DNA from: an uncultured Pelagibacteraceae bacterium
GTDB lineage: Bacteria; Pseudomonadota; Alphaproteobacteria; Pelagibacterales; Pelagibacteraceae
Assembly: GCA_902576335.1 (NCBI GenBank)
Contig: CACGVC010000002.1
Coordinates: forward strand, 1 to 64,000
Reading direction: 5' to 3'
DNA: 64,000 nucleotides
Each line of letters begins with the position of its first letter. Positions within the stretch are counted from its first letter, which is position 1. Of this stretch, positions 1 through 64,000 are shown piece by piece. The translations under genes were made by a program, and so were the position numbers. Under the pieces are notes generated by a model, which was not told the DNA's origin, made no database searches, and was given only the letters and a program-made list of their open reading frames with translations.

Positions 1-95
1 TCATTGGAAATAATCTCAACATTTATACCTGTGTTAACTAAACTTTTGGCAAGTGCTAAGCTTGTCAAACCATTACCTAAAATACATACATTCAT
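1..95 (-). CDS. N-terminus of a FAD/NAD-binding Rossmann protein (possible UbiH-like monooxygenase), truncated by window edge
   Basis: Reverse strand reads MNVCILGNGLTSLALAKSLVNTGINVEIISN, with a GxGxxxxxxA dinucleotide-binding motif. Confidence 0.5.
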   Translation of the reverse strand, partial: MNVCILGNGLTSLALAKSLVNTGINVEIISN

Positions 96-127
96 AACAA
101 ATTTTTAATTTTAACAACAAAAATTAG

Positions 128-2254
128 ATGATACAAAGACATATATTTGATTCATCTAATATGGATATAAAAAAACTAGGTTATTCAATACTTATTTTTA
201 TTGCTAAGAGATTAATAGAGATCTCGGGTATAATTATTGGAATAACAGGTGTTCTTCTTTTTTTAGCGCTAATATCTTACTCACCAGAAGACCCAAATTT
301 TATATTTCCTGAAAATTTAGAAATAAAAAATTATTTAGGCTTTCAGGGAAGTTATACATCAGATCTTTTTCTTCAGTCTGTAGGTCTCATTGCTTTTTTG
401 ATACCTATAACATTTGCTTTAACTGGAATTAATATTTTTAGAAAAAAAGAATTTTTTTTATTTTTAGAAAACTTATTTTTTATAATTATTTATTCTGTCA
501 TTGGCTCTATTTTTTTTAGCTATTTTTATACTGACTCATTTAATCTTTATATTAACGGGAACGGAGGTTTCATAGGTAAATATCTTAACGATACTTTTTT
601 AAATTCTTTTATAAGTTCAAATGAAGTAATTTCTTACTATGTATTGATCCTGGTCATATCTATTTTTTTCTTGATAAGTATTAACTTTAATTTTGGAGCG
701 TCTTTTAAAATGGTTAAAAAAATTATTAATGCATTATTTAATAAAAAAGAAAAAAATTATACTAGCAAAAATGAGATCATCAAAGAGTATATACCACAAG
801 ATGAAATCAAAGATTTAATTCAAGAAGATTTGCCATTTATAAAAGCTGAAAATACTATTTCGAAGGATAAAAATAAGTATAAATTACCTTCTTTAGAATT
901 ACTAAAAACACCCTCAAAAAATGAGAGAAATAAATTAGAAATCAAAGACAATATAGACCCAAATTTCATAGAAAAAATACTTCTAGATTTTGGTGTGAGT
1001 GGAAAAATTAAAAAAATTAGTCATGGACCTGTAGTCACCCTAAATGAGTTTGAGCCAGCTGCAGGAATTAAGGTTTCAAAAATAGTAAATCTTTCAGACG
1101 ATATAGCAAGAAATACAAGCTCAGAATCTGCAAGAATATCTACTATTCCTGGAAGCAATACTATTGGTATTGAATTACCAAATATACAAAGAGAAAATGT
1201 TTATTTAAGTGAAATTCTAAATAACTTAGATTTTAAAAAAAAAGATATAAAATTACCAATAGCATTGGGTAAAAATATTTCCGGAGAGCCAATAGTGAGA
1301 GACTTAACATCAATGCCTCACTTATTAATTGCTGGTACCACAGGGTCAGGAAAATCAGTTTGTATAAATACAATTATTCTCTCATTACTTTATCGACATC
1401 ACCCTGATAAATGTAAGTTTATTTTAATTGATCCAAAAATGCTTGAGTTATCCACTTATGAGGGTGTACCACATTTACTTTGCCCTGTAATTACTGAAGC
1501 AAAAAAAGCAGCTTCAGTTTTAGGTTGGGTCGTCAAAGAGATGGAAAGTAGATACAGATTGATGACTAAAGAAGGTGTAAGAAATATTGATGGATATAAT
1601 TTAAAACATAAACTTCCAATGCCTTACATAGTAGTCGTTGTAGATGAGATGTCTGATTTAATGTTAGTTGCTGGAAAGGAAATAGAGAACTACATACAAA
1701 AATTGTCACAAATGGCCAGAGCAGCAGGAATACATATAATAATGGCAACTCAAAGACCTAGTGTCGATGTTATAACGGGTACTATTAAAGCGAATTTTCC
1801 AACTCGTATATCATTTCAAGTCACCTCGAAAATTGATAGTAGAACTATTTTGGGTGAACAAGGTGCTGAACAATTATTAGGGAAGGGAGACATGCTGTTT
1901 ATGTCATCAGCAAACAAAGTAGTAAGAATTCACGCGCCTTATGTATCTGAAAATGAAATTGAAAAAATTAATAATTACATAAGATCTCAAGCTGAACCTG
2001 ATTATATCGATGAAATTTTAGATTTTGTTGATGAGAAAGAAATGATTGAAAATTCAAAAAATCAGGGTGACAAAGATGAATTATATAACGATGCAGTAGA
2101 AATTATTAAATCAGAGGGAAAAGCGTCAACATCATTTTTGCAAAGGAAATTACAAATCGGATACAATAGAGCAGCAAGGATTGTTGACATGATGGAAGAG
2201 GAAGGAATTGTGAGTAAAGCTAACCATGTTGGAAAACGCGATGTTCTAAAATGA
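128..2254 (+). CDS. ftsK: DNA translocase FtsK
   Basis: N-terminal TM segments, Walker A (GTTGSGKSV), Walker B region (YIVVVVDEMSDLM), C-terminal gamma winged helix; start may be the internal MDIKK. Confidence 0.97.
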   Translation: MIQRHIFDSSNMDIKKLGYSILIFIAKRLIEISGIIIGITGVLLFLALISYSPEDPNFIFPENLEIKNYLGFQGSYTSDLFLQSVGLIAFLIPITFALTGINIFRKKEFFLFLENLFFIIIYSVIGSIFFSYFYTDSFNLYINGNGGFIGKYLNDTFLNSFISSNEVISYYVLILVISIFFLISINFNFGASFKMVKKIINALFNKKEKNYTSKNEIIKEYIPQDEIKDLIQEDLPFIKAENTISKDKNKYKLPSLELLKTPSKNERNKLEIKDNIDPNFIEKILLDFGVSGKIKKISHGPVVTLNEFEPAAGIKVSKIVNLSDDIARNTSSESARISTIPGSNTIGIELPNIQRENVYLSEILNNLDFKKKDIKLPIALGKNISGEPIVRDLTSMPHLLIAGTTGSGKSVCINTIILSLLYRHHPDKCKFILIDPKMLELSTYEGVPHLLCPVITEAKKAASVLGWVVKEMESRYRLMTKEGVRNIDGYNLKHKLPMPYIVVVVDEMSDLMLVAGKEIENYIQKLSQMARAAGIHIIMATQRPSVDVITGTIKANFPTRISFQVTSKIDSRTILGEQGAEQLLGKGDMLFMSSANKVVRIHAPYVSENEIEKINNYIRSQAEPDYIDEILDFVDEKEMIENSKNQGDKDELYNDAVEIIKSEGKASTSFLQRKLQIGYNRAARIVDMMEEEGIVSKANHVGKRDVLK

Positions 2255-2799
2255 GAAATTATTTAATTCTAATATTCTTTTTTTTTTTAACAAATGAAAG
2301 CTTTGCTTCAATTAAAAACGATATAATCAAGAAACTTAAGTTTATTAAGAATATATCATTTAATTTTGAACAAAACATAAACGATAAAATTGAGAAAGGT
2401 AATTGTATTTTACAATATCCGAAGAAAATTTTTTGTAAATATGATTTGAGTAATAAAAAAATTTTAGTTTCAAATGGCACATCATTTGTTATTAAGACCG
2501 TTTCAAGCTATTACATATATCCTTTAAAAAAAACTCCCTTAAATCTTGTATTAGATAAAAATTTTTTGTTGAATGAGATAAGTAAATCAGAGAGTTATTA
2601 CTCAGATAAAAATATTATAGCTTTCAAATTTTTTAAAGATGAGAATGAAATAATTCTTTTTTTTGATAAAAAAACACTAAATTTAAAAGGTTGGCAAACT
2701 GTAGATTTGTATCAAAATCTTAATATTGTTTATTTGTCATCTATTTTGATTAATCAGAAAATTGAAAATAAAAAATTTGAGTTACCAAGTTCTGATTAA
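2251..2799 (+). CDS. lolA: Outer-membrane lipoprotein carrier protein LolA-like
   Basis: Signal peptide, 182 aa, LolA-like fold pattern, overlaps the end of ftsK as in many proteobacteria. Confidence 0.75.
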   Translation: MRNYLILIFFFFLTNESFASIKNDIIKKLKFIKNISFNFEQNINDKIEKGNCILQYPKKIFCKYDLSNKKILVSNGTSFVIKTVSSYYIYPLKKTPLNLVLDKNFLLNEISKSESYYSDKNIIAFKFFKDENEIILFFDKKTLNLKGWQTVDLYQNLNIVYLSSILINQKIENKKFELPSSD

Positions 2800-2813
2800 A
2801 AAATTAATAATAT

Positions 2814-3317
2814 TTAAATTTGAACTGTTTCTGTCATAAAAACCTTCATTCCTCTAGACAAATAGTTATTTAGAGCGTTCTTATGATCTAAAGAACAGGT
2901 GTGCACCCACACCCTTCGGGGTTTTTGTGAAAACGATTCTTTGATTGCTATAGATAATAAATAAGATCCAAGTTTTTTATTATGATATTCCTCTAATAAA
3001 CCAAGATAAGCCATCTCTACCTCATTGTCATTACGATGAAGTATTAATTCAAAATAACCAGCAAGATCATTCTTATTTTTTAGAATATAAGTCTTAAGAT
3101 TTTTATTTGTTGTGTAGTTGATCCATTGATCATCATTCCACGATAATCTATCGGTCCAACGATGATTTTTACCTATATTTTTGTAAAAAAACTTATTTAG
3201 CTGAAAGTTTGGTGGATCAATTAGTTCAATCTTAAATTCTTTTGGAATTATTTTTACATCAATTAAGTCATCAATTGAATAAATTTCCAGATAATTTCTT
3301 TTAACTTTTAAGCTCAT
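2814..3317 (-). CDS. GNAT-family N-acetyltransferase
   Basis: GNAT-like pattern (YLGLLEEYHNKKLGSYLLSIAI). Confidence 0.75.
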   Translation of the reverse strand: MSLKVKRNYLEIYSIDDLIDVKIIPKEFKIELIDPPNFQLNKFFYKNIGKNHRWTDRLSWNDDQWINYTTNKNLKTYILKNKNDLAGYFELILHRNDNEVEMAYLGLLEEYHNKKLGSYLLSIAIKESFSQKPRRVWVHTCSLDHKNALNNYLSRGMKVFMTETVQI

Positions 3318-3679
3318 TGGACCATTTTCCCGACCCTCTCACCCCCAAATAAATGAAAGTGTAAGTGAGGTACTTCTTGTCCACCATGCTCACTTATATT
3401 TGCGAGTGCCCTGTAACCTTTTCCAGTATCAACAGAAATATTTAATTTTTTAGCAACTAAATTAATGCCCTTTATCAAACCCACAACTTCGTCATTAGAG
3501 GCATTATTTGCAAAATCATCTAAATCAACATATTTTCCTTTTGGTATAACAAGTGCATGAATTTTCTTTTGGGGATTTATATCATAAAAAGACAAGACAA
3601 ACTCGTCCTCATAAATTTTTTTACAAGGAATTTCATTTCTTAAAATTTTTGCGAAAATATTATTATTATCATAAGTCAT
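3314..3679 (-). CDS. HIT family protein (HinT-like)
   Basis: HVPHLHFHL-type histidine triad (QEVPHLHFHLFGG). Confidence 0.93.
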   Translation of the reverse strand: MTYDNNNIFAKILRNEIPCKKIYEDEFVLSFYDINPQKKIHALVIPKGKYVDLDDFANNASNDEVVGLIKGINLVAKKLNISVDTGKGYRALANISEHGGQEVPHLHFHLFGGERVGKMVQ

Positions 3680-4020
3680 TATAAAATCTCTAACTCTGCA
3701 TTTATACTAATAATTTTTCCACCTTTTAAATTAGCGTCAACAACAGCACATTCATAATATGCAAAAGATGTTTCCTCAGCTATCTGCTTCATCTCTAAAC
3801 ATTTGGACTCTTTTTCAACTAATAAATGTTCTTTTAATTCTAGCGGATCGCCTAAATACATCAAAAGTGCTATGACTTCTCCTTGTTTTTCTATATCTTC
3901 ATTCAATTTTAGCTCTGCAACTCGATCGGAAACACCAATTTCAAATTCAGAAAAAGCAACATAGCCTTTATAAAGACCGAAACACAATAAAAAGACTAAA
4001 ACAATTTTAATCTTACTCAT
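3679..4020 (-). CDS. Hypothetical protein with N-terminal signal/TM segment
   Basis: Intact 113 aa ORF in tight array between HIT protein and hisE. Confidence 0.6.
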   Translation of the reverse strand: MSKIKIVLVFLLCFGLYKGYVAFSEFEIGVSDRVAELKLNEDIEKQGEVIALLMYLGDPLELKEHLLVEKESKCLEMKQIAEETSFAYYECAVVDANLKGGKIISINAELEIL

Positions 4021-4021
4021 T

Positions 4022-4294
4022 TTATTTCCTTCTTTTTTCTAGTTCTTTTTCTATATCCTCAATCTTAATATTATGCGCCTCAAGATAAATTATCAAATGA
4101 TAAAATACATCAGCAGCTTCATGAATTTTGTTGGTGTCTTTATCTACAGCCTCAATCAACTCATTTATTTCTTCTAAAATTTTTGACTTGCTTAGTGATT
4201 TGTTTGATAATAGTTCATTGGTATAAGAACCAGAAATTGGTTTTTCTTTTCTTTCACGCGCTAGTTTAAATAGGTTTTCTAGAGTACTTAGCAT
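4022..4294 (-). CDS. hisE: Phosphoribosyl-ATP pyrophosphatase HisE
   Basis: EEINELIEAVDKDTNKIHEAADVFYHLIIYL (MazG-like HisE); start taken at MLSTLENLF, shorter than the listed ORF. Confidence 0.88.
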   Translation of the reverse strand: MLSTLENLFKLARERKEKPISGSYTNELLSNKSLSKSKILEEINELIEAVDKDTNKIHEAADVFYHLIIYLEAHNIKIEDIEKELEKRRK

Positions 4295-4295
4295 A

Positions 4296-5051
4296 TTAAA
4301 TTCTAACAGGAATCCCTTTTGAGTCCAAATATTCCTTAGCCTCTCGCACTGAATGCTTTCCATAGTGAAATATTGAGGCTGCTAAAACTGCACTTGCATT
4401 TCCTAACTTAATTCCATCAACCAAATGATCTAGATTACCAACACCTCCTGAGGCAATTAAAGGTATGTTTACTTTTGATGCAATTTTATTCATCAAATCG
4501 ACGTCATAACCTATTTGTGTTCCATCTCTATCCATCGATGTTACAAGTAATTCTCCTGCCCCACTATCTTCCATTTTTTTGGCATACTCTAACGCATCAA
4601 TTCTACTATTATTTCTTCCCCCATGTGTAAAGACTTCCCACTTATCTCCATTTTTTTTTGCATCAATAGCTACAACAATGCATTGGGATCCAAACTTTTT
4701 TGAACTATCTAAAACAACTTTTGGATTTTCAACAGCTGCGGTATTAATAGATACTTTATCGGCACCACAATTTAATAATTTATTGATATCATCTATACTT
4801 CTTACTCCACCACCAACAGTTAGAGGTACGAAGCACTTCTTTGAAGTTCTTTCTACAACATCATAAATTGTATCTCTATTTTCATTAGATGCAGTTATGT
4901 CTAGAAAACAAATTTCATCTGCCCCACCGTCACTGTAAATTTTTGCTTGTTCAACAGGGTCTCCTGCATCTTTTAAATCTACAAAATTTATTCCTTTAAC
5001 AACACGTCCATTCTTAACGTCCAAACAAGGAATTATTCTATTTTTTAGCAT
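4296..5051 (-). CDS. hisF: Imidazole glycerol phosphate synthase subunit HisF
   Basis: [23 protein letters not shown]; start taken at MLKN rather than the ORF-track start. Confidence 0.97.
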
Positions 5052-5053
5052 TT

Positions 5054-5143
5054 TTAAAAATATATTCTGTAAAGGTAATTTACACTTACAGAACACAATA
5101 TAATTACAATAAGATAAAGACTTAAATAATCAAATGACTTCAT
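5054..5143 (-). CDS. Putative small hydrophobic protein (29 aa) between hisA and hisF
   Basis: Reverse strand ATG directly after hisA stop; [29 protein letters not shown]; ends 2 nt before hisF ATG; below ORF-track cutoff. Confidence 0.4.
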
Positions 5144-5860
5144 TTAATTTAACTCCTTTGCTAAATCTGTTAATTTGATATCACCATCGTAAATTGCTTT
5201 TCCAACTATAATGCCCTCAATATTTCTTAAAGTTTTGGCTTTTTTAATATCATCTATTGATGAAACTCCACCTGATATAATGACAGGACAGTTTGAGACA
5301 TCTGCAACTCTTGATGTTTCATCAAAATTTGGACTTTGTTTCATGCCATCTCGATTTATATCTGTATAAATTAATCTACTAACACCATAGTCATTAACTT
5401 CCTTTAAATAATTTAAAGTTAATTGATTAGAATTTTCTTTCCATCCAGATACTGACAAATAACCATCTTTAGCATCTAAACCTAGGGCAATTTTGTCTGG
5501 AAATTTTACACATGCTTCTTTTAAAAAATTTTTGTCTTTAATAGCAGCACTTCCTAAAATTACTTTCTCAACACCAACATCAATGTATTCTATGATACTA
5601 TCAATACTTCTAATACCGCCACCTACCTCAACATTTAAATTAAATTTGCCAACTATATCCTTAATAATATCTAAATTCACTGTTACACCAGTCAAAGCAC
5701 CATCTAAATCAACTATGTGTAAATTTTTAAAACCCTGATCTTTAAATTTTCCTGCTTGTTCAATTGGAGATATTTCATACTCAGTTTTGTTGTCAAAATC
5801 TCCTTTAACTAATCTTACACACTTTTTATCTTTAATATCTATTGCAGGAAATATTTTCAT
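5144..5860 (-). CDS. hisA: HisA phosphoribosylformimino-5-aminoimidazole carboxamide ribotide isomerase
   Basis: MKIFPAIDIKDKKCVRLVKGDF; his cluster context. Confidence 0.97.
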   Translation of the reverse strand: MKIFPAIDIKDKKCVRLVKGDFDNKTEYEISPIEQAGKFKDQGFKNLHIVDLDGALTGVTVNLDIIKDIVGKFNLNVEVGGGIRSIDSIIEYIDVGVEKVILGSAAIKDKNFLKEACVKFPDKIALGLDAKDGYLSVSGWKENSNQLTLNYLKEVNDYGVSRLIYTDINRDGMKQSPNFDETSRVADVSNCPVIISGGVSSIDDIKKAKTLRNIEGIIVGKAIYDGDIKLTDLAKELN

Positions 5861-6487
5861 TTATAAATTTATAAAATTATCAATTATCTTTAATCCTATT
5901 TTATCACTCTTTTCTGGGTGAAATTGGGTCCCAAAAATATTTTCTTTTTCAACGGAGCAAACAATATTTGAGGAATAATCTGTTGTTGCTACAATCACAC
6001 TGTTATCATTTGGTACAAATTCATAACTATGCACAAAATACATATGAGAATTATTTTTAATATCCTTAAAAATCTTGCTATCTTTAATAATATTTATCTG
6101 GTTCCAACCAATATGAGGAAGCTTATATTTTCCATTTTGATTATCTATTTTTGACACTCTTCCAGATATCCAACCTAATCCTTTTGTTTCAGTTTCCTCA
6201 TAACCAACATCCGCAAACATTTGCAAACCTACACAAATTCCAAGAAGTGGTTTTTTATTGTTTATTGCAAATTCATTGAGAGTTTCCGTTAGACCATCAA
6301 TTTTATTTAAAGCATCTACACAACTTTTAAATGAGCCCTGTCCTGGTAAAACTAATTTATCACTTGATTTAATCTTTCCTAAATCTGAAGTAACCTCGAT
6401 ATTCACTTTGTCTTTGGCAACTTCTTTAAAAGAGTTTATCACCGAGCTAATATTGCCCGAGTTATAATCAACAATTGTGACTTTCAT
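5861..6487 (-). CDS. hisH: Imidazole glycerol phosphate synthase subunit HisH
   Basis: Class I amidotransferase motifs (LLGICVGLQMF, GTQFHPEKS). Confidence 0.97.
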   Translation of the reverse strand: MKVTIVDYNSGNISSVINSFKEVAKDKVNIEVTSDLGKIKSSDKLVLPGQGSFKSCVDALNKIDGLTETLNEFAINNKKPLLGICVGLQMFADVGYEETETKGLGWISGRVSKIDNQNGKYKLPHIGWNQINIIKDSKIFKDIKNNSHMYFVHSYEFVPNDNSVIVATTDYSSNIVCSVEKENIFGTQFHPEKSDKIGLKIIDNFINL

Positions 6488-6492
6488 TAAAC

Positions 6493-7083
6493 TTATAAAG
6501 AACCTTTTGTAGAAGGAATTGTTTTTTTATTCCTTGGATCTATCTCTAATGCAGCTCGTAATGATCTTGCTAAACCTTTGAAGCAAGACTCTATTATGTG
6601 GTGACTGTTATCACCATAAATATTCTCAACGTGTAAAGTAATTCCAGCAGCTTGTGAAAATGCTTGAAACCATTCTTTAAAAAGTTCAGTATCCATTTCT
6701 CCTAATTTTTCTACTTTAAGTTTAACATTCCAAATCAAATAAGGTCTATTAGAAATATCAAGAGCTACACGCGATAAAGTTTCATCCATAGGTATCATTG
6801 CATGAGCATATCTTCTGATACCAACAGATTTTTTCAAAGCTTTCTTTAGAGCCTCACCTATCGCAATACCAGTATCTTCAGTAGTGTGATGTAGATCTAT
6901 ATGAGTGTCCCCTTTGGCTTTGATATTCATATCAATAGAGGAATGTTTAGATAACTGCTCTAGCATGTGATTTAAAAAACCTATGCCCGTATCAATTTTA
7001 TATTTACCTTTTCCATCAATATTCAAATCAACACTGATACTGGTCTCTTTTGTTTTTCGACTAATTTTACCTTTACGCTTCAT
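6493..7083 (-). CDS. hisB: Imidazoleglycerol-phosphate dehydratase HisB
   Basis: [34 protein letters not shown]. Confidence 0.97.
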
Positions 7084-7139
7084 AATTAGAAAGAGATATA
7101 CATATATTATTCAATTATGGCAATAATACTAACCTTGGG

Positions 7140-7167
7140 CTTGAAGTATCAAAATTAGTATCCATTT
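7140..7167 (+). promoter_or_regulatory. Candidate heat-shock (RpoH-type) promoter of hslVU
   Basis: CTTG-N17-TCCATTT, compared with alphaproteobacterial heat-shock CTTG-N17-CYTATNT (5/7 in the -10 element). Confidence 0.4.
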
Positions 7168-7174
7168 ATAGGCT

Positions 7175-7690
7175 ATGACGACAATAGTATTAGTTAGAAA
7201 AAACAAAGAAGTTGTAGTTGCGGGTGATGGACAGGTGAGTATGGGAAATACAGTCGTGAAAAGCACTGCTTCAAAAGTAAGAAAAATTGATAAAAGAGGT
7301 GTCGTAGCAGGATTTGCTGGATCTACAGCAGATGCCTTAACTTTATTCGAAAGACTAGAAGCAAAATTAGAAAAACATGCAGGAAATTTATCCAGAGCAG
7401 CAGTAGAGTTAGCAAAAGATTGGCGAACAGACAAATATTTAAGAAGGCTCGAGGCTTTAATGGCAATAGGTGATAAAGAAAACAGTTATATAATTTCAGG
7501 CACAGGAGATGTATTAGAACCCGAGGGGGATGTAATTGGAATTGGTTCAGGCGGAAACTATGCACTAGCAGCTGGAAAAGTTTTAATCGGAACGGAAATG
7601 AGTGCTGAACAAGTTGCAAAAAAAGCGATAGAGGTTGCAGCAGAAATTTGTGTTTTTACAAACAATAATGTTAAAATTGAAAAAATATAA
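7175..7690 (+). CDS. hslV: ATP-dependent protease peptidase subunit HslV
   Basis: [29 protein letters not shown]. Confidence 0.98.
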
Positions 7691-9063
7691 TGGATAAATC
7701 AAACGTTACACAACTACACCCAACAGATAAGAAAGACTCAAAAGAGGAGTTTTTAGGTAGTTCTCTTTCACCAAGAGAAATTGTATCAGAATTGGATAGG
7801 TTTGTTGTTGGACAAAATAAAGCAAAAAAAGCAGTTGCAGTTGCACTAAGAAACAGATGGAGAAGACAAGCTCTTAAGGGTGAAATGAAGAATGAAGTTC
7901 TACCTAAAAATATTTTAATGATTGGTCCAACTGGAGTAGGAAAAACTGAAATATCAAGAAGATTATCAAAACTAGCTGAGGCGCCTTTTGTTAAAGTCGA
8001 GGCTACAAGATTTACAGAGGTTGGTTATGTTGGAAGAGATGTTGAACAAATTGTTAGAGATCTTGTTGAAATAGCCATTTCAATGGAAAAAATTAAAAAA
8101 AGAAAAGAAGTAAAAACTAAAGCACAAAAACTCGCTGAAGAGAAAGTTTTAGATGCTTTGGTTGGGAAAAAAGCAAGCGCAGCAACAAGAGAGAGTTTTA
8201 GGCAAAGATTAAGAAATGGTGATTTAGATGATAATGAAATTGAAATTGCAGTAAGTGATACAGGTTCTAACTCCACTTCTTTTGAGATTCCTGGAATGCC
8301 TGGTGCAAATGTTGGCATGATTAATATTGGTGAAATGCTTGGAAAATCAATGGGTGCTAAAGAAAAAAAGAAAAAGATGACTGTGAAAGAGTCTCATGAA
8401 ATTTTAATAAACGATGAATCTGATAAATTAATTGAACAGGACAAAATTATTAAAGCTGCAAAAATTTCAACTGAAAATAATGGGATAGTCTTTTTAGATG
8501 AAATTGACAAAATTTCCGGAAGAACAGATAGAGTTGGTGGTGATGTCTCAAGAGAAGGGGTACAAAGAGACCTGTTGCCATTAATAGAGGGGACAACAGT
8601 AAATACTAAATATGGTCCTATTAAAACAGATCATATTTTATTTATTGCCTCGGGTGCATTTCAACTTGCTAAACCGTCAGATTTATTACCTGAATTACAA
8701 GGACGATTGCCTATAAGAGTTGAACTGGAAGCTTTAACAAGTGAAGACTTTAAAAGAATTTTAAAAGAACCAGATTACAGTTTGATTAAGCAATATGTTG
8801 CTCTCCTAAAAACTGAAAATGTTGAACTGGAGTTTTCTAACGATGGTATAGATGCAATAGCCAACATTGCTTCAGAAGTTAATGCTACAGTTGAAAATAT
8901 TGGAGCAAGAAGACTACACACAATTATTGAAAAAATTTTAGATGAAATCAGCTTTACAGCAACTGATAGATCTGGTGAAAAAATTACCATTGATAAAAAC
9001 TATATAAACAAAAATCTTGATAATCTTGTTAAAGATACTGATCTATCAAAATTTATACTTTAA
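7690..9063 (+). CDS. hslU: ATP-dependent protease ATPase subunit HslU
   Basis: [34 protein letters not shown]; Walker [10 protein letters not shown]. Confidence 0.98.
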
Positions 9064-9078
9064 AAAATTCAAGTGGAT

Positions 9079-9489
9079 TTAATTCTTTTTAAGAAAAATA
9101 TAAAAAGCTCCACTTCCTCCATCCTTAATATCTGCTTCTTTTATTTCATAAATTAATTTCATCAACTCTGGATCTTTTTTTATATATTCTGGCATAGAAT
9201 GTTTAAGAATACCAAAATCTCTAGATGTATAAGGATTTTTTTCATTATCTGAGTGTATACCTTTTCCTGTAACAACAACTAATTTTCTGACTCCATTTTT
9301 ATAGGAGTCTTTAATTAGTTTGTTTATTGTTTTATTTGCCTCATCTAGAGAAAAACCGTGGAAATCAAAATTTTTTGTCTTTTCAATTCTTTTTTTAGAA
9401 CTTGGTAAATCTTTATTTGTTAGAGAATCTTTATTTGTTAAAAAATCTTCCCAATCCTTTTTGTCTTTCTTTGAAATTTTTGTTATCAA
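9079..9489 (-). CDS. Smr-domain protein
   Basis: DFHGFSLDEANKTINKLI...VVTGKGIHS. Confidence 0.9.
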   Translation of the reverse strand: MITKISKKDKKDWEDFLTNKDSLTNKDLPSSKKRIEKTKNFDFHGFSLDEANKTINKLIKDSYKNGVRKLVVVTGKGIHSDNEKNPYTSRDFGILKHSMPEYIKKDPELMKLIYEIKEADIKDGGSGAFYIFLKKN

Positions 9490-10086
9490 TTATGTTAAAG
9501 TATCAACAAGTTGCCAGTTCGGATTGTTTGATTTTGTATCTCTTGAGAAAACCCAAGTATCGTAAATTTTTTTAATTGTCTCTGGATCACCTGAAACTAT
9601 TTTTTTTTCTTTATCTTTTATACATGTTATTACTTCAGCAACAAAATCTACTGTTACTCTCAAAATAGAACCAATTTTGTTATGTTCTTTTATTTTTGCT
9701 GAATTGATTCCAATGAATGTAATTTCAGCAAAATGTCCTCTTTTATTTCTGTCAACTAAAGCGGATTTGAATTGAGAATAAATTTTTTCACTTAATAATG
9801 GTTTGCTATTAGTAATTTTATTATCTTGATCACTAAAGTCAGTAATTATTGTTTCATAAGCAATTTTAGCACCTTTTAAAAATTCTTTTTGAGCTTCATC
9901 GTCAAAATTTTCTTTAATTTTAATTGTATTTTCTGGCTGGGCTTTTTTTAAAATGTTCTCAAATTGTGGATTAACTTTACCTTCAAAGCCCGTTCTTTTG
10001 CCTAAAATACCTCTCAATCTCAAAAAGATAAAACCTGCTATCATTGCTAATAGAATGATATCTATGTATTCAAAACTATAATTCAT
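9490..10086 (-). CDS. Tim44/TimA-like domain membrane-anchored protein
   Basis: Start at MNYSFEYIDIILLAMIAGFIFLRLR; Tim44-like domain; context next to fxsA and secB. Confidence 0.85.
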   Translation of the reverse strand: MNYSFEYIDIILLAMIAGFIFLRLRGILGKRTGFEGKVNPQFENILKKAQPENTIKIKENFDDEAQKEFLKGAKIAYETIITDFSDQDNKITNSKPLLSEKIYSQFKSALVDRNKRGHFAEITFIGINSAKIKEHNKIGSILRVTVDFVAEVITCIKDKEKKIVSGDPETIKKIYDTWVFSRDTKSNNPNWQLVDTLT

Positions 10087-10143
10087 AGCCTGATAGTAAT
10101 TACTATGTTGAAAAATTTCAACTAGCAATTAAATTAAAGACAA

Positions 10144-10569
10144 ATGAACTCAGCTCTAATAGCCATAATACTGATCCCAGTTATCGAAATATACTTATTT
10201 ATAAAAATCGGCTCTCAAATTGGAGCTTTAACTACAATAACATTGATATTTGTAACTGCTATACTAGGGATAATATATGCCAGATACGAAGGTCTGAATA
10301 CTCTTAAGTCTGCTTTTGTGCAGTTGGTTAAAAACGAAATACCTGTTTATGAGATAATATCAGGGGCAGCAATAACTTTTGCTGCTTTATTACTAATTAT
10401 TCCAGGCTTTGCTACAGATGTAATTGGTTTTTTGATAATATTTCCATTTAGCAGAAAATTTATTTTAAAAATACTATCATCTAAATTTCAAATTAAAAAA
10501 AAAACAGATGAAAAATTTATTGATGGCGAATATGAAGAAATAGAAAAAGAGGATGACAAAAAATTATAA
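10144..10569 (+). CDS. fxsA: FxsA family membrane protein
   Basis: LIPVIEIYLFIKIGSQIGALTTI...LLIIPGFATDVIGFL. Confidence 0.9.
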   Translation: MNSALIAIILIPVIEIYLFIKIGSQIGALTTITLIFVTAILGIIYARYEGLNTLKSAFVQLVKNEIPVYEIISGAAITFAALLLIIPGFATDVIGFLIIFPFSRKFILKILSSKFQIKKKTDEKFIDGEYEEIEKEDDKKL

Positions 10570-10975
10570 AATCTTAGCTAAATATATTAAAGATATGTCA
10601 AGTGAAACACCGGATGCTGAAACGTATATGTATGTAAAAGACAACATTTCTCGTTACCAGTTGGGAATTAACATAGATTCAAAAGCAATAAAAAGTAGAT
10701 TAATAGAGATCGACACTTCAATTAAATTTTATGATAAAGAAGAAAATGTAAAAAAATCAATTTTTGAATTTGTATACACATCTGTTGTCCAAGTTGATGA
10801 AAATCTCAAAGATAAAAAAATTTTAGAAAAAATCGTTTTAGTTGAAGTTCAAAAGGAAATTTTTCCAGATATAGAAAAAACACTAGTTAACCTACTTCAT
10901 AATTCAGGTTACCCAGCGATTAAAGTTGAAAAAAAAGTGGATTTTGAAGAGTTATATAAAACAAATTTTAATTAA
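10553..10975 (+). CDS. secB: Protein-export chaperone SecB-like
   Basis: KYIKDMSSETPDAE and C-terminal GYPAIKVEKKVDFEELY match the SecB pattern; conserved position next to dnaQ. Confidence 0.8.
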   Translation: MTKNYKILAKYIKDMSSETPDAETYMYVKDNISRYQLGINIDSKAIKSRLIEIDTSIKFYDKEENVKKSIFEFVYTSVVQVDENLKDKKILEKIVLVEVQKEIFPDIEKTLVNLLHNSGYPAIKVEKKVDFEELYKTNFN

Positions 10976-11633
10976 AAAAATTTTTTTTAATTTGTGTTTT
11001 TAAATAATGACTATGATTATTTAGTTCCTCGTCAGTTGGTTTTATAACTTTTTTAAAATAATTTATTTTTTTATTGATATTTTCGTTATTGATCTTCTCT
11101 TGAATACTAAAATCTAAAGTAGGTTCCTTTTGATCTATTAAATTTATATAAACTTTTGCTAACAGATCACAGTCTACTAATGCAGTGTGCTTTGTCCGTC
11201 TTGAATTATCAATTCTATATCTTTTACACAAAGCATCTAAGTTTGATGGAGATCCTGGAAATTTATCTCTAGCTAAAATTAATGTGTCTACTATTTCATT
11301 ATTAATATTTTTTTTTCCCAAAATTTTTAATTCATTGTTTAAATGAGATAAATCAAATTCAGCATTATGAATGATTAGTCTTTTATCTTTTATAAATTCT
11401 AAAAATTCATCTTCAATTTCTGAAAACTTTTTTTGTTTGGAAAGAAACTCATCCGTATAACCATGAACCTCAAAAGCTTTCTCAGAGACTTTTCTCTCTG
11501 GATTTAGATAACAATGAAATTTATTTTTAGTCGGAATTAGATTATCAAGTTCAATACAACCTATTTCAACAATTCTATGACCCTCCTTAACAGAGATACC
11601 AGTGGTTTCAGTATCTAAAACAATCTCTCTCAT
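10968..11633 (-). CDS. dnaQ: DNA polymerase III epsilon subunit
   Basis: REIVLDTETTGISVKEGHRIVEIGCIEL exonuclease motif. Confidence 0.95.
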   Translation of the reverse strand: MREIVLDTETTGISVKEGHRIVEIGCIELDNLIPTKNKFHCYLNPERKVSEKAFEVHGYTDEFLSKQKKFSEIEDEFLEFIKDKRLIIHNAEFDLSHLNNELKILGKKNINNEIVDTLILARDKFPGSPSNLDALCKRYRIDNSRRTKHTALVDCDLLAKVYINLIDQKEPTLDFSIQEKINNENINKKINYFKKVIKPTDEELNNHSHYLKTQIKKNFFN

Positions 11634-12202
11634 TTTAAAATCTCTTTTAAAAAAATTTTAACATTTTTTCTTGCAATTTTTTTTGTGTAAAAATTCTTTA
11701 TAATATATTGAGATTTTCTTTTTTTGTAATCAATTGGAAGTTGAATTTCTCTCAATCTCTTTAAGATTTTACTGTTAAATCCTTTTCTCTTAATTAGTCT
11801 TTTTGAAATATCTGTTTTTTTTGCATCAACAAAAACTAAAATCATTTTTTTAATTTTAGTTTTGCTCTCTAACAGTAAAGGAATATCTAAAATTACTAGT
11901 TTTTTTTTTTTATTTTTTAAAAGAAACAAATTCATTTTTTTTCTTATAAGCGGATGAACTATTTTTGTAATTTTTTTTATATTATTCTTGTTGCTTAAAA
12001 TCGCATTCGTTAGTTCAGTTTTGTTAATTGGAAATGTCTTAATATGTTTTGGTAATAATTTTTTTAATTTTAAAAAACAAACCCTGTTTTTTTTATATAT
12101 TTTGGCTACCTCGTCATCAGCATTAAATACTGGATAACCAAATGATTTGGCCACAAAACTTTTTCCAGATCCTATATCTCCTAAAATTCCAATCCTAATC
12201 AT
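11630..12202 (-). CDS. coaE: Dephospho-CoA kinase
   Basis: IGILGDIGSGKSFVAKSFGYPVFNADDEV. Confidence 0.93.
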   Translation of the reverse strand: MIRIGILGDIGSGKSFVAKSFGYPVFNADDEVAKIYKKNRVCFLKLKKLLPKHIKTFPINKTELTNAILSNKNNIKKITKIVHPLIRKKMNLFLLKNKKKKLVILDIPLLLESKTKIKKMILVFVDAKKTDISKRLIKRKGFNSKILKRLREIQLPIDYKKRKSQYIIKNFYTKKIARKNVKIFLKEILK

Positions 12203-13001
12203 TATCTAAAAGTTTAAATGTGTCTGAATTAACTTTTGGTTCTATCTTATGCCATAATTTAAATGCTTCTAAAGCTTGGTAAACAAACATAGTTCTTCCA
12301 TTTTCAGTCTTGTAACCTAATTGTTTACCCGTTTTCAAAAAATTAGTTTCATGAGGATTATAAATTATGTCATAAAATAATTTATCGGGCCCTAAACTTG
12401 AAAAATCTAAATTTATTGTTTCATTATTTAAACCAAGACTTGTGGCATTTATTAATACATCAAAATCATTTAAATTGCCCCATTCTATGATTTTAAGATC
12501 ATTAAATAAAATTTTTAAATTTTCTGCATTCTCTCTAGTCCTGTTACTAATTGTTATTTCTTGAACACGCATATTTTTTAAAGCCAAAATTAATGAGGAT
12601 ACCACACCACCGGCCCCTAGAATTAAAACTTTCTTACCCAGAATATTAAAATTTAATTTTTTTATTGCAGCATCGAAGCCAGCTATGTCTGTATTGTATC
12701 CAATTAGATAATCATTATCAAAAGTAATTGTGTTTACTGATTGGGTCTGTTCTGCTTCTAAGCTCAATTTATCTAAAAAAGGTATAACTGTTTTTTTAAA
12801 AGGTACAGTTACATTGCAACCTGCTACTTTTTGATTCTTTATATCTTGAATAAAATCTTTAATTTGGGAATTCTCAAGTTTAATTTTATCATATGTAGCA
12901 TCAATATCGTTTTCTTTTAACCAATGGTTTTGAAGTTTGGGAGATAAAGAATGATCGATTGGATTTCCGATGACAAAAAATTTTTTCATATTAGTGCCCA
13001 T
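12195..13001 (-). CDS. aroE: Shikimate dehydrogenase
   Basis: FFVIGNPIDHSLSPKLQNHW...GAGGVVSSLI. Confidence 0.95.
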   Translation of the reverse strand: MGTNMKKFFVIGNPIDHSLSPKLQNHWLKENDIDATYDKIKLENSQIKDFIQDIKNQKVAGCNVTVPFKKTVIPFLDKLSLEAEQTQSVNTITFDNDYLIGYNTDIAGFDAAIKKLNFNILGKKVLILGAGGVVSSLILALKNMRVQEITISNRTRENAENLKILFNDLKIIEWGNLNDFDVLINATSLGLNNETINLDFSSLGPDKLFYDIIYNPHETNFLKTGKQLGYKTENGRTMFVYQALEAFKLWHKIEPKVNSDTFKLLDND

Positions 13002-13581
13002 GTATTTTTAAGTATTCTTTAATTTTCTTTATTGGTAAACCCATAATTGTGTCCTCATCGCCTTCGATACTTGCAAATAAATATCTACCCTCACTTTCAA
13101 TTTGGTAAACATTATAAGCATAAAGGGCCTCATCAGATATTTTAGATAAATACTGTTTTAATTCTTCTTCGGTAAAATTTTTCATTGTTAATTTAGCTTT
13201 ATCAGTATAGTTCCAAATCATCATCCCATTTTTAGATATACAAACTGAACTTATCAAATGATGATGTTTGCCATTAAGTTCTTTTAGAATTTTTAAAGCG
13301 CTTTCTCTATTCTCAGGTTTCGATATTAGTTTTCCCTCTAAATCTATAACGCTGTCTGCACCTAATACTAATTTATCAGGATGTTTAATGCTAATCTTAT
13401 TTGCTTTTATTTCTGCAAGATTTTTTGAGATAATCTCTGGACTTGCTTTTTCACTTAACAAACTTGACTTAATAATATCTTCATCAACATTAGAAGGTTC
13501 AACAGTATTAGTAATATTGTTCCTGTCCAAAATCTCTTTTCTCACCTTACTCTTGGATGCTAAGATAATTCTTTTATCCAT
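12991..13581 (-). CDS. maf: Maf family nucleotide pyrophosphatase
   Basis: IILASKSKVRKEIL...LVLGADSVI. Confidence 0.93.
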   Translation of the reverse strand: MDKRIILASKSKVRKEILDRNNITNTVEPSNVDEDIIKSSLLSEKASPEIISKNLAEIKANKISIKHPDKLVLGADSVIDLEGKLISKPENRESALKILKELNGKHHHLISSVCISKNGMMIWNYTDKAKLTMKNFTEEELKQYLSKISDEALYAYNVYQIESEGRYLFASIEGDEDTIMGLPIKKIKEYLKIHGH

Positions 13582-14404
13582 TCTTTTTATTTAAAAAAAT
13601 TTCGTAAATTTTTATTACCGATGCAGCAGTTTCTTCAACCGATTTCCTTGTTACATCTATAGTTGGCCATTTATATTTTCTAAAAGTATTTTTTGCATCC
13701 TCAACTTCTTTTTTAATTTTATCTAAGTTGGTATAATCTTGACCTTTTGGATTTTTTAAAGAATTTATTCGATTTTTTCTTATTTCCACTAATCTTTCAG
13801 CTTCAGTCGTTAACCCAATAATACAAAAATTTTGTGGATTTGTTTTTAAATTCCTTGGTATGGAATTCTGATTTATCAAAGGTATGTTTGCTGTTTTATA
13901 GCCTTTGTTTGCCAAATATATCGAAGTAGGTGTTTTGCTAGTTCTGCTGACACCTAATAAAATTATATCGGATTTTTCAATATCAATGAGTAAGTTTCCA
14001 TCGTCATGGTTCATTGTATATTGAATAGCTTCAATCCTATTATAGTACTCTTCATCTAAAACATGTTGACCACTTGGCTCGTGGGATGCTTTTTGATTAA
14101 ATAATTTTGAAAAATTTAATATCAAACTACCTAAAACCCCGAAGCAAGGAATTCTTTTTTTGTTGCACGAGTTAGCTAAATTTTTGGCTAAGTTGTTGTC
14201 TACAATTGTATATAAAATAATAGAATTTTCTTTTTTCTCTGCTATTTCGAGTATTTTGGAAATTTGATTCTCAGTTCGTGTGAAAGAGTAGGAATTAACT
14301 TTATAATCAATGTTTTTGAACTGAGCTTTTAAAGATAAAAAGATTCTATCTAAAGTCTCTCCTGTAGAATCAGAAATTAAGAATATTTGATAAGTATTAC
14401 TCAT
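13574..14404 (-). CDS. ppsR: Pyruvate,phosphate dikinase / PEP synthase regulatory protein (DUF299)
   Basis: FLISDSTGETLDRIF...LLGVSRTSKTPTSIYLANKGYKTANIPL. Confidence 0.93.
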   Translation of the reverse strand: MSNTYQIFLISDSTGETLDRIFLSLKAQFKNIDYKVNSYSFTRTENQISKILEIAEKKENSIILYTIVDNNLAKNLANSCNKKRIPCFGVLGSLILNFSKLFNQKASHEPSGQHVLDEEYYNRIEAIQYTMNHDDGNLLIDIEKSDIILLGVSRTSKTPTSIYLANKGYKTANIPLINQNSIPRNLKTNPQNFCIIGLTTEAERLVEIRKNRINSLKNPKGQDYTNLDKIKKEVEDAKNTFRKYKWPTIDVTRKSVEETAASVIKIYEIFLNKKNG

Positions 14405-14665
14405 GTATATATTGTTAATATCTTTGTAATATCTTAATAAAATTAAACAAATTTATTTTTATTTAAAATAGCTTGTAAAATAAGGGTTTTATCAACATTA
14501 TTTATTTCGTGAAAAACAATTATACAAATGGTTGGGTAATTTATAAGTTACCTATTAATTATTGATAAATTTAAGAATAAATAGTCAATAAAATGTTAAT
14601 AAAAAATAGTTACCATTATTCACACTCCCTAACAATACTACAATCTTATATTATATATTTTAAAT
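14405..14665. other. Putative chromosomal replication origin (oriC)
   Basis: Divergent AT-rich intergenic between ppsR and hemE; DnaA-box-like TTATCAACA (14489-14497) and TTATTCACA (14616-14624), each one mismatch from TTATCCACA; weaker TGTTAATAA (14594-14602) and TATTGATAA (14560-14568); Caulobacter-like origin gene order. Confidence 0.75.
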
Positions 14666-15667
14666 ATGACTCCAATTTATAAAGTTTTAAAAAATAAAAA
14701 TACGACAATAAAACCTATATGGGTTATGAGACAGGCAGGAAGATATTTGCCAGAGTTTAGAGAAATTAGAAATAAAAATCCTGACTTTATAAAGTTATGC
14801 TTAAACGAAAAATTATCAGCAGAAATAACTCTACAACCTTTAAAAAGATTTGATTTAGATGCTGCAATAATTTTTTCAGATATATTAATGCTACCATATG
14901 GATTAAATCAAAAAGTTGAGTTTAAGAAAGGAATTGGACCCGTATTAGGAAATTTAAACTTAGATAGTATTTTAAAATTGAATGAAACTAATTTTGTTGA
15001 GAAACTAAATCCAGTTTATAAGCTTGTTAATTTGATTAATAATAATGCTCTTACAAAAAATAAGAGCACAATAGGTTTTGTTGGTGCTCCGTGGACCCTT
15101 CTAGTATACATGATAAATCAAAAATCACCAAAGACGGGTTTAAAGGATGATTTTTTTAAAGATAAAAAATTAATAAGTAAAACTTTGGAGATCATTGAAA
15201 AGTTTTTAAAAGTGCATATCAAATTTCAAGTTGAAAACGGTGCGCACATTATCCAAATTTTTGATAGTTGGGCCGGATTATTAAATGAAAAAGATTTGCC
15301 AAATTATGTTTATGAACCCACTGTAAACTTGGTTGAGTATACTAAATCTTTAAACATTCCAGTCATATGTTTTCCCAAAGGTATAAAAAGATATAAAGAT
15401 TATTGTGAAACCGTTAAGCCTGATGCCGTCTGTATCGATTATGAAGTTGATCCTAAAGAGATTATAAAAGATGTCCAAATTCCTGTTCAAGGAGGAATGG
15501 ATCCAAAAATTTTGTTGACCGATCGAGAAAATTTAAAAAAAGAAGCAAAAAGATATTTAGATATCTTTAAAGATCACCCTTATATATTCAATTTAGGGCA
15601 TGGAATTTTACCTGAAACAGACCCGGAGATGATGAATTATTTGGTGAAAACGGTAAAAGATTATTAA
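14666..15667 (+). CDS. hemE: Uroporphyrinogen decarboxylase
   Basis: PIWVMRQAGRYLPEFR. Confidence 0.98.
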   Translation: MTPIYKVLKNKNTTIKPIWVMRQAGRYLPEFREIRNKNPDFIKLCLNEKLSAEITLQPLKRFDLDAAIIFSDILMLPYGLNQKVEFKKGIGPVLGNLNLDSILKLNETNFVEKLNPVYKLVNLINNNALTKNKSTIGFVGAPWTLLVYMINQKSPKTGLKDDFFKDKKLISKTLEIIEKFLKVHIKFQVENGAHIIQIFDSWAGLLNEKDLPNYVYEPTVNLVEYTKSLNIPVICFPKGIKRYKDYCETVKPDAVCIDYEVDPKEIIKDVQIPVQGGMDPKILLTDRENLKKEAKRYLDIFKDHPYIFNLGHGILPETDPEMMNYLVKTVKDY

Positions 15668-16666
15668 ATGGAAAATAATAAAAATCATCCTCAAGTTAAT
15701 TTTGGTAAAACTGGCGTTTTGATAATTAATTTGGGAACACCTGACTCAACGAGCTGGCTAGATATAAGAAAATATTTAAAGGAGTTTTTATCTGATAGAA
15801 GAGTAATAGAGGTTAATCCTATATTTTGGCAAATTATACTAAATATTTTTATATTAAATTTGAGGCCTTCTAAAACAGCAAAGGCATATAAAGAAATTTG
15901 GATGAAAAAAGAGAATATCTCTCCATTGCTTTACTATACTCGAGAACAAGCAAACAAATTATCAAATTTAATATCTGAAAAAAATGTAGTCGTAGACTTT
16001 GCTATGAGGTATGGAAATCCAAGTATTAAAAGTAAGATAAAAAATTTGCACGATAAGGGTTGTGAAAATTTGGTTATACTCCCATTATATCCTCAATATG
16101 CTGCAGCTACTACAGCTACTGTTTGTGATGAAGTATATAGAACACTTATGAAAATGAGATGGCAACCATCTATTAAAATTATACCACATTATGAATCACA
16201 CCCTCAATACATCGATGCTTTGGTAAATTCACTGAATAAAAAGATAAAAGAAATTAACTGGAAACCAGATTTAATTTTGGTTTCTTATCATGGTATACCG
16301 CAAAAATACTTTGATAAAGGAGACCCGTATCATTGCTATTGCCAAAAAACTACTAGATTGATTTCAGAAAAGTTTAAATCCATAGAGCTTAAAACAACTT
16401 TTCAATCAAGATTTGGTCCTCAAAAATGGCTCGAGCCCTACACAGACAAAACATTAGAAAAATTACCTGGAGAGGGCAAAAAGAATGTTCTTGCAATATG
16501 CCCAGGTTTCTCCTCAGATTGTGTTGAAACTTTGGAGGAAATTTTAATTCAAGGTAAAGAAACTTTCTTAGAGTCTGGTGGTGAAAATTTCGATATGGTG
16601 CCGTGTTTAAATGATAGTGATGATCATATAGCATTATTAAAATCGTTAGTTCAAAAAAGCCTGTAA
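15668..16666 (+). CDS. hemH: Ferrochelatase
   Basis: TGVLIINLGTPDS...LPLYPQYAAATT. Confidence 0.97.
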   Translation: MENNKNHPQVNFGKTGVLIINLGTPDSTSWLDIRKYLKEFLSDRRVIEVNPIFWQIILNIFILNLRPSKTAKAYKEIWMKKENISPLLYYTREQANKLSNLISEKNVVVDFAMRYGNPSIKSKIKNLHDKGCENLVILPLYPQYAAATTATVCDEVYRTLMKMRWQPSIKIIPHYESHPQYIDALVNSLNKKIKEINWKPDLILVSYHGIPQKYFDKGDPYHCYCQKTTRLISEKFKSIELKTTFQSRFGPQKWLEPYTDKTLEKLPGEGKKNVLAICPGFSSDCVETLEEILIQGKETFLESGGENFDMVPCLNDSDDHIALLKSLVQKSL

Positions 16667-16669
16667 TTT

Positions 16670-17104
16670 ATGAATACTTATTTGCTCTTCAAATCTTTAC
16701 ATTTAATAGCAGTTATTTCTTGGATGGCTGGACTTTTATATCTTCCGAGAATTTTTGTTTATCATTCAGAAAACAACGATAAACCATTAGTAACAGAAAT
16801 ATTTAAAGTCATGGAAAAAAAACTTTTTTTTTACATTATGACCCCAGCAATGACGCTCTCTTGGATATTTGGTTTAATACTGATACATGAAATAGGTTTT
16901 CAGCAATTAGGCCAAAAGTGGATGATTTTAAAACTTATTTTTGTTGTCTCACTAACCTTGTATCATTTTTATCTAGGAAGAGTTTTAGGTCAATTTAAAC
17001 TAGATACGAATAAACACTCTTCTAAATATTATCGATACATTAATGAAATTCCTACATTATTGCTTATTTTGATCATTTTTATTGTAATTTTTAAACCTAT
17101 CTAG
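16670..17104 (+). CDS. hemJ: HemJ-type protoporphyrinogen oxidase (membrane)
   Basis: FKSLHLIAVISWMAGLLYLPRIFVYH, after hemE-hemH. Confidence 0.9.
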   Translation: MNTYLLFKSLHLIAVISWMAGLLYLPRIFVYHSENNDKPLVTEIFKVMEKKLFFYIMTPAMTLSWIFGLILIHEIGFQQLGQKWMILKLIFVVSLTLYHFYLGRVLGQFKLDTNKHSSKYYRYINEIPTLLLILIIFIVIFKPI

Positions 17105-17140
17105 GGTTGAATAATTTAAATTAGTATATATATTAGTATC

Positions 17141-17160
17141 ATTATTAAGTCCTTAATAAT
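17141..17160 (+). repeat. 9-bp perfect inverted repeat immediately upstream of rho
   Basis: ATTATTAAG-tc-CTTAATAAT, 6 nt before rho ATG. Confidence 0.6.
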
Positions 17161-17166
17161 AAACCC

Positions 17167-18435
17167 ATGAACATACAAGAACTCAAACTCAAATCATCAG
17201 AACAGCTTATTACTCAAGCAGAAGAATTGGGCATAGAAAATGCCAGCACGCTTAGAAAGCAAGAAATACTATTTGCCATTTTAAAAAAAGTTGCAGAAAA
17301 AGAAGAAATTACTGGAGCCGGAGTTTTACAGCTATTGCAAGATGGTTTTGGTTTTTTGAGAGCAATGGAGTCAAATTATCTCCCAGGACCCGACGATATA
17401 TACGTAAGTCCAAGTCAGATCAGAAAATTCGGATTAAGAACTGGTGATACCATAGAGGGACCAGTTAGAGCACCTAAAGAAGGTGAGAGATATTTTGCTT
17501 TACTTCAAGTTAGCAAAATTAATTTTGAAGAACCAGATAAATCTAGACACAAAATAGCATTTGATAACCTAACCCCGCTCTATCCTGATAAGCAATTAAT
17601 TATGGAGGTTGAAATTACAAAACCTGATAAAAAACAAGATTTAACCCCCAGATTGATAGATTTAGTCAGTCCTATTGGTAAAGGTCAGAGATCTATCATA
17701 ATTTCACCACCTAAGGCTGGAAAAACAATGATCTTACAAAGCATAGCTAATTCGATTGCCAAAAATTACCCTGAGTGTTATTTGATTGTTTTATTAATTG
17801 ATGAAAGACCTGAAGAAGTTACCGATATGCAAAGAACCGTTAAAGGAGAAGTTATAAGTTCAACTTTTGACGAACCAGCACAGCGTCATGTTGCTGTTGC
17901 AGAAATGGTTATTGAAAAAGCAAAAAGATTAACAGAACATAAAAAAGATGTAGTGATATTATTGGACTCAATTACAAGATTGGGTAGAGCATACAATGCA
18001 GTAATACCAAGTTCTGGAAAAGTCTTAACAGGTGGTGTAGATGCCAATGCTCTTCAGAGACCTAAAAGATTTTTTGGTGCAGCTAGAAATATAGAAGAAG
18101 GAGGATCTTTAACGATAATATCTACCGCTTTAATTGATACAGGTAGCAGAATGGATGAGGTAATTTTTGAGGAATTTAAAGGTACAGGTAATAGTGAAAC
18201 AGTATTAGATAGAAAGATTGCAGATAAAAGAATTTATCCTGCAATAGATATTACTAAATCGGGAACAAGAAGAGAGGAACTGCTTTTTGAAAAGAATGAT
18301 CTTCAGAAAATGAATGTTCTAAGAAGAATAATTGCACCAATGGGTACTATGGATGCTATTGAATTTATTAGTTCAAAATTAAAAGACACAAAAAATAATT
18401 CTGAATTTTTTAATTCGATGAACAAACCTTCATAA
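17167..18435 (+). CDS. rho: Transcription termination factor Rho
   Basis: [45 protein letters not shown]. Confidence 0.98.
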
Positions 18436-18534
18436 ATCTAGTCTAAATATACAGAGAGTTAAAAAATACAAAAAAAAACTATTTTTATTCAAAAAAAATA
18501 ATAATGTTATCCAATAAATATATAATTGGACATT

Positions 18535-20217
18535 ATGGAGACAAAGAGCACTAATTTTTTAAAATTATTACAAGAAAAAAAATATTCTTTAATTGTTTCA
18601 ATAATTGAAAATGAACTTGAAGAAAAAGATAAAACACCCAGTTTATTAAATCTCTGCGGTGTTGCAAGAATGCTGAGGGGTAAATCATCTGCTACCGAGA
18701 AATCTGCAATACAAGATTTTAAAAATTCATGTTTGAAAGAAACAGTAACAGAAAAATTATTTGATCCACTAAGAAATTTAATAAGTACCTCTGTAATTCA
18801 TTTTGATAATGAATTTAGAGAAAATGAAAATGAATTAAAAAAAAATTTCTTTGACGATATATATTTTTTCTACCAAAAAAACAAAAGTTTTTTTGAAACA
18901 AATAAAGTCTTGATGTACAACTTTTCAAAAGTTATTTTACGTACTTCAGACACAGAAACCATTATTAAACATTATAAAAAAGTTTTTGATTTAAGTTCTA
19001 ACATAGACGCCTTAATAGCATCTATCTTTTTTAGAAATTATATCTTTGGTTGGAGTCAGGAAGAATTTCTTAATAATTCAAAAAAGATTAGTGATTTAGT
19101 TCCTATACACAAAAATGATGGGTTAGAAAAAATTATAAATAACAAAAATGACAAATTAAATATAGCATTCATATCGTCTGACATTAGGGGGAAACATTCT
19201 GTAGTCTATTTTTTGAAAACAGTAATTAATTTTTATGACAAAAAAAAATATAACATTTTCATTTATAACAATAATTTTAAGAAAGATGATACAATTAAAG
19301 AATTTGAAGACAAAGTTTTTAATATACATGAAATAAAAAGTTTAAAAGATATTGAAGTTATTAATAAAATTAGAAAAGATAAGATTGATATTATTATTGA
19401 TCTGAATGGACTAACTTCAGACCATAGATTGACGTTGATTAAAAATCGTGTTGCGCCTATTCAAATATCCTGGTGTGGATATCCAAATACAACTGGGCTT
19501 TCGGGAATGGATTATTTAATTGCTGATAGAAATTTAATTAAACCTGATGAGGAAAAATACTATTCTGAGAAAATTATTTATTTACCTGAAATTTGGAATT
19601 GTCATTATGGCTATGATAGTAAAAGAGAATTTAATTCAGCGCCATCAATTTCAAAAAAATCTATTACATTTGGATCATTTAATAACTTTAGAAAAATAAA
19701 TGACGATGTAATTCAAGTTTGGTCAAAGATATTGAAAAAAGTTAAAAATTCAAAATTAATGTTGAAAACATCATTTCCTATATCAACTGAAAGGTTCAAA
19801 GAAGAATTTGATAAATATGGTGTATTAGAATCTGTAATTATTTTGCCATTTAAAAAAAAATTTTCAAATCATTTAGAAACTTATAAAGACATCGATATAG
19901 CTTTAGATACTTTTCCTTATAATGGAGTTACAACCTCATTTGAAGCAATTTGGATGGGTGTTCCGGTAGTCACAATGAAAGGTCACAATTCAAATTCAAG
20001 ATGTGGTGAATCCATAAATAAAAATGCAAATCTTGTCTCACTAATTGGTAATGATAAAGAAGACTATATAAAAAAAGCTGTTAATTTAGCTCTAAACACA
20101 GAAGAGTTGATTAAGATAAGAAAAAATATTTATGATAACGTTTCAAAGACACCTTTATTTGATAAAAAGAAATTTTCAGATGGATTTTTTTCTAGTTTGG
20201 AAAAATTATATAATTAA
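18535..20217 (+). CDS. GT41-like (O-GlcNAc transferase/SPINDLY C-terminal type) glycosyltransferase, copy 1
   Basis: Helical N-terminal region; C-terminal DIALDTFPYNGVTTSFEAIWMGVPVVTMKG; ATG taken at METKSTNF (ORF track starts at TTG 18526). Confidence 0.85.
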   Translation: METKSTNFLKLLQEKKYSLIVSIIENELEEKDKTPSLLNLCGVARMLRGKSSATEKSAIQDFKNSCLKETVTEKLFDPLRNLISTSVIHFDNEFRENENELKKNFFDDIYFFYQKNKSFFETNKVLMYNFSKVILRTSDTETIIKHYKKVFDLSSNIDALIASIFFRNYIFGWSQEEFLNNSKKISDLVPIHKNDGLEKIINNKNDKLNIAFISSDIRGKHSVVYFLKTVINFYDKKKYNIFIYNNNFKKDDTIKEFEDKVFNIHEIKSLKDIEVINKIRKDKIDIIIDLNGLTSDHRLTLIKNRVAPIQISWCGYPNTTGLSGMDYLIADRNLIKPDEEKYYSEKIIYLPEIWNCHYGYDSKREFNSAPSISKKSITFGSFNNFRKINDDVIQVWSKILKKVKNSKLMLKTSFPISTERFKEEFDKYGVLESVIILPFKKKFSNHLETYKDIDIALDTFPYNGVTTSFEAIWMGVPVVTMKGHNSNSRCGESINKNANLVSLIGNDKEDYIKKAVNLALNTEELIKIRKNIYDNVSKTPLFDKKKFSDGFFSSLEKLYN

Positions 20218-20229
20218 ATAATTTTATCT

Positions 20230-20307
20230 ATGACTATTTATGCTTTATCTACTGGTCCTAGAGTATTGGAAATTGTTATAATAAATTTTTTGGCAATTAG
20301 AGGATGA
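20230..20307 (+). pseudogene. Remnant of the mnmE 5' end (25-codon ORF MTIYALSTGPRVLEIVIINFLAIRG*)
   Basis: First 10 codons encode MTIYALSTGP, identical to MnmE at 22002; 26/30 nt identity with all 4 differences synonymous; stop overlaps the next gene's ATG (ATGA). Confidence 0.85.
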
Positions 20308-21992
20308 ACGAAAAAATCAATTTTCAAAAACTTTTTGAAGAGAAAAAATATACAAAAATCTTATCAATTATACAAAATATTGATAAGAAAAATTTAAATT
20401 CAGGATTAATTAATTTATCTGGGGTGTGCAAACTACTATCTGATAAATCTGAAGTAACTTTAAAAAGTGCAATAATTGATTTTAGAACAGCATATTTAAA
20501 AGATAAAAAAAAAACCGAACATTCTTTTAACGCTTTAAGAAATTTTATAAATGCTTCTATTGATCTTTTTGATATCGAATTCAAATCGAATGAAATAAAT
20601 TTAACAGGCAAGATTCTCGAGGAAATTTTCTTATATTATAATGATAATAAAGATTATTTTGAAAAAAATGATGAGCTTACAAGAGCTTTAGTGAGAGCAT
20701 TAGTCCGTAATGTAGATATAGAAAAGGTTATCTATTACCTTAATCAAATCGCTGAAAAAGAAACCTCCAGTATTGATGCTTTGGCATCATATATTTATTA
20801 TCAAAGTTTTATTTATAACTGGGATCAAAAAAAATTTTTAGAATATTCCAAAATCCTTGATCAAAAATTAATTACTTACCCTCAAAATAAATTAATTGAA
20901 ATTAGTGGTTCAAATAGAAAAAAAATTAATATTGGTTTTCACTCTGCTGATATAAGATCAAAACATTCTGTTACTCATTTTTTAAAAACAGTTTTATGTA
21001 ACTATGATAAGAACAAATTTAATATAAACATTTATACTGGTTGTAAAAAACATCAGGAAGACGAAACCACACAGGAATTTAGAAATTATGTAGATAAGAT
21101 GATTAATATAGTAGATATGGGCGATATTGACGTTATAAATCTTATTAGAAATGACAAAATTGACATTTTAATTGATCTGATGGGGCTTATATCTAACCAT
21201 CGATTGTCTCTTTATAAAAATCGATTAGCCCCAATACAAATAACTTGGTGTGGTTTTCAGAACACAACCGGAATTAAAGAAATGGACTATATAATTGTAG
21301 ATAAAAATTTGATCTATGAAGATGAAAAAAAACTATACTCTGAAAAAATTTTATACATGGAAGATATTTGGAATTGTCATTCTGGTTTTGACATACCAAG
21401 ATTACAGAAATCAGCTCCAATAACTGAAAATAAATTTATAACTTTTGGTTCCTTCAACAATTATAATAAAATAAATGACAGAGTTATATACGTTTGGTCA
21501 AAAATATTGAAACAAGTCAAAAATTCAAGATTAATTTTAAAATCCTCCGGCGCCACTTTTAGAACTGCAATGGCTGAAAAATTTAAGAAAAATGATGTTA
21601 TAAATTCTGTTGAATTTTTGCCTTTTAAAGGAAATTTTGAGGATCACTTAAACCAGTATAATAAAATAGATATTGCATTAGATACTTTTCCCTATAATGG
21701 TGTTACTACATCCTTTGAGGCAATCTGGATGGGTGTTCCTGTACTTACGATGAAAGGATTTAATTATAACTCAAGAAGTGGTGAGTCTATCAATAAAAAT
21801 CTTAACCTACAGGAATTAATTGCTGAAAATGAAAATGATTATATAAATATTGCAGTGAGTTTAGAAAAAAATGTTGAAAATCTTAAAAAGTTACGTGATT
21901 TCGTTTTTGATAATGCTTTGAGTTCTCCTTTGTTTGATCAAAAGAAATTTTCAAACCATTTTTTTAAATCTTTAGAAAAAATATATAATTAA
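20304..21992 (+). CDS. GT41-like glycosyltransferase, copy 2 (paralog of preceding)
   Basis: Full-length similarity to copy 1; DIALDTFPYNGVTTSFEAIWMGVPVLTMKG. Confidence 0.87.
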   Translation: MNEKINFQKLFEEKKYTKILSIIQNIDKKNLNSGLINLSGVCKLLSDKSEVTLKSAIIDFRTAYLKDKKKTEHSFNALRNFINASIDLFDIEFKSNEINLTGKILEEIFLYYNDNKDYFEKNDELTRALVRALVRNVDIEKVIYYLNQIAEKETSSIDALASYIYYQSFIYNWDQKKFLEYSKILDQKLITYPQNKLIEISGSNRKKINIGFHSADIRSKHSVTHFLKTVLCNYDKNKFNINIYTGCKKHQEDETTQEFRNYVDKMINIVDMGDIDVINLIRNDKIDILIDLMGLISNHRLSLYKNRLAPIQITWCGFQNTTGIKEMDYIIVDKNLIYEDEKKLYSEKILYMEDIWNCHSGFDIPRLQKSAPITENKFITFGSFNNYNKINDRVIYVWSKILKQVKNSRLILKSSGATFRTAMAEKFKKNDVINSVEFLPFKGNFEDHLNQYNKIDIALDTFPYNGVTTSFEAIWMGVPVLTMKGFNYNSRSGESINKNLNLQELIAENENDYINIAVSLEKNVENLKKLRDFVFDNALSSPLFDQKKFSNHFFKSLEKIYN

Positions 21993-22001
21993 ATAAATTT
22001 T

Positions 22002-23333
22002 ATGACGATTTATGCTTTGTCAACTGGTCCAGGCGTTTCTGGAGTTGCAATTATAAGAATTTCTGGACCTGATACTATGAAGGTAATTAAATTATTAACA
22101 AATAAAGATGTTCCAAGGCCTAGAGAAGCAACTCTTCGGAAAATAAACAATATCAATACTTCTGAACTTATAGATGAAGGAATAGTTTTGTGGTTTCCTG
22201 GTCCTGAGAGCTACACAGGCGAGGATATGGCCGAGATACAGGTACATGGAAGTAAGGCTGTAATTGATGCTATTCACATGAATATCTCAAATATTGAAAA
22301 TTGTCGAATTGCTGAACCAGGAGAATTCACAAAACTTGCATTTCAAAATGGTAAAATTAATCTATTAAAAGCAGAAAGTGTAGCTGATTTAATTTCTGCT
22401 GAAACTGAAATTCAGAGAAAACAAGCAGTCAAAATTATGAGTGGACGCTCAGCGGATAAATTTAATTCATTGAGAGAAAAGCTGTTACAAATTTTATCTC
22501 ACGTTGAAGCTAAAATAGATTTTCCAGATGAAGATTTGCCAAAAGATATTCTAAATAAAATTAAAAAAGATACCGATGAAGTTTTAAAAGATATAGAAAA
22601 GATTTTGAATGACCAAAAAGTAGGAGAAAGAATTAGGGAAGGATTTAAAATTGCAATTCTAGGACCAACTAATGCTGGTAAGTCTAGCTTAATAAATTAT
22701 TTATCTAATAGAGATGTTGCAATAGTCTCTGAAATCGCTGGAACAACAAGAGATGTTATAGAAACTCATCTTAATATAGATGGTTATCCAGTAATAGTTT
22801 CTGATACTGCCGGTATAAGAGAATCTGTAGACGAAATTGAAAAAAAAGGCATTAAATTATCTCTAAACAGAGCAGAAGAAGCAGACCTGAAACTAGTAGT
22901 GGTAGATGCCAAAAACACTGATTTTACTGATACTTTGAAGGGTTTATTAGACGATAATGCGATTTTGGTTTTAAATAAATCTGATCTTTTAGAAAAAGAT
23001 ATTGATCCAGAAATAAACAGAATAAATCATGTCTTAATATCAATAAAAAATAATTTGAATGTTGATAAACTAATTCAAAAAATAAAAAACGCATTAAAAA
23101 ATAAATTCATAACAAGTGATGATATTCTTATTACTAGAGAACGACATAGACAACATCTTGAGCAATGTGTGTCTCATTTAAAAAGATTTAATCAAAAAAA
23201 AGAAGTTGAAGATTTTGACATAGCAGCCGAAGATTTAAGACTTGCAGCACGTCATCTTGGTATGATAGTCGGAAAAGTTGATGTTGAAGAGATATTAGGT
23301 AGTATTTTTAATGATTTTTGCATAGGAAAATAA
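22002..23333 (+). CDS. mnmE: tRNA modification GTPase MnmE
   Basis: IYALSTGPGVSGVAIIRISG; GPTNAGKSSLIN; C-terminal CIGK. Confidence 0.98.
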   Translation: MTIYALSTGPGVSGVAIIRISGPDTMKVIKLLTNKDVPRPREATLRKINNINTSELIDEGIVLWFPGPESYTGEDMAEIQVHGSKAVIDAIHMNISNIENCRIAEPGEFTKLAFQNGKINLLKAESVADLISAETEIQRKQAVKIMSGRSADKFNSLREKLLQILSHVEAKIDFPDEDLPKDILNKIKKDTDEVLKDIEKILNDQKVGERIREGFKIAILGPTNAGKSSLINYLSNRDVAIVSEIAGTTRDVIETHLNIDGYPVIVSDTAGIRESVDEIEKKGIKLSLNRAEEADLKLVVVDAKNTDFTDTLKGLLDDNAILVLNKSDLLEKDIDPEINRINHVLISIKNNLNVDKLIQKIKNALKNKFITSDDILITRERHRQHLEQCVSHLKRFNQKKEVEDFDIAAEDLRLAARHLGMIVGKVDVEEILGSIFNDFCIGK

Positions 23334-23444
23334 AAGAAATAACCTAACTTTCATCCATTATTGCCAATTTACCCTGATAAATAGTATTTAATATAAAAAG
23401 AATAGAAATCTTGTAAATATTTAATTCGAATATAAATTTAAGTC

Positions 23445-25316
23445 ATGAAAAAAGATTTATCTTTTGATGTAGTAGTAATCGGAGGTGGCCATGCAGGCTG
23501 TGAAGCAGCTGCAGCATCTGCTCGGCTTGGTGTTAACACCGCACTATTTACCCATAATAAAAATACTATAGGAGAAATGTCATGTAATCCTGCCATTGGT
23601 GGTTTAGGAAAAGGTCATCTGGTGAGAGAAATTGATGCTTTAGATGGGGTTATGGGTGAGGTAGCTGATAAGTCTGGAATACAGTTTAGACTGTTAAACA
23701 GAAGCAGAGGACCAGCAGTAAGAGGACCAAGAACTCAATCTGATAGATCACTTTATCGAAAATTTATGCAAGAAAAACTTGTAAACTATTGTAACTTAAC
23801 GATTTTTTCGGACCCTGTAATTAAATTTATTTTTAACAATAATGAAATAAAAGGATTTTTAACCCTAAAAGGTAATAAGGTAAGTTGTAACAAGTTAATA
23901 CTTACAACTGGCACATTTTTAAATGGTTTGATACATATTGGTGATGAGAAAACTCCGGCTGGTCGATTTAATGAAAAGCCAAGCACTGGTTTAAGTGAAC
24001 AGTTAAAGAGATATAATTTTAAGATAGGCAGATTAAAAACTGGAACACCACCAAGGTTAGATTCTAGAACTATTAATTTCCAAAAATTGGAAAAACAATC
24101 TGCAGATGATGATCCTTACTTTTTTTCTTTCTTAACAAAAAAAAATTTAAACAAACAAGTATCTTGTTCGATGACTTATACTAATGAAAAGGTTCATAGA
24201 ATTATTAAAAAGAATTTATCTAAAAGTGCAATGTATTCTGGTAACATACAGGGTGTAGGTCCAAGATATTGTCCTTCAATAGAGGATAAGATTGTAAAAT
24301 TTGCTGATAAGACAAGACATCAGATATTTTTAGAGCCAGAGGGCCTTAATGATCATACAATTTATCCAAATGGTATATCAACTTCACTACCTGAAGTTGT
24401 TCAAAAAGAAATACTTAATAATATCAGTGGTTTAGAGAATGTTAATGTAATACGTCCTGGATATGCTATAGAATACGATTATATTGATCCTAGAGAACTT
24501 TTTTTGACACTAGAAACAAAGAAAATAAAGAATCTATACCTTGCGGGTCAAATTAACGGAACTACAGGCTATGAAGAGGCTGCAGCACAAGGACTTATAG
24601 CTGGAATTAATGCTGCCCTATCGTTAAGAAAAATGGAGCCTTTTATCCTTGATAGATCTGATGCTTATATCGGGGTGATGATAGATGATTTAGTTACCAA
24701 GGGTGTTGCTGAGCCTTATAGAATGTTTACATCAAGAGCTGAATACAGATTAAGCCTGAGATCAGATAATGCTGATTTAAGACTTACTCATAAGGGAATT
24801 AATATCGGATTAATTTCTGACCTTAGAAAAGTGATATTTGAGGATAAATTCCTAAAATTAAGCAAAATATCAATGCAGATGTCTAATCTGAATATTTCTC
24901 CTACTAGAGCTGAAAAATTTGGTATTAAAATAGCTAAAGATGGCGTATTTCGATCAGCTGAGGAGATTTTAACCCAAAGAACGGTTAATATGAGTAAAAT
25001 TAGAGATATATGGCCTGAAATTGTAGATCATGGTGCAGATATAGACGAGCAAATAGAGATTAATTCTCATTATAGAGGATATTTAAAAAAGCAAAAAGCA
25101 GATATCCTGGCTTTTAAAAGAGATGAGAATCTAACTATACCTGATAATATTGATTACGACCAATTTTCTGGTTTATCTAACGAGGTGAAAGCGAAATTCA
25201 AAGAAATTAAGCCTAAAACTATGGGTCAGGCGCTTAGAATCGACGGAATTACACCAGCAGCAGTATATATTTTGTTGTCACATGTCAAAAGAAAGTCTAT
25301 TAAGCATATAGCTTAA
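23445..25316 (+). CDS. mnmG: tRNA uridine-5-carboxymethylaminomethyl modification enzyme MnmG
   Basis: [43 protein letters not shown]. Confidence 0.98.
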
Positions 25317-25963
25317 TGGATAACTCAATTTTAAATTTTTATTCAAAAATCCCAATCCCTAAAGTTTCACGTGAAACCTGTTCTGAGCTTGAGAGTTTAA
25401 TTTCAATGATAAAGCAAAAAAACGATCAAATTAACATAATTAGTAAAAAAACAGCTGAAATAAAGGAAATACGGCAAAGACATATAATGGATTCAGCACA
25501 AATAATTGATTTTATTGATTTAAATAGTAATACAATCTGTGATTTAGGGACAGGGGGCGGGATGCCAGGACTTGTTATAGCAATTGTCATGAAAACCATG
25601 AAAAATTCGTTAAAAATAAATCTTTATGAAAAAAGTCATCACAAATGTGTTTTTTTAAGAGATGTTTCAAAAAAATTAAACCTAAATACAGAAATTATTC
25701 AAAAAGATATATTTACACTTAAAAACATTAAAACTGGAACCATAATTTCAAGAGCATTTAAACCTATGCCCATAATTTTGGATCTAGTAAATGAAAATTT
25801 TAGTCAATTCAATAATCTAATCTTATTTATGGGAAAAAGTGGCAGAAAAATTTTAAGTGAGTCCTTAAAAATTTGGGATTTGGATTATAAAGAAAAAAAA
25901 AGCATAACTAGCGCCGACTCATTTATAATCAACATTAAAATGATTAAAAAAAAAAATTTGTGA
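25316..25963 (+). CDS. rsmG: 16S rRNA (guanine-N7) methyltransferase RsmG
   Basis: RHIMDSAQIIDF...CDLGTGGGMPGLVIAI; conserved mnmG-rsmG-parA context. Confidence 0.95.
   Translation: MDNSILNFYSKIPIPKVSRETCSELESLISMIKQKNDQINIISKKTAEIKEIRQRHIMDSAQIIDFIDLNSNTICDLGTGGGMPGLVIAIVMKTMKNSLKINLYEKSHHKCVFLRDVSKKLNLNTEIIQKDIFTLKNIKTGTIISRAFKPMPIILDLVNENFSQFNNLILFMGKSGRKILSESLKIWDLDYKEKKSITSADSFIINIKMIKKKNL
25363..25378. promoter_or_regulatory. parS-like centromere site within rsmG CDS
   Basis: aGTTTCACGTGAAACc: perfect 14-bp palindromic core of TGTTTCACGTGAAACA. Confidence 0.88.
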
Positions 25964-26754
25964 AAATAATTTCAATAATAAATCAAAAGGGTGGAGTTGG
26001 AAAAACAACTACAGTAATTAATTTGGCATCAGCTTTAACTCAACAAAATAAAAAAATTTTAGTTATTGATTTAGATCCTCAAGGAAATGCTACCACTGGG
26101 TTAGGATTATCTAATACTGATCAATCAGATCAAACAATTTATGGAATCTTAAATGGAACAATGTCAATTTCGAATGTTATTAAGAAGACAAAATTTGAAA
26201 ATCTCGATTTGATAACATCCAATGTAGATTTGTCAGGTTTAGAAGTCGAAACAGCTGGTGATAGCGATAGAGCTTTCATTTTAAAGAGCAAATTAACCGC
26301 TTATTTAAACGATTCTAGAGGACTTTATGATTATGTGCTTATTGATTGTCCTCCCTCCTTAAGTTTACTAACAGTAATGGCTCTAGTATCATCAAACTCT
26401 CTTTTAGTTCCCCTTCAAACAGAATTTTTTGCATTAGAGGGACTGACACAACTCATGAAGACGATTGATAGAATAAAGGTAAATCTTAATCCGTCTTTAG
26501 AAATTCAAGGAATACTTTTAACAATGTATGATAGAAGAAATAAGTTGTCTTCTCAGGTAGAACAAGAGGCACGTGATTATTTTAAAGATAAAGTCTATCA
26601 AACAGTGATACCAAGAAATGTCAGATTATCTGAAGCACCTTCTCATGGTGTACCTGTCCTTATATATGATAAAAGTTGTCCAGGTAGTAAATCTTATTAC
26701 AATTTTACTGATGAATTCATAGAACAAGAAAATAAAATGGGGAGTGCCGCATAA
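25960..26754 (+). CDS. parA: Chromosome partitioning ATPase ParA (GTG start)
   Basis: KIISIINQKGGVGKTTTVINLASAL. Confidence 0.97.
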   Translation: MKIISIINQKGGVGKTTTVINLASALTQQNKKILVIDLDPQGNATTGLGLSNTDQSDQTIYGILNGTMSISNVIKKTKFENLDLITSNVDLSGLEVETAGDSDRAFILKSKLTAYLNDSRGLYDYVLIDCPPSLSLLTVMALVSSNSLLVPLQTEFFALEGLTQLMKTIDRIKVNLNPSLEIQGILLTMYDRRNKLSSQVEQEARDYFKDKVYQTVIPRNVRLSEAPSHGVPVLIYDKSCPGSKSYYNFTDEFIEQENKMGSAA

Positions 26755-27596
26755 TGAATTCACAAATAAAAAAAGGTTTAGGTCGAGGTTTATCATCTTT
26801 AATCGGCGAAACTAGAGTAGAGGCAAAAACTAATAAACTTTCATTGAGTGATATCATTCCAAATAAATTTCAACCAAGAAAAGTTTTTGAGGAAGAAAAT
26901 TTACAAGATCTGACTAATTCAATAAAAGAACGAGGTGTGATTCAGCCAATCATTGTAAGAAAATCAAATTCTGATAACTCTAAATACGAGATTATTGCAG
27001 GAGAGAGACGATGGCTTGCGGCAAGAAAGGCTGGTTTGCATGATATCCCAGTAGTAGTTACTGAAGCGGATGATTTGAAATCACTTGAGTTTGCCATAGT
27101 TGAAAATGTGCAAAGACATGATTTAAATCCCTTAGAAGAGGCTCAGGGATATAAAAGATTAATCGACGAATTTTCCTATGATCAAGAAAAAGTTTCCAAA
27201 TTTATCGGTAAAAGCAGAAGTTATATTACTAATTCCTTAAGATTACTGAATCTACCAGCAGATGTTCTTAGCTATCTTGAACTAAGAAAAATCACGCCCG
27301 GTCATGCTAAAATTCTTGTTGGTCTAGATAACGCGAGTTTTATCGCTAGTAAGATTATAGAAAAGAAATTATCCGTAAGACAATCAGAAAATTTTGTAAA
27401 ATTATTTAAAAAATCTAAAAAAATAAATTTATATAAAGATCCAAATATAAAAAATCTTGAAGAAACTATTTCTAATAAAATTGGACTTAACGTATCAATA
27501 AAAAGTAATAAAAGAAATAAAGGCTCAATTACAATTTCATTTCATGACAGTGATCAATTAAATAAACTAATTGATATAATAAAAAATAATTATTAA
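26754..27596 (+). CDS. parB: Chromosome partitioning protein ParB
   Basis: KKGLGRGLSSLIG; GERRWLAARKAG; NPLEEAQGYKRLIDEF. Confidence 0.97.
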   Translation: MNSQIKKGLGRGLSSLIGETRVEAKTNKLSLSDIIPNKFQPRKVFEEENLQDLTNSIKERGVIQPIIVRKSNSDNSKYEIIAGERRWLAARKAGLHDIPVVVTEADDLKSLEFAIVENVQRHDLNPLEEAQGYKRLIDEFSYDQEKVSKFIGKSRSYITNSLRLLNLPADVLSYLELRKITPGHAKILVGLDNASFIASKIIEKKLSVRQSENFVKLFKKSKKINLYKDPNIKNLEETISNKIGLNVSIKSNKRNKGSITISFHDSDQLNKLIDIIKNNY

Positions 27597-27601
27597 AAAA
27601 A

Positions 27602-28588
27602 TTATGCCGATTTTTCTAGTAAAAAGTTTGTTGTTAAGTTTATTGAATTGACCGAATTTTTCTTTATTTGATACTCAATGTCATTTATTTCTATAATCAA
27701 ATTTTTTAATTCATTGACTGACCACATATTTATTTGATCTTTTATAATACTTTTGTCTTTCCAAAAAATTGGTGGTTTTGCACTATCTATTGTTGCATTA
27801 ATATTTTTATTTAAGTGAAATTGGGTTACAAGATTTAGAAGATCTTTTGTTTTCTTGAGTAAAGTTCGAATAATAACAATACAATCTTCATTTGTAAAAA
27901 TATTATCGTTAAGGATATTAAATAATTTTTTTTGATTTTTAACTAAACAACTATTAATTAATTCATTTGCGCTATGATTTTCTGAAAGATTAATGATTTT
28001 AAAAACTTCTTCATTAGTTATTTTTTTTTTGTCTTTTAAATAAAGTTCAATTTTTTCTATTTCATTTAATAGATTTTTTCTGTCACTAGCACATTTATTC
28101 ACTAAAACGCTAATACATTCATTAGATAACAATATCTTTCTTTCTTTTAATGTTTGCCGAGCAAGCCTTATAAGAGTTTCAAAATTATCAGGATAAAATG
28201 CAATAGATATCAATTTATTTTTTGATTTTTCAAAAAAGTTTCTGAGTTTAGATTTTTTATCTAAAGTCTCTGAATTTAATATAAATATTATATCTTCTAT
28301 ATTCTTATTAATTAATTCTTCAATAATATTAATTATTTTATCTGTACTCCTATTTATTATGATAATTTTATCATCATCGAATAATGATTTATTGAGATTG
28401 TTCGCGAAAAATTCTTCAGTGTTATCAATTATTTGTTTCTCATCGTACTTTTTAACTTTTACCTTAAATTTATTTATGATTTTATTAATTTCTTCGTCTT
28501 TGTATCCCTCATTTTTACCATGAAATAACAAGAAATTTGTATTGTCGAAGTTTAATTTATTTAATTCAAAATATTTTAAGATCATCAC
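27602..28588 (-). CDS. holA: DNA polymerase III delta subunit
   Basis: HolA-like architecture; conserved leuS-lptE-holA order. Confidence 0.85.
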   Translation of the reverse strand: MMILKYFELNKLNFDNTNFLLFHGKNEGYKDEEINKIINKFKVKVKKYDEKQIIDNTEEFFANNLNKSLFDDDKIIIINRSTDKIINIIEELINKNIEDIIFILNSETLDKKSKLRNFFEKSKNKLISIAFYPDNFETLIRLARQTLKERKILLSNECISVLVNKCASDRKNLLNEIEKIELYLKDKKKITNEEVFKIINLSENHSANELINSCLVKNQKKLFNILNDNIFTNEDCIVIIRTLLKKTKDLLNLVTQFHLNKNINATIDSAKPPIFWKDKSIIKDQINMWSVNELKNLIIEINDIEYQIKKNSVNSINLTTNFLLEKSA

Positions 28589-29040
28589 ATTTGTGAAATT
28601 TGGCTTATCAATCTATTTATTATTAGATTAGTAGTGTTTTCTTTTTTAATCTTTTCTAGATTACTTCCTTCAAATTTGTTATTAAAATTCTTAATTAGAA
28701 AATCCTCTTTAAATTTAAAAGTATTTAATTTTTCTTCTTTTTTAATTTCAAAAGCTATTTCAATAATTACTAAATAATTTGTTGTTTTTCCTGAGAGATT
28801 CTTTGATTGAGAGATTTTATTATACGATGATGTTGAAAAAATAGAAATTTTTTTTTCATTTCTTGTTGTTTGATATTTTTTTAATTTTTTATCTATTAAA
28901 TTATTAATTTCTGGATCTCCAACGAATTCAATCTTTTCAATAAAAAAATTATAATTACCTTGGTTAGAATAAATTGGTGAGTAATCACAACTCAATACTA
29001 AAAATGGAATAAATATAAAGATATAAATATATTTTCTCAT
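28585..29040 (-). CDS. lptE: LPS assembly lipoprotein LptE-like
   Basis: Lipobox (FLVLSC) and context between leuS and holA. Confidence 0.75.
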   Translation of the reverse strand: MRKYIYIFIFIPFLVLSCDYSPIYSNQGNYNFFIEKIEFVGDPEINNLIDKKLKKYQTTRNEKKISIFSTSSYNKISQSKNLSGKTTNYLVIIEIAFEIKKEEKLNTFKFKEDFLIKNFNNKFEGSNLEKIKKENTTNLIINRLISQISQM

Positions 29041-29045
29041 TTATA

Positions 29046-31583
29046 TTATATTATGATATTTATTAATTTATTTGGAATAAATATTTTTTTCTTAAACTCT
29101 TGATTTTTTATGTATTTGTTTATTTCAACGTTTTTCTTAATTAAATATATTAAATCTTCCTCAGAAATACCTCTATCTGCTTTGATTAGACCTCTTTTTT
29201 TACCATTGATCTGAACAACAAAATTAATGTTATCTTCTATTAAAAGTTGCTTATCAACTTTTGGCCATTCAAGCCCGGATGTGTCTTTTAGTAATTCTAT
29301 ACATTCATTAGAAAAATGTGGGATAACTGGCAACATACAAATTAATATTTTTTTATAATTATCAATTATTGTTTTAGGTGAATATTTTTTTTTTATCAAT
29401 TTTGATATAGATGAATGAACTTCATGGATATTGGCAACAATTTTATTATAAGTAAAATTAGATAAATTATTAGTCACATTATTAATAAATGAATTTGTTT
29501 TTTTTTTAAATTCATCATCATCATCTTTTGAGTGATTTTTTTTAATTTCATCTAAAACTAACGTATTCAAAATCCATAATTTTTGAATAAATTTATAAGA
29601 TGAGGCCATCCCTTGTTCCGACCATTGTACATCTTTTTCTGGTGGACTATCAGATAGAATAAATAATCTAACAGAATCTGCACCGTAGGTATTAATGATA
29701 TCCTCAGGATCAATAACATTTTTTTTAGATTTTGACATTGACTCTGAAGGACCAACTTTAACGACTGCATTAGGATTACCTTTTTTTATAATTTTATTAT
29801 TAACTTTTTCTATTTCTTCAGGGCTAAGCCAGTTATTATCTTGGTCTTTGTATGTTTCGTGACATACCATTCCTTGTGTAAATAAACTTTGAAAAGGTTC
29901 TGTTATTTTAAAATTTTGATTCTCGAAGTTGATAGCTCTCATAAAAAACCTTGAATATAATAAATGTAAAATTGCATGCTCAACTCCGCCAATATATTGA
30001 TCAACAGGCATCCAGTAATCCACATCTTCCTTATTAAAGCCGTAATTTTTTTCTTTAGGAGAACAAAATCTTAAGTAATACCATGATGAGCATACAAATG
30101 TATCCAAAGTATCCGTTTCCCTTGTAAATTTTTTTCCATCAATAATAACTTCCTTCCAGCTTTTTTGACTATCAAGGGGGTTACCTTTTACTTTTAAATT
30201 GATATTTTCTGGTAATTCTACAGGTAATTTATCTTTTGGCACTGGTATCGCTTTACCTTTTTCGTCATAAATAATTGGAATAGGACACCCCCAGTATCTT
30301 TGGCGGGATACACCCCAGTCTTTTAACCTAAAATTAATTTTTTTTTTACCTATTTTTTTTTCCTCTAAAATTTTTATTGTTTCAGCTACAGAATTTTTTG
30401 GTGCATCAAGACCATCTAAAAAACTTGAATTTATTATTTTTCCAGGTCCAGAATATGCTTCCTTAGATACCTTGAAATTATCATTTTCTTCATATGGTTT
30501 AACTACTGTATTGATTTCGAGTTTATACTTTTTTGCAAAATCGAAATCTCTTTGATCATGCGCTGGACATCCAAATACTGCACCAAAACCATAATCCATA
30601 AGAACAAAATTTGCAAAATAGACAGGAACTTTTTGATTTGGGTTTAGTGGATTTTTAGCTAAAAGACTTGTCTTAAAGCCGATTTTATCTCCTACCGCAA
30701 TAGCTTCTTCAGTTGTTCCAGTTTTTGAACATTCTTCTTTAAATTTCAGAAATTTCTTATCTTTGTTGTAAAATTTTGAGATTTCATGATCAACTGACAA
30801 CGCTAAGAAAGAAAAACCAAACAAAGTGTCTGGTCTAGTTGTAAAGCATTTTATATTTTTAACAGGTAAATTACCTTCGATTTTAAAGTCAATTTCACAT
30901 CCAAAAGATTTTCCAATCCAATTGCTTTGCATCGTTTTTACTTTGTTGGGCCATGCGTCTAATTCTTCTAAACCATCCAACAAATTTTGCGAAAATTTTG
31001 ATATATTAAAAAACCATTGACTTAATTTTTTTCTCTCAACTATTGCACCAGACCTCCATCCTTTTCCATCAATAACTTGTTCGTTTGCCAAAACAGTCTC
31101 GTCAACAGGATCCCAATTAACATAATTTTCTTTTCTATAAACAAGTCCCTTCTCTAATAGCTCCAAAAAAAAAATTTGTTGGTGCTTATAATAATCTTTA
31201 TTACAGGTCGATATTTCTCTATCCCAGTCTAAAGAAAAACCCAACTTTTTAAGCTGGTTTTTCATTGTTTCTATATTCCTATTAGTCCACTCTTTAGGGT
31301 CTAAATTGTTTTCACGCGCTGCATTTTCTGCAGGCATCCCAAAAGAATCCCAGCCCATTGGGTGGAGTACGTTAAACCCGTTTAAGGTTTTATATCTAGC
31401 TAGCACATCTCCAATAGTATAATTTCGGACATGACCCATATGTATTTTGCCAGATGGATATGGAAACATCTCCAAGCAATAGAATTTTTTTTTATTTTTT
31501 TTAATCTGAGACTTATAAAGATTATTTTTTTCCCAATAATACTGCCATTTTTTTTCGATTTCTTTGAAATTATATCTGTCCAC
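29046..31583 (-). CDS. leuS: Leucyl-tRNA synthetase
   Basis: [33 protein letters not shown]. Confidence 0.98.
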
Positions 31584-31600
31584 TTAAATCAGGTCTAAGA

Positions 31601-32185
31601 TTAATCTTTACCCATTTTAACACCTGGATAAAAGGATTTATTTTTAGCTTTAGTTTGTTTTTGATATATCGTTGCTTTTTTTAAAATTTCTCTTCGTAAC
31701 TCTGACTCTATGTTTTCGTTATTTTTTTGAACAACACATTTATATTCTCTATCACATTTTTTATAGAAGACATTTATATCAATAGCATCAGATCTTATTT
31801 CATTACTTAAAAATCTAATTGTTATTTTAATAGTTTCATTTGGATTTGTATTATTTGAGTACCAATCTGTAATAATTATTCCACCACTGTAGTTTGCGGA
31901 AGTTAAAGGCATAAATTCTATTATATCTAATGATGCTTTCCATAGTTCATTAGAGCTAGCAAATTCAAAATTTCCGCCTCTACCTGCCCCTTTTTTAACG
32001 ACGTCATTAAGCCTAAAACCTTTTCCTTCCTCTAAATTTTTCTTAACTCTTTCACGAGGATCGGGGCTAACTTTTCTTGCATCAGCTCCCCTAAAAAAAT
32101 TATTACCACAAGCATTCAAAAATACTAAAATGATCAAAAAAATGGACAGTTTGTTAATTTTCTCTAAAAACATGTAATTTTTCAT
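31601..32185 (-). CDS. DUF3576-type lipoprotein
   Basis: Lipobox (FLNAC); position upstream of leuS; residue pattern. Confidence 0.7.
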   Translation of the reverse strand: MKNYMFLEKINKLSIFLIILVFLNACGNNFFRGADARKVSPDPRERVKKNLEEGKGFRLNDVVKKGAGRGGNFEFASSNELWKASLDIIEFMPLTSANYSGGIIITDWYSNNTNPNETIKITIRFLSNEIRSDAIDINVFYKKCDREYKCVVQKNNENIESELRREILKKATIYQKQTKAKNKSFYPGVKMGKD

Positions 32186-32381
32186 AAATAAGCACTAAAT
32201 AGGCAATAAATTTTAACATACTCAAATAACACAAAAAACATATTAAAATAAACGAAATTTGTGTTGTAAAATTATCACAGGTAACAATTTTGTAAGAGAA
32301 AAAGTGGTAAATTTAGCAAAATAAACCTCATTTTGATAAAAGTTTCCTGTTTAATATTAAACAATTAAAGGAGTAATTAAT

Positions 32382-33374
32382 ATGAACAAATTAACAAAAA
32401 TTGGTGTATCAGCATTAGCTGGTTCACTAGCGATGACAGCTGTACATGCAGCTGAAGGAAGCGTTTCAGTTTCAACTGGATTTGCTTTCGCATCTACAAC
32501 AGATGAAAACGCACCAACTGGTCCTTATCAGTTTGATAGTGTAGTTTTCTCTGCATCAGGTGAGACAGATGGCGGTATTACAGTTTCAGCTAAAATGGAA
32601 CTTGATAACGATAACCCTGGAACTTCAACATCATCTAACGGTATGGATGACAGAAGTGTTTCATTTGGAACAGATGCAATGGGAACAGTAACATTCCACG
32701 GACATGGCGGTTCATCTGTTATGGGTCAATGGGATGATATGACTCCAAACGCTTACGAAGAAGTTTGGGACACAACTGCGAGTGCAGATGTTAGAATCGA
32801 TGGTAGATCAGGTAACAACTTGTTAACTTATGATTCACCTTCATTCAACGGTGTGATGTTTAAAGCAGCATACCAACATGATCACTCAACAGCTACTGGT
32901 CAGTCTCAGGACTTAACTCATTATGCAGACTTCGGTATTATGGTTTCACCAGAAATGGTTGAAGGTTTAACTATCGGTTATGGTTTTGGTGAGTTAGAGC
33001 CTAACACTACACAGACAATTGATAACGAAACATTATTCGTTAAATATTCTGTTGGTGGTTTCACTCTAGGTTATCAACAAAGTGAAACAGATGGTACTGT
33101 TGCGGCACAAACTGACGAGTCTGAAGGTTGGGGTATTTCTTACGCTGTAAACGAAAATATGACTATTGCTTACGGTGAAAGAGATTATGATGATAACACA
33201 TCTGACTCAACAGCTGGTTCATTAGAGCAACAAGATTCAGGTGTTTCAGCTTCATACACAATGGGTGGTATGACTATTGCTGGTCACATGAACAGTAACG
33301 ACAACGTAGGTGGTAGTTCAGCTACTACAGCGGATAAAGAGTCGTACGAGTTCGCTCTTACATTTGCATTCTAA
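32382..33374 (+). CDS. Gram-negative general porin
   Basis: Signal peptide MNKLTKIGVSALAGSLAMTAVHA; beta-barrel alternation; C-terminal Phe (FALTFAF). Confidence 0.88.
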   Translation: MNKLTKIGVSALAGSLAMTAVHAAEGSVSVSTGFAFASTTDENAPTGPYQFDSVVFSASGETDGGITVSAKMELDNDNPGTSTSSNGMDDRSVSFGTDAMGTVTFHGHGGSSVMGQWDDMTPNAYEEVWDTTASADVRIDGRSGNNLLTYDSPSFNGVMFKAAYQHDHSTATGQSQDLTHYADFGIMVSPEMVEGLTIGYGFGELEPNTTQTIDNETLFVKYSVGGFTLGYQQSETDGTVAAQTDESEGWGISYAVNENMTIAYGERDYDDNTSDSTAGSLEQQDSGVSASYTMGGMTIAGHMNSNDNVGGSSATTADKESYEFALTFAF

Positions 33375-33393
33375 TATAATTAGAATCTAAAAA

Positions 33394-33951
33394 TTAAAAG
33401 GCCCCTTTTTTTAAGGGGCCTTTTTTTTTGAAATATGAAATTCCCGCATAACCATATATATCCAATAAACCAAGTTTTTTTAAATTATTTTCATTGATGC
33501 CACCTAACGCTACTAGTTTTCTTTTGGCAAAATTTTCAAATAATTTAAATTTATAAATCCCTAGATAATTTTTATTTTTTTTGAATAAAGAAGATAAAAA
33601 GAAAAATTTTACTGCTTGAAATTTCTTGATATTTAATTCTTTAAGAGAATGTGCAGACCCTAAAATAATAAACTTTTTTTTAAACTTATAAGCTAAATGA
33701 CTGAAACTTTTATTAAATGATGGCAAATAAACACCATCTAATCCTAATTTAATCGCCAGTTTAACATTATTTGACAAAAAAAAATGGCATCCTTTTTTCT
33801 TACAAAAATCACGTAAAATCTTTATTTTTCCAATGTCCAAATTGTTATTATAATTTCTAAAAATTATATTGGTTTTTTTGCTTTGATATTTTATTAGGTT
33901 TGTATCGTATTCGCTTATAAAGTAGTATTTTTCATAATTTATCTTATGCAT
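33394..33951 (-). CDS. ThiE/TenI-like thiamine-phosphate synthase family protein
   Basis: YYFISEYDTN...FFLSNNVKLAIKLGLDGVYLPS...VALGGINENNLKKL. Confidence 0.7.
   Translation of the reverse strand: MHKINYEKYYFISEYDTNLIKYQSKKTNIIFRNYNNNLDIGKIKILRDFCKKKGCHFFLSNNVKLAIKLGLDGVYLPSFNKSFSHLAYKFKKKFIILGSAHSLKELNIKKFQAVKFFFLSSLFKKNKNYLGIYKFKLFENFAKRKLVALGGINENNLKKLGLLDIYGYAGISYFKKKGPLKKGAF
33396..33429 (+). terminator. Intrinsic terminator after porin gene
   Basis: GGCCCCTT-ttttt-AAGGGGCC (33400-33407/33413-33420), extended by A:T pairs, then a T tract. Confidence 0.93.
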
Positions 33952-34605
33952 GTGTCAGTACAAAAATTAATACATATCGAGGAACTTGTAAAATCGAAAG
34001 AGGCAGATTTAAACAATCCAAACCCATCTAAAATTATCGCTGTATCTAAAACATTTTCACTAGACAAGATTATGCCATTAATAAATCATGGCCATAGTCA
34101 TTTTGGTGAAAATAAGGTTCAAGAGGCATTAGATAAATGGACAATAATAAAAGAGGAAAAGCCAGATTTAAAACTACATTTAGTAGGTAAGCTTCAGACT
34201 AATAAAGTAAAGTTTGCCATAAAACTTTTCGATTTTATTCATTCAGTCGACAGTAAAAAACTTGCGAAAAAAATCTCTGAAGAACAGTCAAAACAAAATA
34301 AAAAAGTAAAAATATTTTTACAAGTCAATATAGGAAATGAGGAACAAAAATCTGGAATATTAAAAAATGATTTAGACGATCTTTATCATTACTGTAATGA
34401 TCTAAAATTAGATATTATAGGTTTGATGTGTATTCCACCAAATAATTCTGACCCAAACCCTTTTTTTCAGGAGTTAAATGATATGAATAAAAATTTAAGT
34501 TTAAACGAATTAAGCATGGGAATGTCTTCAGATTATATTAAGGCAGTTGAGAATAATTCAACGTATTTAAGAATAGGGTCAGCAATTTTCGGTGAGAGAA
34601 CTTAG
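33946..34605 (+). CDS. YggS-family PLP homeostasis protein
   Basis: IIAVSKTFSLDKIMPLINHGHSHFGENKVQEALDKW; LSMGMSSDYIKAVENNSTYLRIGSAIFGER. Confidence 0.95.
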   Translation: MHVSVQKLIHIEELVKSKEADLNNPNPSKIIAVSKTFSLDKIMPLINHGHSHFGENKVQEALDKWTIIKEEKPDLKLHLVGKLQTNKVKFAIKLFDFIHSVDSKKLAKKISEEQSKQNKKVKIFLQVNIGNEEQKSGILKNDLDDLYHYCNDLKLDIIGLMCIPPNNSDPNPFFQELNDMNKNLSLNELSMGMSSDYIKAVENNSTYLRIGSAIFGERT

Positions 34606-35096
34606 CAGATTTTAATTTTTGTTTTTTTATTAATTAGCCTTAACATAATTAAAAAATCTTTCTTACTTAACGCAATACATCCCGCTGTTGGCTTATAACT
34701 TTTAGTTAAATGTAAAAAGATACAACTACCTTTTCCAGGAATTCTCTTTTTCCAATTATATTTTATAGGAATTAGTAAATCATATTTAAAATCTTTTCTA
34801 CGAAGTTTTTCATGGCTATTTTTTTTTTTGGTGTTTATAAGCTTATTATAATTTATTTTATCTTTTACATTATTGCACCAAACCATATTCTCAGTAATTT
34901 TTAGACACTTTAATTTTGTAAAAGGTTTGTTTATTCTATCATCTCTATAATATAATTTACCTAGACCAAAAATACCTTTAGGAGTTTTTTTATCTCCTTC
35001 AATTTTTTTTCCACTAATCCCTTTTTTCCCAACACAACATTTAAATTTAAAGCCATCAATTTTAAGAGAATGTTTGTTTTTTAAAATAATTGTCAT
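34602..35096 (-). CDS. L,D-transpeptidase (YkuD family)
   Basis: CIFLHLTKSYKPTAGCIALSKKDF catalytic HXX14-SXGC-type motif. Confidence 0.9.
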   Translation of the reverse strand: MTIILKNKHSLKIDGFKFKCCVGKKGISGKKIEGDKKTPKGIFGLGKLYYRDDRINKPFTKLKCLKITENMVWCNNVKDKINYNKLINTKKKNSHEKLRRKDFKYDLLIPIKYNWKKRIPGKGSCIFLHLTKSYKPTAGCIALSKKDFLIMLRLINKKTKIKIC

Positions 35097-35109
35097 ATTG
35101 TATTTATAT

Positions 35110-35679
35110 ATGAATAATCAGACTTTGTTTATTTACGAATTACCACCGCTATTTGATATATTCACAGAAAATGCGGGGAATTTAAATTTTAAATTAATAA
35201 ATTTAAAAAAAAAAGAGATACCTAAAATTGATTTTAAAAATCATGAAAATTTTCTAATTTTATCTCGCAAAGATCATAGTTTGCCAAATTTAATTTTAGT
35301 TAATAATTTTCCTATTAAATTTTCAAAACTTTTAGAGAGAATAAATATTGAATTTTTGAAAAAAAATTTTAATGAACAATCAAATATAATTATAGGTAAA
35401 TATACATTTAATATAAATTCAAGAGAAATGATTTTACAGAATCAAAAATTAAAATTAACTGAAAAAGAGATAGATATGATTATTTATTTATCAAAAAGTA
35501 AAAAACCAATAAAAATTAAAGAGCTGCAGGAAAAAGTTTGGGGATATCAATCAAAGTTAGAAACTCATACTGTTGAAACACATATTCATAGGCTTAGAAA
35601 AAAGATTAAAGAAAAGTTTTTTGATGAAGACTTAATCGTTAGTAAAAAAAATGGTTATGAGATTTCCGAAAAAAAATAA
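35110..35679 (+). CDS. OmpR-type winged-helix regulator with degenerate receiver domain
   Basis: C-terminal TEKEIDMIIYLSKSKKPIKIKELQEKVWGY...HTVETHIHRLRKKIKEKF...GYEI; start MNNQTLF. Confidence 0.85.
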   Translation: MNNQTLFIYELPPLFDIFTENAGNLNFKLINLKKKEIPKIDFKNHENFLILSRKDHSLPNLILVNNFPIKFSKLLERINIEFLKKNFNEQSNIIIGKYTFNINSREMILQNQKLKLTEKEIDMIIYLSKSKKPIKIKELQEKVWGYQSKLETHTVETHIHRLRKKIKEKFFDEDLIVSKKNGYEISEKK

Positions 35680-35773
35680 ATTTGCCAAAGAACTTTTTAC
35701 TAAAAAATTTAAACTAAGGGTAGTTAAGCCGAAAAAGGGAAAAGGAAGTTTTAAAAGAATTAAAAAAGTTTAA
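35657..35773 (+). CDS. arfA: ArfA-like alternative ribosome-rescue factor (38 aa)
   Basis: MRFPKKNKFAKELFTKKFKLRVVKPKKGKGSFKRIKKV*; KxKKGKGS[YF]xR is the conserved ArfA core; below ORF-track cutoff. Confidence 0.72.
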   Translation: MRFPKKNKFAKELFTKKFKLRVVKPKKGKGSFKRIKKV

Positions 35774-36699
35774 AATCTAGCTCCAATCTGTTGAATTACT
35801 TTAGATGACATTTCAGTTGCTTTTGTTAAGCACTCTTTTTGGGAAAAATTGTTAATAAATCCATGTAAATAACCTGCAGCGAACAAATCGCCTGCTCCTG
35901 TTAGATCTACAACATTGAGGTTTTTTTTTGCATCAATTTCCTCTATTTCATTTTTATGAATTGAGATAGCACCTTTTTCACCTCTGGTTATTACTAAATG
36001 TTTTTTTATTTCTTTACCAAAAGAGATAACTTCATCAAAGTTTTTTGCATCAATCAGTGATATTATTTCTCCTTCATTTGCAAAAACTAAGTCTAATTTA
36101 TTTTTCACGAGATTTAAAAAATTAGGTTTATGTCTATCTACACAAAATTTATCTGATAGAGACATAGCTGTTTTGTTTGCCAAATTAATAGTTTTTTCAA
36201 AAGCCTCTTTTGGATCTCCTTCATCCCACAAATATCCTTCTAAAAAAACCAAATCACTTTTTTTAATGACTTCTGTATTAAGATCTTTTTTGTTTATTTT
36301 TCCTGCGGTTCCTAAAAAAGTACACATTGTTCTCTCAGAGTCAGGTGTAATCAAAATTAAACAAGTTCCAGTAGGAAGAAGTTCTTTTTTTTTCGTATAA
36401 AAAAAATTTACATTTTCTTTTTTTAAACCTTCTTCATATTTGATACCAAAATGATCATCAGATATTTTACCGATAAATCCAACTTTATCTCCCAATTGTG
36501 ACAAACCAACTATTGAATTTGCAACAGAACCTCCTGAAATTGTTTTTTCAATTTTTAAATTTGATAATAAGTTTGCGAACTCACTTTGATCAAAAATAAG
36601 TTTCATCAGACCTTTTGTAAGATTATTTTTTATTATAAACTCATCACTAACCTTGCAGATCACATCAACTATTGCATTTCCAATACCTAAAATTTTCAT
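35770..36699 (-). CDS. PfkB-family sugar/adenosine kinase
   Basis: ISGGSVANSIVGLSQLG; VVDLTGAGDLFAAGYLHG. Confidence 0.93.
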   Translation of the reverse strand: MKILGIGNAIVDVICKVSDEFIIKNNLTKGLMKLIFDQSEFANLLSNLKIEKTISGGSVANSIVGLSQLGDKVGFIGKISDDHFGIKYEEGLKKENVNFFYTKKKELLPTGTCLILITPDSERTMCTFLGTAGKINKKDLNTEVIKKSDLVFLEGYLWDEGDPKEAFEKTINLANKTAMSLSDKFCVDRHKPNFLNLVKNKLDLVFANEGEIISLIDAKNFDEVISFGKEIKKHLVITRGEKGAISIHKNEIEEIDAKKNLNVVDLTGAGDLFAAGYLHGFINNFSQKECLTKATEMSSKVIQQIGARF

Positions 36700-37353
36700 T
36701 TATGCTTTTTTAGTTTTGATTGGTTTCTTTCTATTAGGATAACAACTAGTACATATTTTACAAGTTATTCCATAACAATCTCTTGCTTTACAATGCTCTC
36801 TCCCGTAATAAATAATTTGCAAGTGAAGCTTGTTCCAATATTTTTTTGGAAATAATCTTTTTAAATCTTTTTCAGTTTGAATAACATTTTTTCCATTAGT
36901 CAATCCCCATCTTTGAGCCAATCTATGAATATGAGTATCAACTGGAAATGCGGGATGACCAAATCCTTGAGACATAACCACACTAGCAGTTTTATGACCT
37001 ACACCAGGTAACTGTTCCAATTCTTCAAATGTTTTTGGTACTTTTCCATTGTAGTTCTTTTCTAATATGCCACAAAGATTATAAATACTTTTTGCTTTTA
37101 CTCTGAAAATTCCAATTTTCTTAATAAGCCTCTGTATTTTTTTTCTTCCTAATTTTAAAAAATGACGAGGTTTGTAATATTTTGGGTAAATATTTTTTGT
37201 AACATTATTCACATTTACGTCAGTACATTGAGCAGATAATAAAACAGAGATTAATAAAGTAAAAACGTTTCGACTCTTTAGAGGGATCTTTATTTTTGGA
37301 TAAGTTTTGTTAAGATGTTTTAATATGATTTTCGCCCTTTGAACTTCAGTCAT
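36700..37353 (-). CDS. nth: Endonuclease III
   Basis: LPGVGHKTASVVMSQGFG; 4Fe-4S Cys cluster CKARDCYGITCKICTSC; start at MTEVQRAK. Confidence 0.96.
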   Translation of the reverse strand: MTEVQRAKIILKHLNKTYPKIKIPLKSRNVFTLLISVLLSAQCTDVNVNNVTKNIYPKYYKPRHFLKLGRKKIQRLIKKIGIFRVKAKSIYNLCGILEKNYNGKVPKTFEELEQLPGVGHKTASVVMSQGFGHPAFPVDTHIHRLAQRWGLTNGKNVIQTEKDLKRLFPKKYWNKLHLQIIYYGREHCKARDCYGITCKICTSCYPNRKKPIKTKKA

Positions 37354-38129
37354 TATTTGAAATTCAGAAGATCTCGCATTGAGTAAAGACCTGGTTTTTT
37401 TTTCATCAACCACTTGCCTGCAGATAATGCACCCTCTGAATATAAAGCTCTATCAAAAGCTTCGTGATTAAGTGTTATTATCTCTTTACCGCTCGAAAAT
37501 TTTACCTCGTGCTCACCGATTATTTCACCCTTTCTCATTGAATTAAAATTAATTTTCTTCCCGTATGGAAAGTCTTTTTTATTTAGATATTTTTTTCCAA
37601 TTAAATTATAAAAGTTTTTATTTTTTCCAGTTGCTATACCCTTACCAAGCATTAGAGCGGTGCCAGAAGGATAATCTTTTTTATGTTTATGGTGAACCTC
37701 TAATATTTTGCTTAAGAACGAATTGTTCAGAGACTTTGAAGCTATTTCTGTTAAGTACATTAGCAAATTGATACCTAAACTCATATTTCCTGCTTTTAAA
37801 ATTGGAATTTTTTTTGAGTATTTTTTTATTAAATTATCCTCTTTTTTTGTAAAACCAGTTGTTCCAATTACTACTCTTTTTTTTAACCTTACTGCAATTT
37901 TTAATATGTCCATCGTGCATTTTGGAATTGTAAAATCTATAATAAGATTAGCTTTTTTAAATACCTCTAAGTTATTCTTTGCAACCCTTAAACCATATAT
38001 CTTTTTATTGGTTTTTTTGTTTTCAGTCACCGTAACTAGTTTAAATTTTTTATCTGATTTTACAGATTTAATTATTTGGTGCCCCATTCTTCCTAAACAC
38101 CCAGTAACAGCTAAGTTAATTTTTCTCAT
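37353..38129 (-). CDS. dapB: 4-hydroxy-tetrahydrodipicolinate reductase
   Basis: KINLAVTGCLGRMGHQII; LEVHHKHKKDYPSGTAL. Confidence 0.96.
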   Translation of the reverse strand: MRKINLAVTGCLGRMGHQIIKSVKSDKKFKLVTVTENKKTNKKIYGLRVAKNNLEVFKKANLIIDFTIPKCTMDILKIAVRLKKRVVIGTTGFTKKEDNLIKKYSKKIPILKAGNMSLGINLLMYLTEIASKSLNNSFLSKILEVHHKHKKDYPSGTALMLGKGIATGKNKNFYNLIGKKYLNKKDFPYGKKINFNSMRKGEIIGEHEVKFSSGKEIITLNHEAFDRALYSEGALSAGKWLMKKKPGLYSMRDLLNFK

Positions 38130-38296
38130 TTGAAGACAAAATATAGAACTATCATAAGTAACAAAACAATAATACCCCAAATAAATAGATTTTTAAAAAA
38201 CAGATTCTTTTTTATATTAGTGCTAATAAATTCTGGTAGAACTAGTATTAGTATAGCGAATAAAGCAATTGCTGGAATGATTTCTTCTAGACCCAT
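38126..38296 (-). CDS. Small membrane protein (56 aa) upstream of dapB
   Basis: MGLEEIIPAIALFAILILVLPEFISTNIKKNLFFKNLFIWGIIVLLLMIVLYFVFK*; ATGA overlap with dapB start; two hydrophobic segments; below ORF-track cutoff. Confidence 0.6.
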   Translation of the reverse strand: MGLEEIIPAIALFAILILVLPEFISTNIKKNLFFKNLFIWGIIVLLLMIVLYFVFK

Positions 38297-38354
38297 TTTT
38301 TTCAATTTTTTTTGTTACTTTAAAGATATTTATCAATCTTGATTAAGCATAACA

Positions 38355-39155
38355 TTAATAATAATTTTTCATATTTTCCATTAATCTTATGAAATTTGTG
38401 TTATTATTTATTTTATTCTTATCTTCTTTTTTTATTAAAGTTGAGGCAGTATCATTATTAATTTTAATATCAATTGAAGCTATAGCTTTATCATCACCTG
38501 TTAATTTTATATTCTTTAGATTGTCTTTAAAATTATTATTAAAATTAATTTTTAAAATTTTACACATATTTTTCAGGTTATCTTTAGGATTATTATTAAA
38601 ATCCTCATATTTGAAAATTTTATCTTTTAAGGCATGCAAAAAAAATTTTTCATACCCTTTTACAAAAAAATTAAATTTGTAATTATCTCTAAAAAAAGGA
38701 AAAATTTTAAAATTACTTATATAAAGTTCTAAAGGATGCCGTAAAATATAAAGATTTAAGATGTTAAATTTTTTGCTCAGTGTATCTAAAATAGAGTTTT
38801 TATAAGTTGGTTCTGTATAAGGAATTCCAAAATAATCAACAAAGCACCAGTCGCGAATTATTAATTTTTTATTTTTCATTTCAACCTCTTCGAAAATTAA
38901 GTGAATTTTTTCCTCAAAATTATAATTAAAACTCCTAATTTTTTCATACTCTTCTTTTTCAAATAAGCCATTCCACTCGTGAGCTTGAAATATTGGATCA
39001 TATAAATCACAATTAAGGTTCATTTTTCTTGCAATTTCTACTCCATATGGATGGATTTCACTTAATAAAACAATATTTTCTTGAGCGCCTAAACATTTTG
39101 ATATTATTGTTCCGCCACTTCTTGGAAGGTTATGGATTAACCTTATATCTTTCAT
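38355..39155 (-). CDS. Sulfotransferase-like P-loop protein
   Basis: IHNLPRSGGTIISKCLGAQ (PAPS 5'-phosphosulfate-loop-like) and YILRHPLELYISNFK. Confidence 0.75.
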   Translation of the reverse strand: MKDIRLIHNLPRSGGTIISKCLGAQENIVLLSEIHPYGVEIARKMNLNCDLYDPIFQAHEWNGLFEKEEYEKIRSFNYNFEEKIHLIFEEVEMKNKKLIIRDWCFVDYFGIPYTEPTYKNSILDTLSKKFNILNLYILRHPLELYISNFKIFPFFRDNYKFNFFVKGYEKFFLHALKDKIFKYEDFNNNPKDNLKNMCKILKINFNNNFKDNLKNIKLTGDDKAIASIDIKINNDTASTLIKKEDKNKINNNTNFIRLMENMKNYY

Positions 39156-39167
39156 TTAAATAATCTT

Positions 39168-40301
39168 TTAGTTGTTCCAAAAGCTTTTTGCTTTTTGAAA
39201 AAATTTTTTGATACTTGGGTTTGATTTTTCATTTTCAATTTTTCTGAATTTTTCTAATAATTCTTTTTGTTCTCTGTTGAGTGAAACAGGAACTTCTGTT
39301 TTTACTTGCACATAAAGATCACCAAAATCTCCTCTGCGCATGAAAGGCATTCCTTTACCTTTTAACCTAAATTGTTTACCGCTTTGTGTTCCATCAGGTA
39401 TTTTAATTTTAGCTTTTTTCCCATCAATAGTTGGTATCTCAATTATTGTACCAAGGGCAGCATCTGCAATAGAAATTGGAAATTCAAAAAATAAATTAAC
39501 TTCAGACCTTTTAAAGAGCTCGTGAGATTTAACATTAACAAATATATACAAGTCACCAGTAGCTCCACCTCTCGTTCCCGCTTCACCTTTGCCAGCAAGT
39601 CTTATTCTTGTGCCATCATCGACTCCTTTAGGAATTGTTACTGATAATTTTTTTGAGGTTTGTTTGTTTCCCTGTCCATTACAATCATTGCATGGATTAG
39701 TTATTTCCTCACCACTGCCTGCACATTGAGGGCATGTTTGTTGAACAGTAAAAAATCCCTGGTTTGTTCTAACGCGACCATTTCCTCCGCAATAAGTACA
39801 CCTATCAGGACTGTATCCTGCTTTTGATCCACTGCCTTTACATGCATTACATTTTTCTGATGATGAAAATTGAATATTTTGTTTCTTACCGGTGTAAGCC
39901 TCCTCAAGGGTTATAGATAAATCATATCTTAAATCTGAGCCTCTATTATTTGAGCTTTTTCTCGAGCTTCTTCTTCCACCGCCAAAATCACCAAAGAAAT
40001 CCTCGAAAATATCAGAAAAGTCAGCGCTACTAAAACCTCCGAAGCCGCCAAAGCCGCCTTTCCCTCCACCACCATTCTCAAAAGCAGCATGACCGAAGTT
40101 GTCATAATTTTCTTTTTTTGATTTATCAGACAAAACACCATAAGCTTCACTAGCCTCCTTAAATTTATCTTCTGCGTTCTTGTCGCCAGGGTTTTTGTCA
40201 GGATGATATTTTACAGCGAGTTTTCTATAAGCAGATTTTAATTCTTCAGGTGAAGCACTTTTTTTAACGCCCAGGACATCATAATAATCTCTTTTAGCCA
40301 T
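39168..40301 (-). CDS. dnaJ: Chaperone DnaJ
   Basis: [38 protein letters not shown]; CxxCxGxG zinc repeats. Confidence 0.98.
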
Positions 40302-40328
40302 TTATTAACTTGGACAAATAGATGTCAG

Positions 40329-42257
40329 TTAAGCGCTTTTTTCTTTATTCTCGTCTTTTACTTCTTCAAAATCCGCATCAACAACATTATCGTCTTTTTT
40401 TCCTTTATCATCGTCTTTACCATCATCTTTATTAGAATCTGGTTTAGCATTTTGTTGTGACTTATAGATAGCTTCTCCAAGCTTCATAGAGGCCTGCACT
40501 AAAGCTTCAGTTTTTTTCTTAATTTCTTCTGTATTTTCACTTTTTAAAGTCTCTTTTAAAGCTGCTGAAGAATCTTCGATAGCTTTTTTATCAGCATCAG
40601 ATATTTTTGAGCCATGTTCTTTTAAATTTTTCTCAGTCGAGTGAATTAAAGTATCTGCCTGATTTCTTACATCTACTGACTCTCTTTTCTTTTTATCGGC
40701 ATCTTTATTTGCCTCAGCTTCTTTGACCATTTTTTCTATTTCTGCTTCGCTTAATCCTCCAGAGGCTTGAATTTGGATTTTTTGTTCTTTACCAGTTCCT
40801 TTGTCTTTTGCAGAAACATTTACGATTCCATTAGCATCAATATCAAATGTTACTTCAATTTGGGGCACACCTCTTGGAGCCGGAGCGATACCTACTAATT
40901 CAAAATTACCTAGTAATTTATTATCTGTAGCCATTTCTCTTTCACCTTGAAGAACTCTAATAGAAACAGCCGGCTGGTTATCTTCAGCTGTTGAAAAAAC
41001 CTGACTTTTCTTTGTTGGAATTGTAGTATTTTTATCTATTAGTTTTGTAGAAACTCCACCCAATGTTTCAATACCTAATGACAGAGGTGTTACATCTAAT
41101 AAAAGAACATCTTTGACATCTCCTTGTAATACGCCAGCTTGTATAGCAGCACCCATAGCTACTACTTCGTCGGGATTAACACTTTTATTTGGATCTTTAC
41201 CAAAGAAGTTTTTAACTTCCTCAATTACTTTTGGCATCCTGGTCATACCACCAACCATAACAACTTCGTCAATCTCATTGGCTGATATGCCTGCATCTTT
41301 TAATGCCGTCTTGCATGGAGGCATTGTTTTAGCAATTAAATCTTCAACTAAAGCTTCTAGCTTTGCTCTTGTCATCTTAAGGTTAATATGTTTTGGACCA
41401 GTTTTATCTGCTGTTATAAAAGGTAAGTTAATGTCTGTTTGTTCTGCAGAAGAAAGCTCAATTTTTGCTTTCTCAGCAGCTTCCTTTAGTCTTTGTAAAG
41501 CAAGTTTGTCTGATTTAAGATCAATCCCATTATCTTTTTTAAATTCATTAATTAAATATTCTACAATCGTATTATCAAAATCTTCTCCACCTAAAAAAGT
41601 ATCACCGTTTGTAGATTTTACCTCAAAGACACCATCTCCCAGCTCAAGTATTGAAACATCAAATGTTCCTCCACCTAGATCATACACAGCAATTTTTTTA
41701 TTTTGTTTTTTGTCTAATCCGTAAGCTAATGATGCAGCAGTTGGTTCATTTATAATTCTTAAAACCTCTAAGCCAGCAATTTTACCTGCATCTTTTGTTG
41801 CTTGTCTTTGTGCATCATTAAAGTAAGCTGGAACTGTAATAACAGCTTTAGTAACCGCTTGACCTAAATATTTTTCAGCAGTTTCTTTCATTTTTTGTAA
41901 AATAAACGCAGATATTTGAGACGGTGAATACTTTTGTCCTTTTGCCTCTATCCATGCATCACCTTTATCAGAATTAATTATTTTAAATGGTGCAGTCTCC
42001 ACATCTTTTTTTACAGTTGGGTCTTCAAAATTTCTTCCAATAAGTCTTTTAACAGCAAAAATTGTATTTTCAGGATTAGTTACTGCTTGTCTTTTTGCTG
42101 GTTGACCAATTAATTTCTCGTTTTCATCAGTGAAAGCTACAACAGATGGCGTAGTTCTTGCTCCCTCTGCGTTTTCTAAAACTTTAGCTTGACTACCTTC
42201 CATGATTGCAACACATGAATTAGTAGTTCCAAGGTCAATTCCTATAATTTTGCTCAT
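40329..42257 (-). CDS. dnaK: Chaperone DnaK
   Basis: [19 protein letters not shown]. Confidence 0.99.
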
Positions 42258-42278
42258 AATTTAACTCTCCTAAGCAGC

Positions 42279-42306
42279 ATATAAGTGTTAATTTTTAATC
42301 TACAAG
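42279..42306 (-). promoter_or_regulatory. Heat-shock (RpoH/sigma32-type) promoter of dnaK
   Basis: Reverse strand CTTG-N17-CTTATAT matches alphaproteobacterial CTTG-N17-CYTATNT; 22 nt between the -10 element and dnaK ATG. Confidence 0.75.
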
Positions 42307-42318
42307 TTATACCAAACA

Positions 42319-42951
42319 TTATTTATCCTTTAAATTTTGTTTATTTTCGTCAGTTTTTTCATCTTTGAGGCCCGTTTTTTTTGCAACACCAACTAAAGAA
42401 GGTCTCAGTAGACGATCTTTTAACATAAATCCTTTTTGTATTTCCTGAATAATTGTACCTGGCTCTTTGTTATCATCTTCTATTTCCATCATTGCCTGAT
42501 GAAGATTTGGATCAAGTTTTTTATTTATACTATCTATGGGGGTAATATTATTTTTGTTAAAAATAGAGATGATATCTTTATAAATTATGTCAAAATGTTC
42601 CAAAGTTTTTTTTAAAACCTCAGTATTTTTTAATTTTTCGTCATTTTCTAAAATATTTTTTGATCTTTCTAAGTTATCGATCAAGTTCAAAGCTTCTTTC
42701 GCAAAAGTATAACCTCCGTATTCAAATGCATCTATTTTTTCTTTTTCAAACCTTCTTCTTTGATTTTCCATCTCTGCAAAAGTTCTTGCTAGTTTATCCT
42801 CAAGTTCAGTAATTTTTTCTTCTGGTGATTTTTCTTTTTTTTCGTTATCTTTATTTAGATCACCGTTTTCTGACTTGTCAGTTTTATCATCATCTAAATT
42901 TTTTTTTGTATCTTCGTTATCTATGGTAGTTTTGTTTTCTTCTTTTTCCAT
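42319..42951 (-). CDS. grpE: Nucleotide exchange factor GrpE
   Basis: DKLARTFAEMENQRRRFEKEK...RPSLVGVAKK. Confidence 0.95.
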   Translation of the reverse strand: MEKEENKTTIDNEDTKKNLDDDKTDKSENGDLNKDNEKKEKSPEEKITELEDKLARTFAEMENQRRRFEKEKIDAFEYGGYTFAKEALNLIDNLERSKNILENDEKLKNTEVLKKTLEHFDIIYKDIISIFNKNNITPIDSINKKLDPNLHQAMMEIEDDNKEPGTIIQEIQKGFMLKDRLLRPSLVGVAKKTGLKDEKTDENKQNLKDK

Positions 42952-42989
42952 GTGAGGTTATATGGTAAGAAAATTTAAAATGTCCAGAT

Positions 42990-43589
42990 ATGAAAAAAAA
43001 AATAAAAAAACTATTAATTGGCACTAATAATGAAGGAAAATTGAGGGAAATTAAGAACCTAATTCCAAAAAATATACAAATTTTCTCTACTTTAGACTTT
43101 AAGCTTAAAAGTCCAAAGGAAAACGGTAAAACTTTTGCACAAAATTCAATTATAAAATCAAAGTATTTTTCAAAAAAAACAAACTTGATTTGTTTAGCTG
43201 ATGATTCTGGACTTGAAATTGATATCTTAGATAAAAGACCGGGAATTTATTCTGCCAGATGGGCTGGAAAAAATAAAGATTTTAAAATTGCAATTAATAA
43301 AGTCTTTAAAAAATTGACTGCTAAAGATAAAAACTGGAAAAAGAAGCTTATAAAGGCAAGATTTATTTGTGCTTTATCAATTAGTTATCTCAACAAAAAT
43401 TTAGTAAGTGTTATAGGTAAAGTTGAAGGTAAAATTTCAAATAAAGCTTTGGGCAAAAATGGTTTTGGGTATGATCCAATATTTATTCCAAATAAGGAAA
43501 AGAAAACTTTTGGTGAAATGTCATTTTTAAAAAAATATAGAATGGATCATCGCTTTAAAGCTTTTAAAAAAATTAAAAAATTTTTTTGA
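42990..43589 (+). CDS. rdgB: RdgB/HAM1 non-canonical purine NTP pyrophosphatase
   Basis: LLIGTNNEGKLREIKNLI; LADDSGLEIDIL; GFGYDPIFIP. Confidence 0.96.
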   Translation: MKKKIKKLLIGTNNEGKLREIKNLIPKNIQIFSTLDFKLKSPKENGKTFAQNSIIKSKYFSKKTNLICLADDSGLEIDILDKRPGIYSARWAGKNKDFKIAINKVFKKLTAKDKNWKKKLIKARFICALSISYLNKNLVSVIGKVEGKISNKALGKNGFGYDPIFIPNKEKKTFGEMSFLKKYRMDHRFKAFKKIKKFF

Positions 43590-44733
43590 AGGATCCATTT
43601 TCGATTTGATAAAAATTTAATCTATGATTTATCTTGTTATCTTTGATATCAAAGATCCCGATTTTACCTTTAAAAGAACTTTGTTTTTTAAACAAAAGTT
43701 TTGTATCAGATAAGTCGTTTTTTAAAGTCAGGTAATAAACCAATCCAACTAGATCATAACTAAGTAAAGATAAATGATTAGGTTTTTCATTATAAGATTC
43801 TGTAAATTTATTTGTAAAATCCTCTAAATTTTTTTTATTAATAGAAGGGTAATATAATGGTTGAATATTCTTTTCTGAAAGTAAGCTTTCATCAAACCAC
43901 TGATTCAAAGTTATAAAATATTTGTCTTGTGGAGACACGTCCGTGTATAGAAATGATGTGATGACACTTTTTAAACTTTCATCAAAATCAGAGATAATAA
44001 GAGAATCAAAATTAACATTCCCAATAGAATATCTTTTATTTAATTTTTCTATTCTCCTTTTTTTTATTTCTTCATTTACATTTGATAGTTCAACTCTTTT
44101 TATTTCATCAGCTAAATTTTGTTTTCTAATTTTATAATTTGTTATTTCTTCAATTTGTTGTGTCAGTTTTGTAGGCTCAATATTATAAATATAGTGTTTT
44201 GAAATTTTTAATTTTGTTTTTTTAATTGCTTTATTAATTTCTGTTTTGTAATTAAGATCTGGAGTAAGTAAGATTGTCTTTTTTAACTCATTTAGTTCTG
44301 TAAATTTTTTAATTGCGGTAAGCTGTGAAACAGAGTTTACACCGCTACTAATTACATTACTGGGCAAACCGTTTGTTTTATTTGTAAGTGACAGAAATAT
44401 AATATCTTCTACTTCACTAAGGTACTTTATATTTTCAAAAAAAACTGGACCAATTATAATTTTTACACCTAATTTTTTTAACTCAATTGCTGACTGAAGT
44501 GTTTTATTGGGATCTAAACCTGTATCTCTAGGATATATTTCTATATTTTCAACTCCAACATCCTTTAGAGCCAATCTTGTGGATTTAATAATTGATTGAC
44601 CGAGTTTATTTTTTTCACCAGACATCGGAACCAATAAACCAATTTTAATTTTTTTCTCACTAGCGTAACCAAATTTTAAAAAAAATAAAACTATAGTTGT
44701 ACAAATTAAAATTAATTTAAAAATTTTAAACAT
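43573..44733 (-). CDS. LpoA-like penicillin-binding protein activator / periplasmic binding protein
   Basis: Signal peptide; KIGLLVPMSGEKNKLGQSI; divergent from rsmI as in LpoA loci. Confidence 0.78.
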   Translation of the reverse strand: MFKIFKLILICTTIVLFFLKFGYASEKKIKIGLLVPMSGEKNKLGQSIIKSTRLALKDVGVENIEIYPRDTGLDPNKTLQSAIELKKLGVKIIIGPVFFENIKYLSEVEDIIFLSLTNKTNGLPSNVISSGVNSVSQLTAIKKFTELNELKKTILLTPDLNYKTEINKAIKKTKLKISKHYIYNIEPTKLTQQIEEITNYKIRKQNLADEIKRVELSNVNEEIKKRRIEKLNKRYSIGNVNFDSLIISDFDESLKSVITSFLYTDVSPQDKYFITLNQWFDESLLSEKNIQPLYYPSINKKNLEDFTNKFTESYNEKPNHLSLLSYDLVGLVYYLTLKNDLSDTKLLFKKQSSFKGKIGIFDIKDNKINHRLNFYQIENGSFKKIF

Positions 44734-44763
44734 TTAGTGATATTATATTATTTATACATAAAT

Positions 44764-45624
44764 ATGATTGTAAATTTCAAAACAAAGATCAAAGAATTTA
44801 AAAAAGGCTTATATTTAGTACCAACCCCAATAGGTAATTTAAACGATATAACTCTTAGAGCCTTAGAAACCTTAAAAAAATCTGATTTTATATTATGTGA
44901 GGACACTAGAGTTTCCAAAAATTTATTAAATAAATATGAGATTTATGCGGAATTAATTTCAAACCATAAATTTAATGAAAAAAAAAACTTATCAAAAATC
45001 ATTCATATACTGAAAAAAGGTCAAATAGTTTCGATGATCTCAGATGCTGGAACACCAAACATCTCAGACCCAGGAAACTTATTAGTAAAGGAATGCGTAA
45101 AAAATGAAATTGAAATTATTCCATTACCGGGTCCATCAGCAGTTACAACAGCATTGTCGGCAAGTGGATTTTCAGACAAATTCTTTTTTTATGGTTTTTT
45201 CCCTGAAAAAAAAAATGAAATATTGAAAATCCTAGAAACATCTAAAAAATTAGATAGCTCTTTGATTTTTTTCATTTCAGCCAAAAAAATTAACAAAATA
45301 ATACCTTACATAAAAAAGGAATTTTCAGGCAGGAAAATTTTAATTTGTAGAGAAATGTCAAAATTATATGAGGAATTCATTAGATTAGATATTGATGAAT
45401 TAAAAGTCTTTGAAAAAAACTTAAAGGGGGAATTAACGATCGTAATTTCAGAGAAATTAAATAAAAAAAATTCGCTTGAATTGAGTGAATCAGATAAAAG
45501 AACCATTAAAAAGATGATCAGTAAACTAAGCATAAAAGAAATTACAAACCTTATCCATCAAAATAATCCAGTTTCAAAAAAAATAATTTATAAATATTGT
45601 GTTGATATTAAGAATGAAGATTAA
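44764..45624 (+). CDS. rsmI: 16S rRNA 2'-O-ribose methyltransferase RsmI
   Basis: GLYLVPTPIGNLNDITLRALETLK; EDTRVSKNLL; start probably MIVNFKTK. Confidence 0.95.
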   Translation: MIVNFKTKIKEFKKGLYLVPTPIGNLNDITLRALETLKKSDFILCEDTRVSKNLLNKYEIYAELISNHKFNEKKNLSKIIHILKKGQIVSMISDAGTPNISDPGNLLVKECVKNEIEIIPLPGPSAVTTALSASGFSDKFFFYGFFPEKKNEILKILETSKKLDSSLIFFISAKKINKIIPYIKKEFSGRKILICREMSKLYEEFIRLDIDELKVFEKNLKGELTIVISEKLNKKNSLELSESDKRTIKKMISKLSIKEITNLIHQNNPVSKKIIYKYCVDIKNED

Positions 45625-46207
45625 AATTGTATTAATTTTTCTTATTGGACTGATTTTAAGTGGATGTGTTGGGGTGTCATCTACTGGTATATTTGGAACT
45701 GGAGTTAGCGTTGCGATAGACCCAAGATCTCTTGGAACACAAATAGATGACTCAATAATGCAGAAAAATTTAACTACAAGAATTTTATTGTTGAATAAAA
45801 ATTATTTTTTATCAGTAAAAACAAAAGTTATAGATGGTAGAATATTTATAACTGGTAAAGTTGAAGATCCAGAAGAAAAACTTAAATTAACAAAGCTTGC
45901 ATGGGAAACTCAAGGAGTAAGGTCTGTAAAAAATGATTTAAAAATTAAAGAAGATTTTAATTTTAAGCAATCAGCAAAAGATTTACTTATCACTTCACAA
46001 TTAAGAACAGCTTTAATATTTAACGACAAAATAAAAGCAACAAATTATCAAATAGATACATATAAAAAAAAGATTTATATCTACGGCATAGCCACAACAA
46101 CTGATGAAAAGGATGCAGTTATCGAAGAAGCAAATGAAATTTTGGATGTTGAAAATGTGATCGCAAGTATACTATTAGTGGATAATTTAAGAATTCAAAA
46201 AAATTAG
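45614..46207 (+). CDS. BON-domain lipoprotein (DolP/YraP-like)
   Basis: Lipobox MKIKIVLIFLIGLILSGC; two BON-like repeats. Confidence 0.85.
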   Translation: MKIKIVLIFLIGLILSGCVGVSSTGIFGTGVSVAIDPRSLGTQIDDSIMQKNLTTRILLLNKNYFLSVKTKVIDGRIFITGKVEDPEEKLKLTKLAWETQGVRSVKNDLKIKEDFNFKQSAKDLLITSQLRTALIFNDKIKATNYQIDTYKKKIYIYGIATTTDEKDAVIEEANEILDVENVIASILLVDNLRIQKN

Positions 46208-46208
46208 A

Positions 46209-48491
46209 TTATTTATCATACTTAATTACATCTGCAGAATATGCCGCTATAGATGCTAAGTTTAAAATTTCAGATGTAGATGATCTCAATGGTGCTATCT
46301 CAATTGGTAAACCTAAACCAATCAACAACGGTCCAATTACTTTTGCTCTGCTCATAGATTTAATCATTTTATACGAAATAGCTGCGCTGTGTTGACTAGG
46401 CATTATCAAGACATTTGAGTTTCCAACAATTTCAGAGAATGGATATAATTCTTTGTAAATTTCATCTAAAGCCACGTCTGGTTGCATCTCTCCATCAAAT
46501 TTGAAATCAACTTTATCTTTTTTTAGAATTTCAACTGCATCGCTTAATCTCTTTGTTCTATCTGTAGCTGGTTCACCGAAAGTAGAGTGTGATAAAAAAG
46601 CGACTTTAGGGTCAAATCCGAAAAGTCGTACGACCCTCGCTGCAGATTTTGCCATTTCAGCTAATTGTTTTGCATCGGGATATTCAATAACTGATGTATC
46701 ACAAATAAAAATTGTTTTACCTCTATTAACAACTAAATTTAAACCAAACATTATTTCCCCGGGTCTTGGATCTACAACCTTGATCACCTTTTCGAGTGAT
46801 GATGAATATCTTCTAGTATTACCAGTGACCATGGCATCTGCATCATTGCAAGCAACCATACACGAAGCCCAAATTACCCTATCATTTCTAATGAGCCTAT
46901 CGCAGTCTCTTTCTAACATTCCCTTTTGTCTTTGAAGTTTTTTAAAAAGATATTTAACATATCTCTCCCTTTTCTCCTTATCTTTTGAATTTACGATTTC
47001 AATATCAAAATCTTCATTATAACCAATTTTTTTTATTTGATTCTTAATTAACTCCTCTTTCCCTACTAAAATTGGAATTCCTAATTTTGAATTTTTAAAC
47101 GCGATTGCAGCCTTTAACATATTTTCATCTTCACCATCTGCAAATACAACTTTTTTTTGTTTTTTCTTAATATAGTTATTAACACCTTGAAGAATTGTAA
47201 CAGTTGGATCTAGCCTTTGCTTAAGTTGATCTTTGTAGATATCAAAATCTTTAATATTAATTCTAGCAACTCCGGTTTCCATTGCAGCTTTAGCTACAGC
47301 TGCTGGAATAACACTAATTAATCTTGGATCAAATGTTGATGGTATTATATAATCTTTTCCATAATGAGGTCTTTCACCTCCCATTGCTGCAACAACTTCA
47401 TCTGGCACATCCTCCTTTGCTAAATTAGCGATTGCATGTGCAGCGGCAACTTTCATTTCCTCATTTATTGTTTTTGCTCTTACATCTAATGCTCCTCTAA
47501 ATATGTAGGGAAAACCTATCAGATTATTTACCTGGTTAGCGTAATCCGATCTTCCTGTAGCTATAATTGCATCATTTCTAACCTCCTCAACTTCCTCAGG
47601 TGTAATTTCAGGATCAGGATTTGCACAGGCAAATATTATAGGATTTTTTGCCATCTTTTTTACCATCGCTTTAGTTAATGTTCCTTTTGCAGATAATCCT
47701 AAAAAAACATCAGCATTATTAATTGCATCACTTAAAGTTCTGTCTTTTGTTTCAATTGCATGATTTGACTTCCATTGGTTTAAATTTTCTCTGCCTTTAT
47801 AAATGACCCCTTTTCTATCTACCATCGTGATGTTTCCATTTGGTACACCAGATTTTATAAATAAATTTGCACAAGCCATCGCCGACGCTCCAGCACCATT
47901 TACAACTATTTTTACTTTATCAATTTTTTTTTTACTAATATCTAACGCATTAATTAATGCTGCGGTTGTGATAATTGCTGTACCGTGTTGATCATCGTGA
48001 AATACAGGTATATCAAGAATTTCTTTCAGCTTATCCTCTATAATAAAACAGTCAGGTGCCGCAATATCTTCAAGATTGATACCACCAAAGCTAGGAGCAA
48101 AATTTTTTATGCTACTTATTATCTCTTCTGTGTCATCTGAGTCTATCTCTAAATCAATAGAGTCTATATCGGCGAATCTTTTAAATAAAACAGCCTTTCC
48201 TTCCATAACTGGTTTCGATGCTAATGCACCTAAATTTCCCATGCCTAAAATTGCAGAGCCGTTACTAATAACTGCAACGAGGTTTCCTTTACTAGTATAA
48301 TCAAATGCTGCTTCTGGATTTTCACTTATCGCCCTTACAGGAGCTGCTACCCCGGGAGAATATGCTAAAGCCAAATCTCTTTTTGTGGTCATATTTTTTG
48401 AGGAAGATATCTCAATCTTGCCTGGCTTTTTTTCTTTATGAAAATCTAAAGCTTCTTTATCAGTGTAATGATCAATTTTTGTTTTTTTCAT
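46209..48491 (-). CDS. maeB: NADP-dependent malic enzyme with C-terminal phosphotransacetylase-like domain
   Basis: LALAYSPGVAAPVRAI; FHDDQHGTAIITTAAL; C-terminal PTA-like region. Confidence 0.95.
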   Translation of the reverse strand: MKKTKIDHYTDKEALDFHKEKKPGKIEISSSKNMTTKRDLALAYSPGVAAPVRAISENPEAAFDYTSKGNLVAVISNGSAILGMGNLGALASKPVMEGKAVLFKRFADIDSIDLEIDSDDTEEIISSIKNFAPSFGGINLEDIAAPDCFIIEDKLKEILDIPVFHDDQHGTAIITTAALINALDISKKKIDKVKIVVNGAGASAMACANLFIKSGVPNGNITMVDRKGVIYKGRENLNQWKSNHAIETKDRTLSDAINNADVFLGLSAKGTLTKAMVKKMAKNPIIFACANPDPEITPEEVEEVRNDAIIATGRSDYANQVNNLIGFPYIFRGALDVRAKTINEEMKVAAAHAIANLAKEDVPDEVVAAMGGERPHYGKDYIIPSTFDPRLISVIPAAVAKAAMETGVARINIKDFDIYKDQLKQRLDPTVTILQGVNNYIKKKQKKVVFADGEDENMLKAAIAFKNSKLGIPILVGKEELIKNQIKKIGYNEDFDIEIVNSKDKEKRERYVKYLFKKLQRQKGMLERDCDRLIRNDRVIWASCMVACNDADAMVTGNTRRYSSSLEKVIKVVDPRPGEIMFGLNLVVNRGKTIFICDTSVIEYPDAKQLAEMAKSAARVVRLFGFDPKVAFLSHSTFGEPATDRTKRLSDAVEILKKDKVDFKFDGEMQPDVALDEIYKELYPFSEIVGNSNVLIMPSQHSAAISYKMIKSMSRAKVIGPLLIGLGLPIEIAPLRSSTSEILNLASIAAYSADVIKYDK

Positions 48492-48541
48492 TTATGTTAA
48501 TTAGGTGTACAAATAGGGTAAAATTAAGACAAATATGATTT

Positions 48542-50071
48542 ATGAATTTAGTTAAGTCAACAGGGACTTTTGGTTTTTATACTATTATCAGCAGATTACT
48601 TGGTTATTTAAGAGATGTTTTGATAGCAATTTTTCTTGGAACAAGTTTTTTAGCAGATGTTTTTTTTGTAGCATTCAGAATACCTAATACTTTTAGAAGA
48701 TTATTTGCAGAGGGAACTTTTAATGCAGCTTTTATACCAAGCTATACTTCAGAATTAGTAAAAAAAAAATCTGGATCACAAAAATTTGCAAACGAAATTT
48801 TTAATTTATTATTTTTAGGTCTATTGTTTTTAGTTTTAATTATTGAAGTTTTCATGCCAGTTTTTGTGAGATTAATAGCACCAGGTTTTGTTGATAATAC
48901 AGAAAAAATTCAATTAGCTGTAAATTTAACAAGGATAACTCTTCCATTTTTAATGTTTGTAAGCCTATCTTCTTTTTTTGCAGCAATTCTTAACTCACAT
49001 AATAAATTTGCTGCTGCATCTGCAGCACCAATAATCCTTAATATTGTTTTAATATCTATTTTATTTTTTGGTAAATTTCTCAACGATGAACTGGTTTATT
49101 ATCTATCATATGGAGTTTCAGGAGCAGGAATATTACAGCTTGTTTTTTTATATCAATTTACAAAAAAGTTTTATTCTATTCAATTTAGTTTTAATTTCAA
49201 AATTAATAATAAGGTTAGATTTTTTTTTAAAAAACTTTTACCTAGTATTTTCTCATCTGGTGTTACGCAAATTAATATTTTAATAGGCACTATAATTGCA
49301 TCTTTTCAAGCCAGTGCCGTATCTTATCTATACTATGCTGATAGAATTTATCAAATTAACCTTGCAATAGCTGGAATAGCCATTGGAGTTGTTGTTTTAC
49401 CACAACTCTCTAAACATGTTTTTTTAAAAAAAAAAAACAAAATACTTTTACTTCAAAATAAAGCACTTGAGCTTAGTATGTTTTTAAGTTTACCTGCTTC
49501 TGTCGCTTTAATCGTAGGATCAGAACAAATTATTTCTGCACTATTTGGTTATGGTTCTTTTGACGAACTTTCTGTAACTAACTCAGCAAATGCACTTTAC
49601 TATTTTGGTTTAGGACTACCAGCATTCGCATTAATTAAAGTATTCTCGACATTTTTTTTCGCAAATCAGGATACTAAAACACCTTTTTATATTTCATTAA
49701 TTTCTGTTATTTTAAATATATTAATAAGTATTTATTTTTTCAGAGATATTGGTTTCATAATAATTCCTATAGCTACTACAATTTCATCTTGGTTTAATGC
49801 AATTGTATTATTTCTTTATTTAAAAAATAATAATTTATTTAATTTCAATGATTTATTCTTTGTTAAATTTCTAAAGATACTTCTGGCCTCTATCCTTATG
49901 GGAATATTTTTTAATTATTTAATTTTGTTTTTTGAAAATAAATTGATATATCAATATAATTTAAAATCTATTTATTTAATATTATCATCTTTTTTAAGTC
50001 TTGTATTTTATTTGAGCTTTTCATTATTGATCAAAGCTTTTAAATATGGTGATATTAAACTAAAGTATTAG
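48542..50071 (+). CDS. murJ: Lipid II flippase MurJ
   Basis: [15 protein letters not shown]...[22 protein letters not shown]. Confidence 0.96.
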
Positions 50072-50073
50072 CT

Positions 50074-51075
50074 ATGGGAAAAAAAATTTTTTCAGGTGTC
50101 CAGCCTACCGGAAATCTACATCTAGGAAATTATTTGGGTGCGATTAAAAATTTTGTTAAGCTAAATAACGAAGATCAAAATGAGTGTATATTTTGTATTG
50201 TCGATCTTCATGCTATCACAGTTGCTCAAGATCCAAAAAAATTGAGAGATAATATCTATGAAACTGCTGCAACTTTTATTGCAAGCGGTATAGATCCCAA
50301 AAAAAGTATTATATTTAATCAATCAAGCGTGAGCGCTCATTCAGAGGCTGCTTGGATATTAAGCTGTGTGGCTAGGATGGGATGGCTTAACAGAATGACA
50401 CAATTTAAGGAGAAAGCTGGAAAAGATAAAGAAAAAGCAAGTATTGGTCTCTACTCATATCCTGTTTTAATGGCAGCAGATATTCTACTTTATGACACTA
50501 CTCACGTACCTGTTGGAGACGACCAAAAGCAACATTTAGAACTCTGTCGTGATATCGCACAAAAATTTAATAATGATTTCAATGTTGATGAGTTTTTCAA
50601 AATACCTGAGCCATTAATTCAAAAAAGGTTTTCCAGAATTATGAGTTTGAGAGATGGAACAAAAAAAATGAGTAAATCTGAATTATCAGATTTGAGTAGA
50701 ATAAATTTAACTGATGATAAAGATCAAATAATTAATAAAATTAAAAAAGCAAAAACTGATACTTTGCCATTACCAGCTACAAGCGCAGATTTAGAAAAAA
50801 GACCTGAGGCTAAAAATTTGATGAGTATTTACTCTAGTATAATGGATGCAAATTTAGACGATACAATTAATGAATTTTCTGGGAAAAATTTTTCAGAATT
50901 CAAAGAAAATTTATCACAAGTTTTAGTTGATAAAATTATCCCTATATCAAATGAAATTAAAAAACTTTTAAAAGAAAAAAGTTTTTTAGACCAAATATTA
51001 GATAGTGGACGTCAAAAAGCTGATAAGATTGCATCAGAAAAGGTTAAAAAAATTCAAGAAATCATGGGTTTTTAA
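50074..51075 (+). CDS. trpS: Tryptophanyl-tRNA synthetase
   Basis: [26 protein letters not shown]. Confidence 0.98.
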
Positions 51076-51127
51076 ATATAAAATACAAACAAGTTTCATT
51101 TTAAAAATTATTGACTATATATAAATC

Positions 51128-51667
51128 ATGTTTGTACAGTCAGAATTTACACCCAATCCAAACTCGATCAAGTTTTTGCCAGGCAAGACTGTTTCTAAAA
51201 GTGGTTCTTTTGAAGTTACAAAAAAAGATGAAACCAATAATGAACTAATTAAAAATTTGTTTTCTGTTAGTGGTGTAGAAAGTATTTTTTTAGGGAAAGA
51301 CTTTATTTCAGTAAATAAACGAGATGAAGTTGAGTGGGAGGAAATAAAACATATCATTATATCATTAATAAATGATTTTTATTCTGCAGGTAAAGAATAC
51401 GTCGTGGAAAAAGACTTGAAAGAGAACTCTGAAAATCTAGAGGAGATAGAATTAAAAATTATTAAAATTCTAGACCAGAAAATTAGACCTGCTGTTGCAA
51501 GAGATGGGGGGGATATTAAATTCAAAGAATTTAAAGATGGTGTAGTTAAAGTTCAATTACAAGGAAGTTGCTCAGGCTGCCCAAGTTCTACGATGACATT
51601 AAAACAAGGTGTTCAAAACCTTCTATGTCACTATATACCTGAGGTAAAACAAGTTGAGGCAATATAA
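51128..51667 (+). CDS. NifU-like Fe-S scaffold/carrier (NfuA type)
   Basis: N-terminal Nfu domain (TPNPNSIKFLPG) and GSCSGCPSSTMTLKQGVQNLL. Confidence 0.95.
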   Translation: MFVQSEFTPNPNSIKFLPGKTVSKSGSFEVTKKDETNNELIKNLFSVSGVESIFLGKDFISVNKRDEVEWEEIKHIIISLINDFYSAGKEYVVEKDLKENSENLEEIELKIIKILDQKIRPAVARDGGDIKFKEFKDGVVKVQLQGSCSGCPSSTMTLKQGVQNLLCHYIPEVKQVEAI

Positions 51668-51670
51668 ATT

Positions 51671-52750
51671 ATGTATAAAAGAAATTTTACTAAAAGAGTA
51701 AAATCAATAAATTTTTTTAACAGAAGAAGAAATATTGGTTCATTACCTAGAATTTTTATATCATCCATATTGTTAATCACTCTTTTTTATGCAATGCCGA
51801 TAGTGGTGAACTTTGCCAATAATAAGAATACGGCTTTTCAAAATAAATCAAAAGCGGTTTTAGCTTATACCCTTAAGAATGGTGCCAGTGGAAATGAAAT
51901 CAATGACAAGATTTTAAATGAGCAAGATTTGTTAGTTGACATTTTTAGTCTAAATGATCTGGAAACTGACACAGTAAGATTAAACGCTTCTACCATAAAA
52001 CAGTTATTTGAAGACACAAATTACACCCTTAAAGACGTTAGAAAAACTAAACTAGTAAAACCAGTTGCTTTAACGTTATTACCAAATGAAATAAAAATGA
52101 TTGAAAGCACTTCTAAGAGAAAAGAATTTTTTATTCAGATTGTCCTTCCATTAATCTTGAAAGAAAATAGTAACATAAAGATTGATAGGAAAAGACTTTT
52201 TAGCATTATAAATAAAAGCAACAATACAGTTTTAGAAAAGAAGTGGCTTGAAAAAAAATATAAACAGTACGGAGTTCCCTCAAAAGATTTATCAACTCTT
52301 AAAATTAGAATGGATGAAGTTCCTGTTTCATTAGCATTAGCACAAGCTGCTAAGGAGACAGGCTGGGGAACATCAAGATTTGCCCAAGAAGGTAACGCAT
52401 TGTTTGGCCAGTGGACTTGGTCAGGTGAGGGCTTAAAACCAAAAGATGCTGACAAAAGTGAGGGACATAAAGTAATGAAGTTCAATGTTCTTCAAGCATC
52501 TGTTAGAGCATATCAAAGAAATCTTAATACACATTCAACTTACAAAGATTTTAGACAAGAGAGAGCCAAATTAAGAGATAAAGGAGAACCTTTGGATAGC
52601 ATGATACTTTCAAAATTTTTGAACAAATATGCAGAAACAGGTGATCAATATGTTGAAGTTTTACAAAAAATTATAAAACAAAACAATCTACAAGATTTTG
52701 ATGATGCTAAATTGCTCCCTTCAAGTATAGAATTAGAAAGCTTAATCTAG
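51671..52750 (+). CDS. Bax-like glucosaminidase-domain protein
   Basis: PVSLALAQAAKETGWGTSRFAQEGNALFGQWTW. Confidence 0.85.
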   Translation: MYKRNFTKRVKSINFFNRRRNIGSLPRIFISSILLITLFYAMPIVVNFANNKNTAFQNKSKAVLAYTLKNGASGNEINDKILNEQDLLVDIFSLNDLETDTVRLNASTIKQLFEDTNYTLKDVRKTKLVKPVALTLLPNEIKMIESTSKRKEFFIQIVLPLILKENSNIKIDRKRLFSIINKSNNTVLEKKWLEKKYKQYGVPSKDLSTLKIRMDEVPVSLALAQAAKETGWGTSRFAQEGNALFGQWTWSGEGLKPKDADKSEGHKVMKFNVLQASVRAYQRNLNTHSTYKDFRQERAKLRDKGEPLDSMILSKFLNKYAETGDQYVEVLQKIIKQNNLQDFDDAKLLPSSIELESLI

Positions 52751-53802
52751 TTCTCGCTTACAATAAATTGAGTTCCAAACCATCGCCACTTACCATTATC
52801 CATTAGCGAACAATTAATTCTTCCTCTTCTTGGTATAAATGGATCTTCAAAATTTACTATAAGTTTATTGATATCAAATTTTAAATTTGGTTTTTTCCAT
52901 TTACCACCATCATTAGAATAACAATTAATATTCTTTATATTTTTTTGTTCATTAAAAAATTCAACTACCATTTGTGGGGGATTGTTATTTTTATTTATTT
53001 TTTTTTCCTCTGGCTTTAGAGATCTATACTCAAGTGGTAAATAATTAATTATAGATTTAAACCTTTTTAATTCACCATATTTTTCATTTATTGGAAACCT
53101 TGGTAATTCAAATTTATCTTTATTCACATCAATAATTCCAGAATGTTGTCCAAAAGCTATTTTAAAATTTTTAGCTATGTATTGTTTCATAAAAAGAGAA
53201 TATTCGCCAAATGGATATGAAAATATTTCAGGAATATATCCTAATTTATTTTTGAAAATTTTTGATGCAAGCTCTATATCATCAATAAATTCTTCCTCGC
53301 TTTTATCAATTAGGTAGTCATGTGAATGAGAATGATGGCCAATATAACCAAATTCAGATTTGTCAATTTCAATTATCTCATCCCAAGTCATATAACCATT
53401 TTTACCGACCGGTTCTGTAGATACGAATAAAATAAATGGAATGTTATTTTCCTTTAAATATGGCCAAGCATTATCATAGAAAGACTTGAAACCATCATCT
53501 ATTGTTATCAAAATTTTCTTCTTATTTTTTGGTTTTTTAAATTCTTTTATAAAAAATTTTGGATTATAAAATTCATAATCAAGTTCTTTAATTATTTTTA
53601 TGTGTTTTTGAAAAATATCCATTTTGATATTTGTTGAAGGATACTTATTTTCGTTAAATCTATGATACATTATCGATAAAATACCATTATCTTTTGCATA
53701 ATATTTGGTATTGTTTTCCTCAGAATTAGAATTATTAAAAATAAATAATTGAATTATGACAAAGCTAATAATAGATGCGGCCAATGATAAAGTTTTTTTC
53801 AT
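52747..53802 (-). CDS. Secreted polysaccharide deacetylase (NodB domain)
   Basis: ILITIDDGFKSFYDNAWPYLKENNIPFILFVST; GHHSHSH; FSYPFGEY; start taken at MKKTLSLAA. Confidence 0.87.
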   Translation of the reverse strand: MKKTLSLAASIISFVIIQLFIFNNSNSEENNTKYYAKDNGILSIMYHRFNENKYPSTNIKMDIFQKHIKIIKELDYEFYNPKFFIKEFKKPKNKKKILITIDDGFKSFYDNAWPYLKENNIPFILFVSTEPVGKNGYMTWDEIIEIDKSEFGYIGHHSHSHDYLIDKSEEEFIDDIELASKIFKNKLGYIPEIFSYPFGEYSLFMKQYIAKNFKIAFGQHSGIIDVNKDKFELPRFPINEKYGELKRFKSIINYLPLEYRSLKPEEKKINKNNNPPQMVVEFFNEQKNIKNINCYSNDGGKWKKPNLKFDINKLIVNFEDPFIPRRGRINCSLMDNGKWRWFGTQFIVSEN

Positions 53803-54142
53803 GATTATTGTTAATGGTAACAATTATAATGTTAGCCATGAAAATAGCAAAAAAAATTATGAGAGATTAATAATACTTTTAAACGATTTTTTAATGTCAA
53901 AAAATTTAGATTTAAAAAAAATTTCAGATATATATATAAATAGGGGACCTGGCAGTTTTGCGGGTATCAGAAATTCATTATCAGTCGTCAAGGCTATTCA
54001 TTTAGTTAATAAAATTGATTATTACTGTTTTAGTTTCGGAGATTTTAATGGAGAAAAACACATAAAATATGAATTTATCCCAGATTTATGTAAGAAATTT
54101 AAAGTTGAAAAAAATTTGATTAATCCCATCTATTCGGGTTAA
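53756..54142 (+). CDS. tsaB: Short TsaB-like tRNA threonylcarbamoyladenosine protein
   Basis: INRGPGSFAGIRNSLSVVKAIH motif; only 128 aa. Confidence 0.72.
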   Translation: MTKLIIDAANDKVFFMIIVNGNNYNVSHENSKKNYERLIILLNDFLMSKNLDLKKISDIYINRGPGSFAGIRNSLSVVKAIHLVNKIDYYCFSFGDFNGEKHIKYEFIPDLCKKFKVEKNLINPIYSG

Positions 54143-54150
54143 AAATACGT

Positions 54151-54582
54151 ATGTCAGAAACAATTGAACAAAAATGTCAATCTCAAGGAGTAAAACTCAC
54201 TGATCAAAGACGAATAATTGCTAAGGTTATTTCTGAGTCAAAAAAAGCCTATGGTGAATCTGATCATCCGGATGTTGATGAGCTGTATAATAGAGTTTCA
54301 AAAATTGATCCTAAAATTAGCATCGCAACAGTATATAGAACTGTAAAACTTTTTGAAGAAGCTGGAATTCTGACAAAACACGATTTTAAGGGTGGCAAGG
54401 CAAGATATGAAATAAATGATGATCATAATCATTTAATTGATATTAAAACTGGTGATATTATTGAGTTTGTTGATGAAGAGATAGAAGAACTCCAAAAAAA
54501 AATTGCAAGCAAATATGGATATAAATTAGTTGACCACAAGCTGGAACTTTATGGTGTCAAAGTAGATAAAAAAAATGAATAA
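54151..54582 (+). CDS. fur: Fur-family transcriptional regulator
   Basis: KLTDQRRIIAKVI...HPDVDELYNRVSKIDPKISIATVYRTVKLFEEAGIL. Confidence 0.93.
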   Translation: MSETIEQKCQSQGVKLTDQRRIIAKVISESKKAYGESDHPDVDELYNRVSKIDPKISIATVYRTVKLFEEAGILTKHDFKGGKARYEINDDHNHLIDIKTGDIIEFVDEEIEELQKKIASKYGYKLVDHKLELYGVKVDKKNE

Positions 54583-55903
54583 AAAAATATTCGCCAAAAC
54601 ATTTGGTTGCCAAATGAACGAGTATGACACTAATCGAATAATTGATACTGTAAAAAAGATAGGATTTACAAAAACTGAAAATCTCGACGATACAAATTGT
54701 TTTTTACTAAACACTTGCCACATAAGAGATAAGGCAAAAGAAAAAGTTTATCATGAGATAGGTAGAGTAAAAAAAAGATTTAGATTAAAAAAAAAACCTT
54801 TTGTCATAGTTACCGGATGTGTTGCTCAAGCAGAAAACGAGGAGATGTTAAAAAGAGAACCTTTTATTGATCTAGTTATTGGTCCTCAAGCATACCATAA
54901 AATAAATGACAAGATTGAGGAATATTTAGATAATCAGAGGAGATTGGATGAAACTGATTTTGATGCTGTTTCAAAGTTCAATTATTTGGATAAAATAAAA
55001 AACTCATCCACAAAAATATCCTCTTTTTTAACCATACAAGAAGGCTGTGATAAGTTTTGTCACTTTTGTGTTGTTCCTTATACAAGAGGTCCTGAATATT
55101 CCAGACCATTTAATAAAATAGTTAATGAGGCCAAAATCCTTGCAGGAAATGGAGTTAGAGAGATTACTTTACTAGGACAGAATGTTAACGCTTACAATAA
55201 TGAAAATTATAAGTTGTCTAATTTGATTTTAGAAATAGAAAAAATTCCTGAAATTTTAAGAATTAGATATACAACCTCACATCCAATTGACATGAGTGAT
55301 GATTTAATTGACTTATATGGGACCTCGAAAAAATTAATGCCTCTTGTTCATTTACCAGTCCAAAGCGGTTCAAATAAAATTTTAAAGTTGATGAATAGAA
55401 ATCACAATATTGAATATTATCTTCAAATTTACGAAAAAATAATTAAAAAAAATTCCTCTGCTAAATTTTCTAGTGATTTTATAATTGGTTACCCTGGTGA
55501 GGAAGAGAGTGATTTTAATTCAACACTTGATCTTATAAAAAAGATAAAATTTATAAATTCTTTTTCTTTTGTATTTAGTCCAAGACCAGGCACAAAAGCC
55601 TCTCATCTATCATTAATTGATCGAAAGTTGAGTAATGAAAGACTAAAAATTGTTCAAAAAGAATTATTTAATTTTCAAAAAAAAATGAATAGATCTTTGG
55701 AAGGTAACGTAATAGAGGTGTTAGTGGAAAATAGAGTGTCTGAAAGTGCAAAGTATTTTGGCAGAACTGGTTATATGACTTCAGTAATATTTGATGGTAA
55801 AGATGAGGATATAGGAAAGCTTGTAAAAGTTAAAATTAACAGTAGTAATCAAAATACACTTTTTGGTGAAACTTTAGAAATTTCAAAATTGAGAGTTGCA
55901 TAA
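54575..55903 (+). CDS. miaB: tRNA methylthiotransferase MiaB
   Basis: KTFGCQMNEYDT; radical SAM CDKFCHFCVVPYTRGPE. Confidence 0.98.
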   Translation: MNKKIFAKTFGCQMNEYDTNRIIDTVKKIGFTKTENLDDTNCFLLNTCHIRDKAKEKVYHEIGRVKKRFRLKKKPFVIVTGCVAQAENEEMLKREPFIDLVIGPQAYHKINDKIEEYLDNQRRLDETDFDAVSKFNYLDKIKNSSTKISSFLTIQEGCDKFCHFCVVPYTRGPEYSRPFNKIVNEAKILAGNGVREITLLGQNVNAYNNENYKLSNLILEIEKIPEILRIRYTTSHPIDMSDDLIDLYGTSKKLMPLVHLPVQSGSNKILKLMNRNHNIEYYLQIYEKIIKKNSSAKFSSDFIIGYPGEEESDFNSTLDLIKKIKFINSFSFVFSPRPGTKASHLSLIDRKLSNERLKIVQKELFNFQKKMNRSLEGNVIEVLVENRVSESAKYFGRTGYMTSVIFDGKDEDIGKLVKVKINSSNQNTLFGETLEISKLRVA

Positions 55904-55905
55904 AT

Positions 55906-56910
55906 TTGAATAATTTAATTAAAAAAGACACCCAAGCACTTTTAAAATTTGTTTACTCAGACAATAACTCATTAAGTGTGATATTTAGTGATAATAATCT
56001 TCTAATGGGCATTGTAGGTGAATTTAACAAAAATTTAAAAGAATTAGAGAAAATTACTGGAGCAAGTTTGTATTCCAGAGGAAATTCAATACTTATTAAG
56101 TCTTCTGAAGAAAAAAATGAAATTGTTAAAAACGCTATTCAATTTTTAGCAAACCAATTTTTGAATAATGGAAATATTGAAAACAAAGATATCTTATCAT
56201 CTGTGGACCAATTTATGATTAATGAAAAAGTTAAAAACTCAAATATCACTGATATTATTAAAACACCTAAAAAATCGATTATTCCAAGATCTGAAAAACA
56301 AAAAAGATATGTTAGAGCTTTAAGGGAAAGTGAAATAGTCATTTCTGCTGGTCCAGCAGGAACAGGAAAAACTTTTCTTGCTGTCGCTGTTGGCCTTACT
56401 ATGCTTTTAGAAAAAAAGATTGAGAGAATAATTCTATCAAGACCTGCTGTTGAGGCGGGTGAAAGATTGGGCTTTTTACCAGGAGATATGAAAGAAAAAG
56501 TGGATCCATATTTAAGACCTCTGTACGACTCACTTTACGATTTATTTCATTTTGAAAAAATTCAAAGGATGATTGAAATAGGAGATATTGAGATTGCTCC
56601 TCTGGCGTTTATGAGAGGTAGAACTCTTAAAAATTCTTTTGCAATTCTTGATGAAGCTCAGAATGCAACAGACACTCAGATTAAAATGTTCTTAACAAGA
56701 ATTGGCGAAAACTCAAAAATAGTAGTTAATGGTGATCCCTCACAGATAGACCTTCCAAATAAACATATGTCAGGTTTGGACAGAGCTAAGAAATTATTAT
56801 CCCATTTAGATGAAATTAAAGTTATAGATTTTGATCATTCAGATGTTGTTAGACATCCTCTAGTATCAAAAATTGTAAAAGCATATTCAAGTGACAATGA
56901 TCAAGGTTAA
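55906..56910 (+). CDS. PhoH-family ATPase
   Basis: SAGPAGTGKTFLAVAVG; LSRPAVEAGERLGFLPGD; TTG start; upstream of ybeY. Confidence 0.95.
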   Translation: MNNLIKKDTQALLKFVYSDNNSLSVIFSDNNLLMGIVGEFNKNLKELEKITGASLYSRGNSILIKSSEEKNEIVKNAIQFLANQFLNNGNIENKDILSSVDQFMINEKVKNSNITDIIKTPKKSIIPRSEKQKRYVRALRESEIVISAGPAGTGKTFLAVAVGLTMLLEKKIERIILSRPAVEAGERLGFLPGDMKEKVDPYLRPLYDSLYDLFHFEKIQRMIEIGDIEIAPLAFMRGRTLKNSFAILDEAQNATDTQIKMFLTRIGENSKIVVNGDPSQIDLPNKHMSGLDRAKKLLSHLDEIKVIDFDHSDVVRHPLVSKIVKAYSSDNDQG

Positions 56911-57358
56911 TGTCCTCACCGAGGAAAAATCTTGGTCAAAAAAAATTAAGAAAAAGGAATTTTTTTTTAACCAACTATGCAGACATTTTCCAAAAAAATT
57001 TAAATTTATAAATAAAAGAGTTTATTTAACATTATTACTTTCTAACAATAGCAATATTAAAAGATTAAATAAAAAATTTAGAAAAAAAGATAAACATACA
57101 GATGTGCTATCTTTTCCATTTCAAAAAAAATTAAAAAACTTCAAAGAAGTTTACTTGGGAGATGTTATTATAAGTTTTAATTATATGAATAAACCTAAAA
57201 ATATAAATAATTATGATTTTAAAGAAAAAGTTACAAAAATTTTTATTCATGGTTTTTTACACTTACTAAATTTTAATCATATAAAAGCAAAGGAATATCA
57301 GATAATGTTTCGCGAAGAACAAAAAATATTTAGATCAGTTAAAAAAACTTTAATTTAA
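56891..57358 (+). CDS. ybeY: Endoribonuclease YbeY
   Basis: DKHTDVLSFPF; HGFLHLLNFNH. Confidence 0.93.
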   Translation: MTMIKVNVLTEEKSWSKKIKKKEFFFNQLCRHFPKKFKFINKRVYLTLLLSNNSNIKRLNKKFRKKDKHTDVLSFPFQKKLKNFKEVYLGDVIISFNYMNKPKNINNYDFKEKVTKIFIHGFLHLLNFNHIKAKEYQIMFREEQKIFRSVKKTLI

Positions 57359-57359
57359 G

Positions 57360-58904
57360 TTGAATAAAAAATTTTTAATAGAAATATTACTTTTATTAAT
57401 CTTAGGAGGATTAACGTCTTTAAGTCTTCCACCTTTAAATTATTTCTTTGTAAATTTTTTCACATTGAGTATTTTATTTATTTTTCTATTTAAGAAACTT
57501 AATGATCAAAAGAATGGAAAATTTTTTTTTCTTTATGGTTGGATATTTGGTTTAAGTTATTTTTTAAGCAATTTATATTGGATAACCATATCACTTACTT
57601 TTGATCCAAATTTTAAATTTTTAATACCGGTTGCTTTAATTCTCATTCCGTCTTTTTTGGGTCTATTCTATGGGTTAGCAACATTTATTTTTTATAAATT
57701 TAGATTAAAAAGATTGTTAAGTTCTTTTTTTCTATTTTCTCTTGTTTTTGGATTGGTCGAATTTTTAAGAGGAAATATTCTTACGGGTTTTCCTTGGAAC
57801 TTATTTATTTACAGTCTTTCGGAGAAACTAAATTTTATAAGTTTTGCATCCATTATTGGAACATACGCACTAAATCTCTTAATAATTAGTTTTTTTTCTG
57901 CACCTGCAATTTATATTTTAAAAAAATCAAAAATTGAAAGTTTTATTTCTATTATAATTTTATTAATTCCAATATTATTTTTATTTTATGGAAAATCATA
58001 TAAGCAAAGTTTTTTGAATGAAAAAATTGTAAAAAATCCTTATTTGATAAGGATAATTGGATCAAATATAAGTTTAGAAAGATTTTACATTAATAATCAA
58101 ACAGAAAACATCATTAATGAGTTGGTAAATTTAAGTTCACCTGAACCTTATAAAAAAACTTTTTTTTTGTGGCCAGAAGGAATCATACCAAATACGTATC
58201 TAGATGAATTAAAGTTATATGAGAGTTTATTTACTGAAAACTTTAATGAAAATCATTTAATTGGACTCGGTATTTCCAGTAGATCATTAATAAACGAAAA
58301 TTATAAGTATTTTAATTCACTCTCAATTATTGATGATAAATTAAACTTAGTTCAAAATTACAATAAAATAAATTTGGTTCCTTTTGGTGAATTTCTTCCA
58401 TTTGAAAATTTGCTTAATAAAATTGGTCTAAAAACAATTACAAATAACATTGGATCTTTTACAAAGGGAGACGAAAGAAAAATTATCAATATAAAAAATA
58501 ACTTTCAAGAGCTCAAATTTTTACCATTAATTTGTTATGAAATAATTTATAGTGGAAATCTGACAAAAGATAATGACTACGATTTTATAATAAATATATC
58601 AGAAGATGGATGGTTTGGTAAATCTGTCGGCCCTAAGCAACACTTCTCTCACAGTATATTCAGAGCTATTGAAACTGGGAAATATGTCTTAAGATCAGCA
58701 AATAATGGTATGACAGCAATAATTAACCCACTAGGAGAGATTGAAAAAAAAATTGATTATAACAAAGATGGTTTTATTGATTTTGAAAAAAGAAGAGACT
58801 TTAATCCAACTATATTTTCTTTATATGGAAACAAAATATTTATCTTATTAATTTTGTTGTATATTTTATTAATTTTTTCATTTAATAGGATCAAAGATGA
58901 GTAA
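57360..58904 (+). CDS. lnt: Apolipoprotein N-acyltransferase
   Basis: TM segments plus nitrilase domain; [31 protein letters not shown]. Confidence 0.94.
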
Positions 58905-60066
58905 TTTAAAAAATTTTCTTTTTACTAGCGAGTCTGTTTCTGAGGGACATCCAGACAAAGTTTCCGATAGAATATCTGATATGGTTGTAGATACTTATTT
59001 ATCAAAAGATCCCTATGCAAGAGTTGCTTGTGAAACTCTTACAACCACTAATAAGGTTGTTTTAGCCGGAGAGGTAAGAGGACCAGAAATTAATAAAGAA
59101 GATCTTATAAAAAATGTTAGGGATTGCATTAAAGATATTGGTTATGATCAAGAAGGTTTTACTTGGAAAGAAGCTACAAAAATAGAGTCTCATCTTCATT
59201 CACAATCTTCAGATATTGCGATGGGAGTAGATTCTAAGGGAAATAAAGATGAAGGAGCTGGAGATCAAGGAATAATGTTTGGATATGCGTGCGATGAAAC
59301 TGGTGCTTTAATGCCAGCACCGATTTATTACTCACATAAAATTTTAAGATTAATGGCCGAGGACAGGAAATCTGGAAAGTTGAAAAATATTGAGCCGGAC
59401 TCTAAAAGCCAAGTCACATTTCAATATTTAAATGGAAAACCTGCAAAAGTTAAGTCAGTGGTTATTTCTTCTCAACACTCAGCTGATGTGAGTCAAGAAC
59501 AAGTTAGAGAAATATTAAGACCATATATGCTAAAAACGATTCCAAAAGAATTTTTGAGAGATTTTGAAGATGATGAGTTTTATGTAAATCCAACTGGTAA
59601 TTTTGTTATTGGAGGCCCTGACGGTGATTGTGGATTAACTGGAAGAAAAATTATTGTAGATACATACGGTGGAGCTGCACCTCATGGTGGTGGAGCGTTT
59701 TCTGGAAAAGACCCAACAAAGGTTGATAGATCAGCTGCTTATGTTGCAAGATATATAGCAAAAAATATTGTCGCCTCAAAAGTTGCTGAAAAATGTTTAA
59801 TCCAGCTAGCATATGCGATTGGAGTTTCAAAACCTTTATCAATTTATGTAAATCTTTTTGATGATGATTTAGATAAAAACAAGTTCGTAACAGAAAGAAT
59901 CAAAGAAAATTTTGACTTGAGTCCTAGAGGTATTAGAGAAATGCTAGGTTTGAATAAAGCTATTTATCAAAAAACAGCTGCCTATGGTCATTTTGGAAGA
60001 ACTCCTGAAAAAGATGGAGCTTTTTCTTGGGAAAATACTGATAAAACTACTGTTTTTACTAAATAG
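58897..60066 (+). CDS. metK: S-adenosylmethionine synthetase
   Basis: [32 protein letters not shown]. Confidence 0.98.
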
Positions 60067-60121
60067 TTTTTATTGAATAATTAAAAAACTTTAATATATT
60101 TCGATTACATTCTCGATTTCT

Positions 60122-60148
60122 AAAATGGGCCTTGGCCCATTTTTTTTT
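60122..60148 (+). terminator. Intrinsic terminator / possible attenuator between metK and nusA
   Basis: AAAATGGGC-cttg-GCCCATTTT followed by T tract; T tract abuts the GGAG ribosome-binding site of nusA. Confidence 0.85.
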
Positions 60149-60161
60149 GGAGATTACAATA

Positions 60162-61715
60162 ATGTTAAATAAAAGAGCTGATAAACTAGAATTGTTAAGA
60201 ATAGCTGAAGCGGTAGCTTTAGAAAAGGCTATTGATAAAGAGCTAATTATCAATTCAATGGAAACTGGAATAGCAAAAGCTGCTAAATCTAAGTTTGGTC
60301 AAGATAATGAGATCAAAGTTTCTATTAATAGAGAAAATGGAGATATAGAGATTTTTAGAAAACTAATAATTTCTGAAAATCCCGAAAATTCAAATACAGA
60401 GATTAAACTGAAAGATGCTATTGTTTTAAATCAACAAAATAAAGATAAAAAAATTGGTGATGAGATTCTACAACCACTTCCAGCATTCGATTTTGGAAGA
60501 ATTGCTGCTCAAACCGCTAAACAAGTTATCAGTTTTAATGTTAGAGAAGCAGAAAGAGAGAGACAATTTAATGATTTTAAAGACAAACAAGACTCAATTT
60601 TAAGCGGGATAGTAAAAAGACTTGAATTTGGAAATGTTATAGTTGATCTTGGAAGAACAGAGGCAATTATTCAAAAAAATGAACTCATTCCAAGAGAGAA
60701 TATAAAAGCCGGCGATAGAATTAAAGCATATTGTTATGATGTTAGAAGAGAAAACAAGGGTCAACAAATATTTTTATCTAGAGCCCATCCAAAATTTATG
60801 GAAAAGCTTTTTGTACAGGAAGTGCCTGAAATTTATGATGGATTGATTGAAATTAAATCGTCTTCTAGAGATCCCGGAAGTAGAGCAAAGATTTGTGTAA
60901 AAGCAATAGATACTTCGCTGGATCCTGTGGGTGCTTGTGTTGGAATGAGAGGTTCAAGAGTCCAGGCAGTTGTTAATGAATTACAGGGTGAGAAAATTGA
61001 TATTGTTAATTGGTCAGAGGATCCTGCAATTTTAGTTTCTAATGCGCTATCTCCTGCTGAAGTACAACGAGTAAATGTTGATATTGAGAGAAAAAAGTTG
61101 GATGTAATTTTAACTGAAGAAAATCTCAGTAAAGCGATAGGTCGTAGAGGACAAAATGTCAGGCTCGCAACAAAACTATTAAATTACGAAATTAACATAA
61201 TGACAGATCAAGAGGACTCAGAGAGAAGACAACAAGAGTTTAAAGAAAAGACAGAAAATTTTGTTAAAAATTTAGAGCTAGATGAAACTCTTGGTCAGTT
61301 ACTGGTTGCAGAAGGTTTTTCAACTATTGATGATATTAAAGACAGTTCTTTAGATAATTTTAAGAATATAGAGGGGATTGAAGAAGATACAGCTAAAGCT
61401 TTGATTGAAAGAGCAAAAGAATTTTATGAGAAAGATCAAGAGGATATTTCACAAAGAATTAAAGATCTCGGGATATCAGATGATTTGATTAACTTGAAGG
61501 GCTTAACACCTGGGATGTTGTTAACTTTGGGTGAGCAAAAAATTTTAAAACTTGAGGATTTTGCCGATTTAGCATCGGATGAATTAACTGGAGGCTTTGA
61601 TGTTGTAAAAGGTGAAAAAATAAGGATACAAGGATATTTAGAGGATTTTGCATTGTCAAAAGTTGAGGCTGACGAACTAATTATGTCAGCTAGAAACATA
61701 GTTTACAAAGATTGA
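60162..61715 (+). CDS. nusA: Transcription termination/antitermination protein NusA
   Basis: S1/KH regions (KAIGRRGQNVRLATKLL); start taken at MLNKRADKLELL. Confidence 0.97.
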   Translation: MLNKRADKLELLRIAEAVALEKAIDKELIINSMETGIAKAAKSKFGQDNEIKVSINRENGDIEIFRKLIISENPENSNTEIKLKDAIVLNQQNKDKKIGDEILQPLPAFDFGRIAAQTAKQVISFNVREAERERQFNDFKDKQDSILSGIVKRLEFGNVIVDLGRTEAIIQKNELIPRENIKAGDRIKAYCYDVRRENKGQQIFLSRAHPKFMEKLFVQEVPEIYDGLIEIKSSSRDPGSRAKICVKAIDTSLDPVGACVGMRGSRVQAVVNELQGEKIDIVNWSEDPAILVSNALSPAEVQRVNVDIERKKLDVILTEENLSKAIGRRGQNVRLATKLLNYEINIMTDQEDSERRQQEFKEKTENFVKNLELDETLGQLLVAEGFSTIDDIKDSSLDNFKNIEGIEEDTAKALIERAKEFYEKDQEDISQRIKDLGISDDLINLKGLTPGMLLTLGEQKILKLEDFADLASDELTGGFDVVKGEKIRIQGYLEDFALSKVEADELIMSARNIVYKD

Positions 61716-61725
61716 GAGATGAGTA

Positions 61726-63945
61726 ATGGAAAACAAAAAAACAAAACTAACAATTTCTGGTGGTCCTAAAAAGTCATTTAAAAATATTGATAGTGCAAAT
61801 AATCAGGGAAAAAAAACAGTCATAATTAATAGACAGTCACCTAAATTCCCAGGGAAAGGGAAGTTTTCTAAAGGAAGTGGGTATAAATCCACTTCAACGA
61901 ACCATAAAAAAGCTGATACCTATAAAACAAATTTCAAAATAAATAATCCTAATTCAGGAATAAGTGATTTTGAAAAACGTAAGCTTGCAGAGCAAAGAGC
62001 AACGAAAAGATTTAAAGGAGAGGATGATAAAGACAAAAAATCTAAGACAAGTGGCTTAAAAAAAAGAGATGTAAAATTAACTGTTTCCAGAGCGTTAAGT
62101 GATGAAATAGAGACAAGAGAAAGAAGTTTAGCTTCTGTAAAAAGAGCAAGACAAAAAGAACTAAAAAATATAAATAAAGAGGATAGCAAAGAAAATCAAA
62201 AACCTATTAAAAGGAATATAAATATTCCAGAAGCTATAACTGTAAGAGAGTTAGCCAATAGAATGGCTGAACAGTCTAGTAATGTAATTAAACATTTGTT
62301 TGGAATGGGGGTTACAGTAACAATAAATCAAACATTAGCTGCTGATACTGCTGAGTATTTAGTAAAAGAATTTGGACATAATCCTATTAGGGAAGAAAAA
62401 GCAGAGGAGATAATAAAGAAAATAAAAGACTCTCGAAATGAAAATTTAAAAAATAGAGCACCGATAATAACTGTAATGGGCCATGTTGACCATGGAAAAA
62501 CTTCTGTTTTGGATGTTCTAAGAAGTGCCAATGTGGTTTCAGGAGAATTTGGTGGAATTACACAACATATTGGTGCTTACCAAATTAAAAGTGGTGATAA
62601 TAATTTAACTTTTATTGATACTCCTGGACACGCTGCTTTTACTGAAATGCGTGCAAGAGGATCAAAATTGACTGATATTGTTGTTTTAGTAGTTGCAGCA
62701 GATGATGGAGTTAAACCTCAAACAGTAGAGTCAATAAGACATGCCAAAGCTGCAAAAGTCCCTATAGTTGTGGCGATAAATAAATGTGATTTACCGGACG
62801 CTGATCCTCAAAAAATAAAAAACCAGTTATTAGAACATGAGTTGATCGCTGAGGATTTATCTGGAGATACATTAATGGTTGAAATCTCTGCTAAAACAAA
62901 AATGAATTTAGATAAATTGCTTGAAGCAATAACTTTACAAGCAGAAATTTTAGATTTAAAGACTGATTTTGACTCAAAAGCTACTGGAGTAGTTTTAGAA
63001 TCGAAAATTGATGTTGGAAGAGGTCCTGTCGCAAATATTATTGTAACCAGCGGCACCTTAAGAAAAGGAGACTTTTTTGTCAGTGGGATAAAATGGGGCA
63101 AAATAAGAGCTATCTTAAATGACAAAGGTGAAAATGTTGTAGAAGCGATTCCTTCAACTCCTGTAGAAATCTTGGGTATAAACGGTGCTGCTAAATCGGG
63201 GGATGATTTTATTGTTCTTGATAGTGAAAAAGAAGCAAAAACTCTCAGTGAGAATAGAACAGAGGAAAATAAAGACATTAAAAATCCGTTGTCCTTTGCA
63301 ACACAAGAATCAGCGTTTTCAAACAAATCATCTCAGGATTTAAATTTGATTATCAAATCAGACGTTCATGGGTCCTCTGAAGCTATAAAAAGTGCAATCA
63401 ATCAAATTAAACATGATGAGGTGAAACCAAAAATTATTTTAGCAGATATAGGAATGATAACAGAAACTGACGTTACTTTAGCTAAAGCGTCACAAGCTGT
63501 TTTAATAGCTTTTAATGTTAAACCAAGCAAAGAAGCAAAAAAACTGGCAGAAGATGAAAATATAAAGATCTCAACATATAACATAATCTATGAGGTACTG
63601 GACTTTGTTAAAAAAAGTATGTCAGGACTACTGGCTCCAGATGTGCAAGAAAGTATAACGGGCACAGCTCAAATTTTAGAAATATTTAAAGTATCTGGCG
63701 CAGGCAAAGTTGCAGGTTCTAAAGTAACAGAGGGTGAAATTCTTGCTAATTCCAGCGTAAGGATTATTAGAGACGGCACGATTATTTTCACTGGTAAAAT
63801 AGCGACAATATTTAGAGAAAAAAATCAAGTAAAACAGGTAGATATTGGCCAGGAATGTGGTATCGCACTCAAAGATTATATGGACTTTCAAAAAAATGAT
63901 ACAATTGAAGCTTTTAATGTTACATCTACAGAAAGGTCAATATAA
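61726..63945 (+). CDS. infB: Translation initiation factor IF-2
   Basis: [38 protein letters not shown]. Confidence 0.98.
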
Positions 63946-64000
63946 TGGCTGATAGAATAGGAAAACAATTTACCCAGAGGCAACTTAGAGTTGGTGAAAT
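63945..64000 (+). CDS. rbfA: Ribosome-binding factor A, N-terminus (truncated by window end)
   Basis: TAATG overlap with inf[19 protein letters not shown]. Confidence 0.8.
   Translation, partial: MADRIGKQFTQRQLRVGE

Follow-up and report, generated by a model that had tools for sequence, protein, structure and literature searches.

A very probable hemE-type chromosomal replication origin with a putative DnaA-trio tract in a streamlined marine alphaproteobacterium

The ppsR/hemE junction and its genomic setting

The DNA analyzed here (hereafter, the window) spans nucleotides 1 to 64,000 of a 141.6-kb contig from an uncultured Pelagibacteraceae bacterium, the assembly of which totals 975 kb and is 77% complete. 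Between the divergently transcribed genes ppsR and hemE lies an AT-rich gap (Table 1) that raises the question whether the chromosome starts replicating there, as it does in Caulobacter and Rickettsia, whose origins are of the hemE-COG1806 type (PMC1914354), or at dnaA, and by what means an origin in the gap would open. A preliminary description of the window had proposed this gap as the probable oriC, along with the claim that it was the longest divergent intergenic region of the window. The coordinates and sequences in that description are exact, and, judged by eye, the gap is indeed the longest among those separating open reading frames of at least 90 amino acids, with an A+T content of 82.8% as compared to 71.1% across the window. 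The boundary genes, hemE and the COG1806 gene ppsR, are those of the hemE-COG1806 type, and the gap also falls within the length range of 200-1000 bp and the above-genome A+T content that characterize such origins.

The gene names previously given to the flanking blocks, ppsR-maf-aroE-coaE-dnaQ and hemE-hemH-hemJ-rho...parAB, were borne out: the identities of ppsR, hemE, hemH and hemJ were confirmed, as were those of the nearby genes for Maf, an AroE-type shikimate dehydrogenase, CoaE, a DnaQ-type exonuclease, SecB, Rho, MnmE, RsmG, ParA and ParB. Between rho and mnmE, the origin-proximal block additionally contains a pair of tandem paralogues of about 560 amino acids (18526-20217 and 20304-21992) that, by eye only, resemble glycosyltransferases of the O-GlcNAc transferase type. 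Recoding through an in-frame TGA in the ppsR genes of three congeners was considered and rejected because this TGA is the natural stop codon at the protein end.

The adjacency of hemE and ppsR is retained in 69 of the 70 loci examined, the remaining one being interrupted by a contig end. The close relatives used here are single-cell genomes and metagenome-assembled genomes, mostly filed as uncultured Pelagibacteraceae; two congeners, G012 (1,343,202 bp) and G082 (1,437,930 bp), are complete single contigs. Base composition, size and family structure suggest a tentative placement of the genome in the HIMB59/AEGEAN-169 order. The literature on the HIMB59 clade that we found mentions no origin, and no Rfam family matched the gap.

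Table 1. Features of the candidate origin and of the associated segregation locus (window coordinates)
Feature	Coordinates	Strand	Remarks
oriC candidate	14405..14665		261-bp AT-rich ppsR/hemE divergent intergenic region; skew, box cluster, conservation
ppsR (COG1806/DUF299), left boundary gene	13574..14404	-	5' end at 14404
hemE, right boundary gene	14666..15667	+	start at 14666
Conserved weak DnaA box	14413..14421	-	ATATTAACA on - strand; many congeners with TTATTAACA
DnaA box TTATCAACA	14489..14497	+	congeners: TTATTAACA/TTATTCACA
Conserved DnaA box TTATTAACA	14594..14602	-	congeners on + strand: TGTTAATAA/TGTTTATAA
hemE-proximal DnaA box TTATTCACA	14616..14624	+	1 mismatch to TTATCCACA
GC-rich spacer CTCCC, box to trios	14625..14629	+	architecture as in PMC8287927
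Putative DnaA-trios TAA CAA TAC TAC AAT	14630..14644	+	predicted DNA-opening site
A+T run to hemE start codon, C14645 excepted	14645..14665		from sequence; role putative
parS GTTTCACGTGAAAC	25364..25377		within rsmG, just ahead of parAB
parA-parB	25960..27596	+	origin segregation genes

GC skew, dnaA and parS

Because gene strand accounts for most of the raw GC skew in this genus, we used a strand-corrected fit in which the third-codon-position skew of each open reading frame is the sum of a constant and a leading-strand effect, and scanned the positions of origin and terminus. The sample consisted of 893 kb of G012 (66%) and 920 kb of G082 (64%), both complete, unlike the fragmented genome of the window. 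The best origin fell at 1,270 kb in G012 and at 905 kb in G082, with the ppsR/hemE junction at 1,262 and 910 kb, respectively. The fits explained sums of squares of 29.0 and 64.5, respectively, more than any of 60 gene permutations (maxima of 14.8 and 25.6). The signal is weak (slope of 0.03-0.04) and its resolution is some tens of kilobases: origins between about 1,260 and 1,310 kb fit equally well in G012, and the best point in G082, which lies 5 kb from the junction, outperforms the junction itself by 3.6 units. Bootstrapping returned the 900-kb bin of G082 in 246 of 300 replicates. The G012 replicates scattered more widely, 207 of 300 falling into the 1,260-1,300 kb bins. Strand-corrected skew places the origin at or near the ppsR/hemE junction and disfavors dnaA, and both the skew shift typical of hemE-COG1806 origins and the inflection anticipated by the preliminary description are present in the complete congeners. 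Local skew within the window was discarded as a locator: it tracks gene strand and reaches its cumulative minimum at about 50 kb, not at 14.5 kb.

The dnaA gene resides on the same contig as the window, at about 82.2-83.6 kb, and in all three congeneric genomes checked it lies 62-68 kb from the junction, on the hemE side. The previous statement that no dnaA is nearby is correct for the window. The block following hemE, which had been compared in this respect with Caulobacter, was the wrong one for the comparison because in Caulobacter dnaA is located on the ppsR/maf/aroE side.

Chromosomal parS sites are normally found near origins, so that their location provides independent support for oriC. 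The perfect parS core GTTTCACGTGAAAC occurs exactly once per genome in five genomes (the reversed control gives no match), and the site in the window, 10.7 kb from the last DnaA box, has no second perfect copy in the 975 kb that are available for its genome. The distance from parS to the hemE start side is about 7.4 kb in G012, 7.4 kb in G082, 10 kb in G091 and 9 kb in G092. This site had not been part of the preliminary account. A lone perfect copy per genome in these five genomes is few for a chromosomal ParABS system.

These data bear on the possibility that replication starts at dnaA, which occupies about 82-84 kb of the contig, and that the gap is merely a promoter region. Many bacteria do have the origin beside dnaA, and a genome of a related kind has been published with its start rotated to this gene (PMC10734472), but placing the skew origin at dnaA (1,198 kb in G012, 972 kb in G082) lowers the fit by 9.2 and 10.4 units, respectively, the 3.2-kb dnaA loci of the two complete congeners contain no TTATNMACA just upstream of dnaA, and parS, 7-11 kb from hemE, is more than 50 kb from dnaA in three congeneric genomes. 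We therefore regard an origin at dnaA as highly improbable. This has practical consequences: at least one metagenomic growth-rate tool puts dnaA fragments at the origin (PMC7852909), and conventions that equate dnaA with the origin (PMC10734472, PMC7852909) would be about 65 kb off here.

DnaA boxes of the gap

The two 9-mers reported previously, TTATCAACA and TTATTCACA, are present, each one mismatch from TTATCCACA; the perfect TTATCCACA is absent from the intergenic region of the window, and the strict TTATNCACA has a single site there. Near-consensus 9-mers (at most one mismatch) show no excess across the window (25 found, 20.06 +/- 4.29 expected); because this count matches chance, the two 9-mers alone prove nothing, and the significance of the boxes rests on local clustering and conservation. 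TTATYMACA occurs at 0.11-0.12 per kb; with three sites spanning 136 bp in the window, the ppsR/hemE gap is the densest cluster anywhere in the sampled DNA of three genomes. Among 1,211 equally AT-rich 261-bp segments elsewhere, 1,151 contain no box, 60 contain one and none contains more, as against three in the gap; hence the enrichment of DnaA sites over other regions that is expected of a hemE-COG1806 origin.

In the aligned gaps of 30 and then 69 congeners (261-292 bp), the boxes hold their positions and vary as DnaA boxes do, which is the conservation in relatives that the initial proposal called for. The hemE-proximal box is mostly TTATTCACA, in some congeners TTATCAACA or TTATTAACA, and once the perfect TTATCCACA. 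Among the six closest sequences, 31 of the 36 box columns are invariant compared to 115 of the 225 other columns (Fisher p = 5e-5); the congener sequences are related, so these conservation counts are not independent. Two further elements were noticed around the second box: a conserved TGTAAAA about 10 bp ahead of it (14470-14520 and the aligned congener columns), and, after it, a AACATGTT-like palindrome in many congeners, the window form of which, CGTGAAAAA, is possibly a weak reverse DnaA box.

CtrA and IHF sites and the DnaA protein

Two other elements of hemE-COG1806 origins were not found in the intergenic region of the window, namely the CtrA site TTAA-N7-TTAA and, on the strand scanned, the IHF site WATCAN5WTR. 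Across the congener gaps, the CtrA pattern is present in 29 of 69 (14.6 in shuffles) and the IHF pattern, in a rough scan of both strands, in 12 of 69 (26 in shuffles). No CtrA orthologue exceeded the family cut-off in the genome of the window, G012, G082 or G091 (best score of 137 bits against 350); one of the 14 control genomes, presumably Caulobacter, passed. CtrA sites are treated as dispensable, being missing in some Ehrlichia and Wolbachia, and although DnaA and IHF sites are considered primary, every element need not occur in every genome (PMC1914354). DnaA itself is ordinary, with the box-reading motif RDHTT intact. Initiation here probably needs few accessory factors besides DnaA.

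A predicted unwinding module on the hemE side

According to the DnaA-box/DnaA-trio rule, a box is followed, after a spacer of at most 16 bp, by three or more trinucleotides whose middle base is A (PMC8287927). The hemE-proximal box TTATTCACA has one mismatch, where up to two are allowed for basal unwinding, and is followed after a 5-bp spacer by five NAN trios, the middle A of which falls at +7, +10, +13, +16 and +19 from the box end. This tract was not part of the preliminary account. The A+T run beyond it is a probable continuation of the unwinding region. The phasing is conserved: A occupies positions +7/+10/+13/+16 in 91-95% of the first congener set and in 91-100% of the distinct sequences of the second set, whereas at the other offsets from 5 to 18 it averages 39% and 32%, respectively. 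The complete set of four phased A residues occurs in 56 of 66 sequences of the first set and in 48 of 54 of the second (104 of 120 together). By comparison, the sampled genomes have it at 13 of 386 box sites, and three of these 13 are the ppsR/hemE site itself.

A similar layout appears, by eye, on the hemE side of the ppsR/hemE gap in five distant alphaproteobacteria (Kordiimonadaceae and others), for example ATTCACAGGCCCTACTACAACAACTACC, or ATTCACAGG followed by TAC/AAC repeats at the junction; most of these outgroups lack TACAAT. No ppsR was found among the listed members of a sister family within this order; hemE there directly faces maf, and the 271-280-bp gap upstream of hemE ends with CACAGG followed by TAA/TAC/AAC repeats. 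Because the trios persist in this family without ppsR, the module belongs with hemE rather than with ppsR. In the same family (G091, G092, G095 and G097; loci L171-L174, L177, L178, L180 and L181), dnaA lies about 62-67 kb from hemE on the opposite side and points away, as though an inversion across the origin had exchanged the two arms.

Promoters occur in any divergent intergenic region, and the distal part of the trio tract resembles a -10-like TACAAT, so one could imagine that the conserved 9-mers, like the TACAAT tract, serve ppsR and hemE as promoter elements or regulatory sites, with no origin involved. Offsets 15-20 do overlap a possible -10 element of hemE, but offsets 7-13 cannot double in this way, and a promoter would not produce an A every 3 bp at +7, +10 and +13. 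Neither would it survive the loss of ppsR or coincide with the skew switch and the sole parS; the promoter scan revealed no excess (3 against 4.4 expected), and the layout is shared with outgroups that mostly lack TACAAT. A purely regulatory role thus seems even less credible than an origin at dnaA, although origin and promoter functions may overlap in the gap.

More weight attaches to the alternative that oriC is located here but opens as in Escherichia coli, through accessory proteins that act at an AT-rich element, and that the phasing of the trios has no function. Origins of the E. coli type do employ accessory factors together with AT-rich elements, the tract itself is rich in A+T, and its trios vary, being TAA/TAC/CAA rather than TAG. 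Against such a scheme, the trio phase is preserved in about 87% of the congener sequences and in distant alphaproteobacteria, and neither a CtrA site nor, on the strand scanned, an IHF consensus was found in the intergenic region of the window. We consider E. coli-like opening unlikely, and opening of oriC by the box-plus-trio module, as predicted from these sequence patterns, likely.

A model for initiation

Taken together, skew location, the box cluster, its conservation, trio phasing and parS proximity form the basis on which the ppsR/hemE gap is, almost certainly, the chromosomal oriC, of the hemE-COG1806 type, of a streamlined marine alphaproteobacterium. The original proposal is supported, in particular, by the skew in G012 and G082 and by the boxes in 69 congeners. 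For the gap itself, we infer DnaA binding, unwinding, helicase loading and fork direction. DnaA, produced from dnaA about 65 kb away, would bind three or four TTATYMACA boxes, and a filament would grow from the hemE-proximal box onto one strand of the trio tract. The AT-rich DNA just ahead of the hemE start codon would then open and the helicase would load. Two forks would diverge from there, one along the ppsR-maf-aroE-coaE-dnaQ block and the other along the hemE-hemH-hemJ-rho block, and ParAB would segregate the new origins through the nearby parS.

With some reserve, we favor a broader view in which the hemE-side box, the spacer and the TAC/AAC trios constitute an unwinding module of the DnaA-trio kind that is common among the hemE-type origins of alphaproteobacteria. 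In these streamlined marine bacteria, the module would be the core of a CtrA-independent origin and would stay with hemE even after the loss of ppsR. This module is small, sharply defined and testable in vitro, and the location of the gap would fix the origin for a widespread, mostly uncultured marine group at about 65 kb from dnaA.

Comparison with known origins

The hemE-type origin as such is already known; what is new here is the phased DnaA-trio tract after the hemE-side box, and a specialist might not expect the trio module to be shared or the setting to be CtrA-free. As in Caulobacter crescentus Cori and Rickettsia prowazekii (PMC1914354), the boundary genes face apart and the AT-rich intergenic region carries several DnaA boxes near TTATNCACA. 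In contrast to these origins, the intergenic region is 261 bp rather than more than 400 bp long, no TTAA-N7-TTAA and, on the strand scanned, no IHF consensus is found in the window copy, no CtrA orthologue exceeds the cut-off, and dnaA is about 65 kb off, on the hemE side. In Wolbachia, Anaplasma and Ehrlichia, as in the sister family, the origin can remain by hemE after the COG1806 gene is lost or moved (PMC1914354), but the neighbor of hemE is a CBS-domain gene in Wolbachia and maf in the sister family. The similarity to the basal unwinding systems of B. subtilis, H. pylori and other bacteria consists of a box, a 5-bp GC-rich spacer and five NAN trios whose central A is conserved, all within the published limits (PMC8287927). 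The differences are that the trios of this predicted module are TAA/TAC/CAA instead of TAG and that no good second box in tandem is apparent in the window. The comparison suggests that hemE-type origins of alphaproteobacteria share the DnaA-trio mode of opening with the origins of Bacillus and Helicobacter, CtrA and IHF being additions that can be dispensed with.
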